Below, in pieces: positions 1-64,000 of a stretch of 64,000 bases of DNA. The notes beneath the pieces are model-generated. The model saw only the letters and a list, made by a program, of their open reading frames with translations, was not told the DNA's origin and made no database searches. The stretch's first letter is position 1. Each line of letters begins with the position of its first letter. The stretch comes from Amycolatopsis sp. EV170708-02-1. Lineage in GTDB: Bacteria; Actinomycetota; Actinomycetes; Mycobacteriales; Pseudonocardiaceae. Position numbers and translations under genes: made by a program. Where the stretch lies: positions 806,001 to 870,000 of the forward strand of contig NZ_CP092497.1 of the NCBI RefSeq assembly GCF_022479115.1. Reading direction: 5' to 3'.

Positions 1-232
1 CCTCTTCACCGGGCAGCAGTTCGGCCGCGTCGACCAGCTTCGTCTCCTCGCCCGACGCGACGTCGAACGACCACAGGCTGTGCCGCGGGTCCGTCCCGGA
101 CTCGGTCCGCAGGAACAGGATGCGGGAGCCGTCCGGGGCGACCTTGAACTCTTTGGGCGCGCCGAGGGTGAAGCGCTGGGTGCGGGCCTGACGGCGAAGG
201 AACGGGAGATCTTCGAGGCTGGTGTCGGTCAC
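1..232 (-). CDS. S9 family peptidase, N-terminal fragment (cut by window edge)
   Basis: The visible 77 residues run VTDTSLEDLPFL... and then include GAPKEFKVAPDGSRILFLR, the style of the N-terminal beta-propeller of prolyl oligopeptidase / DPP-IV serine peptidases. The catalytic domain lies beyond base 1, so activity cannot be judged. The GTG start has GCGGAG directly upstream. It begins 20 bases after the stop of the polyphosphate kinase gene on the same strand, suggesting co-transcription. The family call rests on a short segment. Confidence 0.6.
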   Translation of the reverse strand, partial: MTDTSLEDLPFLRRQARTQRFTLGAPKEFKVAPDGSRILFLRTESGTDPRHSLWSFDVASGEETKLVDAAELLPGEE

Positions 233-252
233 CTCCGCACTCTCTCAGACGA

Positions 253-1107
253 TCAACCGGAGACGCCAACGCCTTCCAGCTTCTTCAGTTCCGTCTCGGG
301 ATCGAAGTCGGCGGGCGGGAACTTCGGGTCCATCCCCTCGATCGTCTCGATCAGCAGCCGCGCGACCAGCCAGTTGCGATACCACTTGCGATCGGCCGGG
401 ACGGCGTACCAGGGCGCGGCCGCCGTCGAGGTCTTGGCGAAGATGTCGGCGTACGCCTTCTGATAGTCGTTCCACTGGGCGCGTGCGTCGAGGTCGGCGG
501 GGTTGTACTTCCACCACTTCGCCGGGGTCTCCAGCCGCGCCTTGAGCCGCTTCAGCTGCTCCTCCGGCGAGATGTCGAGGAAGACCTTCACGATGGTCGT
601 GCCCGCCTCGGTCAGCTCCTTCTCGAACGCGTTGATCTCGGCGTAGCGCTTGCGCCATTCCGCCGCGGGCACCAGCTTCTGCACGCGCGGGACCAGGATG
701 TCCTCGTAGTGGGAACGGTCGAAGACGCCGATCTGCCCCGGCCCGGGGAGCTGTTTGCGGATCCGCCACAGGTAGTGGTGACGCCGCTCGGCCGCGGTCG
801 GCTTCTTGAACCCGGCGTACCGCACGCCCATCGGGTTGACGAGCCCGAGGACGTGGCCCACCGTGCCGCCCTTGCCGGAGGTGTCCATCCCCTGCAGGAC
901 CAGCAGGAGGCTCCGGTTCCCGCCGCCGACGCCCTCCGCGTACAACGCCTCTTGCAGCTCGGCGAGCCTGCCTCCGGCGTCCGCGAGGTCTTTGAGCCCC
1001 TTGGGCTTCTTGTTCGGCCCGATCGGGAACGTGCCCGGGTGGTGCCGCTCGCCGCCCTTGCCGATCCTCAGCGTGTCCCGGACGGAGACGGTGTCCTTTT
1101 TCGCCAT
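253..1107 (-). CDS. ppk2: Polyphosphate kinase 2 family protein
   Basis: This 284-residue protein belongs to the PPK2 family, which transfers phosphate between polyphosphate and nucleotides. The Walker A loop GMDTSGKGG lies near residue 90 and a Walker B-like GVFDRSHYEDI near residue 145, with the family's conserved 'RRHHYLWRI' between them. The chosen ATG gives MAKKDTVSVRD, the usual N-terminus; the open frame extends 20 codons upstream without family resemblance. Whether it prefers AMP, ADP or GDP cannot be told from sequence alone. It is followed at once by the S9 peptidase gene and is divergent from rocD. Confidence 0.9.
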   Translation of the reverse strand: MAKKDTVSVRDTLRIGKGGERHHPGTFPIGPNKKPKGLKDLADAGGRLAELQEALYAEGVGGGNRSLLLVLQGMDTSGKGGTVGHVLGLVNPMGVRYAGFKKPTAAERRHHYLWRIRKQLPGPGQIGVFDRSHYEDILVPRVQKLVPAAEWRKRYAEINAFEKELTEAGTTIVKVFLDISPEEQLKRLKARLETPAKWWKYNPADLDARAQWNDYQKAYADIFAKTSTAAAPWYAVPADRKWYRNWLVARLLIETIEGMDPKFPPADFDPETELKKLEGVGVSG

Positions 1108-1263
1108 CCGGCGACCATAACCGCGGTCCGGGCAGCTCGCCTCCGGTGATCGACGACGCCGCTGCACGATTTCGCCACTCGATGGAGTCGATACGCAACG
1201 AACAACGGGTCAAAGCAACGTTTCCCGGATGAAAGCCGCCGGACGGGCATCTAACCTGAACGC

Positions 1264-2466
1264 ATGACGACCGCCGACTTCATCGCGCTCGACGAGCAGT
1301 GGAGCACGCACAACTACCACCCCCTGCCCGTGGTGATCGCCACCGCCGAAGGCGCCTCGGTCACCGATGTCGAGGGCAAGACCTACCTCGACTTCCTCTC
1401 CGGCTACTCGGCGCTGAACTTCGGGCACCGGCACCCCGGGCTCGTCGCCGCCGCGGTCGAGCAGTTCGGCCGGGTGACGCTGACCTCGCGCGCCTTCCAC
1501 CACGACCAGCTCGGGCTGTTCTGCCGGGAGCTCGCCGAGCTGACCGGCACCGAGATGACCCTGCCGATGAACTCCGGCGCCGAAGCCGTCGAATCCGCGG
1601 TGAAGATCGCCAGGAAGTGGGCGTACCGGGTCAAGGGCGTGCCCGACGGGACCGCGGAGATCGTCGTCGCGGGCTCCAACTTCCACGGCCGCACGACCAC
1701 CATCGTGTCCTTCTCCACCGACGAGACCGCGCGCGCCGACTTCGGCCCGTTCACGCCGGGCTTCGTCACGGTCAAGTACGGCGACGCCGAAGCGCTGCGC
1801 GACGCCATCACCGAACGCACCGCCGCGGTCCTGCTGGAGCCGGTGCAGGGCGAGGCAGGCGTGATCGTGCCGCCCGCCGGCTACTTCGCCGAGGCGCGAC
1901 GGCTGTGCGACGAGCACAACGTCCTGCTGATCGCCGACGAGATCCAGTCCGGTCTCGCCCGCACCGGCACCGTCCTCGCGCTCGACCACGAAGGCGTCCG
2001 CGCCGATGTCTACACGCTGGGCAAGGCGCTCGGCGGCGGCATCATGCCGGTCTCGGCGGTCGTCGGGAGCAAGGACGTGCTCGGCGTGCTGCGGCCGGGT
2101 GAGCACGGCTCCACCTTCGGCGGGAACCCGGTCGCCTGCGCGATCGGCCGTGCCGTCGTGGGCCTGCTGAAGACCGGCGAGTTCCAGGAGCGCTCGCGGG
2201 AACTGGGCGCCCACCTGCACTCGCGGCTCGGCGAACTGGTCGGCAACGGGCTGGCGGAGGTCCGCGGGCGCGGGCTCTGGGCCGGGATCGACATCGCGCC
2301 CGGCGGGCCGACCGGCCGCGAGGCGTCCACCGCGCTCGCCGAACGCGGCGTCCTGTGCAAGGAGACGCACGACCACACGCTGCGGATCGCGCCGCCGCTG
2401 GTGATCAGCCGCGAGGAGCTCGACCGCGGTATCGACGCGATCACGGAGGTCGTCGAGACGCGGTGA
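1264..2466 (+). CDS. rocD: Ornithine--oxo-acid transaminase
   Basis: This 400-residue class III PLP aminotransferase would convert ornithine and 2-oxoglutarate to glutamate-5-semialdehyde and glutamate in the cytoplasm. Visible features are the SGYSALNFGHRHP N-terminal signature, the LLIADEIQSGLARTG cofactor motif and the PLP lysine in YTLGKALGGG near residue 255. The length is normal for the family. It stands alone; the product feeds P5C, which the pruA product at 15.3-16.9 kb would oxidise. A plausible -10 (CTAACCT) lies about 10 bases before the ATG, suggesting a very short leader. Confidence 0.9.
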   Translation: MTTADFIALDEQWSTHNYHPLPVVIATAEGASVTDVEGKTYLDFLSGYSALNFGHRHPGLVAAAVEQFGRVTLTSRAFHHDQLGLFCRELAELTGTEMTLPMNSGAEAVESAVKIARKWAYRVKGVPDGTAEIVVAGSNFHGRTTTIVSFSTDETARADFGPFTPGFVTVKYGDAEALRDAITERTAAVLLEPVQGEAGVIVPPAGYFAEARRLCDEHNVLLIADEIQSGLARTGTVLALDHEGVRADVYTLGKALGGGIMPVSAVVGSKDVLGVLRPGEHGSTFGGNPVACAIGRAVVGLLKTGEFQERSRELGAHLHSRLGELVGNGLAEVRGRGLWAGIDIAPGGPTGREASTALAERGVLCKETHDHTLRIAPPLVISREELDRGIDAITEVVETR

Positions 2467-2497
2467 ACCTTTCGGACGGGTTGTACGTTGCCTGTCC

Positions 2498-3859
2498 ATG
2501 GGAGAAGAGCGGGAGTGGGTGGAGCGGCCGCTGGTCGGCACCGAGACGGTGTCGCCGGAGGACTGGTCCGCCAGGGGTAAGGCGCTGCGGGCCGAGGCGC
2601 CGACGTCCGCGCACGATCACGCGGCGGCGGGCGAAGGACGGCCGAGTGTGGCGGAGTTCTTCGCGCGGAGCAACGAAGGCCGCCTGCCGGAACTGGTGGA
2701 CCTGCGGCGCGAGCGCATGCTCGCGTCGCCGTTCACCTTCTATCGCGGGGCCGCCGGGCTGATGGCCGCCGATCTGGCTGGTTCGCCGTCTTCCGGGCTG
2801 ACGGCGCAGCTCTGCGGCGACGCGCACGCCGCGAACTTCGGGCTGTACGGCACGCCCGAAGGCCAGATCGTCATGGACATCAACGATTTCGACGAATCGG
2901 TGCCGGGACCGTGGGAGTGGGATCTCAAACGGCTCGCCGCGAGTCTCGTCCTGGCCGGGCGCGAGGGCGGCATCGGTGAATCCGGCTGCCGTGAAGCCGC
3001 CGAGGACGCGGTGAAGTCGTACCGGCGCACCATCCGGGGGCTGGCGGAGCTGCCGTTCCTGCGGTCGTGGAACGCGTTGCCGGACGCGTCGGTGCTGAGC
3101 AAGGTGCGCGCGCACGATCTGATCGACGACTTCGAGGAAGCGGCCGAGAAGGCGCGGAAGAACACCAGCGCCAAGGTCACCGCGAAGTGGACCAGGCGGA
3201 TCGACGACCACGAGACCGGCCTCGAACGGCACCGCTTCGTCGAAGACCCACCGGTGCTCACGCACGTCGACGACGCGACCGCCGAAGCCGTCGTCGCCGG
3301 GCTGGTGTCCTATGTGGACACGCTGCGTGAGTCGCGGCGGACGCTGCTCTCGCGGTACCGGGTGTCCGATGTGGCCTTCCGGGTGGTCGGCACCGGGAGC
3401 GTCGGGCTGCGCAGTTATGTGGCGCTGCTGCACGGGAACTCGGGCGAAGACCTCGTGCTGCAAGTGAAACAGGCCGTCCCGTCGGCGCTCGCGCCATTCC
3501 TCGGCCTGCCCGCCCCGGAGCACGAGGGCCGCCGGATCGTCGAAGGCGCGCGGCTCGTGCAGGCTGAAACCGACATCCTGCTCGGCTGGACGACCATCGA
3601 CGGCGTGCCGTACATCGTGCGGCAGTTCCGGAACCTCAAGGGCGACATCGATCCGGCGGAGCTGAAGAAGGACCACCTCGACGACTACGGCCGCCTGGCC
3701 GGCGCATTGCTGGCGCGGGCGCACGCGCGATCGCTGCATCCGCGGATGCTGGCGGGGTACTTCGAGGACGACGAAGACCTCGATGAGGCCATCGGGGCCT
3801 ACGCCGTGCGGTATGCGGATCAGACCGAAGCGGACTTCGCCGCCTTCGGCCGCGTTTAG
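2498..3859 (+). CDS. DUF2252 domain-containing protein
   Basis: A 453-residue protein of the DUF2252 family. The conserved core CGDAHAANFGLYG (about residues 107-119) followed by DINDFDES and WEWDLKRLA resembles the catalytic loop of aminoglycoside-phosphotransferase/kinase-like folds, but no substrate is established. It starts 31 bases after rocD on the same strand, with no strong ribosome site seen. Its TAG stop lies inside a 3' hairpin repeat at 3851-3872. It is convergent with the D-amino-acid oxidase gene. Confidence 0.85.
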   Translation: MGEEREWVERPLVGTETVSPEDWSARGKALRAEAPTSAHDHAAAGEGRPSVAEFFARSNEGRLPELVDLRRERMLASPFTFYRGAAGLMAADLAGSPSSGLTAQLCGDAHAANFGLYGTPEGQIVMDINDFDESVPGPWEWDLKRLAASLVLAGREGGIGESGCREAAEDAVKSYRRTIRGLAELPFLRSWNALPDASVLSKVRAHDLIDDFEEAAEKARKNTSAKVTAKWTRRIDDHETGLERHRFVEDPPVLTHVDDATAEAVVAGLVSYVDTLRESRRTLLSRYRVSDVAFRVVGTGSVGLRSYVALLHGNSGEDLVLQVKQAVPSALAPFLGLPAPEHEGRRIVEGARLVQAETDILLGWTTIDGVPYIVRQFRNLKGDIDPAELKKDHLDDYGRLAGALLARAHARSLHPRMLAGYFEDDEDLDEAIGAYAVRYADQTEADFAAFGRV

Positions 3860-3872
3860 TCCTCTAAATGCG
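3851..3872 (+). repeat. 3'-end hairpin repeat, family A copy 1
   Basis: A 9-bp stem (one G-T wobble) with the 4-base loop TCCT: core TTTAGTCCTCTAAATGCG. It overlaps the last codons of the DUF2252 gene and supplies its TAG stop. It has the same sense, relative to the gene, as the copies at 4098, 18675, 18716 and 28784. No U-tract follows, so it may be an intrinsic terminator of the actinobacterial U-less type; that function is inferred. Confidence 0.75.
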
Positions 3873-3940
3873 GTAGGGGGCGGTCGGGGGACAAACCGAT
3901 CCGGCACTTCGCGTGACTGATCGGACGGCATGTGTGATCC

Positions 3941-4029
3941 GACGGACGACACACGTGATGGAGTGGACGACAAACGGAGAGCCCGCCCAGGCACGCGTGT
4001 CGTCCATCTGATCACGTGTGTCGTCCATC
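3941..4029. repeat. Large imperfect inverted repeat between convergent genes
   Basis: Two 32-base arms at 3941-3972 and 3998-4029 match in reverse complement except for one base near the outer end and about three in the middle. The perfect inner block is GGACGACACACGTGAT with its complement. The loop is about 25 bases. It sits midway between two family A hairpins (3851, 4098) and fills the gap between the DUF2252 and oxidase gene ends. No gene is seen in this 264-base gap. Confidence 0.75.
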
Positions 4030-4097
4030 CAGACACGCAACATCGCCAGTAGGTATCTACGACACCGTTGGGCCCTCACGACCCCGAGCACCCCCTG

Positions 4098-4121
4098 CCG
4101 CATTTAGAGGACTAAATGCGG
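4098..4121 (-). repeat. 3'-end hairpin repeat, family A copy 2
   Basis: A perfect 10-bp stem CCGCATTTAG / CTAAATGCGG with a 4-base loop (TCCT on the minus strand). It lies 2 bases beyond the stop of the D-amino-acid oxidase gene and reads in the sense of that gene, mirroring copy 1 at the end of the opposing gene. Confidence 0.8.
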
Positions 4122-4123
4122 GC

Positions 4124-4999
4124 TTAGACCAGGGCCAGGACATCGTCGGCGCAACCCCAGGCCACCGTGATCCCCGCGCCCCCGTGCCCGTAGCAGTGCA
4201 CGACGCGGCCCTCCCGCTCCAGCCGCACCTCGGGCCGGAACGGCCGCAAGCCGACCTTCGCGCCCAGCACGGGCGCGTCGGCCAGCGCGGGCACGAGTTC
4301 GCGGCACCGGCGCACGATGTCGGCGGTCACGCCGGGGTCCGGCTCGACCGAATCGCGGCCGGGCTCCTGCGTGCCACCGCAGACGACGTGACGGCCGTGC
4401 GGGATCACGTGCCGCAGCACCGGCGTCGAGCCGTCGACGATCCATTCGGTCAGCCCCGGATCGGCGAGGTGGACGACCTGGCCGCCGACCGGCACCACCG
4501 TGCCGTCGCCCGCCAGCCGTCCCCCGCCGAGCCCGGCGGCGTTCACCACGAGATCCGCGTCGAGGTCGGCCAAACGCGACACGGTGCGATACTCGGTCCG
4601 CACGCCCAGCGCGGCGACCTCCCCGGCGAGCCAGGCGAGGTACACCGGGGTGTCGACCAGCGCGGTGGTGAAGGTGAGCCGCCCGGGTTCGTGGTCGAGG
4701 CCCGGCATGGCCAGCGCCCACGACGGCGGCGCCGCCTCGCGCGGGACGATGTAGGTCCCCCGGAGCATGCGGATCCCGGGAGCACCGAGGGTGCGGTACT
4801 CCTCGACGCTCGTCGTGGTCCAGCGGTCGACCCGGTCGGAGTTCGCCGCCAGCGGTGGAAACAGCACGCCACCCGCGACCGCGGAGGTCGTCTCCCCCGG
4901 TGCGGCGTCGGTGAGCACCGTGACGTCGTGCCCGGCGCCCGCCAGCCGGTGCGCGCAGCTCAGCCCGATCACCCCGCCGCCGACCACCGTGATCCGCAT
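4124..4999 (-). CDS. FAD-dependent D-amino-acid oxidase family protein
   Basis: A 291-residue flavoprotein of the DAO family, expected to oxidise D-amino acids to 2-oxo acids, ammonia and H2O2. The N-terminal Rossmann motif VVGGGVIGLSCAHRLAGAG, the VGLRPFRPEVRLE segment carrying the substrate-carboxylate arginine, and the C-terminal CYGHGGAGIT flavin motif are all present. The ATG at MRITVVGGG is preferred; the frame is open upstream but the extra 72 residues have no family character. Close relatives include glycine oxidase and other D-amino-acid oxidases, so the substrate is unknown. It is divergent from the PAP2 gene with 70 bases between starts. Confidence 0.85.
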   Translation of the reverse strand: MRITVVGGGVIGLSCAHRLAGAGHDVTVLTDAAPGETTSAVAGGVLFPPLAANSDRVDRWTTTSVEEYRTLGAPGIRMLRGTYIVPREAAPPSWALAMPGLDHEPGRLTFTTALVDTPVYLAWLAGEVAALGVRTEYRTVSRLADLDADLVVNAAGLGGGRLAGDGTVVPVGGQVVHLADPGLTEWIVDGSTPVLRHVIPHGRHVVCGGTQEPGRDSVEPDPGVTADIVRRCRELVPALADAPVLGAKVGLRPFRPEVRLEREGRVVHCYGHGGAGITVAWGCADDVLALV

Positions 5000-5069
5000 C
5001 GAAAGCCCCCTTCGTCCTCGCGAGCCGTCCCTGCATGGTGACTGATCACCCGTCACGTAATCTCGCCGG

Positions 5070-5675
5070 ATGAGCGGAAGAGCGCCGTACGGGCTGGTCG
5101 CGGTGACGTGCGCCGTGATCATGGTCGTGCTCGGGGTGCTGGTCTCCGGCGAAGGTCTCTCCGGCCCCGACGAACTCGCCGTCAAGTGGGTGGAGCGCAG
5201 CTTCGGCCCCGACACCGTCCTCCTACGGCTCCTCGTGCTGCCGACCGAGGCCTACGTCCTGATCCCGGTCGCGGTCCTCGCCGTCCTGTGCCTGATCGGC
5301 GGCCGCAGGCTCGAAGCGGTGCTGACCATCGTGGGCCCGCTCGTCGCGATCCTCGCGAACACCTGGGTCCTCAAACCGCTCTTCGACCGCTGGAAGTACA
5401 CCTACCTCGCCTACCCCAGCGGGCATACCGTCGCGCTGGTCGCGGTGCTGACCGTGCTCGTCCTGCTCGCCCGCCCCGGCGTCGCGACGGCGGTGATCGC
5501 GACCGTGGGCGCGGTGGTGCTCTGCGGCGTGACGATCGGCATGATCGGCCTCGGCTACCACTACCTGACCGACGTCGTGGGCGGCACGCTGTTCGCCGTC
5601 GCGACCGTGTGCGCCACGTGGGTCCTGCTCACCTGGGCTGCACGGCGTCGCGCGCCAGTGCCGTCAGACGGCTGA
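5070..5675 (+). CDS. PAP2-family membrane phosphatase
   Basis: A 201-residue integral membrane protein with about six hydrophobic segments. The three phosphatase motifs are visible: KPLFDRWK (variant of KxxxxxxRP) near residue 106, PSGHT near 117 and GYHYLTDVVGG near 166, the last holding the catalytic His and Asp. Likely substrates are lipid phosphates such as undecaprenyl pyrophosphate or phosphatidate; the sequence does not decide. Its 3' end overlaps the end of the convergent zapE gene by 47 bases. Confidence 0.88.
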   Translation: MSGRAPYGLVAVTCAVIMVVLGVLVSGEGLSGPDELAVKWVERSFGPDTVLLRLLVLPTEAYVLIPVAVLAVLCLIGGRRLEAVLTIVGPLVAILANTWVLKPLFDRWKYTYLAYPSGHTVALVAVLTVLVLLARPGVATAVIATVGAVVLCGVTIGMIGLGYHYLTDVVGGTLFAVATVCATWVLLTWAARRRAPVPSDG

Positions 5676-6663
5676 CGGCGCGCAGGTACTTCTTGCGGTA
5701 GCCGCCGTTCACCATCTCTTCGGTGAACAGCTCGGGCACCGGCTCGCCGGAGACCACCAGCGGGATCGCGCGGTCGTAGAGCCGGTCGGCGAAGGCGACC
5801 AGCCGCAATCCGACGTTCTGGTCGGGCACCGGGTGGATGTCGCGCAGATGCACCCGGGTCACGCCGTCGAGAAGCCTGCCGTAGCGCGAAGGGTGCAGCT
5901 TGCCGAGGTGCTCGCACAGCGCGTCGAAATCGTCCACAGTGGACTCGGGATGGGTGGCGGCGGAGGCTTCCAGCTCCTCGGGGCTCGCGGGCGGCGGCGC
6001 GTCCGGCAGGCCGCGGTGGCGGTAGTCCGGGCCGTCGACGCGGCAGACACCGAACCGGGCGGACAACGACTGGATCTCGCGCAGGAAGTCCGCGGCGGCG
6101 AACCGGCCTTCGCCGAGTTTGTCCGGGAGCGTGTTGGAGGTCGCCGCGACGAACACCCCGGCCGAGATCAGCTCCTGCAGCAGCCGGGTGACGAGCATCG
6201 TGTCGCCGGGGTCGTCGAGTTCGAACTCGTCGATCGCCAGGAACCGGTGCTCCGACAGGCGCCGCACCGCCTCGGCGAAGCCCAGCGCGCCGACGAGGTG
6301 GGTCAGCTCCACGAACGTGCCGTACGCCTTGGGCGACGGCGTCTCGTGCCAGGTCGAGGCGAGCAGGTGCGTCTTGCCGACACCGAAACCGCCGTCGAGA
6401 TAGAGCCCCATCGGCCCGGACGGCGCCTCGTCCCCGCCGCCGAACAGCGCGCGCAGCTTCGACTTCGGCTTCCGGTTCGAGGCCTCCGCCACGCGCTTCG
6501 CGAACGCGCCGCAGTCGACGACGGCCTGTGCCTGGCTCGGCTCGTCCGGATTGGGCACATAAGTGGAGAACCGGACCGCGTCGAACCTCGGCGGCGGGAC
6601 GAGCGCGGTGATCAGCTCGTCGGCGGACAGCTCCGGACGGCGATCGATCAGGCGGGCGGGCAT
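5629..6663 (-). CDS. zapE: Cell division protein ZapE (AFG1-like ATPase)
   Basis: A 344-residue AFG1/ZapE AAA-type ATPase. Walker A is YLDGGFGVGKTHLL near residue 100; the Walker B region is FLAIDEFELDDPGD near 150, followed by the sensor ATSNT near 185. In proteobacteria ZapE destabilises FtsZ rings; the role in actinobacteria is inferred. The chosen ATG gives MPARLIDRRPEL. It is convergent with, and overlaps, the PAP2 gene. Confidence 0.9.
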   Translation of the reverse strand: MPARLIDRRPELSADELITALVPPPRFDAVRFSTYVPNPDEPSQAQAVVDCGAFAKRVAEASNRKPKSKLRALFGGGDEAPSGPMGLYLDGGFGVGKTHLLASTWHETPSPKAYGTFVELTHLVGALGFAEAVRRLSEHRFLAIDEFELDDPGDTMLVTRLLQELISAGVFVAATSNTLPDKLGEGRFAAADFLREIQSLSARFGVCRVDGPDYRHRGLPDAPPPASPEELEASAATHPESTVDDFDALCEHLGKLHPSRYGRLLDGVTRVHLRDIHPVPDQNVGLRLVAFADRLYDRAIPLVVSGEPVPELFTEEMVNGGYRKKYLRAVSRLTALARDAVQPR

Positions 6664-6760
6664 TCGCCGAGCGTAACGGCACCGTCGTCGCGGGTTCACT
6701 CTCCCTGACCGGGCGTATCCCCGCTCAGCGGTGCCGTCGGGCGCGTGCTGGGATGGCGGT

Positions 6761-7507
6761 GTGCAGCTTTTGTGGCCAACGACACCGGCGGAACCCGTCT
6801 CCGATGGCGACCTCGAACGGCTCTACGGGTATCCGGAAGGCCTGACCCGCCCCTGGGTCCAGGTCAACTTCGTCAGCTCCGCCGACGGCGCGGTGGCGGT
6901 CGACGAGCTGTCCGAGGGGCTCTCCTCCCCCGCCGACAAGCGGATCTTCGTGATGGGGCGGCTGCTTTCCGACGTGATCCTGGTCGGCGCCGGCACGGCG
7001 CGCGCCGAGGGCTACCGCGGCGCGCGGATCACTCCCGAACGCGCCGCCCGCCGGGTCTCGCTCGGGCTGTCCGAAGTGCCGCCGATCGCGGTGGTGACCC
7101 GTTCCGGTGAACTCGACCCGGAAGGCCCGTTGTTCACCGACACCAAGGTCCCGCCGATCGTCATCACCACCGAAAAGGCGCCCTGGGCGGCGCTGGAGCG
7201 CGCCGGCGCCGAGGTGCTCGTCGCCGGGACCCAGGACGTCGACCTCCACCGCGCGCTCGCGCTGCTGAACGAACGCGGGCTGCGCCGGATCGACTGCGAG
7301 GGCGGGCCGGCGCTGTTCGCCGACCTGATCGCGGCCGACCTGGTCGACCAGCTGTGCCTGACCGTCGCCCCGCTGCTGGCGGGCGCGGGCGAGCGCCGGA
7401 TCGCCGACGGCCGCCCGGCCCCGGAACCGCGGCGGATGGACCTCGCGTCCGTGCTCTTCGAAGACGGCTTCACCATGCTGCGTTATCGCCGCCGGGAGGG
7501 CGGGTGA
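6761..7507 (+). CDS. RibD C-terminal-like pyrimidine reductase family protein
   Basis: A 248-residue protein with the dihydrofolate-reductase-like fold of RibD C-terminal domains: WVQVNFVSSADGAVAVD near residue 33, ILVGAGTARAEGY and the dinucleotide-binding CEGGPALFADLI near 190. There is no deaminase domain, as in many stand-alone actinobacterial members whose substrate is not assigned. The GTG giving VQLLWPT matches the usual start; an ATG 30 bases upstream is possible. Its stop overlaps the GTG of the sigma factor gene (GTGA), so the two are translationally coupled. Confidence 0.82.
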   Translation: MQLLWPTTPAEPVSDGDLERLYGYPEGLTRPWVQVNFVSSADGAVAVDELSEGLSSPADKRIFVMGRLLSDVILVGAGTARAEGYRGARITPERAARRVSLGLSEVPPIAVVTRSGELDPEGPLFTDTKVPPIVITTEKAPWAALERAGAEVLVAGTQDVDLHRALALLNERGLRRIDCEGGPALFADLIAADLVDQLCLTVAPLLAGAGERRIADGRPAPEPRRMDLASVLFEDGFTMLRYRRREGG

Positions 7508-8061
7508 GCGAGGCCGTGCCGGTTCCGGACGAGGAACTGGCGGCCAGGGCCGCCGGCGGGGACCACGGCGCCTTCGACATCCTGGTCCGGCGGCACACGG
7601 CCAGGATGTACCGGGTGGCGCTGCGGATCACCGGCAGCTCGTCGGAAGCCGAGGACGTCGTCCAGGAGGCCTGGCTCTCCGCGTGGCGCGCGCTGCCCGG
7701 CTTCCGGTTCGAATCGGCGGTGTCGACCTGGCTCTACCGGGTGACGACGAACGGCGCGCTCGGCACGGTCCGGCGCCGGAAACCGACGGTGCCGCTCGAC
7801 GAGGGCGACGCGGGTGTCGTGCCTGGTCCGGAGGGGTACGTGGTGAGCGCCGAACAGGTCGGCACGGTGCTGCGCGCGATCGCCGAACTCGACGTCGGCC
7901 AGCGGATCCCGCTGATTCTGCGAGAATTCGAGGGGTTGACCTACGAAGAGGTGGCCGAGGTGCTGGAAGTCAGCGTGCCCGCACTGCGCGCCCGCCTGCA
8001 CCGCGCGCGGGTGGCGCTGCTGGCGAAACTCGGCGACAACTTCCGACCCGGGGAACGGTGA
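7504..8061 (+). CDS. ECF-type RNA polymerase sigma factor
   Basis: A 185-residue sigma-70 family protein with only regions 2 and 4. Region 2 covers about residues 15-90 (AEDVVQEAWLSAWRALPGFR). Region 4 covers about 120-175 (GLTYEEVAEVLEVSVPALR, an HTH). It would redirect RNA polymerase to a stress regulon. The next gene, overlapping by 1 base (TGATG), encodes an Asp23-like protein where an anti-sigma factor gene is usually found. The operon of Asp23 proteins downstream suggests envelope stress as the signal; this is inferred from context. Confidence 0.92.
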   Translation: MSEAVPVPDEELAARAAGGDHGAFDILVRRHTARMYRVALRITGSSSEAEDVVQEAWLSAWRALPGFRFESAVSTWLYRVTTNGALGTVRRRKPTVPLDEGDAGVVPGPEGYVVSAEQVGTVLRAIAELDVGQRIPLILREFEGLTYEEVAEVLEVSVPALRARLHRARVALLAKLGDNFRPGER

Positions 8062-8486
8062 TGAGCGAGGATCCGCGCGACGACCCCCGGTGGCAGCAGG
8101 TGCGCGCCGCCGCGAGCCGTCCGGTGCCGACGCCGCCGGGGCTCGTCGAACGCGTGCTCCGCTCGGTCGGCGGCGTCCGCGGCGGGCACACCACCGCCCC
8201 GCTCGATCTGCCCTCGTCGGGCGGCAAGACCCAGGTGTCGGAACGGGCGCTGGTGCTGATGACCAGAAGCCTCGCCGCCGAGATCGGCCGCGAGCTCGGC
8301 GGGGTCCACGTCTCGGCCGTCGCGCTCGAAGAGGACGTGCTCCAGGTGCTGGTGACGATCCGGTTCGGCGTCGAGGCGGCCGTCGCGGACCTGTTGCGGC
8401 AGCGGGTCAGCGCGGCGCTGACCGGCCAGCTCGGGTCGGCCCCGCCCACGATCAACGTCCACGTCGTCGACGTCCACCCGGACTGA
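8061..8486 (+). CDS. Asp23/Gls24-like protein, sigma-factor partner gene
   Basis: A 141-residue soluble protein. The C-terminal half (about residues 62-141: TQVSERALVLMTRSLAAEIG ... VNVHVVDVH-like ending) has the alternating strand/helix pattern of Asp23/Gls24. The N-terminal 50 residues, with WQQVRAAASRPVPTPPGLVERVLRSVGG, are unlike the other Asp23 copies. No ZAS zinc motif or membrane segment is seen, so it is not a typical anti-sigma factor. Position directly after the sigma gene suggests a regulatory link; this is unproven. Confidence 0.7.
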   Translation: MSEDPRDDPRWQQVRAAASRPVPTPPGLVERVLRSVGGVRGGHTTAPLDLPSSGGKTQVSERALVLMTRSLAAEIGRELGGVHVSAVALEEDVLQVLVTIRFGVEAAVADLLRQRVSAALTGQLGSAPPTINVHVVDVHPD

Positions 8487-8620
8487 ACCCCCGCAACTGA
8501 TTACCCCATCCGGGGGACATCGCGTGACGGCTCGGCATGCGCGCGTGTCCTGGTCGGTGAGAGCGTAGGGACCGCCGCGCGCGCAGGTCGCGCGGCACAG
8601 GCCGAGAAGGAGCGAACTTC

Positions 8621-9082
8621 ATGGCGCAGCCGAGCGCGAGCAAGCCCGACACCCCCTCGGTGGGGGCTGGGTCGGGGTCGTCCCTCAACGAGGAAGGAGC
8701 CGCCGGCAAGACCACGATCTCGTCGGTGGTGGTGCAGAAGGTGGCGGGTCTCGCCACCCGCGAGGTGACCGGGATCCACGCGCTGGGCGGCGGCGTCTCG
8801 CGGGCCTTCGGCGCGATCCGCGAGCGCATCCCCGGCTCCGGCACGGTCACCACGTCCGGCGTGTCGGTCGAGGTCGGCGAGAAGCAGGCCGCGATCGACC
8901 TCGACGTGGTCGTCGAGTACGGCGCCCGCATCGTCGACGTCGCGCGCGCGGTGCGCCGCAACGTGATCGGCCAGGTCGAGCAGATCACCGGCCTCGAGGT
9001 GATCGAGGTGAACATCGCGGTCAACGACATCCACCTGCCCGACGAGAACGGCGGCGAGACCGAGTCCTCGCGGGTCGAGTGA
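8621..9082 (+). CDS. Asp23/Gls24 family envelope stress response protein
   Basis: A 153-residue Asp23 family protein. After a low-complexity Ser/Gly/Pro N-terminus (about 28 residues) comes the core: KTTISSVVVQKVAGLATREV, GVSVEVGEKQAAIDLDVVVE and VIEVNIAVNDIHLPDE. Family members form cell-envelope-associated, membrane-anchored filaments in Firmicutes. The start has AGAAGGAG upstream. The 134-base gap before it holds no gene and may contain a promoter (a GGGGGAC motif near 8513 could be an ECF -35, unproven). It overlaps the next small gene by one base. Confidence 0.9.
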   Translation: MAQPSASKPDTPSVGAGSGSSLNEEGAAGKTTISSVVVQKVAGLATREVTGIHALGGGVSRAFGAIRERIPGSGTVTTSGVSVEVGEKQAAIDLDVVVEYGARIVDVARAVRRNVIGQVEQITGLEVIEVNIAVNDIHLPDENGGETESSRVE

Positions 9083-9258
9083 TGAACGGGACCCAGACCG
9101 GCCTGCTCGCCGGCCTCATCCTCGGCCTCGCCGCGACCCAGGGCTTCACCGCGTTCCTGGTGACGCTGGCCGTCGGCGTCATCGGCCTCGTCCTCGGCCG
9201 CGTGCTCGACGGCGAACTCGACCTCGGCGACCTGTTCGGCCGGGGCCGCGACAAATGA
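9082..9258 (+). CDS. Small membrane protein of the Asp23 operon (DUF2273-like)
   Basis: A 58-residue open frame, MNGTQTGLLAGLILGLAATQ followed by a second hydrophobic stretch and a charged tail (DGELDLGDLFGRGRDK). Two transmembrane helices are predicted. Size, topology and position within an Asp23 operon match the DUF2273 small membrane proteins. It is coupled at both ends: TGATG with the preceding gene and ATGA with the next. Confidence 0.8.
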   Translation: MNGTQTGLLAGLILGLAATQGFTAFLVTLAVGVIGLVLGRVLDGELDLGDLFGRGRDK

Positions 9259-9611
9259 CCCTCCCGGCCGAACCGGAGGACCGCGGCACCCTCACCATCG
9301 CGCCGGCCGTGGTCCGCAAGATCGCGCAGCACGCCGCGGACCAGGTCGACGGGACCACGCGCGCCGAGCGGCGGATCGCCGGGCTCGGGCTGGGGACGCA
9401 CGGCGCGAGCGCGAAGGTCGGCGGTGAGGGCAACGACGTCGATCTCGTGCTCGACGTGGCGCTGCACTACCCGGCGCCGGTGCGGCGGATCGTCGGCGAT
9501 CTGCGCGCCAAGGTCACCGAGGAGGTCGAGCGGATCACCTCGTACCAGGTCCGGGACGTCTCGGTGACGGTGTCCGCGCTCCTGCCCGACATCGCGCCCC
9601 GCGTCCGTTAG
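9255..9611 (+). CDS. Asp23/Gls24 family envelope stress response protein
   Basis: A 118-residue Asp23 family protein, second canonical copy. Core features are GTLTIAPAVVRKIAQHAADQ, an AKVGGEGNDVDLVLDVALHY strand pair and the ending YQVRDVSVTVSALLP. ATGA overlap with the small membrane protein gene indicates translational coupling. The likely role is as partner subunit of the Asp23 layer at the membrane. Confidence 0.88.
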   Translation: MTLPAEPEDRGTLTIAPAVVRKIAQHAADQVDGTTRAERRIAGLGLGTHGASAKVGGEGNDVDLVLDVALHYPAPVRRIVGDLRAKVTEEVERITSYQVRDVSVTVSALLPDIAPRVR

Positions 9612-9625
9612 AAGGAGCGAACCGC

Positions 9626-10162
9626 ATGCGTGTGATCGTCCGCCTGCTGTCGGCCCTGATCGGGCTGGCACTGGCCGCCGCCGGGGTCCTGCTCGCGTTG
9701 GAGGTCGGCTGGGGCTGGTGGCGGCCGGGACGCGGGCCGCTGTTCGTCCCGTGGGACGACTGGCGCGACAGGCTCGCGGAGCTGTCCTGGAGTGATCCGG
9801 CGGTCCGGTACCTCTCGATCGCCGTCGCGGTCGTCGGGCTGCTCCTGATCGTGGCGGCCGCCTCGGCCGGGCGGCGGGCCATCCGGCTGACCGATCCGGC
9901 GAACGAGGTCAGCGTGACCACGTCGCCGCGTTCGCTGGCGAGGCTGGTCGGGGTGACGGTGCGCGCGCAGGACAACGTCGCGGGCGCGAAGGTCACGGCC
10001 ACCGCCAAGAAGATCCGTGTCCGCGCGACGAGCAGGCTGGAAACCGAAGGCGAGCTGCGGCCGCGGCTGCTGGAGACGGTCTCCGGCCTGCTCGACGACG
10101 TCCCGCTGGTGCGGCGGCCGAAGGTGTCGGTCGTCGTCGACTCCCCGAAGGACCGCCGATGA
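9626..10162 (+). CDS. DUF6286-type membrane protein of the Asp23 operon
   Basis: A 178-residue protein with two transmembrane helices (about residues 7-30 and 60-85) and a cytoplasmic C-terminal domain (RAIRLTDPANEVSVTTSPRS ... RPKVSVVVDS) resembling the DUF6286 / AmaP-like fold. It probably anchors Asp23 proteins to the membrane. AGAAGGAG lies before the ATG. ATGA overlap with the next anchor gene. Confidence 0.8.
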   Translation: MRVIVRLLSALIGLALAAAGVLLALEVGWGWWRPGRGPLFVPWDDWRDRLAELSWSDPAVRYLSIAVAVVGLLLIVAAASAGRRAIRLTDPANEVSVTTSPRSLARLVGVTVRAQDNVAGAKVTATAKKIRVRATSRLETEGELRPRLLETVSGLLDDVPLVRRPKVSVVVDSPKDRR

Positions 10163-10746
10163 CCCGTTCGGTCTCCGCCAAGGCACTCGGCCGGTCCACC
10201 GGCACGGAACGGACGCTGACCGTCCTCATCGGACTCCTCGCGCTGCTCGGCGGGGCGGCGGCGCTGGTGGTCGGCGCGGGCTGGCTCGGCACGTACCGCG
10301 CCGACCGGCCGCTCGTGGACCCGATCGCCCTCGACTGGCTGTCGCGGCACGCGCTCGCCGGCCGTATCGGTGCGATCGTGCTCGGCCTCCTCCTGCTGTG
10401 GCTGGGCCTGTGGTGGTTCTTCCGGTCGCTGCGCCCGGAAGGCCGCCCGGACCTCGAACTCGACGACGACCTGGTGGTGACCTCCTCGGCCATCTCCGAG
10501 GCCGTCCGCCTCGACGCCGAGACGGTCGACGGGGTCGGGCGCGCCCGGGTCCGCGCGGTCGGCGACAAGGAGAACCCGGCGCTGCGGATCACGCTCTGGC
10601 TCGTCGAGGGCACCGACCTGAAACGGGTCTGGGAACAGCTCGACCACACCGTGCTGGCCCGCGCGCGGGAATCGCTCGGCGTGGACGTGCTGCCGACCGC
10701 CGTCCGGATCGAACTCGACACGACGGCACCGCAACGGGTGCGCTGA
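10159..10746 (+). CDS. amaP: Alkaline shock response membrane anchor (AmaP-like)
   Basis: A 195-residue protein with two transmembrane helices (about residues 22-43 and 72-95) and a soluble domain with LVVTSSAISEAVRLDAETVD and PTAVRIELD. This architecture is that of AmaP, which tethers Asp23 in Firmicutes. It is the last gene of the sigma/Asp23 operon; LigC begins 28 bases later and may be read through. Confidence 0.82.
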   Translation: MTRSVSAKALGRSTGTERTLTVLIGLLALLGGAAALVVGAGWLGTYRADRPLVDPIALDWLSRHALAGRIGAIVLGLLLLWLGLWWFFRSLRPEGRPDLELDDDLVVTSSAISEAVRLDAETVDGVGRARVRAVGDKENPALRITLWLVEGTDLKRVWEQLDHTVLARARESLGVDVLPTAVRIELDTTAPQRVR

Positions 10747-10774
10747 CCGCGCCGGTGCGGCAAGAATGGCCGTC

Positions 10775-11854
10775 ATGTCGCTTCCCTTGACGCCGCCGGT
10801 CAAACCGATGCTCGCCAAACCGGCGAAGGCGATCCCCGATTCCGGCGGGCTGCTGTTCGAGCCCAAATGGGACGGGTACCGCTGCCTGGTGTTCCGCGAC
10901 GGCGACGAGCTGACCCTGCAGTCACGGTCGGAGAAACCGCTGAACCGGTACTTCCCCGAGGTCGTCGAGCGGTTGAAGGCGACGCTGCCCGACCGGATCG
11001 TGCTGGACGGCGAACTGGTGGTCGCCCGGGGCGGGAAGCTGGACTTCGACGCGCTCACCGACCGGGTCCACCCCGCCGAGAGCCGGGTCAAGCTGCTGGC
11101 GGAACAGACCCCGGCGGAGTTCGTCGCGTTCGACCTGCTGGCACTCGGCGACGAGTCCTTTCTGGACGAACCGACCTCGAAACGGCGGGAACGGCTGGAG
11201 AAACTCGCCTCCGACGGGATCCATCTCACCCCGGCCACCGCGGACCCGGCGGTCGCGCGGCACTGGTTCGAGCTGTTCGAGGGCGCCGAGCTCGACGGGG
11301 TCATCGGCAAGCCGCTCGACGAGCCGTACACGCCAGGCAAACGCGTGCTGCTGAAGTACAAGCACTCGCGCACCGCCGACTGCGTGCTCGCGGGGCTGCG
11401 CTGGCATGTAGACGGCGAGCCGGGCGAGCTGGTCGGCTCGTTCCTGCTCGGGCTCTACGACGAGAACGGCGTGCTGCACCATCCCGGTGTCGTCGGCTCG
11501 TTCCCGGTTACCCGGCGGCGTGAACTGGCCGAGGAGCTGGCGCCGCTGATCACCGACGGGGCCGATCACCCCTGGCTGGGCGACAACGTGCGGGAGCACC
11601 AGCGGATCCCCGGCGGGATCACCCGGTGGAAGGCGAAGGAAGCCCCGTGGGTGCCGCTGAAACTGGAAAAGGTGGTCGAGGTCGGCTACGAGCACACGGA
11701 AGGCGGATATCCGTCGCGGTTCCGCCACACCGCGCAGTTCAAACGCTGGCGCCCCGACCGCGAACCGGACTCCTGCACCTACGCCCAGCTCGACGAGGTC
11801 GCCCGCTACGACCTGGACGCCGTGTTCCGCGGCGAGGTGAAACGCACCCGCTAA
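10775..11854 (+). CDS. ligC: ATP-dependent DNA ligase (LigC type)
   Basis: A 359-residue ATP-dependent ligase. The adenylated lysine is in FEPKWDGYRC near residue 33. Other nucleotidyltransferase motifs are LDGELV near 78, FVAFDLLAL near 117, DGVIGKP near 173 and LLKYKHSRTADCV near 188. An OB domain follows to the end. The length matches stand-alone LigC, active in base-excision or strand-break repair. An ATG three codons earlier is an alternative start. A LigD-type polymerase gene lies 9 kb away; no Ku gene is in the window. Confidence 0.93.
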   Translation: MSLPLTPPVKPMLAKPAKAIPDSGGLLFEPKWDGYRCLVFRDGDELTLQSRSEKPLNRYFPEVVERLKATLPDRIVLDGELVVARGGKLDFDALTDRVHPAESRVKLLAEQTPAEFVAFDLLALGDESFLDEPTSKRRERLEKLASDGIHLTPATADPAVARHWFELFEGAELDGVIGKPLDEPYTPGKRVLLKYKHSRTADCVLAGLRWHVDGEPGELVGSFLLGLYDENGVLHHPGVVGSFPVTRRRELAEELAPLITDGADHPWLGDNVREHQRIPGGITRWKAKEAPWVPLKLEKVVEVGYEHTEGGYPSRFRHTAQFKRWRPDREPDSCTYAQLDEVARYDLDAVFRGEVKRTR

Positions 11855-11926
11855 CCGTGTCCTGACATCCGACCTGCGAAGCTCTGTTCCGAGCTTTTGT
11901 CATGCCCTGGAAGTGAGGACCAGCCC

Positions 11927-13483
11927 GTGAGCACCGCCCGCCGCACGCCACGGCTGTTCCTGATGACGACCGTGGTCGCGGCCGTGCTCGCGGGCTGCAC
12001 CGCCGGGCCGTCGGTCCGGCCCGCGGTGATCGACAACGACGGCAAGCCGGATCCCGGCGGCCAGACGACGGCGCAGCAGGTGCCGCTGCCGCCGCTCGCC
12101 GAACCCCGGTCGCCGTCGATCAAATGGGAGGACTGCGACGAGGCGACCCGGCAGCGGCTGGGCCAGCCGTCCGTGCCGGACACACTGAAGTTCTCCTGCG
12201 CCAGGGTGGCCACGACGCTCGACGCGCCGGACCTGCCGGGCCGAGGGCTCTCGCGGCTGTCGGTGGTCAAGACCGGCGGCGGGCCGATCCCGCTCGTCGT
12301 GGTGAACGACGTCGACGGTGAGCCGGGGTCGCTGTACGCCGCGCGGCTGGCCGCGACGCTGCCGCCCGAGTTCCTGCAGAAGTTCTCCCTGGTCGGCGTC
12401 GACCGGCGCGGGACCGGGTCGTCCGCGCCGGTGCAGTGCATCCCGGCGGAGATCCGCACCGATCTGCTGAGCGGCGACCCGACGGCCGCCGACCTCGAAG
12501 GCGTCGTCGACGCGGCGCGCAAGGCCGGTCAGCAATGCGCGATCGAACTGGACGACTCGCAGGTCGCGATGGACAGCTGGCGGGCGGCGGGCGACCTCGA
12601 AGAACTCCGCGAGCAACTGGGCATGGACAAACTGCACGCGCTGGGACGGGGCGACGGTTCGAAGGTCCTCGCCGAATACGCCGTGCGGTTCCCGGCGCAG
12701 GTCGGCCGCGTGATGCTCGACGGGCTGCCCGATCCGGCCCCCGACGCGGCCGCGGTGCAGGAACAGGTCGCCGCGAGCGCGCAGGCCACCCTCGACGCTT
12801 TCGGCGCCGACTGCATCGCGAGGGGCTGCCCGATCGGCGACGCCCGCTCGGCCGTGTCCGCCGTCGCGGACCGGCTCCGCTCCGCCTCCGCGACGACCAC
12901 CGACGGCACGGAGATCACGCCGGGGATCGCCCTGTACGCCATCTACTCCGGGCTCGCGCAGCGCTCGCGCTGGGTGGAACTCGCCGAAGCGCTCAAGACC
13001 GCGCAGACCGGCGACGTCACCCCGCTGGCCGCGTTCGCCGAACCGGTGCTGAAGGACTCCCGGGCGCGGCCTTCGCGACTGGACGGCACGCTCGCGACCA
13101 AGTGCAATGACAGCGCGACCCGGCTCTCGGCCGAGGAACTCACGCGCGTGACCACGACGCTGCGCGACAAGTACCCGCAGTTCGGTGTCTTCGCCGCGCA
13201 GCAACTGGCCTGGTGCAGCCCGTGGCCCGTGCGCCGCGAACCGCTCCCGCCCGCGGGCGCGCCCGGTGCGCCGCCGATGCTCGTCGCGGGCACCGCGACC
13301 GACCCGGTCACCCCGGAACAGGGCACCGGCCGGGCCGCCGACCAGATGCCGAGCGCGGTCACGATCACCTGGCAGGGTGCCGGGCACGGGGCGCTGAGCC
13401 TGTCGCCGTGTGTCGCGGACGCGACGCGGGCGTTCCTGATCGACGGGAAGGTGCCCGTGGACGGGACCCTCTGCCCGGCCTGA
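11927..13483 (+). CDS. Secreted alpha/beta-hydrolase (TAP-like) lipoprotein lacking nucleophile serine
   Basis: A 518-residue exported protein. The N-terminus has a hydrophobic segment with lipobox VLAGC (Cys about residue 25), so it is a probable lipoprotein. The fold is that of actinobacterial tripeptidyl-aminopeptidase-like hydrolases: VVGVDRRGTGSS-like oxyanion region (SLVGVDRRGTGSSAPVQC), LDGLPDP, GTATDPVTP with the Asp and GHGAL with the His. The nucleophile elbow reads GRGDG (residues 240-244) where the family has GxSxG, so Ser is replaced by Gly at about residue 242. It is probably catalytically dead or altered. GTG start with GAGGA 7 bases upstream. Confidence 0.85.
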   Translation: MSTARRTPRLFLMTTVVAAVLAGCTAGPSVRPAVIDNDGKPDPGGQTTAQQVPLPPLAEPRSPSIKWEDCDEATRQRLGQPSVPDTLKFSCARVATTLDAPDLPGRGLSRLSVVKTGGGPIPLVVVNDVDGEPGSLYAARLAATLPPEFLQKFSLVGVDRRGTGSSAPVQCIPAEIRTDLLSGDPTAADLEGVVDAARKAGQQCAIELDDSQVAMDSWRAAGDLEELREQLGMDKLHALGRGDGSKVLAEYAVRFPAQVGRVMLDGLPDPAPDAAAVQEQVAASAQATLDAFGADCIARGCPIGDARSAVSAVADRLRSASATTTDGTEITPGIALYAIYSGLAQRSRWVELAEALKTAQTGDVTPLAAFAEPVLKDSRARPSRLDGTLATKCNDSATRLSAEELTRVTTTLRDKYPQFGVFAAQQLAWCSPWPVRREPLPPAGAPGAPPMLVAGTATDPVTPEQGTGRAADQMPSAVTITWQGAGHGALSLSPCVADATRAFLIDGKVPVDGTLCPA

Positions 13484-13494
13484 CCCGTCGCGGG

Positions 13495-13575
13495 GGCTGA
13501 AGGACGCTTTCACCGCATGTGATGCGACGAAAGCGCCCTTCACCGCGTGACATGCGGGGAAAGCGTCCTTCAGCC
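13495..13575. repeat. 3'-end dyad, family B copy 1 (GAAGGACGCTTTC type)
   Basis: Outer 26-base arms at 13495-13520 and 13550-13575 pair with one mismatch (core GGCTGAAGGACGCTTTC). The 29-base interior holds a further related module (GAAAGCGCCCTTCACCGCG) and small hairpins such as CGCATGTGATGCG, so a branched structure is possible. It fills the gap between the convergent hydrolase and DUF2630 genes. Confidence 0.75.
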
Positions 13576-13585
13576 GCGCGAAGCG

Positions 13586-13828
13586 CTACTGCCGGTAAGA
13601 CTCCACCTCGGACACCGGACGCGCCGTGGCCTGATCCGGGTCGTCGTCGAACTCGACCCGCGCCCGCCGCTGCCGCAGCAGGTCCCAGCACTGGTCCAGC
13701 TGCTGCTCCACACTCGCGAGGCGGGACCGGTCGTCCGAGCTGAGCCCGGTGCCGATCGCCCGCGAACGGAGTTCGTGCTCCTCGCTGACCAGCTCGTCGA
13801 TCCGGCTGAGGATGTCCCCGTCGGCCAT
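13586..13828 (-). CDS. DUF2630 family protein
   Basis: An 80-residue acidic, helical protein, MADGDILSRIDELVSEEHEL continuing through a second helix (VEQQLDQCWDLLRQRRAR). This matches the small DUF2630 family of actinobacteria, of unknown function. GGAGGT lies 4 bases before the ATG. It is divergent from the thioredoxin gene with 90 bases between starts. Confidence 0.85.
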   Translation of the reverse strand: MADGDILSRIDELVSEEHELRSRAIGTGLSSDDRSRLASVEQQLDQCWDLLRQRRARVEFDDDPDQATARPVSEVESYRQ

Positions 13829-13918
13829 ACGCACCTCCCGCGAAACGTGGGTTGCTCCATCCGAGACGCTACGCGCACTCACGGGAATGCGCGTACCGCC
13901 CGATTCGTTACGCCGGGC

Positions 13919-14275
13919 ATGAGCACAGTGGAGCTGACCGCCGCCAACTTCGACCAGGTCGTGTCGGACAACGACTTCGTCATCATCGACTTCTGGGCCG
14001 GCTGGTGCATGCCGTGCCGTCAGTTCGCGCCGACCTACGAGAAGGTGTCGGAGAACCACGACGACATCGTGTTCGCGAGCGTCGACACCGAGGCCGAGCA
14101 GCAGCTGGCCGCCGCCTTCGACGTACGCTCGATCCCCACCCTCGCGGTCATCCGCGACAAGACGGTGATCTACGCCCAGCCCGGCGCGCTCCCGGAGAAG
14201 ACGCTCGAAGACCTCATCCAGCAGGCACGCGACATCGACATGGACAAGCTCAAGGAAGACGCGCAAGAAGCCTGA
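13919..14275 (+). CDS. Thioredoxin family protein
   Basis: A 118-residue thioredoxin fold protein with active site WAGWCMPCR (residues 26-34) and cis-proline SIPTLAV near 73. The WCMPC variant, in place of WCGPC, with a helical acidic C-terminal extension (KLKEDAQEA), is seen in a subset of actinobacterial thioredoxins. No signal peptide, so cytoplasmic disulfide reduction is expected. Followed by a strong hairpin terminator. Confidence 0.92.
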   Translation: MSTVELTAANFDQVVSDNDFVIIDFWAGWCMPCRQFAPTYEKVSENHDDIVFASVDTEAEQQLAAAFDVRSIPTLAVIRDKTVIYAQPGALPEKTLEDLIQQARDIDMDKLKEDAQEA

Positions 14276-14281
14276 CGAAAG

Positions 14282-14323
14282 AAGGGGCCCTTCCCGGCGG
14301 ATTTCGCCCGGGAAGGGCCCCTT
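14282..14323 (+). terminator. Hairpin terminator after thioredoxin gene
   Basis: A perfect 16-bp stem (AAGGGGCCCTTCCCGG and complement) with a 10-base loop, followed by TTGTACTT. It lies 6 bases past the thioredoxin stop and 34 bases from the end of the convergent proline dehydrogenase gene, so it may act in both directions. Confidence 0.8.
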
Positions 14324-14357
14324 TGTACTTCAGCGGAACTGTGCCACCGGGGCCGGG

Positions 14358-15287
14358 TCAGCCCCTGGTGGCGAGTCCGCGCAGGAAGAACGCCAGGTTC
14401 GCCGGGCGTTCCGCCAGCCTGCGCATGAAATAGCCGTACCATTCGTCGCCGTAGGGGACGTAGACGCGCATCGTCTTGCCGTCGCCCGCGATCCGGCGCT
14501 GCTCTTCGGGACGGATCCCGTACAGCATCTGGAATTCGTGGTCGTCCGCCTTGCGGCCCGCGTCGGCCGCGAGCTTCTCGGCGATCGCGATCATCCGCGG
14601 GTCGTGCGAGGCGACCATCGGATAACCCTTGCCCTGCATCAGGATCTTCAGGCAGCGCACGTAGGACCTGTCCACTTCGGACTTGTCCTGGAACGCGACC
14701 TCCTCGGGTTCGGCGTACGCGCCCTTGCAGAGCCGGACGCGGGAACCCTCGGTCGCCAGGTCGCGGCAGTCCTGCTCGGTGCGCCGCAGGTAGGCCTGCA
14801 GCACCGCGCCGACCCAGGGGTACTCGGTGCGCAGCTCCTTGAGGATGCCCAGCGTCGAGTCGGTGGTGGTGTGGTCCTCCATGTCGAGGGTCACCGTGGC
14901 CCCGACCGCTTCGGCCGCCGCGCAGATCTTGCGGGCGTTCTCCAGCGCGACCTTCTCACCGTCGGCGGGCAGGAACTGGCCCACCGCGGACAGTTTCACC
15001 GACACGTCGGCGCCGAACGCGAGGCCGTCGGCCGCCAGCGCGGTCAGCAGCTCCTCGTAGGCGCGGACGGTCGTCGCGGCCTGCTCGGCGTCGGTGGTGT
15101 CCTCGCCGAGGTGGTCGAGGGTGACCCGGAGGCCGTCGTCGGCCAGTCCGCGGACCACCCGGGCGGCGTCGGGCGTCTTCGCGCCGGCGACGAACCGGCT
15201 CACCACCGATCGGGTGGCGGGGACGACCTCGACCAGCTTGCGCATCCGCTGGGATCGAGCGGCGGCGAGCAACGGGGCACGCAACAT
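14358..15287 (-). CDS. Proline dehydrogenase
   Basis: A 309-residue monofunctional PRODH, an FAD enzyme oxidising proline to P5C. Visible family segments are VSVKLSAVGQ near residue 95, VTLDMEDHTTTD near 132, LQAYLRRTEQD near 165, RLCKGAY near 185 and the C-terminal VYVPYGDEWYGYFMRRLAER, whose RR pair contacts substrate. ATG with AGGAG 6 bases upstream is preferred to the GTG one codon before. It is 16 bases downstream of pruA and clearly the second gene of that operon. Confidence 0.93.
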   Translation of the reverse strand: MLRAPLLAAARSQRMRKLVEVVPATRSVVSRFVAGAKTPDAARVVRGLADDGLRVTLDHLGEDTTDAEQAATTVRAYEELLTALAADGLAFGADVSVKLSAVGQFLPADGEKVALENARKICAAAEAVGATVTLDMEDHTTTDSTLGILKELRTEYPWVGAVLQAYLRRTEQDCRDLATEGSRVRLCKGAYAEPEEVAFQDKSEVDRSYVRCLKILMQGKGYPMVASHDPRMIAIAEKLAADAGRKADDHEFQMLYGIRPEEQRRIAGDGKTMRVYVPYGDEWYGYFMRRLAERPANLAFFLRGLATRG

Positions 15288-15303
15288 CACGAACTCCTGG
15301 TTC

Positions 15304-16941
15304 TCAGCCCTGGTGGGGGTAACGGACGCTGGTGGGCGGCACGAAGGTCTCCTTGACCGAGCGCGGGCTCGTCCAGCGGAGCAGGTTGAACACCGAACCG
15401 GCCTTGTCGTTGGTGCCGGACGCGCGACCGCCGCCGAAGGGCTGCTGGCCGACGACCGCGCCGGTCGGCTTGTCGTTGACGTAGAAGTTGCCGGCGGCGA
15501 AGCGCAGCGCCTCGGACGCCTTCGCCACGGCGGTGCGGTCGTTCGCGATGACCGCGCCGGTGAGCGCGTAGTCGGCGGTCTCGTCGACCAGCTTCAGCAC
15601 CTTGTCGAAGCCCTCGTCGGTGCTGTCGTCGTACACGTGCAGCGCGAGGATCGGGCCGAAGTACTCGGTGCGGAAGATCTCGTGGTTCGGGTTGTCCGAC
15701 ACCAGGATCGTCGGGCGCACGAAGTAGCCGACGCTGTCATCGGCGGTGCCACCGGCGATGACCTCGATCTCGGCGTCCTCGGCCGCGCTCTTCAGCACGG
15801 CGGCGTGCTTGTCGAAGGCGCGGCGGTCGATCACGGCGCCACCGAAGTTGCCCAGGTCGTTGACGTCGCCGTAGGTGATGGCCTCGGTCTCGGAGACCAG
15901 GTCGTCCTTCAGGCTCGCCCACAGCGAGCGCGGGACGTACGCGCGGGACGCGGCCGAGCACTTCTGGCCCTGGTACTCGAAGGCGCCGCGGATCAGCGCG
16001 GTGCGCAGGATGTCGACGTCGGCGGAGGCGTGCGCGAGCACGAAGTCCTTGCCGCCGGTCTCGCCGACCAGGCGCGGGTACGTGCGGTAGCCGGAGATGT
16101 TGGCGCCGACGGTGGCCCACAGGTGCTGGAAGGTCGCGGTGGAACCGGTGAAGTGGATCCCGGCCAGGTCGCGGTGGGTCAGGGCGACCTCGGAGACGGC
16201 CTTGCCGTCACCCGGCAGCAGGTTGATCACGCCCGGCGGCATACCGGCCTCTTCGAGCAGCCGCATCAGCATGTGCGCGGCGTAGCTCTGCGTCGGCGAC
16301 GGCTTCCACAGCACGACGTTGCCCATCAGCGCGGGCGCGGTCGGCAGGTTGCCGGAGATCGCGGTGAAGTTGAACGGGGTGATGGCGTACACGAAGCCCT
16401 CGAGCGGGCGGTGCTCCATCCGGTTCCAGATACCGGGCGAGCTGACCGGCTGCTCGGCGAGGATCTGACGGCCGAAGGCGACGTTGAAGCGCCAGAAGTC
16501 GATCAGCTCGCAGGCGGAGTCGATCTCGGCCTGGAAGGCGGTCTTCGACTGGCCGAGCATGGTGGCGGCGTTCAGCTTGGCGCGCCACGGGCCGGCGAGC
16601 AGGTCGGCGGCGCGCAGGATGATCGCGGCGCGGTCGTCGAAGGACAGCGCGCGCCAGCCGGGGGCGGCGGCCTTGGCGGCGGCGATCGCGTCGTGGGTGT
16701 CCTGCGCGGTCGCGCTGTGGATGACGCCCAGCACCGCCTTGTGGTTGTGCGGCTGGACGACCTCGATCTTCTCGCCGCCGCCCTTGCGCTGCTCACCACC
16801 GATCGTCGCGGTGATGTCGATGGGGTCGGCGTTGCCCAGCGACTTGAGCGCGCCCTCGAGTTCAGCGCGCTCAGCGCTGCCCGGCGCGTAGTTCAGCACC
16901 GGCTCGTTCTTCGGGGCGGGGGTCTGGGTCACGGCGTCCAC
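15304..16941 (-). CDS. pruA: L-glutamate gamma-semialdehyde (P5C) dehydrogenase
   Basis: A 545-residue aldehyde dehydrogenase of the P5C dehydrogenase class; it oxidises glutamate semialdehyde to glutamate with NAD. Features include ITPFNFTAISGNLPTAPALM near residue 190, the glutamate motif VGETGGKDF near 292 and the catalytic cysteine in YQGQKCSAASR near 325. The GTG start has GGAG 6 bases upstream. With the PRODH gene it forms the proline-to-glutamate pathway. A PucR regulator is transcribed divergently. Confidence 0.95.
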   Translation of the reverse strand: MDAVTQTPAPKNEPVLNYAPGSAERAELEGALKSLGNADPIDITATIGGEQRKGGGEKIEVVQPHNHKAVLGVIHSATAQDTHDAIAAAKAAAPGWRALSFDDRAAIILRAADLLAGPWRAKLNAATMLGQSKTAFQAEIDSACELIDFWRFNVAFGRQILAEQPVSSPGIWNRMEHRPLEGFVYAITPFNFTAISGNLPTAPALMGNVVLWKPSPTQSYAAHMLMRLLEEAGMPPGVINLLPGDGKAVSEVALTHRDLAGIHFTGSTATFQHLWATVGANISGYRTYPRLVGETGGKDFVLAHASADVDILRTALIRGAFEYQGQKCSAASRAYVPRSLWASLKDDLVSETEAITYGDVNDLGNFGGAVIDRRAFDKHAAVLKSAAEDAEIEVIAGGTADDSVGYFVRPTILVSDNPNHEIFRTEYFGPILALHVYDDSTDEGFDKVLKLVDETADYALTGAVIANDRTAVAKASEALRFAAGNFYVNDKPTGAVVGQQPFGGGRASGTNDKAGSVFNLLRWTSPRSVKETFVPPTSVRYPHQG

Positions 16942-17075
16942 TGACTGCTCCTGACTTCACTTCGCCGGATAGAGGTCTCACCCCGAACGGTAGACCGGAC
17001 GGCTTCGCCACGGCTTGTCCGACTGGCTAGAATCAGGGTGACCATCTTGTCCGATCGGCTTAATCCGGTGATGAC

Positions 17076-18662
17076 CTGACCACGGATACGACACCAGGCG
17101 CCTCCCTCCGGCATGTCCTCGCCACGCTCGGGGAACCGCTGGTCAGGGTGCTCGCGGCCCCCGGCGGGCTCGGGGTCGGAGTGGAGGACGTCGTCATCCA
17201 CGATCCGGAGGATCCGCCCGACGCCCATCCGGGTGACCTCGTCCTGGTGATCGGCGCTCGCGGACGCTCGGCGTCCGGGGCGATCCGGGCCGCGGGGCGG
17301 TCCGGCGCGGCCGCCGTCGCGGTCAAGAACGGCTCGGCCGTCGTCAACGTCGCGGCCGACGCGGGGATCGCGCTGATCGAAGTCGGCCACGAGGCGCGCT
17401 GGGAGCAGGTCGAAGCACTGGCCAGAGGCGTCGTCGACGCGGCCCGCGCCGGTGGCGAGGCGGACAGCGGTGAGGTACTGGGCGATCTGTTCTCGCTGGC
17501 GCAGACCATCGCGACGCTGACCGGCGGCCTGGTCAGCATCGAGGACACCGCGAGCCGCGTGCTCGCCTATTCGCGGGCGGGCGACGAGGTGGACGAGCTG
17601 CGCCGGCTCTCGATCCTCGGCCGCGAAGGCCCGGAACGCTATCTCGCGATGCTGCGCGAATGGGGTGTCTACCAGCGGCTTCGTGCCGGTGAAGGCATCG
17701 TCCGCATCGACGAGCGGCCCGATCTCGGCATCCGGCGGCGGATCGCGGCCGGGATCCACGCCGGATCGCAGCCGCTGGGAACGATCTGGGTCCAGGAGGG
17801 CGCGCATCCGCTCACCGAAAGCGCGGAGGTCGCGTTGCTCGGCGCGAGCCGGGCGCTGGCACCGCAGCTGATCCGCCACCGGACGCTGCCCAGCCCCGAA
17901 CTCCGGCTGCGCGAGGATCTGCTGGCAGGGCTGCTCGACGGACGCGTCGACGCCGAGTCCGTCGCCGACGACATCGGCGCGGATCCCGGGAAACCCGCCA
18001 TGGTGCTGGCGTTCTCGCTCCCCCGGGACCGGGCCGCGACCGACCGGCAGCTGCGGCGTGCCGAACTGGTGCACCTGATCACCGTGCACACCGCCGCGTA
18101 CCGGCGCAGCGCGCTGGTGAGCGTGATCGGCGGCCGGGTCTACGCGCTCCTCCCCGACCTCCCGGAGCACGCCGAAGCGCCGATCCTGGCGCTGGCCAAG
18201 GAGATCGTCGGCACCGCGCAACGGCATCTCGACGTCCGGGTGCGCGCGGCGCTGGGCGGTGTCGTGCCCCGTCTCTCTGAGGCGGCGGCCTCCCGCGGCG
18301 ACGCGGACCGCGTGCTGGCGACGATGGCGCGCGGGCACGAGACCGCGGACGTCGCCTCGCTGGCCGACGTCCGCGCCGAAGTCCTGCTCTCGGAGGTGCT
18401 CGCGTTCCTCGGCGAGCAGCCGAGGATCCGCGATCCGCGGCTGACCGACCTTCTCGCGCACGACGCCGAGCACGGCGGCATCCTGGTGCCCGCCGTGCTC
18501 GCGTACCTCGACGCGTTCGGGGACGTCCGGAGCGCGGCGCGCGAGCTGAACATCCATCCGAACACGGTCCGCTACCGGGTGCGCCGCGCCGGCGAGGTGT
18601 CCGGGATCGACCTGGACGACCCCGCGCAGCGCCTGCTCACCCAGCTTCTGTTGCGCCTCTAG
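17076..18662 (+). CDS. PucR-family regulator, probably of proline catabolism
   Basis: A PucR-type regulator with a GGDEF-like central region and a C-terminal HTH (SAARELNIHPNTVRYRVRRA near the end). The first ATG/GTG in frame (17148) would cut into clear protein-like sequence TTDTTPGASLRHVLATLGEP. The frame is closed by TAA at 17061, and the only sensible initiator is CTG at 17076, preceded by GGTGAT. I therefore give the CTG start (528 aa); 17148 would give 504 aa. It is divergent from pruA, so control of pruA-PRODH is likely, as for PruR-type regulators. Confidence 0.85.
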   Translation: MTTDTTPGASLRHVLATLGEPLVRVLAAPGGLGVGVEDVVIHDPEDPPDAHPGDLVLVIGARGRSASGAIRAAGRSGAAAVAVKNGSAVVNVAADAGIALIEVGHEARWEQVEALARGVVDAARAGGEADSGEVLGDLFSLAQTIATLTGGLVSIEDTASRVLAYSRAGDEVDELRRLSILGREGPERYLAMLREWGVYQRLRAGEGIVRIDERPDLGIRRRIAAGIHAGSQPLGTIWVQEGAHPLTESAEVALLGASRALAPQLIRHRTLPSPELRLREDLLAGLLDGRVDAESVADDIGADPGKPAMVLAFSLPRDRAATDRQLRRAELVHLITVHTAAYRRSALVSVIGGRVYALLPDLPEHAEAPILALAKEIVGTAQRHLDVRVRAALGGVVPRLSEAAASRGDADRVLATMARGHETADVASLADVRAEVLLSEVLAFLGEQPRIRDPRLTDLLAHDAEHGGILVPAVLAYLDAFGDVRSAARELNIHPNTVRYRVRRAGEVSGIDLDDPAQRLLTQLLLRL

Positions 18663-18674
18663 GGTTTCCCCTGC

Positions 18675-18742
18675 CCGCATTTAGTCCTCTGAATGCGGTC
18701 CTTGCGCGTGCAAGTACCGCATCCAGAGGACGAAACGCGTGG
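18675..18742. repeat. Paired family A hairpins between convergent genes
   Basis: Copy 3 (18675-18698, plus sense, core GCATTTAGTCCTCTGAATGC) follows the PucR gene. Copy 4 (about 18716-18742, minus sense, degenerate: GCGTTTCGTCCTCTGGATGC) follows the S1-domain gene. The two copies plus the linker TTGC-GCGT-GCAA form one long dyad with roughly five mismatches in about 30 bases. Each copy reads in the sense of the gene it follows. Confidence 0.78.
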
Positions 18743-18744
18743 GG

Positions 18745-18981
18745 TCAGGCCAGGGTCAGGCTGAACCGCCGGTTCTGGACGTCCAGCTTGTCCAGCCGCA
18801 CCGCGACGGCCGCCCCGGCGGCGAACGGGCCGGTTCCGCCGACGGTCGGCAACAGCCCTTCCATCCCGGGGGCCACTTCGACGAACGCGCCGAACGGGAG
18901 CACCCGCGTGACGACGCCGTCCAGAATGCCGCCATCGGCATGCGCGGCGACGAAAGCGCGCCAGTTTTCGGTGGGAGACAT
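18745..18981 (-). CDS. Small S1 RNA-binding domain protein
   Basis: A 78-residue protein that is little more than one S1/OB domain: GGILDGVVTRVLPFGAFVEV near residue 18, PGMEGLLP near 40, then VRLDKLDVQNRRFSLTLA. It would bind single-stranded RNA. The ATG is fixed by an excellent GGAGGTGA 6 bases upstream. It stands alone, convergent with the PucR gene. The 152 bases upstream of it contain no other gene. Confidence 0.85.
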   Translation of the reverse strand: MSPTENWRAFVAAHADGGILDGVVTRVLPFGAFVEVAPGMEGLLPTVGGTGPFAAGAAVAVRLDKLDVQNRRFSLTLA

Positions 18982-19133
18982 GCGATTCACCTCCTTTCCG
19001 CGCATGGTCCACATATGAGGACACCTACGCGGAGGCGGGCTGCGGGCCCGCGCGGAGATCAAGCGGCGGCCGGGGAACCCGTCCGCTCACGGCACGAGGC
19101 CGACCCGGCAGTCATGCCGCGACAGTAGCAAAG

Positions 19134-20141
19134 TCACGACACCGCGGCGAGGCTCCGCGAGCCGGCGACCTCGGCCAGCGCGCGATAGGACTCCAGCCGC
19201 TCCGCCTGGTCGAAAGTGCTGGTGGTCACGAGGATCTCATCGGCGCCGGTCTTGGCGACGAGATCGGCCAGCCGGTCCCCCACCTCGTCCGGGGTGCCGG
19301 CGAGCTGACCGTCGAGCGCCCGGTCCAGCCGGTCCCGGTCGCGCTCCGACAGCGGCCCGGCGAGGATCTCCTCCGCCGGCGACAACGGCGGGAAGACACC
19401 GTGCGTGCGCGAATAGACGGTCGACCACGCTTCGGGGATCAGCAGCCGCCGCGCCCGTTCGGCCGTCTCGGCGACCGCGATGGCCGTGGACACCACGACA
19501 TACGGCCGCGACGCCCGCGGGGAAGGGCGGAATCCGGAGCGATATCCCTCGACGGCTTCGAGCATCGGTGCCTCGCCCCGGACCGGCGCGATCACCAGCG
19601 GCAACCCCAGTTCCGCGGCCAGCCGCGCCCCGGCGCCGGTGGCCAGCAGGAACGCGGGCACGCGCAGGCCTTCCGCGGGAATGGCGTGCACGCCCGGATA
19701 CGTCGTCTGATCGCCCGCGAGGAAGCCCAGCAGCTCGCGAACCTGCTCGCCGAAGCGATCGGCGTCGTCCTTGTCGTGCCCGAGCGCCTGCCGGACCCCG
19801 CCGGTGAACCCGACCGAACGCCCCAGCCCCATGTCGATCCGGCCGGGGAAGAGCGATTCGAGCACGCCGAACTGTTCCGCGACCACGAGCGGCCGGTGGT
19901 TGGGCAGCATCACGCCGCCGGTGCCGACCCGGATCCGCTCGGTCGCCGAGGCGACCGCCGCCGCCAGGACGGTGGGCGCGGAACCGGCGACACCGGGCAC
20001 GCTGTGGTGTTCGGAGACCCAGAACCGGTGATAGCCGAGCGCTTCGATCTCCCGCGCGAAGGCGACCGTGTCCCGCAAGGCGCGGGGTGCGTCGCCGCCG
20101 CGGCGGGTCGGGGACCGGTCCAGTACCGAAAGCGTGATCAC
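19134..20141 (-). CDS. LLM-class flavin-dependent oxidoreductase
   Basis: A 335-residue luciferase-like monooxygenase of the MsnO8/YhbW-type subgroup: LSVLDRSPTRRGG at the N-terminus, HRFWVSEHHSVPGVAGSAPT near residue 38, VGTGGVMLPNHRPLVVAEQF near 73 and DMGLGRSVGF near 103. Substrate unknown. The GTG giving VITLSVLDRSP fits the family; an ATG 33 bases upstream, just after the stop of the DUF6221 gene, is an alternative. Confidence 0.85.
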   Translation of the reverse strand: MITLSVLDRSPTRRGGDAPRALRDTVAFAREIEALGYHRFWVSEHHSVPGVAGSAPTVLAAAVASATERIRVGTGGVMLPNHRPLVVAEQFGVLESLFPGRIDMGLGRSVGFTGGVRQALGHDKDDADRFGEQVRELLGFLAGDQTTYPGVHAIPAEGLRVPAFLLATGAGARLAAELGLPLVIAPVRGEAPMLEAVEGYRSGFRPSPRASRPYVVVSTAIAVAETAERARRLLIPEAWSTVYSRTHGVFPPLSPAEEILAGPLSERDRDRLDRALDGQLAGTPDEVGDRLADLVAKTGADEILVTTSTFDQAERLESYRALAEVAGSRSLAAVS

Positions 20142-20181
20142 CTTCGGCTCAACGCGTCCGGGGCGGGCGCGCATTCCCCGC

Positions 20182-20574
20182 TCAGGGGCGCCAGCGCTCG
20201 CTGTAGTCCGGGTGGTCGGCGTGCGGCAGGGCCAGCAGCCGCAGGGTCAGGCACCAGTTCGTCCCGGCCTCGTCGGCGGGCACATGGCACGTCTCGCACC
20301 AGTACTCGTTGCCGTACAACGGAAATCCCGGGACCTTCTCCGAAACCGTGGTGCGATGCGCCTGCAGGAGCCGCCGGGTCGCCTCGATCTCGTTGATCAT
20401 CTGATTGACCGCGTCGAGTTCGATGTCGTTGAGCGAGCGGATCTTCTTTTCGATGACGACCTTGGTCTCACCGCGAGTGAGCGATTCGTTGATCTCGGTT
20501 TTCTTGACCGCCTGCATGATCAACGCCTGGCGTTGCCCCACACGCGCGGCGAGAAAGGCGATCAGGTCGTCCAC
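20182..20574 (-). CDS. DUF6221 family protein
   Basis: A 130-residue actinobacterial protein starting MDDLIAFLAARVGQRQALI and ending with a CETCHVPADEAGTNWCLTLR segment that could bind metal through two close cysteines. This layout is that of DUF6221, function unknown. The 224 bases upstream, up to the LigD-type gene end at 20799, hold no gene; they include an A-rich stretch near 20715-20755 of lower G+C. Confidence 0.8.
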   Translation of the reverse strand: MDDLIAFLAARVGQRQALIMQAVKKTEINESLTRGETKVVIEKKIRSLNDIELDAVNQMINEIEATRRLLQAHRTTVSEKVPGFPLYGNEYWCETCHVPADEAGTNWCLTLRLLALPHADHPDYSERWRP

Positions 20575-20798
20575 GGGTACTCCTTCGTCTCCCCCAGCCT
20601 AGTGTTCGGAGGGAAATGTCGCTGGCAGGAGGCCCGGCGTTACGGCTGAGTCCCGCGCGTCACACAGTCTCGTATCGATCCACCGCGCGGCGGTGACTGG
20701 TTTCTGGATCGACACAAAAGCGCAATCACTCCGGGAGCAAAACGAAGGAAAAACGTGAATTCGTCACCGACGCCGCACGCGTCGTCACTTGATGCGTG

Positions 20799-21818
20799 CT
20801 ACGTGTCGTCCCGCGCCTTGCTGGGCTGGACGCGCTTCGGCTCGCCGGGCATCTTCGGGTAGTCCGGCGGATACGGCATCTCGCCGAGGCCGTGGTCGCG
20901 TTCGTCCCGCGCGTACCACTCCAGCAGCGTCTCGATGCCGAACGCCTGCTCGTCCATCGGCGCGTGGAGGTCGCCACGCTCGGCGTAGAAGGCGCCGGCG
21001 GTGAGGACGTCGAAGTCGTCCGGGTCGACCTCGGTCAGCAGATCCCAGGTCAGCGGCGTCGACACCGTCGCCCTCGGGGTGCCGCGGACCGACCAGGACG
21101 ACGCCACCGTGCGGTCGCGTGCCGCCTGGTTGTAGTCGATGAAGACCCGGCCGCCGCGTTCTTCCTTCCACCACGCGATGGTCGCCTTGTCCGGGATCCG
21201 GCGCTCGACCTCGCGGCCCAGCGCGATCACCGCGTGCCGCACGTCGATGAAGTCCCAGTCCGGCCGGATCCGCACCAGGACGTGCACGCCACGCCCGCCC
21301 GACGTCTTCGGATAGCCGGTCAGACCGGCCGAGTCGAGGACTTCGCGGACGACGCCCGCGACCTCGACCGCGTCGGAGAAGCCCGCCTCGTCCGGCGGGT
21401 CCACGTCGATGCGGAGTTCGTCGGGATGGTCGACGTCGGGCCGCCGCACCGGCCACGGGTGGAAGTCGAAGGTGCCCAGATTCGCCGCCCACGCGAACAC
21501 GGCGGGCTCGGTCGGGCAGACCTCCTCGGCCGTCCGGCCCGACGGGAAGGTGATCTTCGCGGTCTCCACCCAGTCCGGGGCGCCCTTCGGCACGCGCTTG
21601 GCGTAGAACCACTCGCCCTCGACGCCGTCGACGTAGCGCTTCAGCGTCGTCGGCCGCTCCCCGATCGCGCGCAGCAACGGCTCGCCGACCGCGACGTAGT
21701 GCTCCACGACCTGGCGCTTCGTGATCCCTCGGGCCGGGAAATACACCTTGTCCGGGCTGGACACCCGGACCTTGCGCTCGCCTGCCTCGACCTCGATCGG
21801 CTCACCGTTCTTGGGCAT
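20799..21818 (-). CDS. LigD-type primase-polymerase (stand-alone)
   Basis: A 339-residue archaeo-eukaryotic primase-type polymerase as in LigD. The metal-binding carboxylates are in LRIDVDPPDEAGF near residue 135, the SGGRGVHVLVRI motif is near 170 and FIDYNQAARDRTVASSWSVR near 227 carries the third acidic residue. Ligase and phosphoesterase domains are absent, so this is a PolD/PrimC-like single-domain enzyme of double-strand-break or gap repair. The ATG giving MPKNGEPIEVEAGE is chosen; upstream open frame lacks family character. Confidence 0.9.
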   Translation of the reverse strand: MPKNGEPIEVEAGERKVRVSSPDKVYFPARGITKRQVVEHYVAVGEPLLRAIGERPTTLKRYVDGVEGEWFYAKRVPKGAPDWVETAKITFPSGRTAEEVCPTEPAVFAWAANLGTFDFHPWPVRRPDVDHPDELRIDVDPPDEAGFSDAVEVAGVVREVLDSAGLTGYPKTSGGRGVHVLVRIRPDWDFIDVRHAVIALGREVERRIPDKATIAWWKEERGGRVFIDYNQAARDRTVASSWSVRGTPRATVSTPLTWDLLTEVDPDDFDVLTAGAFYAERGDLHAPMDEQAFGIETLLEWYARDERDHGLGEMPYPPDYPKMPGEPKRVQPSKARDDT

Positions 21819-21837
21819 GCGCCCACCGTATCGCCGA

Positions 21838-22404
21838 TCAGGGCCGGGGATCGGTCTCCACGACGGCCATCGTGACGACGTCATGCCACTCGCCGTCCCA
21901 CCACAGCGCTTCCCGCTGAAGCCCCTCACGGACGAATCCGGCCTTCTCGTAGACACGCTGGGCCCGCGGGTTGTAGTCGAACACCTCCAGCGAGACACGG
22001 TGCAGGCCGACGGAGCCGAACGCGTAGTCCAGGAGGAGCCTGGTCGCCTCGGTGCCGTAGCCCTTGCCGAAGAACTCCGGCCCGTTCAGCGCGATGCGGA
22101 ACGCCGCGGAACGGTTGTCCTTGTCGATGTCGGTGAGCGCGAGATCGCCGACGTGCGCGCGATCGGCCTTGCGCACGATCGCGTAGTCCGCACGGTCGTC
22201 GAGACCGGTCCGCCCGGCCAGCCAGGTCCGGATCTGCTCGGGGGTGAACTTGGTGTGCGTACCGGTCAGCCGGGTGGTTTCCGGTTCCTGGAGGGCCTTC
22301 CAGGCGGTCTCGAAGTAGGTCTCGTCGAGCTGCGTGAGCACGACGGTCTCGCCGGCGAGTTCGGGCTGCGCCCGCAGCGCCTCGGTGTCGATCACGGCGG
22401 ACAC
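21838..22404 (-). CDS. GNAT family N-acetyltransferase
   Basis: A 188-residue RimJ/RimL-like acetyltransferase: GETVVLTQLDETYFETAWKA at the N-terminus, AAFRIALNGPEFFGKGYGTE near residue 103 (acetyl-CoA loop GKGYGT) and VSLEVFDYNPRAQRVYEKAG near 135. Substrate unknown. The GTG start lies only 15 bases from the divergent GTG of the next gene. It is 19 bases upstream of the LigD-type gene on the same strand and may be co-transcribed with it. Confidence 0.88.
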   Translation of the reverse strand: MSAVIDTEALRAQPELAGETVVLTQLDETYFETAWKALQEPETTRLTGTHTKFTPEQIRTWLAGRTGLDDRADYAIVRKADRAHVGDLALTDIDKDNRSAAFRIALNGPEFFGKGYGTEATRLLLDYAFGSVGLHRVSLEVFDYNPRAQRVYEKAGFVREGLQREALWWDGEWHDVVTMAVVETDPRP

Positions 22405-22419
22405 GGTACGGTGGACGCG

Positions 22420-23106
22420 GTGTCCGGGCGTACCAAATTAATTCTCGCGCTCACCGTGCTCGCCCTGTTCGTGGCGGCCGCGGTGCTGCTGCCGATCCCG
22501 AGCCCGGCCGGGCTGCGGGCCTGGGCCGCCGACACCGGCCCGGCCACTCCGCTGGTGTTCTTCCTGGTCTATTCGGTGCTGACGGTGGCGCCGATCCCGC
22601 GCACCGTGTTCAACCTGGCCGGCGGGCTGCTGCTCGGCGCCACGACGGGAATCGTCGTCGGCATCCTGGCGACCACGGTCGCCTCGGGGCTCTCGTTCGC
22701 CCTTTCGCGGGCACTCGGCCGCGATCTGGTCACCCGGCACCTGCACCGGGCGAAGGTCCGCGCGGTCAACGACCGGCTTTCGGACGGCGGCGTTCTGGCG
22801 ATCACCTCCTTACGGCTGATCCCGATGGTGCCGTTCGCTCCGTTCAGTTACCTGTGCGGAGTGTCATCGGTCCGTTTCGCCCCGTATCTGATCGGGACCG
22901 CGCTCGGCAGCCTGCCGGGTACGGTCGCGGTCGTCGTCCTCGGCGACGCGCTGACCGGGGAAACGCCTCCCGCCCTGCTGATCTGTTACGCCGTGTTCGC
23001 CGCCGCAGGCGCCATCGGGCTGGTGAAGGTCTTCCGGCGCAAGGCCCGTCCGGTGCCCGAACCGAGCGGCGAGGAAGAATTGCCCGCTTCCGCACCGGCG
23101 AGCTGA
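22420..23106 (+). CDS. TVP38/TMEM64 (DedA-like) membrane protein
   Basis: A 228-residue membrane protein with five to six hydrophobic segments. The signature region is APIPRTVFNLAGGLLLGATT near residue 60 with the re-entrant SLRLIPMVPFAPFSYLCGVS near 132. The family is linked to lipid scrambling and membrane homeostasis. Two GTG starts (22411, 22420) are possible; both are within about 15 bases of the start of the divergent acetyltransferase gene. Confidence 0.85.
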   Translation: MSGRTKLILALTVLALFVAAAVLLPIPSPAGLRAWAADTGPATPLVFFLVYSVLTVAPIPRTVFNLAGGLLLGATTGIVVGILATTVASGLSFALSRALGRDLVTRHLHRAKVRAVNDRLSDGGVLAITSLRLIPMVPFAPFSYLCGVSSVRFAPYLIGTALGSLPGTVAVVVLGDALTGETPPALLICYAVFAAAGAIGLVKVFRRKARPVPEPSGEEELPASAPAS

Positions 23107-23191
23107 CGGGGAGCCGAAACCGCCGCCCGCTACACTCGATCGAGTGCGCGGGACCTGTCAGGCCGCGTAGCGCCACCATCACCCGGAGAAT

Positions 23192-24874
23192 GTGTCAGGA
23201 GCAGTCGCCATCGACACCGGTCAGCTGATCGCTGGGCACTATCGCCTGGTCGAGCAAATTGGTAGCGGTGCCATGGGGGTGGTCTGGCGTGCCATCGATG
23301 TCCGCCTCGAGCGCTCGGTGGCGGTCAAGCAGATCCTCCCGCAGCCGGGTGTCTCCGAGGCCGAACGCGACAACATGCGCCAGCGCGCCATGCGCGAGGC
23401 GAAGAACGCGGCCCGGTTCCAGCATCCGAACGCGATCGTGGTGTTCGACATCGCCGAGCACGGCGGCGACCCCTGCCTGGTGATGGAGTACCTGAACGGC
23501 CCGAGCCTCTCGGCGATCATCTCCGATGAGGGCACGCTGCCGCTGGGGCGCGTCGCGAAGATCGGCGAGCAGGTCGCGTCGGCGCTGGTCGCCGCGCACC
23601 GCGCCGGGATCGTGCACCGCGACGTCAAACCGGGCAACATCCTGATCGACGAGGCCGGCACCGCGAAGATCACCGATTTCGGCATCTCCCGCGCGGCCGG
23701 GGACATGACGCTCACCCAGACCGGCCTGATCGGCGGCACCCCGGCGTACCTCGCGCCCGAGCTGGCGCGCGGCTCGGACCCCGTGCCCAGCTCCGACGTC
23801 TTCGCGCTCGGCGCGACGCTCTACCAGGCGATCGAAGGCCAGACGCCGTACGGGAACAGCTCGAACCAGCTGGCGCTCCTGTACGCGGCCGCGAACGGCC
23901 AGATCAACCCGCCGCAGCAGGCGGGCCCCGCGACGGCGCTGCTGATGAGCCTCCTGCGCACCGAGCCGACCGAGCGGCCCACCATGGCCGAGGCCAGGGA
24001 GCGCCTCGCCGCGCTGGCGGCGAACGAATCGGGCGCGGGCACGGCCGCGTCGCCGCGGCTTTTCGGAGCGGGCGGCGGTAGACAGCCCGCCGTGCCCGAG
24101 ACTCCCGGGCACGGCATCCCCGGCGGGGACCGCCCGCCGTGGCAGCGGACCGACAAGCCGGTCCCCTCCGCCGCGGCTCCTCCGCAACCCGCCAAGACGC
24201 ACACGCCGACGGCCGCGTTCATCCCGATGCGCTCGCCGTCCGCCCCGCCGAACACCCCGCCGCGTCCGGTCGCCGCGATGAGCCCGCCGCCGTCCGCGGC
24301 AGCTCCGATGCGGCCGTCCCCGGCCAAGCCGACCGACGCGAAGCGCAAGGCCGTCCTGTTCGCGGGCGCCGGTGCCGCGGTCGTGGTGATCGCGGTGATC
24401 GTGTTCCTGATCCTGAACTCGAGCAACGGGGGTAATACCCCGGGTGGCAACAACGCCGGGGCGAACCCGCAGCCCGGCACCTCGGCGCCGCCGAAGAGCG
24501 GCTCGTCTTCGTCGCGTCCCGCACCCGCGGGCCTGGGGAAGACCCCGAGCGAGAAGGTCACCAGCTACTCCAGCGTGGGGCAATTCCTGCTGGACTTCTT
24601 CGACACCGACAAGATCGGGACGTCCGCGAGCTGGAACAAGCTCACGGAGGCCGCGAAGGCGGTCTACGGCTCGGAGCAGGCGTTCGCCGAGTACTGGAGC
24701 ACTCACAAGGTCACTGGTGCCGAAACCGCGCGAGCGGACAGCGGTGGCGGAAACCCCGACGGCTCGATCGACATGAACATCACGCTCAACAAGGGACCGC
24801 GGCCGGCGCTGCGCGTGGTCCAGGTCGGCGGGCAGTACTACATCGACGCCGACACGCGAGTACTCGGCAACTGA
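23192..24874 (+). CDS. Membrane Ser/Thr protein kinase (PASTA-less)
   Basis: A 560-residue Hanks-type kinase. The kinase domain spans about residues 14-275 with glycine loop QIGSGAMGVVW, VAVKQIL lysine, HRDVKPGN catalytic loop and DFGISR. A Pro/Ala-rich linker (about 285-380) leads to one transmembrane helix (about 383-407) and a C-terminal outside domain of about 120 residues (SYSSVGQFLLDFFDTDKIGT ... GGQYYIDADT) of unknown type that may sense a ligand. GTG start with CCGGAG upstream. Confidence 0.92.
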   Translation: MSGAVAIDTGQLIAGHYRLVEQIGSGAMGVVWRAIDVRLERSVAVKQILPQPGVSEAERDNMRQRAMREAKNAARFQHPNAIVVFDIAEHGGDPCLVMEYLNGPSLSAIISDEGTLPLGRVAKIGEQVASALVAAHRAGIVHRDVKPGNILIDEAGTAKITDFGISRAAGDMTLTQTGLIGGTPAYLAPELARGSDPVPSSDVFALGATLYQAIEGQTPYGNSSNQLALLYAAANGQINPPQQAGPATALLMSLLRTEPTERPTMAEARERLAALAANESGAGTAASPRLFGAGGGRQPAVPETPGHGIPGGDRPPWQRTDKPVPSAAAPPQPAKTHTPTAAFIPMRSPSAPPNTPPRPVAAMSPPPSAAAPMRPSPAKPTDAKRKAVLFAGAGAAVVVIAVIVFLILNSSNGGNTPGGNNAGANPQPGTSAPPKSGSSSSRPAPAGLGKTPSEKVTSYSSVGQFLLDFFDTDKIGTSASWNKLTEAAKAVYGSEQAFAEYWSTHKVTGAETARADSGGGNPDGSIDMNITLNKGPRPALRVVQVGGQYYIDADTRVLGN

Positions 24875-24946
24875 CGCAGAGTGGCGGTGGTGAGACCCGC
24901 CTCGCTGGTGGTAGGCCAATCGACGATCGTGGCTTACTGTTGCTCC

Positions 24947-25252
24947 ATGGCCGATAGCGGACCTTTCGGGCCTGGCCAGCACCCTCGTTTCGACGAGGAT
25001 CTGGTAGGCCTCGACCCGGACGATCCCGAAGCCCGGGCCTTCGCCGAGCATCTGGACCGCATCGAACGCTGCGGCCCGAACTTCACCGTGGAGGCCTGCC
25101 TCGACGGTGTCTCCGATTTCGCCGACTCCAGCAACCGTCTCGGCGGCCTGCGCTGGTGGGTTTCGGCACTCGTCGTGGTCCTCATCGTGCTCGGCGTGAT
25201 GGTCACCGCATGGGACATCATCGGCCGGGCCATCGCGTGGCTCGCGGGGTAA
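24947..25252 (+). CDS. Small membrane protein of unknown function
   Basis: A 101-residue protein: an acidic soluble N-terminal part (FDEDLVGLDPDDPEARAFAE) and one C-terminal transmembrane helix (about residues 70-92). Not recognised as a named family. It lies between the kinase gene and msrB, all on the plus strand, and may be co-expressed. The ATG at MADSGPFGPGQ fits better than upstream starts. Confidence 0.65.
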   Translation: MADSGPFGPGQHPRFDEDLVGLDPDDPEARAFAEHLDRIERCGPNFTVEACLDGVSDFADSSNRLGGLRWWVSALVVVLIVLGVMVTAWDIIGRAIAWLAG

Positions 25253-25271
25253 CGTGGAACCGGTGAAAGGC

Positions 25272-25694
25272 ATGAAACCCGTTGTCGGAGCCACGCCGCG
25301 CGTGGTCAAGTCCGAGCAGGAATGGCGGGAGCAGCTCAGCCCCGACGAGTACGCCGTCCTTCGCCAGGCGGGCACCGAGCGCCCCTTCACCGGTGAGTAC
25401 ACCGATGAGAAGACCACCGGGGTCTACCAGTGCCGGGCCTGTGGCGCCGAACTGTTCCGCAGCGACACGAAATTCGAGAGCCACTGCGGCTGGCCGTCGT
25501 TCTACGACCCGGCCGACACCGACGCCGTCCTCCTCCGCGAGGACACCACCATGGGGATGCGCCGGATCGAGGTGCTGTGCAAGTCGTGCCACAGCCACCT
25601 CGGGCACGTCTTCGAAGGCGAGGGCTACGCCACGCCGACGGATCAGCGGTACTGCATCAACTCGATCTCGCTGAAGCTCGTTCCCGAGTCGTAA
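25272..25694 (+). CDS. msrB: Peptide-methionine (R)-S-oxide reductase
   Basis: A 140-residue MsrB. Two CxxC pairs for zinc are visible (CRAC near residue 55, CKSCH near 103). The catalytic cysteine is in RYCINSISL near the C-terminus, and the CGWPSFYDP motif is present. It reduces methionine R-sulfoxide in the cytoplasm. The ATG at MKPVVGATP with GTGAAAGG upstream is chosen; GTG codons at 25254 and 25263 are alternatives. Confidence 0.93.
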   Translation: MKPVVGATPRVVKSEQEWREQLSPDEYAVLRQAGTERPFTGEYTDEKTTGVYQCRACGAELFRSDTKFESHCGWPSFYDPADTDAVLLREDTTMGMRRIEVLCKSCHSHLGHVFEGEGYATPTDQRYCINSISLKLVPES

Positions 25695-25771
25695 CCGAAC
25701 GAAGCGAACCACCTCCCTTCCCAGCGCGTTCCCGGATGACAGGAACAGCGTCGGGGAGGGCGGTGTCGCGT

Positions 25772-26611
25772 ATGAACGAACCCTGGGGAATCTCCGGACC
25801 GGCTTTCGCGTGGCTGTACGGAGTCTGTGCCGTGCTGCCGTTTCTCGTCGCCGGCTTGTGGACACATTCGCTCCGGCGCCGTGCCGCCGACGAGCGGACG
25901 CCGCCGAGCCCATATCACCTCGCCGCTCTGGCCGGTGGCACCGAGCGGGTCGCCGATGTCGCGGTGGCCACCATGGTCGCCGGTGAACAGATACGGCTGG
26001 ACAGCCGAGGGCGGGTCACCGTCCTCCGAGCCGCATCAGGAGACCCGCTCACACGCGCCGCCGCCGAACTCGTCCCGCGGGCGGGCGACGGTGGACTCTA
26101 CCGGTTGAAGAAGCTGCTGAGCCGGAGCGCGGCCGTCCAGGAAGTGCGCAACGATCTTCAGCTGAGCGGCCTGCAAGTGGATGAACGTCGCCGTCGCACC
26201 GGGTGGCTGGTGGCCTTGATCGTCTACCTCCCCGTGCTCGCGCTCGGGCTGGCGAGGCTCGCCAACGCCATCCCGCTGGGTCGCCCGGTCGGGGTGCTGA
26301 CGGGTCTCCTCCTCGCAGTGGTCGCGGCCATCGCCGGGACCGCCCTTCTCCAACGGCCGAGCCGCACCGTCCTGCCGACCTTGGCCGGGCTGGGCGTCAT
26401 CGGCGCGGCCCGGCGGAACCCGCTTCTGGTCCCTGGAGTGGCGGGCGCGGTGGCGCTCGGCGGGTTGGCGGCGTATCCCGATCCGGTGATGGCGGACGTG
26501 CTGGTCAGGACCGGCGACGCCACCGCCAAGGGATCGGCGGGTTCGTCGGGCAGTGGAAGCGGCTGTGCGAACGGTTCGTCCTGCGGTGGCGGAGGCGGTT
26601 GTGGCGGCTGA
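25772..26611 (+). CDS. TIGR04222 membrane protein with Cys/Gly-rich tail, copy 1
   Basis: A 279-residue protein beginning MNEPWGISGPAFAWLYGVCA (first transmembrane helix), then a soluble part (YHLAALAGGTERVADVAVAT ... GDGGLYRLKKLLSRS) and three further hydrophobic segments (about residues 145-235). The last about 25 residues are Gly/Ser-rich with three cysteines: GCANGSSCGGGGGCGG. N-terminus, 'YLAGG/ALAGG' motif and tail match TIGR04222. It is the first gene of a probable four-gene cassette with an MNIO enzyme; the tail is the likely modified region. GGGAGG precedes the ATG. Confidence 0.82.
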   Translation: MNEPWGISGPAFAWLYGVCAVLPFLVAGLWTHSLRRRAADERTPPSPYHLAALAGGTERVADVAVATMVAGEQIRLDSRGRVTVLRAASGDPLTRAAAELVPRAGDGGLYRLKKLLSRSAAVQEVRNDLQLSGLQVDERRRRTGWLVALIVYLPVLALGLARLANAIPLGRPVGVLTGLLLAVVAAIAGTALLQRPSRTVLPTLAGLGVIGAARRNPLLVPGVAGAVALGGLAAYPDPVMADVLVRTGDATAKGSAGSSGSGSGCANGSSCGGGGGCGG

Positions 26612-26724
26612 CGGCCCAACTGCCGTCGCCGGACACCGCACCGGATGCTCGAATCACGGAACCACCACCGGACGGAAAAGCGTCCGACTACGGTAAGTGC
26701 ACCTGCTCGTGAAAGGCCCGTGCG

Positions 26725-27648
26725 ATGGAAGACACCTGGGGCATCCCCGGACCTACTTTCCTGGCGATCTATGGCGCCCTGATCGTGTTCCCGGTGGTCG
26801 CCGGTTTCGTGTGGACGATCGCGGCCAAACTGGGCAACAGAGGGCCACGCGCCGAAGTGAGCGGCCCGCAGCCGACCGTGTACGAGTTCGCCTATCTCGC
26901 CGGCGGCCCGGACCGGGTGGTCGACACGGCCATCGCGACGCTGGTCGACCGCGGGACCTTGCGGGTCAGCAGTTCGAAGCAGCTCCAGCTGACGGGCCCC
27001 GAGCCCGCCGACCCGATCGAGAAGGCCGTCGCCAAGGGCGCGCGGCCGGGCCACAACGCCACGACCCGCGGCATTCGCGACCGGTTGCGGCTGTCGGGTC
27101 CGATGCAGGCGCTCGCCAAGGGGCTGGAGACGCGAGGGCTGGTCGTCGTCGATCAGACGCCGCGGATCCGCCGGGTCGTGTACTTCCTGTACCTCGCCGT
27201 CCTGATCCTCGGCGTGGCGCGCCTGATCGCCGGGATCGCCGGGGACCGCCCGGTCGGATACCTGATCCCGCTGCTGATCTCGGCCGTGTTCGCGACGGTG
27301 ATCGCCCGTGCGCTCAAGAACAAGCGGCCGGGCCCGCGTCCGACCAGCGAGGGCGCCCGGGTCCTCCACAAGGCCAGGTCCGCGCACGGGCGGGAGCGCA
27401 AACGCGGCATCCCGAACGGACCGGGGTACGCCGGCGGCGCGGTGCTGGGCGGCGCCGCCGCGGCGGTCGCGTTCGGCGGTCTCGCCTCGTACCCCGACGA
27501 GGAGCTGAGCGCGGCCCTGATCCCGCCGCCGGTCTCCAGCGGGTTCGGCGGCGGTTCGTCCGGCGGCGGCTCTTCGTGCAGCAGTGGCGGAAGCTCGTGC
27601 AGCAGCGGCGGCAGCTCCTGCGGTGGAGGCGGCGGTTGTGGCGGCTGA
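26725..27648 (+). CDS. TIGR04222 membrane protein with Cys/Gly-rich tail, copy 2
   Basis: A 307-residue paralogue of the preceding protein: MEDTWGIPGPTFLAIYGALI, YEFAYLAGGPDRVVDTAIAT near residue 52, hydrophobic segments near 152-172, 180-196 and 236-260. The tail has four cysteines, three of them spaced seven residues apart within GGSSCSS units, ending SSCGGGGGCGG. Such tails are proposed substrates of DUF692/MNIO enzymes. The MNIO gene starts inside the tail codons (11-base overlap), which gives strict co-translation of enzyme and candidate substrate. Confidence 0.87.
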   Translation: MEDTWGIPGPTFLAIYGALIVFPVVAGFVWTIAAKLGNRGPRAEVSGPQPTVYEFAYLAGGPDRVVDTAIATLVDRGTLRVSSSKQLQLTGPEPADPIEKAVAKGARPGHNATTRGIRDRLRLSGPMQALAKGLETRGLVVVDQTPRIRRVVYFLYLAVLILGVARLIAGIAGDRPVGYLIPLLISAVFATVIARALKNKRPGPRPTSEGARVLHKARSAHGRERKRGIPNGPGYAGGAVLGGAAAAVAFGGLASYPDEELSAALIPPPVSSGFGGGSSGGGSSCSSGGSSCSSGGSSCGGGGGCGG

Positions 27649-28453
27649 CGGGCCCGGCAGGCTCGGGATCGGCATCGGCTGGCGGCACGAGCTCGACCTT
27701 TCGATCGCGCGGCTGCCGGGCGTCGACTGGGTCGAGGTCGTCGCCGAGAACCTGCACGCCGGGCATCTTCCGGAGACCTTGGTCGCGTTGCGCGACAAGG
27801 GAATGCCGGTCCTGCCGCACGCCGTCTCGCTGTCGCTGGGCGGGGCCGAACCGCTGGACACCGCGCGCGTCGAGCATCTCGCGGTCCTCACCCGCGAGCT
27901 CGGCGCTCCGCTGGCCAGCGACCACGTGTGCTTCGTGCGCGCGGGCGGCCTCGACTCGGGTCATCTGATGCCGCTCCCCCGCACCCGGGAGGCGCTGGAC
28001 GTCCTGGTGGACAACGTCAACCTGACGCAGTCCATCGTGGAGGTCCCGTTCGCGCTGGAGAACATCGCGGCCGTGCTGGAATGGCCGGACGCGGAGTTCA
28101 CCGAGTCGGAGTTCCTGCGGGAGCTCACCGAGCGGACCGGCTGCCTGCTGATCGTCGACGTCGCCAATCTGTACGCCAACGCCCGCAACCTCGGCACCGA
28201 TCCCGAGCGGTTCCTCGACGAGATCCCGTGGGAGCGCCTGGCGTACACCCATATGGCGGGCGGTGTCGAACGCGACGGCGTCTATCACGACACGCACGCC
28301 CATCCGGTGGTGCCGGAGGTCCTGGAGCTGCTGCGCGAACTGCGGCGCCGCACCGAACCGCCCGGCGTCCTGCTGGAACGCGACGACGACTACCCGTCCG
28401 ACACGGAACTGGCGGCCGAGCTGGCCGCGCTGCGGGAAGCGGTCTCGCCGTGA
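27638..28453 (+). CDS. DUF692 / MNIO-family non-haem iron oxidase
   Basis: A 271-residue TIM-barrel protein of the DUF692 (multinuclear non-haem iron-dependent oxidase) family. Metal-ligand-type motifs in order: GWRHELDLS, VVAENLHAGH, LPHAVSLSLGG, LASDHVCF, FALENIAA, LIVDVANLYANA, and the closing YTHMAGG with HDTHAHP. Known members (MbnB, TglH, ChrH, bufferin MNIOs) modify peptide cysteines and need a small partner protein. The GTG start lies in the Gly codons of the upstream gene, with GGAGG about 10 bases before. Next gene overlaps by GTGA. Substrate assignment to the TIGR04222 tails is inference. Confidence 0.9.
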   Translation: MAADGPGRLGIGIGWRHELDLSIARLPGVDWVEVVAENLHAGHLPETLVALRDKGMPVLPHAVSLSLGGAEPLDTARVEHLAVLTRELGAPLASDHVCFVRAGGLDSGHLMPLPRTREALDVLVDNVNLTQSIVEVPFALENIAAVLEWPDAEFTESEFLRELTERTGCLLIVDVANLYANARNLGTDPERFLDEIPWERLAYTHMAGGVERDGVYHDTHAHPVVPEVLELLRELRRRTEPPGVLLERDDDYPSDTELAAELAALREAVSP

Positions 28454-28793
28454 CGTCGCCCCGGGAGCGGCTCGCCGGGCAGCAGGCGGAGCTGCTCAAG
28501 GCGCTTCTCGCCGGAGGCGAGGCTCCGGCGGGCTTCGACGCGGACAGGCTCCGCATCGAGGCGAACGTCTTGCGGAACAAGCAAAGCAGGCTGGCCGCCT
28601 ACCTCCGCCCGGATCTCGCCGAGGCCCTCGGCGACCGGTTCGCCGCCCTCTTCCGCGAGTACGCGGTCGCCCACCCGAAGACCGACGCGATCCGCGCGCG
28701 TGCCTACGCGGATGCTTTCGGCACGTGGCTCGTGGAGCGCGGCGAGGTCCCGAAGCCCCGGGCCGGCTCGCGAGCTGGCTACGCCGCATTTAG
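28450..28793 (+). CDS. Putative MNIO partner protein (apparent 1-base frameshift)
   Basis: Starts with GTG in a GTGA overlap with the MNIO gene. The first 102 codons encode a helical protein: LLKALLAGGEAPAGFDADRL, RIEANVLRNKQSRLAAYLRP, DRFAALFREYAVAHPKTDA. The 'R..RNK..RL..YLRP..AEALGDRFA' pattern resembles DUF2063-type partners of MNIOs. After base 28755 the frame runs on for about 200 codons antisense to the CoA-transferase gene, which is implausible. Adding one C to the run at 28756-28759 gives PPGRLASWLRRI and a TAG at 28791 inside the family A hairpin, a natural end (114 aa). I take that as the real gene. Confidence 0.7.
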
Positions 28794-28807
28794 TCCTCTG
28801 AATGCGG
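28784..28807 (+). repeat. 3'-end hairpin repeat, family A copy 5
   Basis: Ten-bp stem with one wobble and loop TCCT (core GCATTTAGTCCTCTGAATGC). The TAG at 28791-28793 would be the stop of the frame-corrected MNIO partner gene, as in copy 1 for the DUF2252 gene. It separates that gene from the convergent CoA-transferase gene, whose stop is 3 bases away. Confidence 0.8.
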
Positions 28808-28809
28808 TT

Positions 28810-30168
28810 TCACCAAACCGGGCGGTCGCTCCCCGCCACGTGCGTCGCTTCCGTCCATTGTGGATTCGAGCCCGGGAGGGTGCCTGCCATCTTCACCCGG
28901 GTGACCCGGCCGAGCTGGCCGTCGACGTCTTCGAGCCACTCGCCGCCGTCGAAGCCGGTGGGCCCAGGCTCCTTGCGTCCCAAAGAGTTCAGCCACTCCC
29001 CGGTCCCGGCGAGCGACGTCCGGACATGCTGACTGCCGCCTTCGGTGACGGCCCGGCGGACGGCGGTCATGATCGCCGCCGCGGTGAGCCAGCCGGTCGC
29101 GTGGTCGAGTGCCTGCACCGGAAGCGGTCCCGGGCCGTCGAGCCCGGCCGTCTTGCCGCCTTCGTCGGCGATCCCCGACGCCATCTGCACCAGGCTGTCG
29201 AACCCGCGCCTGCGCGCCCACGGCCCTTCCCAGCCATAGGCGGAGAGGTCCGCGACCACGATGCCCGGCCGCAGCTCGGCGATCGCTTCCGGCGAGAAAC
29301 CCTTGGCCGTCAACGAACCCGGCCGGAAACCCTGCAGCACGACGTCGGCGCGGGCGATCAGCTTGCGCAGCCGTGAGCGCCCGGCCTCGGTCTCCAGGTC
29401 GACGTACGCCGAGAGCTTCCCCATGCCGGTGTCGACGGCCAGCGGCGGCACGGTCGGCAGCTGCGCCGAACCGATGTGCATGACGGTCGCGCCGTGCGCG
29501 GCGAGCACCCGGCCCGCGACCGGCCCGGCGATGACGTGGGTCAGGTCCAGGATCCGCACCCCGCCCAGCGGCCGGCCGGATTCGAAGAGCCGCACGGGTT
29601 CCGACGGGCCGAGCGGCCGGATGTCGGCGACCGGCAACGCGCTCGACGCCTGTCCCTGTTTGTGCGCCAGCCACTCGTCACGGGTCCGCATCACGGCGGC
29701 GGCACCACCGGCGCCGACCACGGCCGACTCGACCTCGTACTTCGACTTGGCCGCCACGACCTTCTCGAACGCCGCCCGTGTCGCGGGTACGCCGAGACCC
29801 CAGCACACGGCGGACACGTGACGCGGGTAGTTGCAGTGCAGCCGCACCCAGCCGTCGTTCGCGCGGTAGTCGCCGGACAGCGGGGCGCTGAACGGCACCG
29901 GCTCCCCGTCGACGCGGACGTACTGCTCGCTGTGGAACGACGCGGCGGCGTGCCGGGTGTCGACCGAGACCTTGCCCGGCTCGATTCCCCTCAGCCTCAA
30001 CAGTTCCCCGGCCGCGAGCGTCGCCGCGGCGATACTCGTCGTCGCCGCCTCCTCGACCCGGAAGGTCCCGGGCAGCACCGACTCGGGGCCGGTGATCTCG
30101 ACGGCGTCTTCGGCGAGGGCATCGCCGGTGAGCGTGGTCCAGACGCGGGTGTCCACGGAGGCCTTCAC
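28810..30168 (-). CDS. CoA transferase (CaiB/BaiF, class III family)
   Basis: A 452-residue protein of the class III CoA-transferase family: RPLGGVRILDLTHVIAGPVA near residue 190, ADVVLQGFRPGSL near 277 and VVADLSAYGWEGPWARRRGF near 305. An N-terminal half (to about residue 180) looks like a second, degenerate CoA-transferase unit. The expected catalytic Asp position was not confirmed. Substrate unknown. The GTG start overlaps the TAG of hemQ by one base, so it ends the haem operon, though a haem role is not implied. Confidence 0.82.
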   Translation of the reverse strand: MKASVDTRVWTTLTGDALAEDAVEITGPESVLPGTFRVEEAATTSIAAATLAAGELLRLRGIEPGKVSVDTRHAAASFHSEQYVRVDGEPVPFSAPLSGDYRANDGWVRLHCNYPRHVSAVCWGLGVPATRAAFEKVVAAKSKYEVESAVVGAGGAAAVMRTRDEWLAHKQGQASSALPVADIRPLGPSEPVRLFESGRPLGGVRILDLTHVIAGPVAGRVLAAHGATVMHIGSAQLPTVPPLAVDTGMGKLSAYVDLETEAGRSRLRKLIARADVVLQGFRPGSLTAKGFSPEAIAELRPGIVVADLSAYGWEGPWARRRGFDSLVQMASGIADEGGKTAGLDGPGPLPVQALDHATGWLTAAAIMTAVRRAVTEGGSQHVRTSLAGTGEWLNSLGRKEPGPTGFDGGEWLEDVDGQLGRVTRVKMAGTLPGSNPQWTEATHVAGSDRPVW

Positions 30169-30860
30169 TAGGGCAGGAGCGCGATCAGCTCGGCCGGTTC
30201 CACCTTGGTCCCGGTGTAGAACGGGATCTCCTCGCGCACGTGCAGGCGGGCCTCGGTGCCACGCAGATGACGCATCAGGTCGACGATGCGGTGCAGTTCG
30301 TCGGCCTCGAAGGCCAGGATCCACTCGTAGTCGCCCAGCGCGAACGACGCGACCGTGTTGGCGCGGACGTCCGGGTAGTCGCGGGCCTCCTTGCCGTGGT
30401 CGGCGAGCATCTTGCGGCGCTCGTCGTCGGGCAGCAGGTACCACTCGTAGGAGCGCACGAACGGGTACACGCAGATGAACTTGCGGGCCTCTTCCCCGGC
30501 GAGGAACGCCGGGATGTGGCTCTTGTTGAACTCCGCCGGGCGGTGCAGCGCGACCTGGCTCCACACCGGCGCCGACGCGCGGCCGAGCGGCGTGTGCCGG
30601 AAACCGCTGTACGCCGCCTGGACCTGCTCGATCTCCTCGGCGTGCCACCAGATCATGTAGTCGGCGTCGGCGCGCAGGCCGGAGAGGTCGTAGACACCGC
30701 GGACGACGACGCCCTTGGCCTCCAGCGCGTCGAGGTACTCGGTGGTCTCCGCGGTCGCCTTCGCCCGGTCTTCGCCGAGCTTGCCCTGCTCGGCACGGAA
30801 GACCGACCAGGCGGTGTAGCGGATGGTGTCATTGAGCTCGTTGTAGTTCAGCCGCGCCAT
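30168..30860 (-). CDS. hemQ: Coproheme decarboxylase (HemQ/ChdC)
   Basis: A 230-residue chlorite-dismutase-like protein of the actinobacterial HemQ class, the last enzyme of the coproporphyrin-dependent haem pathway. Conserved segments are [20 protein letters not shown] near residue 130 with the catalytic-region tyrosine, [20 protein letters not shown] with the probable haem-ligand histidine, and [21 protein letters not shown] at [12 protein letters not shown] is chosen. It follows the cgoX gene by 25 bases. Confidence 0.95.
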
Positions 30861-30885
30861 ACCGCCATCTTGGCACTGCCGGTGC

Positions 30886-32265
30886 TCAGGAGCCCTCGTG
30901 GGGCGGTGTGATCCCGGCGATGCGGCGGGCGGCCGCGTCGGCGGTCGCGATACAGGCGGGCAGCCCGACGCCGTGCAGCGTCGCGCCCGCCACGGCGAGC
31001 CCCGGGACGGCCGCCACGGCACGTTCGATCCGCTCGACGCGGACGAGGTGCCCGGTGCCGTACTGCGGGAGCCCGCCGCCCCATCGGGTCACCAGGGTGT
31101 CGATCGGCTCGGCCGTGACGCCGGTCAGCCGGGCCAGGTCGTCACGGACCACGCGCACGAGTTCGTCGTCGTCGGCGTGCAGCGCCCCCGGTTCGCCGAA
31201 ACGGCCGACCGAGCCACGCACCAGCACCGGGCCTTCGCCGTACTGCGCCCACTTGCGGGAGGAGAACGTGAACGCCTTGGCGGCGAACGGCTTCCCGGCC
31301 GCGTCCCGCTCCCCCGCGCCGATCAGCACCCCGGACGACTCCGGCAACGCGGTCCCCGGCGGCAGCGCGAGCGCGACCACCGCCATGGACGCGAGTTCGA
31401 TCTTGGCGAACACCGACGAGGCCACTCCCGCGACACCGTCGAGCAGTCGCCGCGCCGAGGGCGCCGGGACGGCGAGGAGGACGGAGTCGGCGTCGAGGTC
31501 GTCGACCTTCCAGCCGCCGGCGGTGCGTTCGAGCGCCGTCACCGTGGTCCCGGTCCGGATCTCGGCGCGGGACAGCTCCGCGAGCCGGGCGATCAATGTC
31601 CCGAGGCCACCCAGGAGGGTGCCGAAGACCGGGGCCGTATTCGGCGAGGCGGGCGTGAGCGACGCGGCGCCTTCGGTGAGCGAACGCGCGCCGCGATCGA
31701 TCGCGGACGCGAGACCGGGCATGGTCGCGCGCAGCCCGAGGCCGTCCGCTCCCCCGGCGTAGACCCCGCCGAGCAGCGGATCGACGAGCCGGTCGACCAG
31801 TTCGTCGCCGAACCGTTCGCGCAGCAGCGGGCCGAGCGGCACATCTTCCGCGGGCAGTTCCAGCGGAGGCAGCGACGCCTCGGCCTCGACCAGGGCGCGG
31901 CCTTTCTCCGACAGCACCCCCGCGACCGCGTCGGCGGAGGCGGGCACACCCATGACCGTGCCCGGCGGCAGACCGAGCACGGAGCCACCGGCGTGGATCT
32001 TGGCGCGGGCCTTGGTGGGGTGGACGAGGATTTCGCCCAGTCCGACCTCGCGGACCAGGGCGAGCGCCTCGGGACGGCGGGCGAGGAAGGCCTCCGCGCC
32101 GACGTCGTAGCGTTCTCCGGCGAGTTCCACCGTGCGGAGCTTCCCGCCGAGCGAACCCGTCGCCTCGAAGACGACGATCCGGGCGTCTTCGCCGAGCAGC
32201 GTCCGCAGCCGGTACGCCGCGGTCAGTCCCGAGATACCGCCACCGACGACGGCGATGGTCCTCAC
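30886..32265 (-). CDS. hemY: Coproporphyrinogen III / protoporphyrinogen oxidase (CgoX, HemY type)
   Basis: A 459-residue FAD-dependent oxidase. N-terminal [15 protein letters not shown] dinucleotide motif, [20 protein letters not shown] with flavin contacts, [20 protein letters not shown] near residue 175 and the C-terminal [17 protein letters not shown]. With HemQ next to it, the coproporphyrinogen-oxidising role is more likely than protoporphyrinogen oxidation. The GTG start overlaps the TGA of hemE (GTGA). Confidence 0.93.
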
Positions 32266-33332
32266 GGGAGCTCGTGCACCAGCCCGACCACGCGCGTCAG
32301 CACGTCCGGGTCGACGCCGGGCAGCACGCCGTGGCCGAGGTTGAAGATGTGGCCGTCGGCCGCGCGGCCCTCGGCGTGGATCCGCCGGACCTCGGCCTCG
32401 ACGACCGGCCAGGACGCGTGCAGCAGCGCCGGGTCGAGGTTGCCCTGGACCACGCCGCCGCCGAGCCGCCGGACCGCCTCGTCGAGCGGAATGCGCCAGT
32501 CGACGCCGACGACGTCGGCGCCCGCGTCGCGCATGGCCACCAGCAGCTCGCCGGTGCCGACGCCGAAGTGGATCCGGGGCACACCGTAGCCCGCGACCGC
32601 GGACAGCACCTTCGCCGAATGCGGCAGGACGAACTCGCGGTAGTCCCGCTCCGAGAGCGCGCCCGCCCACGAGTCGAACAGCTGGATCGCGTCGGCCCCG
32701 GCGTCGAGCTGCGCGGAGAGGAAGGTGATCGCCATGTCCGCCAGGCGCCCCGCCAGCTCGTGCCACAGCCCCGGCTCGGAGTGCATGAGCGCCTTGGTGT
32801 GCTCGTGGTTGCGGCTCGGCCCGCCCTCGATGAGGTACGAGGCCAGCGTGAACGGCGCGCCGGCGAACCCGATCAGCGGCGTCTCGCCCAGCGACCCGAC
32901 CAGCAGCCGGACCCCCTCGGCGACCCGCTCCACCTGCTCCGGCTCCAGCACCGGCAGCGCGCGCACGCCCGCGGCGTCGCGGATCGGCTCGGCGACGACC
33001 GGGCCGGTGCCCGCGACGATGTCGATGTCGAGGCCCGCCGCCTTGAGCGGGACGACGATGTCACTGAAGAGGATGGCCGCGTCGACGCCGTGACGGCGGA
33101 TCGGCTGCAGCGTGATCTCGGCGAGCATCTCGGGGTCGAAGCACGCCTCGAACATCGAGGTGCCCTCGCGCAGCGCCCGGTACTCGGGCAGCGACCGGCC
33201 CGCCTGGCGCATGAACCACACGGGGGTGTGGGCCGGGCGTTCGCCGCGCGCGGCGGCCAGGAACGGCGCACCGGGCAGGGCGCGCCGGGCCGCCGGGACG
33301 GTCTGCGCGGGAGAAGCAACTGAAGGAGACAT
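32262..33332 (-). CDS. hemE: Uroporphyrinogen decarboxylase
   Basis: A 356-residue UroD, converting uroporphyrinogen III to coproporphyrinogen III. The N-terminal [20 protein letters not shown] signature carries the catalytic arginines, followed by [34 protein letters not shown], and [15 protein letters not shown] with the conserved Asp/Tyr region. First gene of the minus-strand haem operon hemE-cgoX-hemQ-CoA transferase, divergent from the DUF3000 gene. ATG (MSPSVAS) is chosen over the GTG one codon earlier. Confidence 0.96.
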
Positions 33333-33429
33333 CACGGTTCATGGTGCCATGTGCGCTCGGAGGCCTTACTCTCGGCGCGCCTGCGCCCCGAACCGGACGA
33401 TCGCGTCTTACAGTCGGTTGGTGACCGCG

Positions 33430-33984
33430 ATGACGTCAGTACCCGATCTCTTCCGTGAAGCCGTCGCGGCGTTGCAATCGGTCCGGCCCCGCCCCGAAGT
33501 CCAGCTGGAGACGATGCGCCCGCCGCAGCGGCTGGCGCCGTGGTCCTACGCGGTCAGCTGCGAAGTGGAAGGGCCGGCGGACGTGCTGGCGTCGGGGCGG
33601 CTGGTGCTGTTGCACGATCCGGAGGGCCAGGAGGGCTGGGACGGGGTCCTGCGGCTGGTCATGTACGTCCGCGCGGAACTCGACCGGGAACTGGCGACCG
33701 ATCCCTTCCTGCCCGCCGTGGGCTGGTCGTGGCTGACCGACGCTTTGGAGACCTCCGGCGCGGAGTGGACGGCGCTGGGCGGCACGGTCACCGAGACCTC
33801 GTCGGCCCGCTTCGGCGACATCTCCGGGCCCGCGCGTACCGACGATCTGGAGCTCCGGGCGTCCTGGACACCGACCGACGCCGCGCTGCGGCCGCACGGG
33901 CAGGCGTTCTGCCAGGTGATGGCGAGCGTCGTGGGGCTGCCGCCGGTCGGCGTGACCCTGTTCGAGCAGCGCCAGTCCTCCTGA
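33430..33984 (+). CDS. DUF3000 domain-containing protein
   Basis: A 184-residue actinobacterial protein with no membrane segment: MTSVPDLFREAVAALQSVRP, then LETMRPPQRLAPWSYAVSCE and VGWSWLTDALETSGAEWTAL. This is the DUF3000 family, a conserved neighbour of hemE and a LuxR-type regulator in actinomycetes; function unknown. GTG at 33421 is an alternative start three codons earlier. Confidence 0.88.
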   Translation: MTSVPDLFREAVAALQSVRPRPEVQLETMRPPQRLAPWSYAVSCEVEGPADVLASGRLVLLHDPEGQEGWDGVLRLVMYVRAELDRELATDPFLPAVGWSWLTDALETSGAEWTALGGTVTETSSARFGDISGPARTDDLELRASWTPTDAALRPHGQAFCQVMASVVGLPPVGVTLFEQRQSS

Positions 33985-33998
33985 GCCACTTCTCCGCA

Positions 33999-34055
33999 AG
34001 TCCGTGAAGGCCTCCTTGAGGGACTCTGGGTCCCTCAAGGAGGCCTTCACGGACT
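33999..34055 (+). terminator. Perfect 26-bp hairpin after DUF3000 gene (family C copy 1)
   Basis: Arms 33999-34024 and 34030-34055 are perfectly complementary around a 5-base loop TCTGG (core CCGTGAAGGCCTCCTTGAGG). It begins 14 bases after the DUF3000 stop and has no T-run after it. Probably a strong U-less terminator; a degenerate copy follows at 34188. Confidence 0.8.
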
Positions 34056-34187
34056 CGGCCACGGTCCCCGACACGCCGGGTTCCCATCAATCGAGACATA
34101 GCATTCGGGTTATATTGCGATCGTCGGCCATCTAGCGCCGCTAGGAAAACTAGCGCTGTAGCAAAGGTCCCTTGCTCCACTCGCGGA

Positions 34188-34241
34188 GCCGTGAGGGACT
34201 CCTTCACTACCCTCAAGGTAGGCAAGGAGGCCTTCACGGAC
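34188..34241 (+). repeat. Degenerate family C hairpin
   Basis: An imperfect hairpin whose outer arms (GCCGTGAGGGACTCCTT and AAGGAGGCCTTCACGG) echo the perfect hairpin at 33999, with an inner CTACC-CTCAA-GGTAG stem-loop. It lies in the middle of the long gap, not directly after a gene, and may mark the end of a lost or unseen transcript. Confidence 0.6.
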
Positions 34242-34809
34242 AGCCGCGATGCCGCGAAGGGCCTGAAGCGACTTCGCTTACCCCATTCGCGAGCCTCTCA
34301 GAGCGTCCGTACGCCGCCGAAGGTCACCAAGCGGCCATCTGGACTAGACCAGCCCCCACCTGCGCGGAGCCGTCCACCCAGAGGTCTGGACCACCCCGTT
34401 CGTGCTACCCCGGCTGTCACCGTCCGCAACAAGATCGAATACGTCCGCGAGTGAGCCGAGACGCTTCCGGAGCGTTACCACCTCCGTCACCGAGCGAAGC
34501 GATCATGACTCTCCGCGAAGTTGATCAAGGCCGACGCCAGAGGCACTTTCCGGCCTCGGTCACCCCGCCCCGCGAAGGTCCCGGGCAGAGGCACCGGCAG
34601 GTGCACGGCTCATCTGCACAGTCGATTGGACCCCGGTAACCCCAGTGCATCGTGTTCTTTCGGCGATGTGTTAGCCACCGGCTGTGTACTAGCCCGATCG
34701 TGTTACTACGAACTCCCTGAGTGACCACTGGTTTGAGATAGATACCCATTCGATCCCCCGCGAAGGCCTCAGGGCGGCTACAGTGCCATCGACGACACCA
34801 CTTTCGGTC

Positions 34810-34838
34810 TAAAGCTGGCGCGGCTAAACGGCCGAAAG
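34810..34838 (+). promoter_or_regulatory. Possible WhiG/FliA-type promoter
   Basis: TAAA at 34810 and GCCGAAAG at 34831 resemble the sigma-WhiG/FliA consensus TAAA-N15/16-GCCGATAA, with a 17-base spacer and two mismatches in the -10. It lies 48 bases before the GTG of a WhiI-like regulator, whose Streptomyces counterpart is WhiG-dependent. The same bases also form the 34800-34839 stem, so this may be coincidence. Confidence 0.3.
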
Positions 34839-34885
34839 TCCCGGTGCCGGTCGGGGGGCACGACCGACTCCAGGGAGGTAGTGAC

Positions 34886-35602
34886 GTGGCTACCGTCGGC
34901 ATTTCTCAGGCCGTCCGATCCACGCCAGCCGGTTCATTGCCGGCGAGCATGGTTCCGCACCCGCGGGAAGAGCTTTTTTCCGTGTTGGTGGTCGATGACC
35001 ACCCGCTGTTGAGGGAGGCAATCTCAGCAAGACTCGCACAGATGGGTGCGGGCACCGTCCACGAGGCCGCCACGGTGGCCGAGGCGAGGGCGCGAGCACA
35101 GGCCACCGGGCCTTGTGACCTGGCGATCCTCGATCTCGGACTGCCGGATGGCAGCGGCATCGAGCTGGTTACGGAACTCCGTAGCCACGGCTGGCCTCGA
35201 GTAGTGGTGCTCGCTTCATCAGACGACCCGTACGCGGTCAGGTCGGCGTTCCAGGCCGGCGCCCAGGCATACCTGCTCAAGTCGGCTTCGCCGGTCGTGG
35301 TGACCGACGGCGTCCGCAGGGTGCTCGAGGGCGGCGTCTACGCGGACCCGAGCGTCGCACCGGTCTTGGCCACCGGCACCCGGGTCGCCGGCACCGACAA
35401 CACCCCGCGCGAGCTTTCCGCGCGCGAGGTCGAGGTGCTGCAGCTCGTGGCCGACGGCCAGAGCAACAAGGAGATCGGCGAGGAACTCAGCCTCTCCGCT
35501 CTCACGGTGAAGTCGCACCTCTCCCGCATCGGGCGCAAGCTCGGCACGGGTGACCGGGCTCAGATGGTGGCGCTGGCCATGCGTGCCGGCGTGATCCGCT
35601 GA
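34886..35602 (+). CDS. LuxR-type response regulator (WhiI-like by position)
   Basis: A 238-residue NarL/LuxR response regulator. The receiver domain has the acidic pair VLVVDDHPLLREA, phospho-acceptor ILDLGLPDGSG, switch serine VVLASSDD and lysine YLLKSAS. The C-terminal LuxR HTH is LSAREVEVLQLVADGQSNKE, then LSALTVKSHLSRIGRKL. No histidine kinase is adjacent, so it is an orphan. Gene order with DUF3000 and RNase D matches whiI, but here the phosphorylation pocket looks intact. GGGAGGT lies 6 bases before the GTG. Confidence 0.88.
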   Translation: MATVGISQAVRSTPAGSLPASMVPHPREELFSVLVVDDHPLLREAISARLAQMGAGTVHEAATVAEARARAQATGPCDLAILDLGLPDGSGIELVTELRSHGWPRVVVLASSDDPYAVRSAFQAGAQAYLLKSASPVVVTDGVRRVLEGGVYADPSVAPVLATGTRVAGTDNTPRELSAREVEVLQLVADGQSNKEIGEELSLSALTVKSHLSRIGRKLGTGDRAQMVALAMRAGVIR

Positions 35603-35670
35603 CAAAGGCGAACAGCCCTGCGGGGCGGGCGGACCAGGCGCGGTCCGCTCGTCCCGTAGGGTCTTCACCT

Positions 35671-36935
35671 ATGGAAGGCGACCGACCCGGAGAACCGCAG
35701 ACGGACCCGAAGACCGGCACCGACGACACCGGTGGACCGGTCCTGCTGCGCGAGCCCGCCGAGGGCACTCCACCGGTGATCGCCGACGCGACCGCCCTCG
35801 CCGAAGCCTGCGTGAAGATCGCGGGCGGCAGCGGGGCCATCGCCGTGGACACCGAACGCGCGTCCGGCTACCGATACTGGCCCAAGGCCTATCTCGTGCA
35901 GCTGCGCCGCGAAGGTGCCGGCTCCTTCCTCATCGACCCCATTCCGCTCGAAGGGCAGCTCGAACCCCTCGCGGAAGTCCTCAACAACGCCGAATGGGTG
36001 TTGCACGCGGCCTCGCAGGACCTGCCGTGCCTCGCCGAACTCGACCTGCACCCGAAGAGCCTGTTCGACACCGAACTCGCCGGACGGCTCGCCGGGTACG
36101 AACGGGTCGCCCTCGGCACCCTCGTCGAACTCCTCCTCGGCTACCAGCTGGAGAAGGGGCACAGCGCCGCCGACTGGTCGAAGCGCCCGCTTCCCGTCGA
36201 CTGGCTGAACTACGCCGCCCTCGACGTCGAGCTGCTCATCGAGCTGCGCGAGAAGCTCGAAGCCGACTTGGCCGCCCAGGGCAAGCTCGAATGGGCCCAG
36301 CAGGAATTCGAGGCCGTCCGCACCGCGCCGCCGCCCGCCCCTCGGGCCGAGCCGTGGCGCCGGACGTCCGGCGTGCACAAGATCCGCAGCGCCCGCGGCC
36401 TCGCCGCCGTCCGCGAGCTGTGGCAGGCGCGCGACGAGCTCGCCCGCAAACGCGACCGCGCGCCGAGCCGGATCCTGCCCGACAGCGCGATCATCAACGC
36501 CGTCACCGCCGACCCGAAGACCGTCGAGCAGCTGCAGGCGCTGCCGGTGTTCAGCGGCCGGGTGCAGCGCAAGTACACCGCGAGCTGGCTGCGGCATCTG
36601 CAGGCCGCCCGCGCGCTCCCCGCCGACGAACTGCCCACCCCGCGCAGCAGACCGACGGGCCGCCGCCGGTGAACCGGTGGTCGGACAAGGATCCCGACGC
36701 CGCCGCCCGGCTTTCCGCCGCCCGCGCGGCGCTTTCGGCGATCGCGGAGGACCGGCGGCTGCCGGTGGAGAACCTGCTGCTGCCGGAACTGGTGCGCCGC
36801 ACCTGCTGGCGTCCGCCCGCGGAGCTGAGCGAGGACTCCGTCGCCGAGGTCCTGCGCGACGGCGGTGCCCGGCCCTGGCAGGTCGAGCTGACGGTCGCGG
36901 TGCTGAGCAAGGCGCTCCACTCCACCGCGACCTGA
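35671..36935 (+). CDS. Ribonuclease D, split by an apparent frameshift
   Basis: DEDD 3'-5' exonuclease for RNA end trimming. Frame 1 (35671-36672, 333 aa) holds the exonuclease domain: AVDTERASGYRYWPKAYLVQ, WVLHAASQDLPCL, LFDTELAGRLAGY, LNYAALDVELL, and the HRDC domain (VRELWQARDELARKRDRAPS). It stops at GRRR. The missing family tail lies in another frame to 36935: GPPPVNRWSDKDPDAAARLS to WQVELTVAVLSKALHS. One extra base near 36648 restores a single 421-residue protein of normal length. Alternatively the tail is translated separately from GTG 36669 (GTGA overlap). Confidence 0.8.
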
Positions 36936-36941
36936 GCGGGA

Positions 36942-37051
36942 GCTGAAGGACGCCTTCACCGCATGTCACGCGGTGAAGGACGCTTTCGCCTCGTCGCACG
37001 CGGTCAAGGACGCTTTCGCCTCATGGCATGCGGTGAAGGACGCTTTCAGCC
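36942..37051. repeat. 30-bp tandem repeat, family B copy 2, between convergent genes
   Basis: Three 30-base units plus a 20-base partial one (36942, 36972, 37002, 37032), each with core AAGGACGC(C/T)TTC and a variable end such as CATGTCACGC or GTCGCACGC. All units run in the same direction, unlike the inverted arrangement at 13495. The last unit contains the TGA stop of the TetR gene (37046-37048, minus strand). Too short and too uniform in unit for CRISPR. Confidence 0.8.
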
Positions 37052-37702
37052 CTCCAGCAGCGCTCGCGCGGAGCCGCGCAGGACGGTGTCCGGCTCCCCG
37101 AGCCCGACGAGCCTCAGCACGCTGTCGGCCCCTTCGACGGCGTGCGCCTCGACGTCCAGGTCCGGCTGGTCTCGCCGGACGATCGCGATGCTCTCGACGA
37201 GCCCGAACACGAGGTCCGTCCGGATCGCCTGGAGGGCGGCCGTGACGCCCGCCGCCGCGACGAGCGAGCCGTACACGCGTTTGAGCTCCGCCCGTTCGGC
37301 CCGGAACCGCGCGAGCCGCGGCGACGAGATCTCCGGCAGCAGGTACAGGGCGCCGAGGTTGTGCCGCGCGCTGCCGAGCAAGTGGATGTCCGCGTAGGCC
37401 AGCGCCCACAGCCTCGTGCCGACCGGCGCGAGCTTGGCCGACAGCCCGCCCGCGACGTCCAGCGACGGCCGGACGGTGTCCTCCAGCAGCGCCGCGAGAA
37501 TGTCCTCTTTGGACGGAAAGTGGTAGTAGAGCGACGCCTGGCGCAGGCCGGCGCGTTCGGCGATGGCCCGCGTGGTCGTCGCCGCGTAGCCGGCGCCGGT
37601 GAACAGCTCCCCCGCCGCGTCCAAGACGGCGAGCCGCGCCTCCCGCTTGCTCGCGGCCGCGCCGCTGGCTCTCGGTCTGCCCACCCCGGTCGTTTTCGTC
37701 AT
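37046..37702 (-). CDS. TetR/AcrR family transcriptional regulator
   Basis: A 218-residue repressor with N-terminal HTH (AVLDAAGELFTGAGYAATTT ... LRQASLYYHFPSKEDILAAL) and a variable C-terminal ligand domain. It is divergent from the permease that opens the guanidine/urea operon, with a 177-base gap, and so probably controls that operon and itself. Ligand unknown; guanidine, carboxyguanidine or urea are candidates from context. Its stop codon lies in the tandem repeat. Confidence 0.88.
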   Translation of the reverse strand: MTKTTGVGRPRASGAAASKREARLAVLDAAGELFTGAGYAATTTRAIAERAGLRQASLYYHFPSKEDILAALLEDTVRPSLDVAGGLSAKLAPVGTRLWALAYADIHLLGSARHNLGALYLLPEISSPRLARFRAERAELKRVYGSLVAAAGVTAALQAIRTDLVFGLVESIAIVRRDQPDLDVEAHAVEGADSVLRLVGLGEPDTVLRGSARALLEG

Positions 37703-37879
37703 CTATCCGATCCTGCCATTTCTCCGCGAAGATCTTTGTTACGTCCGGCGGTCGGCCCAGGTTACCGAATCCGGTATCTGTTAACACCGCGCTTACCCGG
37801 CGGAGATCGGAAGGATCCCGCACGCGCTTAATTTCGGTCAGCCGATCGAAATCCGGCCCTTGAGACAGGAGCCTCCGCA

Positions 37880-39346
37880 ATGCCCTCCGAGGACCTTTCC
37901 GCCTTCGGGTACCGCCAAGAACTTCGCCGGACACTGGGCGGTTTCTCCGCCTTCGCCGCCGGTTTCTCCTTCGTTTCCATCCTTACGACGGTGTTCCAGC
38001 TGTTCGCCTTCGGCTATTCGTTCGGCGACACGCTCTTCTTCTGGACATGGCCGCTGGTGATCGCCGGGCAATTGCTCGTCGCGCTCAACTTCGCCGAACT
38101 CGCCGCCCGATTCCCGCTGGCCGGATCGGTTTACCAGTGGGCGAAACACCTCTCCCCCGGATTCGCGGGGTGGCTCGCCGGCTGGATGATGCTGGTGGGC
38201 TGCGTCGTGGCACTCGCCGGTGCCGCGATCGCGCTGCAGGTCGTCCTCCCGTCGGTCTGGAGCGGGTTCCAGCTCGTCGGCGGGGATCCGGCGATCACCT
38301 CCCCGACCGGTGCCAGCAACGCGGTCCTGCTCGGCACCGCGCTGATCGTCGTCACCACCGCGATCAACGCGGGCGGCGTGCGGCTGATGGCGCGGATCAA
38401 CGACGTCGGGGTCGCGGCCGAACTCGTCGGCGTCCTCGTGCTGATCATCGGGCTCGCGCTGTTCGCCGTCCGCGGTCCGCAGGTCGTGCTCCAGCCCGCG
38501 TGTGACAGCCCTGGAGCCGGCGGTGTCCTCGCTTCGGCGTTGATGGCGGCGTACGTGCTGTACGGCTTCGATACCGCCGCCTCCGTCGCCGAGGAGACGA
38601 AGGACGCCCGCCGCACCGCTCCTCGCGCCGTGCTTCGCGCCCTCCTGATCTCCGGGATCGGCGGGCTCGCGGTCGTCATCACCGCGTTGATGGCCGCGCC
38701 GAGCCTGACCGACGGGCAGCTGGCCGGGAAGGGCCTGCCGTATGTGATCACGGCCGTCTTCGGCGACACGCTCGGCCGGGTCTTCCTCGCCGACGTCGCG
38801 ATCGCGGTCGTCGTCTGCACCCTGACCATCCAGACCGGCACGGTCCGGCTGTTCTACTCGATGGCCCGCGACGGCGCGCTCCCCGGCGCCAAACGCCTTT
38901 CCGCGGTGAACGCCCGCACCGGCACGCCGATCGCGCCCGCGGTGCTGTCCGGGGTGCTCGCCATCGGGCTGCTGCTGCTGAATCTGGGGAACCCGACGAT
39001 CTTCAGCACCATCACCGGCACTTCGGTGGTCGTGGTCTATCTGGCCTATCTGCTGGTGACCGGACCCCTGCTGATCCGCCGCCGTCAAGGCCGTTTCACC
39101 GCCGAACCCGGCCATTTCTCCCTGGGGCGATGGGCTATTCCGGTCAACATCGCGGCAGTAGGGTACGGCGCGATGATGATCGTCAACATCGCCTGGCCAC
39201 GAGCCGAAATCTACGACCTGGCGGGCACCGGTTCCGTCTGGGTCCTGTTGTTCCCGATCGAGTTCGTCGGCGCCGCGCTGCTCACCGGCTATCTCTGCTG
39301 GCGCCGCCGCTCCGCGCTCACCACGGTTCCCGTCCCCGCGACCTGA
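37880..39346 (+). CDS. APC-family permease of the guanidine/urea operon
   Basis: A 488-residue amino acid/polyamine/organocation permease with about 12 transmembrane helices. It starts LRRTLGGFSAFAAGFSFVSI (helix 1, ligand-binding glycine motif); the mid-part includes YVLYGFDTAASVAEETKDAR, the loop typical of the ACT/APC subgroup. It opens an operon with DUF1989 proteins, carboxylase and allophanate hydrolase, so it likely imports guanidine, urea or a related amine. GACAGGAG lies upstream of the ATG. Confidence 0.88.
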   Translation: MPSEDLSAFGYRQELRRTLGGFSAFAAGFSFVSILTTVFQLFAFGYSFGDTLFFWTWPLVIAGQLLVALNFAELAARFPLAGSVYQWAKHLSPGFAGWLAGWMMLVGCVVALAGAAIALQVVLPSVWSGFQLVGGDPAITSPTGASNAVLLGTALIVVTTAINAGGVRLMARINDVGVAAELVGVLVLIIGLALFAVRGPQVVLQPACDSPGAGGVLASALMAAYVLYGFDTAASVAEETKDARRTAPRAVLRALLISGIGGLAVVITALMAAPSLTDGQLAGKGLPYVITAVFGDTLGRVFLADVAIAVVVCTLTIQTGTVRLFYSMARDGALPGAKRLSAVNARTGTPIAPAVLSGVLAIGLLLLNLGNPTIFSTITGTSVVVVYLAYLLVTGPLLIRRRQGRFTAEPGHFSLGRWAIPVNIAAVGYGAMMIVNIAWPRAEIYDLAGTGSVWVLLFPIEFVGAALLTGYLCWRRRSALTTVPVPAT

Positions 39347-39357
39347 AGGAAGGTTCC

Positions 39358-40191
39358 ATGAGCACGACATCGACCACGTACGGCGCGCGCGACCATGCCC
39401 GCGCCCAGGCGGGCACGGTGGCCGAAGCGATGCCGTCCATCCCGGCGTCCACCTGGCCGGACCCGCCGCCCGGGATCGACCCGGCGAAGCTGGTCTGGGC
39501 CGAGACCGTCGCCGGCGGCGGCTACACCCACAAGGTCCTCGCCCGCGGCACCGAACTGCGGCTGACCGACCTCGAAGGCGACGCCTGCGCGCATGTGCTG
39601 CTGTTCAACGCCGACCAGCCCTGGGAACGGCTGAACGTCGCGGACACGGTGAAGGTCCAGTGGAACGCCTACCTCGACGAGTCGATCGCCTTGCTTTCGG
39701 ACCAGGCGCGGGTGCTCGCGACCGTCGTCACCGACGAAAGCGGGAAACACGACGCCCTCTGCGGAACGTCCACTGTGGACGGCAACGCCGAGCGCTACGG
39801 CGACGGGAGCCCACAAGGCGATTCGCCGTCGGGCAACGCGCTGTTCACCCTCGCCGCCGCCAAACACGGCCTCGCGCCGCGCGATCTCCCGCCGAGCCTG
39901 TCCTTCTTCCAGGGCGTCCACGTGGAGACCGACGGCGGGCTGACGTTCACCGGTTCGGCGGGCCCCGGCAAGACCGTGGTCCTGCGCACCGAACTCCCGG
40001 TGATCGTCCTGATCGTCAACGTCGCGCACCCGCTCGACCCGCGCCCGGACTACACGGTCACCCCGTTGCGCGTCCTCGCCCAGCGAAGCGCGCCGTCCAC
40101 ACCGGACAGTCCTGAATGGACATCCTCTCCCGAAGCACAGCGCGCCTTCGAGAACACCGCCGACTACCTCACCGCTAGGGGCCTGGCATGA
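39358..40191 (+). CDS. cgdA: Carboxyguanidine deiminase subunit-type DUF1989 protein (UAAP1)
   Basis: A 277-residue DUF1989 protein of the 'urea amidolyase-associated protein 1' class. Features are GGGYTHKVLARGTELRLTDL near residue 55, GDACAHVLLFN, and the cysteine region KHDALCGTSTVDGNAERYGD near 148. In guanidine-degrading bacteria the UAAP1/UAAP2 pair forms carboxyguanidine deiminase CgdAB, producing allophanate. AGGAAGG precedes the ATG; stop overlaps the next ATG. The symbol is by family and operon context. Confidence 0.82.
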   Translation: MSTTSTTYGARDHARAQAGTVAEAMPSIPASTWPDPPPGIDPAKLVWAETVAGGGYTHKVLARGTELRLTDLEGDACAHVLLFNADQPWERLNVADTVKVQWNAYLDESIALLSDQARVLATVVTDESGKHDALCGTSTVDGNAERYGDGSPQGDSPSGNALFTLAAAKHGLAPRDLPPSLSFFQGVHVETDGGLTFTGSAGPGKTVVLRTELPVIVLIVNVAHPLDPRPDYTVTPLRVLAQRSAPSTPDSPEWTSSPEAQRAFENTADYLTARGLA

Positions 40192-40802
40192 CGACGATCA
40201 TCTCCGACACCGAGGTCGCCGCGCGGGCGCCGTATTCCACCGTGCTGCGCGAGGGCGAGACGCTCGCGATCATCGATCTCGGCGGCAACCAGGCCGTCGA
40301 CTTCCTCTGCTACGACGCCGCCGACACGGCGAAGAGGTACAGCGCGGCCGCCACGATCGCCGCGCAGCGCAACATCTTCCTCACCACCGGCAGCGTGCTG
40401 CGCACCGGCGAGGGCGCACCGCTGCTGACCGTCGTGGAGGACACCTGCGGGCGGCACGACACGATCGGCGGCGCCTGCAGCAAGGAATCGAACAGCCTCC
40501 GCTACGGCCAGCACACGCGGTACCAGCACGCCTGCGTCGAGAACTTCCTGACCGAAGGCGCCAAATGGGGGCTCGGCAAACGGGATCTGGTCAGCAACGT
40601 CAACTGGTACATGAACGTGCCGGTGGAACAGGACGGCACGCTCGGTATCGTCGACGGCATCTCCGCGCCCGGTCTCGAAGTCCGGCTGCGCGCCGAGACC
40701 GACGTGCTCGTGCTGGTGTCGAACTGCCCGCAGATCAACAATCCGTGCAACGGTTTCGACCCGACGCCGGTCCGGATGATCGTCACCGGCGGTGGCGCGT
40801 GA
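40188..40802 (+). CDS. cgdB: Carboxyguanidine deiminase subunit-type DUF1989 protein (UAAP2)
   Basis: A 204-residue DUF1989 protein, partner of the preceding one. Motifs: YSTVLREGETLAIIDLGGNQ, AVDFLCYDAADTAKRYSAAA, then the cysteine/histidine-rich EDTCGRHDTIGGACSKESNS and CVENFLTEGAKWGLGKRD. These Cys and His residues are plausible zinc ligands. Coupled by ATGA before and GTGA after. Expected to act with UAAP1 on carboxyguanidine. Confidence 0.83.
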   Translation: MTTIISDTEVAARAPYSTVLREGETLAIIDLGGNQAVDFLCYDAADTAKRYSAAATIAAQRNIFLTTGSVLRTGEGAPLLTVVEDTCGRHDTIGGACSKESNSLRYGQHTRYQHACVENFLTEGAKWGLGKRDLVSNVNWYMNVPVEQDGTLGIVDGISAPGLEVRLRAETDVLVLVSNCPQINNPCNGFDPTPVRMIVTGGGA

Positions 40803-43800
40803 AACTGCTCGTCGCCAACCGGGGGGAAATCGCCGTCCGGATCATCCGGACGGCAAGGGAGATGGGCATTCCGACGGTCGCCGTCTACTCCGACGCCGAC
40901 CGCACGGCCGCGCACGTACGGCTTTCCGACGAAGCCGTCCGTCTCGGCCCGGCGCCGGCGAGAGAGAGCTATCTCCTCGGCGACGCCATCATCGAAGCCG
41001 CGCTGAAGACCGGGGCGGACACGATCCACCCTGGTTACGGCTTCCTGTCCGAGGACGCCGCCTTCGCCAGGGCCGTGGAAGCGGCCGGGATCCGGTTCGC
41101 CGGTCCCGCGGCGGAGCATCTGGAGGTCTTCGGCAGCAAGCACACCGCACGGGAAAAGGCCGTCGAAGCCGGCGTTCCGCTGCTGCCGGGTACCGGCTTG
41201 CTGGCCGCCCTGGAAGACGCCGAGAGGGCGGCAGCGGAGATCGGTTATCCCGTGATGCTCAAGGCCACCGGCGGTGGCGGCGGGATCGGCATGCGGGCCT
41301 GCGCGTCCGCCGGGGAACTCCGCGACGCCTGGGAGGCGGTGCAGAACATCGCGGCCAAGAGCTTCTCGACGTCGGGCGTGTTCCTCGAACGGCTCGTGAC
41401 CCGCGCGCGGCATGTCGAGGTCCAGGTGTTCGGCGACGGCACGGGTGAGGTGCTGGCGCTGGGCACGCGGGACTGCACCCTGCAGCGGCGCAATCAGAAG
41501 GTGCTCGAAGAGTGCCCCGCGCCGGGGCTTTCCGAAGCGGTGCGGGAGAAACTGGTCTCGGCGGCCGTCGACCTCTGCGCTTCGGTGCGCTACCGGTCCG
41601 CCGGAACGGTCGAGTTCATCTACGACCCGGAGCGCGAAGAGGCCGCGTTCCTCGAAGTCAACACGAGGCTGCAGGTCGAACATCCGGTCACCGAGGCGGT
41701 CTACGGCATCGACCTGGTCTCGTGGATGCTCCGGCTCGCCGACGGCGACACCGGGATGTTCGCCACCACGCCGTCGCCGCGCGGGCACGCGATCGAAGCC
41801 CGCGTGTACGCGGAGGATCCGGCCGCCGGGCACCGGCCGAGCGCGGGCCTGCTGACCCGCGCTCATTTCCCCGAGGGCGTCCGGGTCGACACCTGGGTCG
41901 AGGCCGGGGCGAAGGTGACGACGCATTACGACCCGCTGCTCGCCAAGGTGATCACCGTCGGCGCGGATCGGCGCGAGGCGCTTTCCGCGCTGAGCGAGGC
42001 GCTCGGGATAAGCCGGGTGGACGGCGTCCGGACGAACCTCGGCCAGCTGCGCGCGGTCGCCGCGGATCGGCGGCTGCACGAGGTCACGCACGACACCGCG
42101 ACCCTCGGCACGATCACCGATCCCGAACCGCGGATCGAGGTCCTGCGGGGCGGCACGATGACCACCGTCCAGGACTGGCCGGGCCGGCTGGGGTTCTGGC
42201 ACGTGGGTGTCCCGCCGAACGGGCCGATGGACGACCTGTCCCTGCGGCTGGGCAACCGCGCCCTCGGCAATCCCGAAGGCGCGGCCGGCCTGGAGTGCAC
42301 TGTGGACGGTGTCTCGCTGCGGTTCACCGCGGACGCAATCGTTTGCGTCACGGGTTCTCCTTCGCCGGTGACCGTCGACGGTTCCTCTGTTCCACAATGG
42401 ACACCGGTCGAGATCCCCGCGGGCGGCGTGCTCGACGTCGGCACCGGGACCGCCGGGCTCCGCGCGTACGTCCTCGTGCGCGGCGGGATCGACGTGCCGG
42501 ACTTCCTCGGCAGCGCGGCGACGTTCACCCTCGGCGGTTTCGGCGGGCACGGCGGGCGCGCGCTGGCGACCGGGGACGTCCTCTCCCCCGGGCCGCTTCC
42601 GGAGAACGCCGTCACCGGTCCCGTCCCCGAGGCCGAACGCCCGGTCTTCGCCACGCACTGGGAGATCGGCGCGGCCGAGGGGCCGCACGCCGCGCCGGAG
42701 TTCTTCACCACGGACGACGTCGAGACCTTCTACGCCACCGATTGGGAGGTGCACTTCAACTCCGCGCGGACCGGCGTCCGGCTCGTCGGGCCACGGCCGC
42801 GCTGGGCGCGGGAGGACGGCGGCGAAGCGGGACTGCACCCGTCGAACATTCACGACACGCCGTACGCGATCGGCGCCGTCGACTACACCGGCGACCTGCC
42901 GATCCTGCTGGGCCCGGACGGGCCGAGCCTCGGCGGGTTCGTCTGCCCGGCGACCGTGGTGACCGGGCAGCGGTGGAAACTCGGCCAGCTGCGGCCGGGC
43001 GACACCGTGCGGTTCGTGCCGATCACCACCGAGCACGCGGGCGCGCTGCGGGACGAGCCGGCGACTGCGGTCAAGGCGAGCCGGAAGCCGATCGACGACG
43101 GCGGCATCCTCGGCCGTCTGTCCACAGCGGACGAGAACCCCGAGGTCACCTACCGGCGCAGCGGCGACGACAACCTGCTGATCGAGTACGGGCCGATGAA
43201 ACTGGACCTGGCGCTGCGGATGCGGGTCCACGCCCTGGCCGATCGGCTGGCCACGGAAGGGCTCGACGGCGTGATCGACCTGACTCCGGGCATTCGCTCG
43301 CTGCAGGTCCACGTCGATCCGGACGTGCTCCCGGTGCCGAAACTGCTCGGCCTCGTGCAGGAGGTGGAGCACGACCTGCCGCGCACCGCCGATCTCGTGG
43401 TGCCGAGCCGGACTGTGCGGATGCCGTTGTCCTGGGACGACCCGGCGACGCGTGAGGCGATCGAGCGGTACATGGCGGGCGTGCGGGACGACGCGCCGTG
43501 GTGCCCGTGGAACATCGAGTTCATCCGCCGGGTGAACGGTCTGTCCAGTGTGGACGACGTCTACCGCACGGTGTTCGACGCGGAGTACCTGGTGCTCGGC
43601 CTCGGCGACGTCTATCTCGGCGCGCCGGTGGCCACTCCCCTGGACCCGCGGCACCGGCTGGTGACCACGAAGTACAACCCGGCCCGCACCTGGACCGCGG
43701 AGAACTCGGTCGGCATCGGCGGCTCGTACCTGTGCATCTACGGTATGGAGGGCCCCGGCGGCTACCAGTTCGTCGGGCGGACCGTGCAGGTGTGGAGCGG

Positions 43801-44365
43801 CTGGCGGCAGCGCGGGTCGTTCGAGCCGGGTTCGCCGTGGCTGCTGCGGTTCTTCGACCGGATCTCGTGGTACCCGGTGAGCGCGGAGGAACTGCTCGAC
43901 CTGCGGGCACGGAGTTCGGCGGGAGAGCTCGAACTCGACATCACCGACGGCGAGTTCGCGCTGGCCGACCACGAACGCTTCCTGGCCGACAACGCGGCCG
44001 ACATCGCCGCGTTCCGGGCGAAGCAGAGCGCGGCGTTCGAGGCGGAGCGGCAGGCGTGGGCGGCGGCGGGCGAGTTCGACCCGCGGCCGGAGCCGGTCGG
44101 CGCGAAGGTCCCGACCACGAAGGTCGAGGCCCCGCCCGGCGGGCACGTCGTCGAAGCGCCGTTCGCGGCGACCGTGTGGCGGGTGGACGTCGAGCCCGGG
44201 AAGAAGATCGACGCGGCCGAGACGCTGGTGATCCTCGAAGCGATGAAGACCGAGGCGCGGATCCCCGCGCCCGCGGCCGGTGAGGTCGTCGAGGTCCTCG
44301 TCTCGCCGGGTGATCAAGTCGCCCCCGGCACACCGCTGGTGGTAGTGGGAAGGAGCGCGGGATGA
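40799..44365 (+). CDS. Biotin-dependent guanidine/urea carboxylase
   Basis: A 1188-residue single-chain carboxylase. Domains in order: biotin carboxylase (about 1-450; [20 protein letters not shown], ATP loop [27 protein letters not shown]); the carboxyltransferase half resembling KipA/KipI (about 455-1040; [20 protein letters not shown] as [71 protein letters not shown]); and a C-terminal biotin carrier domain with [11 protein letters not shown]. The pairing with two DUF1989 genes and no urease suggests guanidine as the true substrate; urea is the alternative. GTGA overlap with the gene before. Confidence 0.9.
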   Translation: [1188 protein letters not shown]

Positions 44366-45975
44366 GCGTGCCGGAGCGGGTGCGCGCCGCGTACCACCGG
44401 ATCGCGCGGGCCGGCCGGCCCGAGATCTGGATCGACCTGCGTCCCGAGGCGGACGTGCTCGACGACGCGGAGAAGCTGGAAGCCCGTCGCGCGGCGGGGG
44501 AATCCTTGCCGCTGTACGGGAAACTCGCCGCGGTCAAGGGCAACATCGACGTCGCCGGGCTGCCGACCACGGCGGCTTGCCCCGAGTACGCCTATCGGCC
44601 GGACGAGGACGCGCCGGTGGTGGCGCGGCTGCGCGCGGCCGGGGCGCTGATCCTGGGCACGACCAATCTGGACCAGTTCGCGACCGGGCTGGTCGGCACG
44701 CGCAGCCCGCACGGGGCGGTCCGGAACGCGATCGATCCGGCGTACGTCTCGGGCGGGTCGAGTTCGGGGTCGGCGGTCGCGGTGGCGCTCGGGATCGCGG
44801 ATCTCGCGCTGGGCACGGACACCGCCGGATCCGGCCGGGTCCCGGCGGCGTTCAACGGGATCGTCGGGCTGAAGCCGACGCGCGGACTGCTGCCGACGAC
44901 CGGTGTCGTGCCCGCGTGCGCGAGCATCGACTGCGTCACGGTGTTCGCGCGGACGGTCGACGAGGCGATGGCGGCGTTCGCCTGCCTGAGCGAGCCGCGT
45001 GATCTTCCGGTGCCGAACCGTCCTTTCCGGATCGGCGTGCCGTCCGAGGTGGGCCCGTTGCAGGACGGCTGGGCCGAGGCGTTCGCCGAGGCGGCTCGCT
45101 CGTATCGGGAGGCGGGCGCGGAACTGGTCCCTGTCGACATATCACCGTTCCTGGCCGCGGCGCGCCTGCTGTACGAAGGCGCTTTCGTGGCCGAGCGGTA
45201 CTCGGCGGTCGGCGAGTTCATCGACAGGCATCCGGATGCCGTCGATCCGGCCGTGCGGCAAATCATCGGCGCGGCGAGGGACATCCCGGCGCATCGGTTG
45301 TTCAGTGACCTCGCCACGCTCGACGGTCTTTCCGGCGAGGCGTCGGCAGTGTTGTCCACTGTGGACTGCATCCTGCTGCCCACGACGACGGAACACCCGA
45401 CGATCGCCGAAGTCGAGGCCGACCCGCTGGGCGTGAACGCGCGGCTGGGCCGGTTCACGAACTCGACGAACCTGCTGGGCCTGTCGTCGCTCGCCGTGCC
45501 CGCCGGAACCGTGGGCGGGCTGCCGTTCGGGGTGATGCTGGTCGGGCCCGCGTACGCCGACCGGATCCTCGCCGACGTCGCCCGCTCGGTGCCGCGGCGG
45601 ACGCGGATCGCGGTCGTCGGCGCGCATCTGCGCGGGCAGCCGCTGAACCACGAGCTGACCTCGCGTGGTGGCCGGTTCGTTTCCGCGGGACCGACGGCGG
45701 CGGAGTACCGGCTGTTCGCGCTGGACACCGTGCCGCCGAAACCCGGCCTCGTCCGGGTCGCTTCGGGCGGTGCGGCGATCGAGGCCGAGGTGTGGGACCT
45801 GCCCCTGAGCGGCTTCGGCGAGTTCGTGGCGGGTGTTCCCGCGCCGCTGGCCATCGGGAAGGTCCGGCTGGCCGACGGGAGCGAGGTGCCCGGATTCGTC
45901 TGCGAGCCCGGCGCCGTGGAGGGTGCCGAGGACATCACGGGGTACGGCGGGTGGCTCGGGTACTTGAGTCGTTGA
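44362..45975 (+). CDS. atzF: Allophanate hydrolase
   Basis: A 537-residue amidase-signature enzyme with the Ser-Ser-Lys triad: lysine in AAVKGNIDVAG near residue 56, serines in SGGSSSGSAVAVALGIADLA and the nucleophile in LGTDTAGSGRVPAAFNGIVG. A C-terminal domain (about 430-537: YRLFALDTVPPKPGLVRVAS, WDLPLSGFGEFVAGVPAPLA) is specific to allophanate hydrolases and probably acts on N-carboxylated intermediates. It completes the operon: allophanate to ammonia and CO2. ATGA overlap with the carboxylase gene. Confidence 0.93.
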   Translation: MSVPERVRAAYHRIARAGRPEIWIDLRPEADVLDDAEKLEARRAAGESLPLYGKLAAVKGNIDVAGLPTTAACPEYAYRPDEDAPVVARLRAAGALILGTTNLDQFATGLVGTRSPHGAVRNAIDPAYVSGGSSSGSAVAVALGIADLALGTDTAGSGRVPAAFNGIVGLKPTRGLLPTTGVVPACASIDCVTVFARTVDEAMAAFACLSEPRDLPVPNRPFRIGVPSEVGPLQDGWAEAFAEAARSYREAGAELVPVDISPFLAAARLLYEGAFVAERYSAVGEFIDRHPDAVDPAVRQIIGAARDIPAHRLFSDLATLDGLSGEASAVLSTVDCILLPTTTEHPTIAEVEADPLGVNARLGRFTNSTNLLGLSSLAVPAGTVGGLPFGVMLVGPAYADRILADVARSVPRRTRIAVVGAHLRGQPLNHELTSRGGRFVSAGPTAAEYRLFALDTVPPKPGLVRVASGGAAIEAEVWDLPLSGFGEFVAGVPAPLAIGKVRLADGSEVPGFVCEPGAVEGAEDITGYGGWLGYLSR

Positions 45976-45981
45976 GTCCCG

Positions 45982-46029
45982 CCTCGTGAGTGGTAAGGAC
46001 GGTTAGAACCGTCCTTACCACTCACGAGG
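45982..46029 (+). terminator. Perfect 48-base palindrome after atzF (family E copy 1)
   Basis: Two perfectly complementary 23-base arms with only AG between them (core GTGAGTGGTAAGGACGGTT). It starts 6 bases after the atzF stop. Likely a terminator of the guanidine operon; the near-absence of a loop is unusual. A second copy lies at 56328. Confidence 0.8.
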
Positions 46030-46101
46030 TTGTCTGGTTCCGCCGTTCTGGGAACAACCTCACAAACCGTGGCGGCCCGCCAGGCGCTGGGTAACTTCGG
46101 A

Positions 46102-46689
46102 GTGGTGCCCACCACATCCACCTCCAGCCGCCGGACCGTGATCAGCGTGTTCGCGGCGCTGGGACTCGTCGTGGCCGCGATGGTGACGCTCGGCGCCACC
46201 GGCCTGGCCGTCAAACCGGTGAACGGGCAGGCGCTCGCGGTCCTCGAAGAGGTCCCCGGCCCCGAGAGCGGCCCGACCTGCGCCGTCGACAAGCGCTATG
46301 TCGACGAAGACACCTTCGGGATGCGCACGGACGTGATCGAGGCGTGGAACGCCATGCGCGCCAAGGCCAAAGCACAGAACATCACGCTCTGCGTGAACGA
46401 CGGCAAGCGAAGCCGGGCCCAGCAGCAGCGCGAATTCGACAAGGCCGTCGAGCGGTTCGGCTCCGTGGAGCAGGCCAAGAAATGGGCACTGCAGCCGGAG
46501 ACGTCCATGCACGTCAAGGGGATCGCCGTCGACATCCAGCCGCTGAATTCGGCCGCGTGGGTGGACAAGAACGGCGGCGCGCTCGGCTGGTGCCGCCGCT
46601 ACGACAACGAGAAATGGCATTTCGAGTACGACCCGGCTTACAAGACCGCCGGTTGCCCCGCCCTGCTCCCCAGCGCCACCGGCAACTAA
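46102..46689 (+). CDS. M15-family D-Ala-D-Ala carboxypeptidase (VanY-like)
   Basis: About 195 residues with an N-terminal transmembrane or signal helix (RRTVISVFAALGLVVAAMVT) and an extracellular M15 domain. Zinc ligands and catalytic residues are in SMHVKGIAVDIQ (SxHxxGxAxD) and KWHFEYDP. A cysteine pair (TCAVDKRYVD, LCVNDGKR) may form a disulfide. It probably trims peptidoglycan stem peptides. Start uncertain: GTG 46069, 46102 or 46105, or TTG 46030, all in frame. Convergent with a beta-lactamase gene. Confidence 0.82.
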   Translation: MVPTTSTSSRRTVISVFAALGLVVAAMVTLGATGLAVKPVNGQALAVLEEVPGPESGPTCAVDKRYVDEDTFGMRTDVIEAWNAMRAKAKAQNITLCVNDGKRSRAQQQREFDKAVERFGSVEQAKKWALQPETSMHVKGIAVDIQPLNSAAWVDKNGGALGWCRRYDNEKWHFEYDPAYKTAGCPALLPSATGN

Positions 46690-46691
46690 GC

Positions 46692-46795
46692 CGTAACTCG
46701 CGTGCCTGGACGCGTAACTCGCGTGCCTGGAGCCGTATCTCATGAGTTACGGCTCCAAGCACGCGAGTTCCGTCTTCGAGCACGCGAGTTACGGG
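46692..46795. repeat. Nested dyad filling the gap between M15 and bla genes (family F)
   Basis: Two direct copies of CGTAACTCGCGTGCCTGGA on the left are answered by two inverted copies on the right (GCACGCGAGTT, separated by about 10 bases), with a central GAGCCGTA-type stem whose axis is at the TCTCATGAG centre. The element occupies essentially the entire 106-base gap between the two convergent stop codons. Probable bidirectional terminator. Confidence 0.75.
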
Positions 46796-47704
46796 TTAGG
46801 CGAGCGTTTCCACGACGTATTTCGCGGCCTCGGCGAGCAGCGCTTCGTCGTACGGAGCGTCCTTCGCCGCCTTGCTGGACATGATCGCCAGGACGATCGG
46901 CGCCTTGTCCGGCGGCCACAGGACGGCGATGTCGTTCAGCGTGCCGTACTCACCCGTTCCGGTCTTGCCGGCGAGGGTCCAGCCGGGCGGCAGGCCCGCC
47001 CGGATCCGGCCGGCGCCGGTGACGGTGCGCTGGAGCAGATCGCGCAGGAAGTCGCGTTTCTCGGCGGGCAGCGTGTCCCCGAGCACGATCTCCCGGTAGT
47101 CGGCCGCGAAGGCCCGCGGCGTGGTGGTGTCGCGAAGGTCGCCCGGCGTGGCCTCGGTGATGGCCGGTTCGACCCGGTCCATCCGCGTGACCGTGTCGCC
47201 GAGACCGCGCGTGAACGCCGTCAGCGCGGCGGGGCCGCCGAGATCCCGCAGCAGGAGGTTGCCCGCGGTGCCGTCGCTGAACCGGACGGCGGCGTCGCAC
47301 AGCTGGCGGATCGTCATGCCCGTGGCCACGTGCCGCTCGGTGACCGGGGCGTGTTTCATCAGGTCGTCCCGCGAGTAGCGGACCCGGGTTTCCAGATGCG
47401 ACAACGGGTTGCGCTGCAGGACCGCGGCCGCCGCGACCCCTTTGAACGTCGAGCAGAACGCGAACCGCTCGTCGGCACGATGCTCGACGGTGCCGCCGCC
47501 TTCGGTGTCGAGCGCGTACACGCCGAGCCGGGCGTCGAACTTCTTCTCCAGCTCCATCAACCGGTCGTGGAACTGCCGCGTGGTGGGTGGCGGAGGGGCG
47601 GGCGGCGGCGCGGGCGGGTTCGCCCGAGTGCAGGCGGCCAGTGACGCGAGGACCGCCGTCCCCAGTAGCGCACGACGGGTGACGGCAGGCCCCGGCGAGT
47701 TCAT
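46796..47704 (-). CDS. Class A beta-lactamase, Tat/lipoprotein type
   Basis: A 302-residue class A serine beta-lactamase. The N-terminus TRRALLGTAVLASLAAC combines a Tat-like RR motif with a lipobox, followed by a Pro-rich linker. Active-site motifs: CSTFKG (Ser70-xx-Lys), RFSDGTAGN (SDG in place of SDN), RVEPAITEATPGD (Glu166) and AGKTGTGEYG (KTG). The SDG variant is shared with mycobacterial BlaC, which has a relaxed active site. No regulator gene is next to it. Confidence 0.92.
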   Translation of the reverse strand: MNSPGPAVTRRALLGTAVLASLAACTRANPPAPPPAPPPPTTRQFHDRLMELEKKFDARLGVYALDTEGGGTVEHRADERFAFCSTFKGVAAAAVLQRNPLSHLETRVRYSRDDLMKHAPVTERHVATGMTIRQLCDAAVRFSDGTAGNLLLRDLGGPAALTAFTRGLGDTVTRMDRVEPAITEATPGDLRDTTTPRAFAADYREIVLGDTLPAEKRDFLRDLLQRTVTGAGRIRAGLPPGWTLAGKTGTGEYGTLNDIAVLWPPDKAPIVLAIMSSKAAKDAPYDEALLAEAAKYVVETLA

Positions 47705-47889
47705 CGTGATCCCTCCCCCTGATCACTTCGAACATAGCAACTTCCCCACCGCCCCCGGATCGGCCAAGCGGCCGAGGCGGGTGACCCCGGGAGTGTGCCT
47801 TCCCCCACTCGACCGGGCCACCAACCTGGTTACCGACGGGTAACCGGGGCTAGGGTGCGGTCAGGACAACCTCTACTTCAGGAGCATTC

Positions 47890-49122
47890 GTGGCCGCAGG
47901 AGCAACACCGCTCGCGCCGAACGCGCGGTCGGTACGCAATGTCGCCTTCGTCGAAGGGGTGCGGACGCCCTTCGGCAAGGCAGGCGAAAAGGGCATGTAC
48001 GCCGGCACCCGTGCCGACGACCTCGTCGTCAACGCCATCCGTGAACTGCTGCGGCGGCACCCCGAGCTGCCGCCCGAGCGCGTCGACGAGGTGGCGATCG
48101 CCGCCACCACGCAGATCGGCGACCAGGGCCTGACCATCGGCCGCACCGCCGCGCTGCTGGCGGGCCTGCCGAAGTCGGTGCCCGGTTTCGCGCTGGACCG
48201 GATGTGCGCGGGCGCGATGACCGCGGTCACCACCACCGCGAGCGGGATCGGCTTCGGCGCCTACGACATCGCCATCGCCGGCGGCGTCGAGCACATGGGC
48301 CGCCACCCGATGGGCGAGGGCGTGGACCCGAACCCGCGCATCATCGCCGACAAGCTCGTCGGCCCGACGGCGCTCGTCATGGGCCAGACCGCGGAGAACC
48401 TGCACGACCGGTTCCCGGCGATCACCAAGCAGCGCACCGACGCCTTCGCCGCGCGCAGCCAGGAGAAATACGCCGAAGCCGTGAAGACCGGCAAGATCGG
48501 CCCCGAGCTGGTCCCGGTCGCCACCCGGTCCAAGGAACTCGGCTGGGGTCTCGCGACCGAGGACGAGCCGCCGCGCCCGGGCACCACCGTCGAGCAGCTC
48601 GCCGGGCTGAAGACGCCGTTCCGCCCGCACGGCCGGATCACCGCGGGCAACGCGGCCGGGCTCAACGACGGCGCCACCGCGGCCCTGCTCGCCGACGAGG
48701 ACACCGCCCGCGAGCTCGGCCTGCCGATCGGCATGCGCCTGGTGGGCTACTCCTTCGCCGGCGTCGAGCCGGAGGTCATGGGCATCGGCCCGGTGCCCGC
48801 CACCGAGAAGCTGTTCAAGCGCACCGGCCTGTCGATCGACGACATCGGCCTGTTCGAGATCAACGAGGCGTTCGCGGTCCAGGTGCTCGCGTTCCTCGAC
48901 CACTTCGGCATCGCCGACGACGACCCCCGCGTCAACCAGTGGGGTGGCGCGATCGCCTGCGGTCACCCGCTCGCGTCCTCCGGGGTCCGGCTGATGACGC
49001 AGCTTTCGCGTCAGTTCGCCGAGCGTCCCGACGTGCGCTACGGCCTGACCACCATGTGCATCGGCATCGGCATGGGCGGCACGGTCATCTGGGAGAACCC
49101 GGCTTTCGAGGGGGCCAAGTAA
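47890..49122 (+). CDS. fadA: Acetyl-CoA acetyltransferase / 3-ketoacyl-CoA thiolase
   Basis: A 410-residue thiolase. Nucleophile cysteine in FALDRMCAGAMTAV near residue 105, NEAFAVQVLAF near 325, GGAIACGHPLASSG near 355 and second active cysteine in TTMCIGIGMGG near the C-terminus. It cleaves 3-ketoacyl-CoA in beta-oxidation. The GTG start has AGGAG 6 bases upstream. fadB starts 1 base after its stop, giving a two-gene FadAB complex. The 185-base gap before it contains no gene and should hold the promoter. Confidence 0.94.
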   Translation: MAAGATPLAPNARSVRNVAFVEGVRTPFGKAGEKGMYAGTRADDLVVNAIRELLRRHPELPPERVDEVAIAATTQIGDQGLTIGRTAALLAGLPKSVPGFALDRMCAGAMTAVTTTASGIGFGAYDIAIAGGVEHMGRHPMGEGVDPNPRIIADKLVGPTALVMGQTAENLHDRFPAITKQRTDAFAARSQEKYAEAVKTGKIGPELVPVATRSKELGWGLATEDEPPRPGTTVEQLAGLKTPFRPHGRITAGNAAGLNDGATAALLADEDTARELGLPIGMRLVGYSFAGVEPEVMGIGPVPATEKLFKRTGLSIDDIGLFEINEAFAVQVLAFLDHFGIADDDPRVNQWGGAIACGHPLASSGVRLMTQLSRQFAERPDVRYGLTTMCIGIGMGGTVIWENPAFEGAK

Positions 49123-49123
49123 C

Positions 49124-51235
49124 ATGACTTTCACCGCTGAGCAGGCGAAAGCCGCCTTCCCCGACGAGGTCGTCACGAACGCGGTCACCCGGCTGGTGAA
49201 GGTGCCCGGGCTCGACAAGCCCGTCGCGCTGATCACCCTCGACAACGGCCACGACCACACCCGGCCGAACACCTTCGGCCCGCAGGGCCTGGTGAGCCTC
49301 AACACCGCGATCGACGCCGCCTTCGCCGCGGAACCCGCCGCGATCGCGGTCACCGGCAAGCCGTTCATCTTCGCCGTCGGCGCCGACCTTTCCGGCGTCG
49401 AAGCGGTCGCGGATCCGGCGCTGGCGCGGGAGATCGCGCAGACCGGGCACGACGTGTTCCGGCGCCTCACCGAATCCGAGATCCCGACGTTCGGGTTCGT
49501 CAACGGCGCGGTGATGGGCGGCGGGCTCGAACTCGCGCTCTCCTGCCACTACCGCACGCTTTCGGAGAACACCGCCGCGATCGCGTTCCCCGAGGTCTTC
49601 CTCGGCCTGTTCCCGGGCTGGGGCGGCACGCAGCTGCTGCCGAACCTGATCGGGCCGGACGCCGCGGTCACCGTGATCATCGAGAACGCGCTGGCCCAGA
49701 ACAAGATGCTGAAGGTCGCGCAGGCGGCGGAGCTCGGCATCGTCGACGAGGTCTTCGGTTCGGCCGATTACCTCGAACAGTCCCTGCTGTGGCTGGCGAA
49801 GGTCGTCAACGGCGAGATCACCCCCGCCCGCCGCGAGATCGACCGCGGCGCGGGCTGGGACGCCGCGATCGCCCGCGCCAAGGCCATTGTGGACGGACGC
49901 ACCAAGGGCGCGTCCCCCGGTGCGACCAAGGCCGTCGAGCTGCTGGAGCTGGCCCGCGAGAACGACCTCGACCGCGGCTACGCGGCCGAGACCGACGGGC
50001 TCGCCGAACTGCTCATGGACGACACCCTGCGGGCCGGGCTGTACTCGTTCAACCTGGTCAACAAGCGGGCCAAGCGGCCGGCGGGCGCGCCGGACAAGTC
50101 GCTGGCGCGCAAGGTGAACAAGGTCGGCATCGTCGGCGCGGGCCTGATGGCCAGCCAGATGGCGCTGCTGTTCGTGCGCCGTCTCAAGGTGCCGGTGGTG
50201 CTCACCGACGTCGACCAGGAACGCGTCGACAAGGGTGTGTCCTATGTGCACGGTGAGATCGACAAGCTGCTGGCCAAGAAGCGGGTTTCGCCGGACGGCG
50301 CGAACCGGCTGAAGGCGCTCGTCACCGGCTCGCTCGACAAGTCCGCGTTCGCCGACGCCGACTTCGTGATCGAGGCGGTGTTCGAGGAGCTGGGCGTCAA
50401 GCAGAAGGTCTTCGCCGACCTGGAGCAGTACGTCTCGCCCGAGGCGATCCTGGCGACGAACACCTCGTCGCTGTCGATCACCGCGATGGCGTCGCAGCTG
50501 AAGCACCCGGAGCGCGTGGTCGGGTTCCACTTCTTCAACCCGGTCGCGGTGATGCCGCTGCTGGAGATCGTCCGCGCGGAGAAGACCGACGACGCCGCCC
50601 TGGCGACGGCGTTCGCGCTCGGCAAGCAGCTCAAGAAGTCGAGCGTGCTGGTCAAGGACGCGTCCGCGTTCGTGGTCAACCGGTTGCTGCTGCGTTTCCT
50701 CGGCGAGGTGCTGGTGACCGTGGACGAGGGCACGCCGTTCGACGTCGCGGACAAGGCACTGGAGCCGTTGGGCCTGCCGATGACGCCGCTGACGCTGATG
50801 CAGCTGGTCGGCCCGGCGATCGCCCTGCACGTCGGGGAGACCCTGCACGGGGCGTTCCCGGACCGGTTCACCGTCAGCGAGAACCTCGACCGCTTCGTGA
50901 AGGCGGGCAAGAAGGGCGTCTGGCAGTGGGACGACAAGGGCAACGCCACCGTCGACCCCGAGGTGGCCGAGCTCTGGCAGCAAGGCGACTCGCCGTCGAC
51001 GTCCGAGCAGGTGCGTGACCGCGCTCTGGCCGCGATCGCCGAGGAGATCCGGATCATGCTCGACGAGGGTGTGGTCGCGGAGGCGCAGGACATCGACCTG
51101 TGCCTGATCCTCGGCGCGGGCTGGCCGTTCTGGCTGGGCGGCATCACGCCGTACCTCGACCGGGCGGGTGTGTCCGAGAAGGTCAACGGCAAGCCGTTCC
51201 TGGCCCCGGGTGTGGCGAGCGTGCCGCTCTCCTGA
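49124..51235 (+). CDS. fadB: Multifunctional enoyl-CoA hydratase / 3-hydroxyacyl-CoA dehydrogenase
   Basis: A 703-residue FadB. The hydratase domain (about 1-300) has FAVGADLSGVEAVAD, NGAVMGGGLELALSCHYRTL and FPEVFLGLFPGWGGTQLLPN, with the two catalytic glutamates visible in the last two motifs. The dehydrogenase domain (about 325-700) has NAD motif VGIVGAGLMASQMALLFVRR, IEAVFEELGVKQ, ATNTSSLSI and GFHFFNPVAVMPLLEIVR with the catalytic histidine. Forms a complex with FadA. Confidence 0.95.
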   Translation: MTFTAEQAKAAFPDEVVTNAVTRLVKVPGLDKPVALITLDNGHDHTRPNTFGPQGLVSLNTAIDAAFAAEPAAIAVTGKPFIFAVGADLSGVEAVADPALAREIAQTGHDVFRRLTESEIPTFGFVNGAVMGGGLELALSCHYRTLSENTAAIAFPEVFLGLFPGWGGTQLLPNLIGPDAAVTVIIENALAQNKMLKVAQAAELGIVDEVFGSADYLEQSLLWLAKVVNGEITPARREIDRGAGWDAAIARAKAIVDGRTKGASPGATKAVELLELARENDLDRGYAAETDGLAELLMDDTLRAGLYSFNLVNKRAKRPAGAPDKSLARKVNKVGIVGAGLMASQMALLFVRRLKVPVVLTDVDQERVDKGVSYVHGEIDKLLAKKRVSPDGANRLKALVTGSLDKSAFADADFVIEAVFEELGVKQKVFADLEQYVSPEAILATNTSSLSITAMASQLKHPERVVGFHFFNPVAVMPLLEIVRAEKTDDAALATAFALGKQLKKSSVLVKDASAFVVNRLLLRFLGEVLVTVDEGTPFDVADKALEPLGLPMTPLTLMQLVGPAIALHVGETLHGAFPDRFTVSENLDRFVKAGKKGVWQWDDKGNATVDPEVAELWQQGDSPSTSEQVRDRALAAIAEEIRIMLDEGVVAEAQDIDLCLILGAGWPFWLGGITPYLDRAGVSEKVNGKPFLAPGVASVPLS

Positions 51236-51243
51236 GCCACGAC

Positions 51244-51297
51244 GAAAGGCCACCGTCGGCGATCCCTTGATCGCAGGCGGTGGCCTTTCACGTTTTT
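51244..51297 (+). terminator. Intrinsic terminator of fadA-fadB
   Basis: A 12-bp stem GAAAGGCCACCG / CGGTGGCCTTTC (51244-51255, 51278-51289) with an inner GCGATC-CCTT-GATCGC stem, followed by a TTTTT run at 51293. This is the only classical U-tract terminator I saw in the window. Confidence 0.85.
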
Positions 51298-51391
51298 CGT
51301 GGATTTGATGGCGAACGGCTACGTTTTCGTGAAAGCCTTGGGTGGTACGGGAAAGTTCGTCTCCCCGGCCATCCCCCGGGGAGACGGGCCG

Positions 51392-51949
51392 TCAGCGTTC
51401 CCCCGAAGGCGGGCAGGGCGACGGAGTGGTCGTCAGCTGGGCGGCGATCCGCGCGGGGTCGAGCACGTCGACCTTCTTCGCCTTGGGGAACCGCTGCCGC
51501 AGCTCGTCCGCCCACGCTGGGACATCGGTTCCGGCGACGGGCACGAGGTGCACCACCGCGGGAAGCGTGTCCGGCGTCGTCAGCTCCAGCAGTTCCGGCC
51601 GGTCCGCGAAGAGCTTCTTGAAGCGCTCGTACGCCTCGGCCTTGGTTTCGGTGAGCACCCGGCGTGCCTTCTGGTCGTCCTGGAGCGTCCGAGCGGCGGC
51701 GACCATGTCCTCGTCGGCGTCGATGAACATCGCCAGCCGGAGCCCGCAGAGCTCCCGCTCCCCCAGCGGGACGGGCGCCGTGTCCCGGGGCAGCGCCGCC
51801 GGGACGGGCCTCTCGGCGACCTGGTTCAGGAGGACGACGGCGGTCGTCGCGACGGCCGCGAGGACCAGGGCCGCGGCGGCGACGACCACCCAGAGCAACC
51901 GCCGTGACGCCTTCGGTGTCCGTTCCGGTTCTTCCACAGGGACGATCAT
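51392..51949 (-). CDS. Stand-alone FtsX-ectodomain-like membrane protein
   Basis: A 185-residue protein with one N-terminal transmembrane helix (about residues 18-42) and an external domain: ERELCGLRLAMFIDADEDMV, KAEAYERFKKLFADRPELLE, DTLPAVVHLVP. This matches the extracellular domain of the cell-division permease FtsX, which binds peptidoglycan hydrolases, but the permease helices are missing. It may compete with or assist FtsX; unproven. ATG chosen over a GTG one codon before. Confidence 0.78.
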   Translation of the reverse strand: MIVPVEEPERTPKASRRLLWVVVAAAALVLAAVATTAVVLLNQVAERPVPAALPRDTAPVPLGERELCGLRLAMFIDADEDMVAAARTLQDDQKARRVLTETKAEAYERFKKLFADRPELLELTTPDTLPAVVHLVPVAGTDVPAWADELRQRFPKAKKVDVLDPARIAAQLTTTPSPCPPSGER

Positions 51950-52015
51950 CACACGGAGCGGTTCCTTCGCCGTCCGGACATCGTCCGTTCAACGAGGCTC
52001 TTTAGCGTCCGGCCG

Positions 52016-53617
52016 GTGAACAGCGAAAAACCCGGCGTCGACCGCCGCGGATTCCTCAAGCGCGCGGGCCTCGTGTCCGCGGCGGCCGCGGGCGCCCCGC
52101 TCGCCGCCACCGCCCCGGCGGAGGCCCTCGACCTGAATCTCGACCTCGATCTCGGCCTCGTCTTCGGCCGCGACCGCTATCGGTGGCTGGCGGGTGATCA
52201 CCACATCCACACGCAGTACTCCTACGACGCGATGTACACAGTGGACGGAATCGCCGCCGACGCGCTCCGTCACGGCGCGGACTGGGCGGTGATCACCGAT
52301 CACGGCCACGCCGCGCACGAGAAGTCTTCGGTCGAGCGCACGAACGCCGCGATCCGGGCCGCGCAGCGCGAGCATCCCGATCTCCTGCTGTGGCAGGGCA
52401 TGGAGTGGAACGTGCCGGGCGCCGAGCACGCGACGCTGTTCTTCCAGGCCGGTGCGGACCAGGCCGCGAAACTGCGCGAGTTCGAGCGCGCCTTCGACTG
52501 GCGGCTGACCGGGACCGAACCCGGCACGCCGGACAACGAGGCGCTGGCCGTCAAGGCGATCCGCTGGCTCGCCGCCGAGGAACGGGCACGCCGGATCCAC
52601 GCGCCGGTGGTGGTGATCAACCACCCGCTGCGCAACGGCCGGATCGCCCCGCACGAGATCCGCGCGCTGCGCGACGCCGCGCCCGGCATCGTCATCGGCA
52701 TGGAAGGCGCGCCGGGAGCGCAGGCCGACGGTTTCCCCAAACCGCTCGGGAGCGGTGGTGGCGCGCGTGGCGGATACGGCAACTCGCCCGGCTCGAACTC
52801 GTGGCCCGGGTTCCCGGAGTCGGCGTACCGCACCTACGGCGGCTTCGACTGGAGCACCGCGACCGTCGGCGGGCTCTGGGATTCGCTGCTGGCCGAAGGA
52901 AAGCCGTGGTGGATCACCAGCAACTCCGACTCGCATTACAACCGCGGCGACACCCATGTCCGGCCCAGCGTCCCCGACGGCTACTACGACGAGCACGGCG
53001 GCTACCCGGACCCGATCGACACCGGTGTCCCGCAGACCCTACCGCCGTACGCGGACTTCGCTCCCGCCGAATTCAGCCGGACGATGGTCGGCGTGACCCG
53101 CCGAAGCCACGAAGGGGTGCTGGAAGGGCTGCGCGCTGGCCGCGTCTGGGTGGCGCACGGCGGGCTCGCGCAGGAACTCGAATTCGGCGCGTACAGCGGC
53201 TGGAGCTCGGCGACGATGGGCGGCAGGCTGCGGGTCCGGCGCGGATCCGACGTCACGGTCGTCGTCTCGGCGAAACTGGCGGCCCGGCCGAACGGTGGCG
53301 GCACGATCCCGCGGCTCGCGCGGCTCGACCTCGTGTCCGGACCGGTGACCGGCCCGGCCGCCGACCGCGACACGCAGACCGCCCCGGGCACGCGGGTGGT
53401 GCGGTCCTTCGAGCCGCGATGGGCGCCCGGGCGACGGGTCACCTTCCGACACACGTTCCGCGACGTGCGCGAGCCGTTCTTCGTGCGAACACGCGGAACG
53501 GACGGCAAGAAGCACGTGCCCGGCGGGATCGAGCCGAGCGCCGACGTGATCGGGCAGTCGAACCCGTTCGAAGACCTGTGGCTGTACGGGAACCCGATCT
53601 TCGTCGACGTGCGGTAG
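52016..53617 (+). CDS. Secreted PHP-domain metallohydrolase (Tat substrate)
   Basis: A 533-residue protein with Tat signal DRRGFLKRAGLVSAAAAG and AEA cleavage region. The PHP metal motifs are visible: AGDHHIHTQYSYDAMY near residue 60, DWAVITDHGHAAH near 92, GMEWNVPGAEH near 127, VVINHPLRNG near 202 and SNSDSHYNRG near 302. It would be a metal-dependent phosphoesterase outside the cell; substrate unknown. The C-terminal about 170 residues form a beta-rich domain. GTG start. Confidence 0.85.
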   Translation: MNSEKPGVDRRGFLKRAGLVSAAAAGAPLAATAPAEALDLNLDLDLGLVFGRDRYRWLAGDHHIHTQYSYDAMYTVDGIAADALRHGADWAVITDHGHAAHEKSSVERTNAAIRAAQREHPDLLLWQGMEWNVPGAEHATLFFQAGADQAAKLREFERAFDWRLTGTEPGTPDNEALAVKAIRWLAAEERARRIHAPVVVINHPLRNGRIAPHEIRALRDAAPGIVIGMEGAPGAQADGFPKPLGSGGGARGGYGNSPGSNSWPGFPESAYRTYGGFDWSTATVGGLWDSLLAEGKPWWITSNSDSHYNRGDTHVRPSVPDGYYDEHGGYPDPIDTGVPQTLPPYADFAPAEFSRTMVGVTRRSHEGVLEGLRAGRVWVAHGGLAQELEFGAYSGWSSATMGGRLRVRRGSDVTVVVSAKLAARPNGGGTIPRLARLDLVSGPVTGPAADRDTQTAPGTRVVRSFEPRWAPGRRVTFRHTFRDVREPFFVRTRGTDGKKHVPGGIEPSADVIGQSNPFEDLWLYGNPIFVDVR

Positions 53618-53633
53618 GCGACCGGGGCCGGGT

Positions 53634-54458
53634 CTAGGCGCCCAGTGTGTCCGGATCCGGCCCCAGCCGCTTCCCCTGCTCAAGCGTCGCGATCGCGGCG
53701 GTGTCGTGCGCGTCGAGCGCGAAGTCGAAGACGTCGATGTTCGCCTTGATCCGTTCGGGCGTGACGGACTTCGGGATCACCAGATGGTTCATCTCGACGT
53801 GCCAGCGCAGCACGACCTGAGCCGGCGTCTTGCCGTGTTTCCCGGCGATCGTGGTGATCTTCTCGTCGGCGAGCAGGTCTCCGCCGCGCGCCAGCGGGCC
53901 CCACGCCTCGGTGACGATCTCGTGCTTCTCGTGGAAGTCCCGCAGCAGCGGCTGCTGCAGCCACGGATGGCATTCGATCTGGTTCACCGCGGGAACGGTC
54001 CCGGTCTCCTCGATCAGCCGCTCCAGATGCGGGATCTGGAAGTTCGAGACGCCGATCGCCTTCGCCCGGCCGTCGGAGGCGATCTTTTCCAGCGCCCGCC
54101 ACGTTTCCACGTACTTGTCCTGCGCGGGCAGCGGCCAGTGGATCAGGTACAGGTCGACGTACTCGAGCCCCAGCTCGTTCAGGCTCGTGTCGAAGGCGCG
54201 CAACGCCGGTTCGTAGCCGTGTTCGGTGTTCCACAGTTTCGTGGTGACGAACAGTTCCTCACGCGGCAGCCCGCTGGTGCGGACGGCCTCGCCGACACCG
54301 CGTTCGTTGGCGTACAGGGTCGCCGTGTCGATGGCGCGGTAGCCCGCCTCGATGGCGGTGCGGAGGGCACCGGCGACCTCGTCGTCGCCGATCTTGTACA
54401 CCCCGAACCCGAGTTGCGGGAGGGATGTTCCGTTGTTCAGCCGAATACTGGGAACCAT
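53634..54458 (-). CDS. Aldo/keto reductase
   Basis: A 274-residue NADPH-dependent aldo/keto reductase of the 2,5-diketo-D-gluconate reductase subgroup: LPQLGFGVYKI at the N-terminus, GYRAIDTATLYANERGVGEA with catalytic Asp and Tyr, VTTKLWNTEHG with Lys, LYLIHWPLP with His, GVSNFQIPHL and HLVIPKSVTPERIKAN for NADPH. Substrate unknown. It lies downstream of the two-component system on the same strand. Confidence 0.9.
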   Translation of the reverse strand: MVPSIRLNNGTSLPQLGFGVYKIGDDEVAGALRTAIEAGYRAIDTATLYANERGVGEAVRTSGLPREELFVTTKLWNTEHGYEPALRAFDTSLNELGLEYVDLYLIHWPLPAQDKYVETWRALEKIASDGRAKAIGVSNFQIPHLERLIEETGTVPAVNQIECHPWLQQPLLRDFHEKHEIVTEAWGPLARGGDLLADEKITTIAGKHGKTPAQVVLRWHVEMNHLVIPKSVTPERIKANIDVFDFALDAHDTAAIATLEQGKRLGPDPDTLGA

Positions 54459-54483
54459 GCTCGAACCGTAACCCCAGCCGGGG

Positions 54484-55611
54484 TCAGGGCAGAGCGGGCA
54501 GGTGCACGGTCACCGAAAGACCGCCGCCCACAACGGGTTCCGCGGACACCGTGCCGCCGTGCGCCTGCACCGCGGCCCGCACGATCGACAGCCCCAGCCC
54601 GGCACCGGTGCGGGCCGTCCTGGCGACGCCGGCGCGGCGGAACGGCTCGAACAGTTCGGGGACGGCGGCCGGATCGAGCAGCCCGCCCGAAGACCGCACC
54701 CGCAGCACCGACCACTGTGGACCGGCCTGCGTGACGACGTCCAGCCAGCCGCCGTCGACGTTGTGCCGCACCGCGTTCTCCAGCAGATTGCCCGCGATCC
54801 GCTCCAGCAGCGCGGGATCGCCGAACGTCGGCGCCCCCGGGGTCGCGAATTCGGTGCGGATGCCGCGCTTTTCGGCTTCGGTGCGCACCGCGCGCCACGC
54901 GCTCGCGACGATCACCGCCAGATCGACCGGTTCCCTGGCCACCAGTCCCGCGCCGTCCGTGCGCGCGAGCAGCAGCAACGAGCCGACCAACCGCTCGGCC
55001 CGTTCGGTCGCGTCGCGGACGACACCCGCCATCCGGCGTAATTCGGCTTCGTCCGCGTGCTCGTCGGCCAGGGTGACGTCGAGTTCGGTGCGGATGACCG
55101 CGAGCGGCGTCCGCAGTTCGTGGCTGGCGTTCGCGACGAAATGCCGTTGCGCGTCGAACGCGGCCTGCAGCCGGTCGAGCATGTCGTCGAAGGTCTCGGC
55201 CAGTTCGGCGAGCTCGTCCTTCGTGCGGACCTCGCCGATCCGCTCCCCCATCGACTCGATCGAGAGACGGCGCGCGGTGCCGGTGATCTCGCGCAGCGGC
55301 TGCAGGACCCGCGCGGTGAACGTCCACGCGAGGATCCCGGCCGCCAGCACGACGAAACAGAACGCGACCGCGCCGAACAGCAGCACCCGGTTCCGGGCGT
55401 AGACCCGCAGATGCTCGGTGACGGCGGACGCGTCGACCTCGACGCCGTCGACGCGCACCGTGGTGCCCGGCGGCAGCTGCGGCACGGCGGAAACCGCGTC
55501 GCCGACCAGATTCCAGGTCAGCCAGAGCAACAGGAGGCTGACCAGCGCCACCAGCCCGGTCGCGAGCAGCGTGACCCGCGCGCGCAGGCTGCGGGCACCG
55601 GACAGGTTCAC
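54484..55611 (-). CDS. Two-component sensor histidine kinase
   Basis: A 375-residue membrane kinase. Helices at about 10-32 and 75-100 flank a short outside loop of about 45 residues. Then follow HAMP (RVLQPLREITGTARRLS), H-box FVANASHELRTPLAVIRTEL, N-box IAGNLLENAVRHNVDGG and a G-box TGAGLGLSIVRAAVQAHGG. The F-box is shortened. The GTG start overlaps the TGA of the regulator gene. The small sensor loop suggests a membrane or small-molecule signal; ligand unknown. Confidence 0.92.
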   Translation of the reverse strand: MNLSGARSLRARVTLLATGLVALVSLLLLWLTWNLVGDAVSAVPQLPPGTTVRVDGVEVDASAVTEHLRVYARNRVLLFGAVAFCFVVLAAGILAWTFTARVLQPLREITGTARRLSIESMGERIGEVRTKDELAELAETFDDMLDRLQAAFDAQRHFVANASHELRTPLAVIRTELDVTLADEHADEAELRRMAGVVRDATERAERLVGSLLLLARTDGAGLVAREPVDLAVIVASAWRAVRTEAEKRGIRTEFATPGAPTFGDPALLERIAGNLLENAVRHNVDGGWLDVVTQAGPQWSVLRVRSSGGLLDPAAVPELFEPFRRAGVARTARTGAGLGLSIVRAAVQAHGGTVSAEPVVGGGLSVTVHLPALP

Positions 55612-56285
55612 CCGCGTGCGGTCCCCTGCTCCGGCACCCGGTAGCCGGAGCCGACGACGGTTTCGATGATGCCCGGCTCGCCGAGCTTCTTGCGCAGGGT
55701 CATCACGGTGACCCGGACGGTGGTGGTGAACGGGTCGGCGTTCTCGTCCCACACGCGTTCGAGCAGTTCCTCGCTGCTGACCACCGAACCGGCGGCCGAC
55801 AGCAGCACCTCCAGCACGCCGAACTCCTTGCGGGTCAGCTCCACCGGACCGCTCGCGCGGCGGACGGTCCGCCTCGCCGGATCCAGTTCGACGTCGCCGG
55901 AAGTCAGCAGCGGCGGCGCGGCCGGGGTCGCGCGGCGGCCCAGCGCCCGCACGCGGGCGACGAGTTCGGGGAAGGCGAACGGCTTGGCGAGATAATCGTC
56001 TGCGCCCAGGGAAAGCCCGTCGACCCGGTCCGAAACGGAACTGCTCGCGGTGAGCATCAGGACGCGGGTCAGCTCGCCGGACGCGACGATCTCGCGGCAC
56101 AGATCGTCACCGGACATACCGGGCAGGTCGCGGTCGAGCAGGACGACGTCGTACCGGGTGACGGCGGCCTTCTCGTGCCCGTCGTCCCCGGTGAGCGCGA
56201 TGTCCACCGCCATGCCCTCGCGCCGCAGGCCGCGTGCGATCGCGTCGGCGAGGGGTTCTTCGTCTTCGACTACCAGAATTCGCAC
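55608..56285 (-). CDS. OmpR/PhoB-type response regulator
   Basis: A 225-residue regulator: receiver domain with RILVVEDEEPLADAI, phospho-acceptor VVLLDRDLPGMSGDDL, LMLTASSSVSDRVDGLSLGA and YLAKPFAF, then winged-helix DNA-binding domain (LTRKEFGVLEVLLSAAGSVV ... VRVTVMTLRKKLGEPGIIET). It pairs with the overlapping kinase gene. The GTG at VRILVVEDE is the natural start. The 80 bases upstream contain the second family E dyad. Confidence 0.93.
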   Translation of the reverse strand: MRILVVEDEEPLADAIARGLRREGMAVDIALTGDDGHEKAAVTRYDVVLLDRDLPGMSGDDLCREIVASGELTRVLMLTASSSVSDRVDGLSLGADDYLAKPFAFPELVARVRALGRRATPAAPPLLTSGDVELDPARRTVRRASGPVELTRKEFGVLEVLLSAAGSVVSSEELLERVWDENADPFTTTVRVTVMTLRKKLGEPGIIETVVGSGYRVPEQGTARG

Positions 56286-56327
56286 GACCCTACGTTGCCA
56301 CAGATTCCTGAGAGTGACCTTATTGGA

Positions 56328-56373
56328 CTCGTGAGTGGCAAGGACGGTTAGAACCGTCTTTACCACTCACGAG
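56328..56373. repeat. Near-perfect palindrome at the end of the PucR gene (family E copy 2)
   Basis: 22-base arms with AG at the centre (core GGACGGTTAGAACCGTC), two positions off perfect pairing. It matches the palindrome at 45982. The TGA stop of the PucR gene (56367-56369, minus strand) lies in its right arm, and the element sits about 45 bases upstream of the response regulator start, so it separates two genes that run in the same direction. Confidence 0.8.
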
Positions 56374-57850
56374 GCCCAACGCAAGGCGAACCACAGCCGC
56401 ATCCGGGTCTCCGGATCCGCGAGATCCATCCCCAGCGCCCGTTCGATCTGCCCGATCCGGTGCCGGACGCTGTTGCGGTGCACGCCGAGTTCGGCGGCCG
56501 TGCGGTCCCAGCCGCCGTGGTTCGCGAGCCACGTCCGCAGCGTGCCGACCAGTTCGCGGTCACCCTTCCGGTCGAGTTCGCGCAGCGGCGCCAGCACCTG
56601 GGCGGCGAACCCGGCCGCGGCGCCCGGATCGATCAGCGCGTCCAGCCCCAAGGACCTTCCGCCACCACCGGCCGTCCCAGCGCGATGGCCCGCGTCAGCA
56701 GCAGCTCGATCTCGCCCGCCGCTTCGGGAAGCCGTGCGGGCGGGACGGGCGAACCCACCACCGCGAGCCAGCCGTCGGCACGGAGCCGGTCGAGGTCGCC
56801 TGCCTCCGGCGCCTCGCGGACGATCGCGTCGAAGCGCGGCCCCTGCCGCAGCCGCACGAGCGGGGTGTCGAGCCGGGCGCGCAGCCAGTCGTAGCGGACG
56901 GCGACCTCGTTCGGCCCCCGGCGGTACGCGACCCCGGCGACCAGACGGCGTTCGTCCCCGCCGATCACCTTGGTCTCGCCCAGCAGCAGCCCCGTGGCGG
57001 TCGCCCCCAGCCCGGCCGCGTCCGAACCCGCGCGGCCCGCCAGCCCGAGCAGCGCCGCCCCGACCGACAGGATCGAGCGGTCCGCGCCGTCGAACCGCGC
57101 GACGCGGCCGACCACGACCAGATGCGACGCCGTCGCCTGCGGATACACCGGCTGCGCGACGACGTGCGTGCCGTCGGCCAGTTCCGTGGTCGCGCTGCGG
57201 ATCCCCCGGCCCGCCCGCAGCGTGGCGACCAGCTCCCGGACCTCGGCGGGCAAGGGTGACGGCGCCCCGTGGTCCGCGGCCAGGACGTCGCCGTCGCCGA
57301 CCAGCGCCACCCACGCCCCCAGCCGTCCGGCCAGCGCGCTCGCCAGTTCGCCGAGTCCCTCGCCCGCCGCCCTGGTCAGGGCCTCGCGCGCGACCGCGAT
57401 CCGCCGCTGTTCGGCCTGCCCCGCCTCGGCGAGCGCGACCGACACGGCCCGGCTGATCGCGAGGAACGGCGTCCGCGGCTGGACGACCAGCAGCGGGAGA
57501 CCGTGCCGGGCGCACGCCGCCGGCAGAGGCGGCGGCAACGTCTCGTAGGCGCCGGGGGTGAGGCCGAACCCCAGCGCGGAGATACCGCTGCCCGCCAGCC
57601 GCCGGACGTAGCGGTCGATCTCGATCGGTTCCACCGGCAGGTTCACCCCGGCGGTGAGCAGCAGCTCCGCCCCGAGCAGGTACGGCGCGGGATCCAGCAG
57701 CTCGCTGACGTGGGCCCAGCGCACCGGGGCGTCGAGCGCGCCCGGGCGCAAGGTCTCCACGACCGGGTCGAGTGCCAGTTCCGGGTTGCCGACCACGGCG
57801 TGTAACGGGACATTCACATCCGAGTCGAACGGAGCGCTGCTTTGGGTCAT
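56367..57850 (-). CDS. PucR-family regulator, split by an apparent frameshift
   Basis: A PucR regulator read from ATG 57850 (MTQSSAPFDSDVNVPLHAVV, with GAGGAT upstream). The N-terminal PucR domain (LLGAELLLTAGVNLPVEPIE, ALGFGLTPGAYETLPPPLPA) and the central region stay in frame until about 56670, where the frame ends at GWTR. The C-terminal GRSLGLDALID and HTH (WDRTAAELGVHRNSVRHRIG) continue in another frame. One extra base near 56670 (after GTGGTGGC) joins them into about 494 residues. It is divergent from the symporter operon and likely controls it in response to a purine- or guanidine-like compound. Function is uncertain if the lesion is real. Confidence 0.78.
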
Positions 57851-57961
57851 TTCATCCTCGATCTCCGATGACTTCGGATGGATCATCCCATGTCGTTCAA
57901 GCCGCGAACGAACCTACGGTGACCCGAACGAAGCGAACAGCCCCAAGTCAAGGAGGACACC

Positions 57962-59413
57962 GTGGCCGGTGACTACGCGGTGATCGCGCTCTACATAGCG
58001 GGCATGATCGGGGTCGGCTGGTTCGGGCTGCGGCTCGCCAAGACCAAATCCGACTATCTCGTCGCGGGCCGCCGCCTCGGCTGGTTCATGTACTCCGGCA
58101 CGATGTCCGCGGTCGTCCTCGGCGGCGCTTCGACGGTCGGCGGGGTGAAGCTCGGCTACACCTACGGCATCTCCGGCGCCTGGCTCGTGATCGCGATCGG
58201 CGTCGGCATCCTGGTCCTGCACACGCTGTTCGCGCGGCGGCTGGTGAAACTGCGCGTCTACACCGTCGGCGAGATGCTCGACCTGCGCTACGGCGGGTCC
58301 ACCAGCACCATCTCCGGCGTGGTCATGTGGGGCTACACGCTGATGCTGACCGTCACCTCGACGCTGGCGTTCGCCACCATCTTCAAGGTCCTCTTCAACG
58401 TGCCGAGCTGGGCCGGTATCGCCATCGGCGGCTCGATCGTGGTGCTCTACTCGGTGCTCGGCGGCATGTGGTCGATCACGCTGACCGACATCGTCCAGTT
58501 CGTCATCAAGACCATCGGCATCCTGCTGATCCTGCTGCCGGTCTCGATCGTCTCGGCGGGCGGTTTCGACGGGATGGCCGCGCGGCTGGACGAGAGCTAC
58601 TTCGAGCTGACCGCCATCGGCGGCGACACGATCTTCACCTACTTCCTCATCTACAGCTTCGGCCTCCTGATCGGGCAGGACATCTGGCAGCGCGTGTTCA
58701 CCGCGCGGACGCCGGGCATCGCGACCGGCGGCGGCGTCATCTCCGGTGTCTACTGCCTCGTCTACGGTCTCGCCGGCGCGCTGATCGGCACCGCGGCCAA
58801 GACGCTGTACCCGAACCTCGCCAGCGCGCAGGACGCGTTCGCGACCATCGTCGAGGAGCAGCTGCCCGCCGGGGTCCGCGGGCTGGTGCTCGCGGCTGCG
58901 CTCTCGGCGATGATGTCGACCGCGAGCGGCGCGCTCATCGCCTGCTCCACGGTCAGCACCTCGGATCTGCTTTCCAAGCTGGGCCTCAAGAAGGCCGCCG
59001 ACGAGGTCAGCAGGAACCGGGTCACGACGCTGGTGCTCGGCATCGTCGCGATCGGCATCGCGATGGTCGTGGACGACGTCGTCAACGCGCTGACCATCGC
59101 CTACGACATCCTCGTCGGCGGCCTGCTGGTGGCGATCATCGGCGGGCTGGCCTGGAAACGCGGTACGCGTCAGGGCGCGCTCGCGTCGATGGTCGTCGGC
59201 ACCGTCGTGGTCATCACGTTCATGTTCGTCGACGGCGTCGAGGCCAACAGCCCGATCTACTGGGGCCTCGGTTCGAGCCTCGCGGTGTACCTGCTGGTCA
59301 GCTTCCTCACCCCGCGGACCTCCGACGAAATCGTCACCGTGTGGACCCGCCGCCTGAACGGCAGCGCGGCCGCCGAAGAAGAAGAGGCGAAACTCGCCGC
59401 TTCGCAGTCCTGA
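57962..59413 (+). CDS. Sodium:solute symporter (SSS family)
   Basis: A 483-residue transporter with about 13 transmembrane helices: [20 protein letters not shown] near residue 31, [40 protein letters not shown] and [20 protein letters not shown] with the Na+ site serines. It opens an operon with a ureohydrolase, ThDP enzyme and aldehyde dehydrogenase, so the cargo is probably a guanidino or amino compound. The GTG start has AAGGAGG upstream. Confidence 0.9.
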
Positions 59414-59435
59414 AAACCCGTTAGAAGGAGACACA

Positions 59436-60389
59436 GTGCCTGAGCAGAACCCGATCGGACCCGTCGACTCTTCGAAGGTGCCCCGGTTCGCCGGTTTCGC
59501 GACCTTCGCGAGGCTTCCGCGGCTCGATCAGGTCGCGCACGCCGACGTCGCCGTCGTCGGGGTGCCGTTCGACGCCGGGGTGTCCTACCGCCCCGGCGCG
59601 CGCTTCGGCCCCTCCGCGCTCCGTGAGGCCAGCCGGCTCCTTCGCCCGTACCACCCGGAACTCGACGTTTCCCCGTTCGCCGAAACGCAGGTGGCCGACG
59701 CCGGCGACATCGCGCTCAACCCGTTCAACATCGGCGAGGCGATCGAAACGCTGCAGAGCGAGGCCGAGGCGCTCACCGCGGACGGGACGAGGCTGGTGAC
59801 CGTCGGCGGCGACCACACGATCGCGCTGCCGCTGCTGCGGGCGGCGGCGAAGAAGCACGGACCGGTGGCACTGCTGCACTTCGACGCGCACCTCGACACC
59901 TGGGACACCTACTTCGGCGAGCCGTACACCCACGGCACCCCGTTCCGGCGGGCGTCCGAGGAAGGCATCCTCGACACCGAAGCGCTGTCCCACGTCGGCA
60001 CGCGCGGCCCGCTGTACGGCAAGCGGGATCTGGAAGAGGACCGCCGCCTCGGATTCGGCATCGTCACCTCCGGCGACGTCATGCGCCGCGGGGTCGCCGA
60101 GACCGTCGACGCGCTGCGCCAGCGCATCGGTGGCCGCCCGCTCTACATCTCGGTCGACATCGACGTGCTCGACCCGGCGCACGCACCGGGCACCGGCACC
60201 CCCGAAGCGGGCGGCATGACCAGCCGCGAACTGCTGGAGATCCTGCGCGGGCTGCGGGACTGCAATCTCATCGGAGCCGATGTGGTGGAGCTGGCCCCGG
60301 CTTACGATCATGCCGAGATCACCGCCATCGCGGCTTCCCACGTCGCCTACGACCTGGTGAGCCTGCTCAGTTTGGGGAAGAGCGCATGA
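59436..60389 (+). CDS. speB: Agmatinase/guanidinobutyrase-type ureohydrolase
   Basis: A 317-residue member of the arginase/agmatinase family. Manganese motifs: [13 protein letters not shown] near residue 128, [18 protein letters not shown] near 148 and [19 protein letters not shown] near 238. It releases urea from a guanidino compound. With the ThDP enzyme and aldehyde dehydrogenase in the same operon, 4-guanidinobutyrate is as likely a substrate as agmatine. AGAAGGAG precedes the GTG. ATGA overlap with the next gene. Confidence 0.9.
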
Positions 60390-62035
60390 CACAACGCATC
60401 GGCGGCGACGTCGTCGTCGAAACCCTCCACGCGCTCGGCGCGGACACCGTGTTCGGCCTGCCGGGCCAGCACGCGCTCGGTCTGTTCGAAGCGTTGCGGC
60501 GCACGGACGACCTGCGCGTCATCAGCTCGCGGGTGGAGAACAATCTGGCGTTCGCGGCCGACGGGTACGCCCGCGCCCGGCTCGCGGCGGATCCCGAAGG
60601 CCCGGTCCCGGTGACGCCGATGATCGTGTCGACCGGCCCCGGCGCGCTGCTGACTTTGGCTTCGTTGCAGGAATCGCGGGCGGCCTCGGTGCCGGTGCTC
60701 GGGATCTCCAGTCAAATCCCGGTCGCCGGGCTCGGCGGCGGGCGGCACGGCTACCTGCACGAGCTGCCCGATCAGCAGGCCAGTTTCCGTGACGTGGTGA
60801 AGTCGGTGCACGTGGTGCGCACCGTCAGCCAGATCCCGACGGCACTGCGCGAAGCCTGGGAATCGGCGGCGACCGCGCCGTACGGCCCGGTGTGGGTCGA
60901 GATCCCGCAGGACATCCTGCTGGCGACGACGGATCTGCCGCGGATCACGTCCGTGACCGCGCGGCCCGCACCGCTGGAGCCCCTGCCCGAGCTGATCACC
61001 GAAGCCGCGAATCTCCTTGGCTCGGCGAAGAATCCGGTGATCCTCGCCGGTGGTGGCGCGCTGCGCTCCGGCGCGCACGCGGAGCTGAAGGCACTCGCGG
61101 AGGCACTGCGCGCGCCGGTGCTGTCGACGTTCGGCGGCAAGGGCGTCTTCGGCTGGGATCACGAGCTGTCCGGGCAGTCGTGGCTGGAGGACTGGCACAG
61201 CACCGAGTTCCTCTCGGCCGCGGATGTGCTGCTGGTGCTGGGTTCCGGGCTCGGCGAGCTGTCCAGCAACTACCGCGAGTTCGCCCCGCGCGGCCGGGTG
61301 ATCCAGGTCGAGGCCGATCTCGGGAAGCTGGAGTCGAACTACCCGGCCCTGGGCATCCACGCCGACGTCCGCCTTGCCCTGCAAGGACTTCTGGAGCAGG
61401 TGCCGTTCCGTCAGGCCGACGGCGCGGCCGAAGCGGCGGTGACGGAGCTGCTGGCCAAGGTGCGCGAACGCCTCGACGGCCAGCCCCTCGAAACCGAGCG
61501 CAAGCTCATCGACGACATCCGCGCGGCGATCCCCGAAGGCACCCAGACGTTCTGGGACATGACGATCGCGGCCTACTGGGCCTGGTCGGCGTGGAATCCC
61601 GAGGGTGCGCCGATCCACACCGCGCAGGGCGCGGGCGGCCTCGGCTACGGCCTGCCCGGCGCGCTCGGCGGCGCCGCGGCGACCGGCGGCCCGGCGCTCG
61701 CGGTGTCCGGCGACGGCGGCGCGATGTACGGCATCGCGGAGCTGGCCACGGCGGTCCAGCACGGGCTGGACGTCACGTGGCTCGTCGTCGACGACGGCGG
61801 TTACGGCATCCTGCGCGAGTACCTGACCGGCGCGTTCGGGCAGTCGACGGCCACCGAACTCGCGCGGCCCGATTTCGCCGCGCTGGCACGGTCCTTCGGC
61901 GTCCCGGCCACGGTGTCCTCTTTGGACACCGTCGGGAAGGACCTTGCCGAAGCCCTCGGCACACCCGGTCCGTCGCTGGTCGTCCTCCCCGCCCTGCTGA
62001 AGATGTTCGAGCCGACCCACCTGGAGAAGAAATGA
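60386..62035 (+). CDS. ThDP-dependent enzyme, possible 2-ketoarginine decarboxylase
   Basis: A 549-residue protein of the acetolactate-synthase-like ThDP family. N-terminal [20 protein letters not shown] with [20 protein letters not shown] (the activating glutamate), central NAD/FAD-like domain ([20 protein letters not shown]), C-terminal ThDP motif [20 protein letters not shown] ... [13 protein letters not shown]. It is not a canonical acetolactate synthase (no small subunit gene). AruI-type 5-guanidino-2-oxopentanoate decarboxylase would fit the operon; this is inferred. Confidence 0.82.
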
Positions 62036-63438
62036 CTCAGGTCCTGAATCTCATCGACGGCGCCGAGGTCCCGGCGTCGGGTTCGCGCACGCTCGACCTG
62101 GTGAATCCCGCCACCGGCGAGGTCTTCGGCACCAGTGTCCTGTCGGAGCAGTCCGATGTGGACGCCGCGCTGGCCGCGGCCGAACGGGCGTTCAAGGTGT
62201 GGCGCAAGAGCACACCCGCCCAGCGTCAGCTCGCGCTGCTGAAGATCGCCGACGCGCTGGAGTCCCGCGCGGAAGAGTTCGCCGAGCTCGAAATCCGCGA
62301 GACCGGCAAGATCCGCGCCGTCGTACTGGACGAGGAGATCCCGGAGTGCGTCAGCGCGCTGCGGTTCTTCGCCGGTGCGGCACGGCAGCTCGAAGGCACC
62401 GCGTCCGGGGAGTACCTGCCCGGGCACACGTCGGCGATCCGCCGGGAGCCGGTCGGTGTCTGCGCGCAGATCGCGCCGTGGAACTACCCGCTGATGATGG
62501 GTGTCTGGAAGATCGCCCCCGCGCTGGCGGCGGGTAACACCGTGGTGCTGAAGCCCGCGGAGACCACGCCGTCGACGGCCGTGCTGCTGGCGAAGGTCGC
62601 GGCGGAGTTCCTGCCGCAGGGCGCTTTCAACGTGCTGTGCGGCGACCGCGACACCGGGCGCGCGCTGGTGAGGCACCCGATCACCGAACTGGTGTCGATC
62701 ACCGGCTCGACCCGGGCGGGCATCGACGTCGCCACCGTCGCGGCGGCCGACCTCAAGCGCACGCATCTCGAACTCGGTGGCAACGCTCCACTGCTGGTCT
62801 TCGGCGACGTGAACCTCGCCGAGGCGGCCGAGGGCATCGTCGGCGCGGCGTTCTACAACGCCGGGCAGGACTGCACGGCGGGCAGCCGGGTCCTGGTGGA
62901 CGCGGCGATCCACGACGAGTTCGTCGCGGAGCTGACCAAGGCCGCCGCCGCGCAGACTCCGGGCGAGGACTTCGGCCCGCTCAACAGCGAGGCGCAGTTC
63001 GGGCGGGTCCGCGGGCTCGTCGAGCGGCTGCCGTCGCACGCTCGTGTGGAGACCGGCGGCGCGCCCGCCGGCGACCGCGGTTTCTTCTTCTCCCCCACGG
63101 TGATCTCGGGCCTGAACCAGGATGACGAGATCGTGCAGGAGGAGATCTTCGGCCCGGTGATCACCGTCCAGTCCTTTGTGGACGAGGACGAGGCGGTGCG
63201 CCTGGCGAACGGCGTCCCCTACGGGCTGGCGTCGTCGATCTGGACCAACGACCTGGCACGCGCGACCCGCGTTTCGGGCGAACTCGACTTCGGCTGCGTC
63301 TGGGTCAACACCCACGGGCCGCTGGTCTCGGAAATGCCCCATGGCGGCTTCGGGCACTCGGGCCACGGGAAGGACCTCTCGTCCTACTCCTTCGCCGAGT
63401 ACACCCGCGTGAAGCACGTCATGACCCGCTTCGCCTGA
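62032..63438 (+). CDS. Aldehyde dehydrogenase (aminobutyraldehyde/guanidinobutyraldehyde type)
   Basis: A 468-residue NAD-dependent aldehyde dehydrogenase. Motifs: CAQIAPWNYPLMMGVWKIAP near residue 142, TGSTRAGIDVA near 220, THLELGGNAPLLVF with the catalytic glutamate, and GQDCTAGSRVLV with the nucleophile cysteine. Similar to gamma-aminobutyraldehyde dehydrogenases (PatD/KauB types). ATGA overlap with the ThDP enzyme gene suggests it oxidises that enzyme's aldehyde product. Confidence 0.9.
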   Translation: MTQVLNLIDGAEVPASGSRTLDLVNPATGEVFGTSVLSEQSDVDAALAAAERAFKVWRKSTPAQRQLALLKIADALESRAEEFAELEIRETGKIRAVVLDEEIPECVSALRFFAGAARQLEGTASGEYLPGHTSAIRREPVGVCAQIAPWNYPLMMGVWKIAPALAAGNTVVLKPAETTPSTAVLLAKVAAEFLPQGAFNVLCGDRDTGRALVRHPITELVSITGSTRAGIDVATVAAADLKRTHLELGGNAPLLVFGDVNLAEAAEGIVGAAFYNAGQDCTAGSRVLVDAAIHDEFVAELTKAAAAQTPGEDFGPLNSEAQFGRVRGLVERLPSHARVETGGAPAGDRGFFFSPTVISGLNQDDEIVQEEIFGPVITVQSFVDEDEAVRLANGVPYGLASSIWTNDLARATRVSGELDFGCVWVNTHGPLVSEMPHGGFGHSGHGKDLSSYSFAEYTRVKHVMTRFA

Positions 63439-63459
63439 AGCTCTTAGCCGGAGGTCCCC

Positions 63460-64000
63460 ATGGGTGACAAGGTCACCGAAGTCGAGCAGCACGGTATCGC
63501 GCCGATCCCGCCGGAAGAACAGACCTCGCGTCCGCGCGACCTGTTCCGGATGGCGTTCGGCGGCGCGAACACCTTCGCCACCATCATCCTCGGGACACTC
63601 CCGATCGCCTTCGGCCTGAGCTTCTGGGCCGCGGTGGCGGCCACCGTCGCGGGCGTGGTCGTCGGCGCGCTCGTGCTCTCGCCGATGTCGTTGTTCGGCC
63701 CGCTCACCCGGACCAACAACGCGGTCTCCTCCGGCGCGCACTTCGGCGTCGTCGGCCGCTGTGTCGGCTCCTTCCTCTCCCTCCTGACCGCGATCACCTT
63801 CTTCGCCATCTCGGTCTGGGTGAGCGGCGACGCCGTCGCCGGTGCGGCACAACGGCTTTTCGGTTTCGACGGCGGCGAAGTGCTCCGCGGCGTCGCGTAC
63901 GGCGTCATCGCGATCGCGACTCTCGTGGTGTGCATCTACGGCTACCGGTTCATGCTGCTGGTGAACCGGGTCGCCGTGGTGCTGGGCACGGCGATCATGC
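63460..64000 (+). CDS. NCS1 purine/cytosine permease family protein (cut by window edge)
   Basis: The first 180 residues of a permease: MGDKVTEVEQHGIAPIPPEE, then DLFRMAFGGANTFATIILGT (helix 1 with the NCS1 'W/FGGAN' motif), GALVLSPMSLFGPLTRTNNA and SSGAHFGVVGRCVGSF. Four to five helices are visible before base 64000. GGAGGT lies 5 bases before the ATG. Last visible gene of the ureohydrolase operon; a second uptake system for a nitrogen compound. Confidence 0.85.
   Translation, partial: MGDKVTEVEQHGIAPIPPEEQTSRPRDLFRMAFGGANTFATIILGTLPIAFGLSFWAAVAATVAGVVVGALVLSPMSLFGPLTRTNNAVSSGAHFGVVGRCVGSFLSLLTAITFFAISVWVSGDAVAGAAQRLFGFDGGEVLRGVAYGVIAIATLVVCIYGYRFMLLVNRVAVVLGTAIM

Follow-up and report, generated by a model that had tools for sequence, protein, structure and literature searches.

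Cysteine-bearing tails of TIGR04222 proteins as probable substrates of an adjoining MNIO enzyme in Amycolatopsis and other actinobacteria

MNIO enzymes are known for the modification of small exported peptides. A locus of Amycolatopsis sp. EV170708-02-1 raises the question of what such an enzyme acts upon when the genes beside it encode membrane proteins with cysteine-bearing tails. The locus lies in a 64,000 nucleotide stretch of contig NZ_CP092497.1 (806,001–870,000, forward strand), referred to here as the window, from a genome that is a single contig of 9,660,387 bases. Four plus-strand genes had been predicted there, and matches to the TIGR04222 and PF05114 profiles together with the translations confirmed them: two genes for TIGR04222 membrane proteins (TIGR04222-a and TIGR04222-b), an MNIO gene and a gene for a small partner (Table 1).

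Table 1. Features of the cassette and its upstream neighbour, in window coordinates
Feature	Position	Strand	Basis
msrB, methionine-R-sulfoxide reductase; neighbour outside the core	25254-25694	+	TIGR00357, 164 bits; just upstream of the cassette
TIGR04222-a, Cys-tailed membrane protein, 279 aa	25772-26611	+	TIGR04222.1, 104.4 bits (cut-off 43); translation
TIGR04222-a Gly/Ser/Cys tail codons, last 26 residues	26531-26608	+	Translation; 3 Cys among the last 60 residues
TIGR04222-b, Cys-tailed membrane protein, 307 aa	26725-27648	+	TIGR04222, 142.5 bits (cut-off 43); AlphaFold model
TIGR04222-b Gly/Ser/Cys tail codons, last 37 residues, candidate modification site	27535-27645	+	Translation
Possible MNIO ribosome-binding site, GGAGG from tail Gly codons	27625-27629	+	By-eye reading; inference
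MNIO (DUF692) enzyme, 271 aa, GTG start	27638-28453	+	PF05114 (MbnB_TglH_ChrH), 280.3 bits (cut-off 25)
MNIO partner, DUF2063-like helical domain without RRE, GTG start	28450-28761	+	PF09836, E 0.0019-0.0029, below cut-off; family of 104 loci

Both TIGR04222 proteins carried the Gly/Ser/Cys tails that had been described, TIGR04222-a ending in ...GCANGSSCGGGGGCGG and TIGR04222-b in ...SSCSSGGSSCSSGGSSCGGGGGCGG, each directly before the stop; TIGR04222-b had four Cys among its last 60 residues. An AlphaFold model of TIGR04222-b showed three transmembrane (TM) helices and a disordered tail, with pLDDT below 50 across residues 275–307 apart from single residues. The two gene overlaps also stood as predicted. 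The first G of the MNIO start codon (GTG) is the second base of the final Cys codon in TIGR04222-b, giving an overlap of 11 bases that includes the TIGR04222-b stop, and the GGAGG read by eye ends 8 bases upstream of this start; the partner gene overlaps the MNIO stop by GTGA. The nearest relatives of the TIGR04222 proteins were Amycolatopsis proteins (72–90% identity in the closest group). The rest of the source genome contained one weak, sub-cut-off TIGR04222 match, and the genome carried one MNIO. The closest NCBIfam model to this enzyme was MNIO_BufB (NF050167), at 203 bits against an equivalog cut-off of 310. Its His/Asp/Glu/Asn metal motifs, noted in the original prediction, lie in regions that aligned with the DUF692 structures 3bww and 8hci and with MbnB (7tcr), and presumably include the iron-binding residues.

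Loci were treated as linked when MNIO and TIGR04222 lay within 4 kb of each other. This gave 104 loci including the window, a non-random sample as they were fetched around TIGR04222 or MNIO matches. The matches to curated families and the recurrence of the same neighbours across these loci show that the cassette is more than a chance arrangement, and the adjacency on which the original prediction depended was conserved. The two families were also counted per genome. Among 60 genomes of the genus, 54 had both families, one had TIGR04222 only (G021), one had MNIO only (G023, whose contig ends inside a Cys-tailed TIGR04222 gene, L126) and four had neither. Either family was found in 73 of 130 genomes of the window's family, with both in 68, TIGR04222 only in four, MNIO only in one and neither in 57. 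The corresponding counts for 296 genomes of the phylum were 14, one, five and 276. Fisher tests, which ignore phylogeny and were run on sets with a few genomes in common, gave p values of 5e-5 (genus), 8e-31 (family) and 5e-19 (phylum). A published survey (Antoine et al. 2025, PMC12452194) reports 490 of 1372 TIGR04222 genomes without MNIO, and no C-proximal Cys in over a quarter of TIGR04222 proteins.

If the tails were the substrate, their cysteines might be expected to follow the enzyme, and they did. A tail was counted as Cys-studded when it had at least two [GS]C[GS] motifs. A simple linkage label was dropped, as the median number of tail Cys was 4 both near and away from MNIO; the medians are equal because the distant TIGR04222 copies sit in MNIO-bearing genomes, and the presence of MNIO in the genome was used as the label instead. 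A search of the class found TIGR04222 in 117 of 394 genomes, 102 of them new, and 80 of these were checked for MNIO (47 with, 33 without). The tail counts cover 74 of the 80, the others being G511 (without MNIO) and G574, G627, G696, G751 and G791 (with MNIO). Across all samples (153 genomes, some TIGR04222 copies read per genome), Cys-studded tails were found in 105/115 genomes with MNIO vs 4/38 without. The class sample contributed 39/42 and 2/32, and the family, phylum and genus samples 66/73 and 2/6. The difference held among class genomes with Gly/Ser-rich tails (38/39 with MNIO vs 2/13 without): 11 of these 13 MNIO-less genomes had a tail that lacked [GS]C[GS] motifs, for example ...GGGDSGGGGGDGGGGGGGD. 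At least one Cys-tailed TIGR04222 protein was encoded in 96/104 linked loci. In the 165 Cys-tailed ORFs, the residue before a tail Cys was Gly 369 times and Ser 348 times, and the residue after it Gly 590 times and Ser 136 times; the commonest spacing was 6 and 83 of the ORFs end in CGG. Cys-tailed TIGR04222 proteins were also present at 16 of 20 loci away from MNIO in MNIO-bearing genomes, and the class genomes G536, G582, G635 and G659, with MNIO elsewhere, kept their tail Cys. As paralogues distant from MNIO keep Cys tails, modification in trans is suggested.

The exceptions were followed individually. Four genomes had Cys-studded tails and no MNIO: the sequence of G526 ends 143 bases past the TIGR04222 gene, the Cys motifs of G593 come after a run of unknown bases, and the assemblies of G445 and G452 comprise 480 and 370 contigs. 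Ten had MNIO and no Cys-studded tail, namely G013, G643 (MNIO unlinked, with a much higher family score), G542 (a second TIGR04222 copy left unread), G573 and six genomes of genus g8. At the six g8 loci (L105, L106, L108, L110, L113, L116) an MNIO-partner fusion lies beside a Cys-less TIGR04222 gene. Four of these genomes have an unlinked TM-less TIGR04222 copy with a Gly-rich end containing one Cys; a search for such a copy in the six found none in G182 and G354.

These g8 loci speak for an explanation in which the tail is not the substrate: its cysteines would bind metal or form disulfides, MNIO would act on another, unrecognised peptide, and shared stress would account for the linkage. Tails without Cys were likewise found in 30/168 TIGR04222 ORFs of linked loci, and modification of tail Cys has so far only been predicted. 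We nevertheless consider this explanation distinctly unlikely, given that the tail Cys are lost where MNIO is absent, that MNIO starts inside the tail codons in the window, that the MNIO gene lies within tens of bases of TIGR04222 in most linked loci, and that no other Cys-rich small gene was seen by eye in the cassettes inspected. The covariation could also be a matter of inherited synteny, with one ancestral cluster passed down and Cys composition drifting by clade. A gene-tree control yielded few independent contrasts: for six well-supported independent pairs, a mean of 0.7 differed in the same direction, 0.0 in the opposite direction and 5.2 showed no difference. Phylogenetic concentration is a real weakness because this test had too few supported contrasts; the wider neighbours hemQ-hemY-hemE and msrB, moreover, are common to some groups only. 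However, the core trio persists in loci without these neighbours, unlinked paralogues retain their tail Cys, and genomes lacking both MNIO and Cys tails occur in the genus (G021, L097), elsewhere in the family (G370, L091) and in another family of the order (G735, L134), which makes descent alone very improbable. The tails are probably the substrate of MNIO, as the original prediction held, and likely to be modified inside the cell.

The partner follows MNIO or is fused to it in 103/104 loci (86 as a separate gene, 17 clearly fused); the remaining locus, L182, has a single ORF matching the MNIO and partner models with no clear partner position. The fusions, with linkers of 29–144 residues, come from two families (codes f5 and f80) and support a physical complex of enzyme and partner. 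Separate partners had a median length of 110 residues from the start of the domain (n=86), with no RRE-sized second domain. The window's partner scored 18.3–18.9 bits against PF09836, below the cut-off of 27.2, and 5 of 15 partner relatives matched this profile at E up to 1. Its position directly after MNIO, its DUF2063-like helical domain and its want of a Pfam-level signature agree with the description of PME-type 2; PME-type 1 (DUF2063 plus RRE) does not fit, as it lies below the DUF2063 Pfam cut-off and a full RRE domain is absent. The partner profile had zero matches to solved structures up to E 1, so its kinship to TglI/NGO1945 rests on PMC12452194. According to that paper, at least 10% of TIGR04222-MNIO clusters have a PME-type 2 partner, and many clusters seem to be partnerless. 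The predicted small helical protein was upheld in its helical core, intact to about 28755, and in its GTGA overlap; its predicted end at 28793 was not, as the stop there belongs to a neighbouring frame and the partner's own frame stays open to 29376. At 28755–28760 all six relatives compared have one base more than the window, a shift that may be either a genuine difference or an error of sequencing.

The side of the membrane on which the tail lies bears directly on the mechanism. In the membrane form the order is TM1, a charged domain, a TM2-TM3 hairpin, a positive linker, a mildly hydrophobic segment (segment 4) and the tail. A profile of the TIGR04222 family alignment gave net charges of -1.3 before TM1, +2.1 after TM1, +5.0 in the domain and +5.1 after TM3, and a mean hydropathy of 1.53 for segment 4 vs 1.86–2.40 in TM1-3. 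A group of 21 TM-less proteins was also found. One of them (L186), which matches a Motilibacter rhizosphaerae protein exactly, is a 220-aa TIGR04222 protein with neither TM nor signal and with a six-Cys tail, followed by MNIO and partner. A single TM-less protein had a 19-residue stretch at 1.68, just above the usual cut of 1.6. Alignment of the soluble and membrane cores with hhalign (157 columns, probability 99.85) placed TM2-TM3 as an insertion and paired segment 4 with two short soluble helices. Both AlphaFold models show segment 4 as two short helices, of 8 and 7 residues in the TIGR04222-b model, at modest confidence.

Because TM-less homologues align through segment 4 and short helices are modelled there, we favour a membrane form with three TM helices, the N-terminus outside and the tail predicted to be cytosolic. 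The conserved WGI.GP motif would sit on the outside N-terminus in this arrangement. PMC12452194 instead places the Cys-bearing Ser/Gly tail in the periplasm from an AlphaFold2/TM reading, which holds only if segment 4 spans the membrane as a helix. The tail would then be modified by MNIO before insertion, its final place being the periplasm or the wall zone. The net charge of -1.7 behind segment 4 would suit a genuine fourth TM helix and an external tail, and the hydropathy of the segment is in keeping with this. Against it stand the alignment of segment 4 with soluble helices, the shortness of the helices modelled there, and TM-less Cys-tailed homologues adjoining MNIO and partner; overall we judge an extracytoplasmic tail rather unlikely. 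The two topologies make opposite predictions. Since the TM-less homologues have the same tail and neighbours, membrane anchoring is optional, and the membrane-anchored modified peptide first proposed is retained as regards the tail as the likely target and amended as regards anchoring, with the tail probably cytosolic.

The pairing itself is not new, because Antoine et al. (2025) had already proposed, from in silico work, that MNIO acts on the Ser/Gly/Cys tails of TIGR04222 membrane proteins; among the papers searched for TIGR04222 with MNIO, no further relevant one was found. The window has the Cys-containing Ser/Gly-rich C-terminus adjoining an MNIO gene by which the published clusters are defined, and resembles them further in that some have a PME-type 2 partner and most are from Actinomycetota. 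It differs from the account given in the accessible text in the favoured cytosolic tail (there periplasmic) and in the frequency of the partner (103/104 here, at least 10% there); neither a cross-tabulation of tail Cys with MNIO nor a TM-less form was found in that text. The present analysis adds to the published association stronger evidence that MNIO targets the tail, a revised picture of the partner, a favoured cytosolic topology and a soluble form. Bufferins, whose Cys-derived thiooxazoles chelate copper (PMC12452194), come from BufA/BufB/BufC systems that share with the window a Cys-targeting MNIO, for which MNIO_BufB is the closest named model, and a partner gene after MNIO. Unlike these, the window has an MNIO below the BufB cut-off, a partner without the RRE half and, in place of a small Sec-signal precursor, a putative substrate that is the tail of a folded protein. 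TglHI and MbnBC also combine an MNIO with a small partner acting on precursor Cys, but their precursors are small peptides and the window's enzyme is only distantly similar in sequence.

The explanation we prefer as a whole, at a probability of about 60%, is a cytosolic unit in which MNIO and partner oxidise TIGR04222 tail Cys to give a metal or redox chain. The enzyme and its small DUF2063-like partner would oxidise those Cys of the disordered tail that have Gly or Ser on both sides. The folded core, predicted to be a tandem winged-helix, GOLPH3/GPP34-like structure, would most likely dock the enzyme and so replace the leader peptide or RRE of other MNIO systems. A single MNIO may serve neighbouring and distant paralogues. 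The tail would come to carry soft-metal or redox groups in a row, held against the inner face of the membrane or, in TM-less proteins, loose in the cytosol. If bufferins are a guide, the role would most likely be in copper or other metal stress. On this explanation a common actinobacterial group probably modifies protein tails whose bearers are folded and mostly membrane-bound. More tentatively, TIGR04222 proteins could be folded cytosolic-side carriers, not exported RiPP precursors, with tails modified in place or in trans into a poly-heterocycle chain. Such carriers would provide an inside-facing metal or redox buffer and a novel kind of MNIO protein modification. With the covariation, a partner in nearly every locus and the TM-less form, what was an in silico guess becomes open to assay, and the soluble Motilibacter cassette makes the chemistry easy to test without membrane work.

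The likeness of the core to GOLPH3/GPP34 is weakly indicated. GOLPH3/Vps74 (GPP34) and the DUF2207 C-terminal domain were among the closest known systems, the GPP34 comparison covering 19 of 21 sequences, those matching a GPP34 reference. The GPP34 profile (PF05719) matched 4/103 and 3/21 TIGR04222 relatives (best E 7e-4 and 3.4e-5) and neither TIGR04222 protein of the window up to E 1. The TIGR04222-b sequence gave nothing convincing against solved structures, and most Foldseek matches to the membrane model were helical proteins of the ferritin type, which we attribute to chance.

The msrB gene, which the original prediction did not mention, was upstream in 42 of the 104 linked loci, all 42 belonging to the window's family. 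When 20 loci were read more widely, 7 had msrB upstream and 8 had hemQ downstream in the opposite orientation, all in the window's family and g8; elsewhere the core trio occurred without them, and genus members lacking the cassette retain msrB. As each is present in a minority of loci, msrB and hemQ were taken as local synteny and dropped as functional partners. Additionally, the last 39 bases of the TIGR04222-a and TIGR04222-b genes, running beyond the stop, were identical at 36 positions, which may reflect a gene-end duplication or a constrained motif.

Alignment of the ends of the two TIGR04222 genes (26,579–26,617 and 27,616–27,654 of the window) revealed that 36 of 39 bases were identical; this match extended beyond both stop codons. 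The 3′-end of the window partner gene was one base short between 28,755 and 28,793 compared to all six relatives compared, and its last residues were shifted. After the shift the frame had no stop codon until 29,376 and crossed the end of the convergent CaiB-type gene.

Among the loci encoding both MNIO and TIGR04222, the MNIO and partner genes formed a single ORF in L104–L106, L108, L110, L113, L115, L116, L211 and L213, and also in L184, L185, L190, L192, L193, L196 and L198; these fusions were spread over two family codes. TIGR04222-like proteins lacking transmembrane helices were encoded, unlinked, at four loci of genus g8 (L107, L109, L111 and L114), each with one Cys in a short Gly-rich end.

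The small unnamed gene also lay upstream of msrB in 6 of the 20 loci read with larger neighbourhoods, the Ser/Thr kinase was upstream of msrB in two of the 20, and hemQ was close to the cassette in eight.

Genes flanking the cassette in the window
Feature	Position	Strand	Location
Ser/Thr kinase	23192–24874	+	upstream
Small unnamed gene	24881–25252	+	upstream
CaiB/CoA-transferase, HemQ, protoporphyrinogen oxidase, HemE genes	28810–33335	-	downstream, convergent

Locus L168 (genome G503), in which partner-like residues came straight after the Cys tail, looks like a decayed cassette; the MNIO match elsewhere in G503 was only partial. A further MNIO match (G401:C1:396224-396998), adjoining a TIGR04222 gene, was in three pieces.
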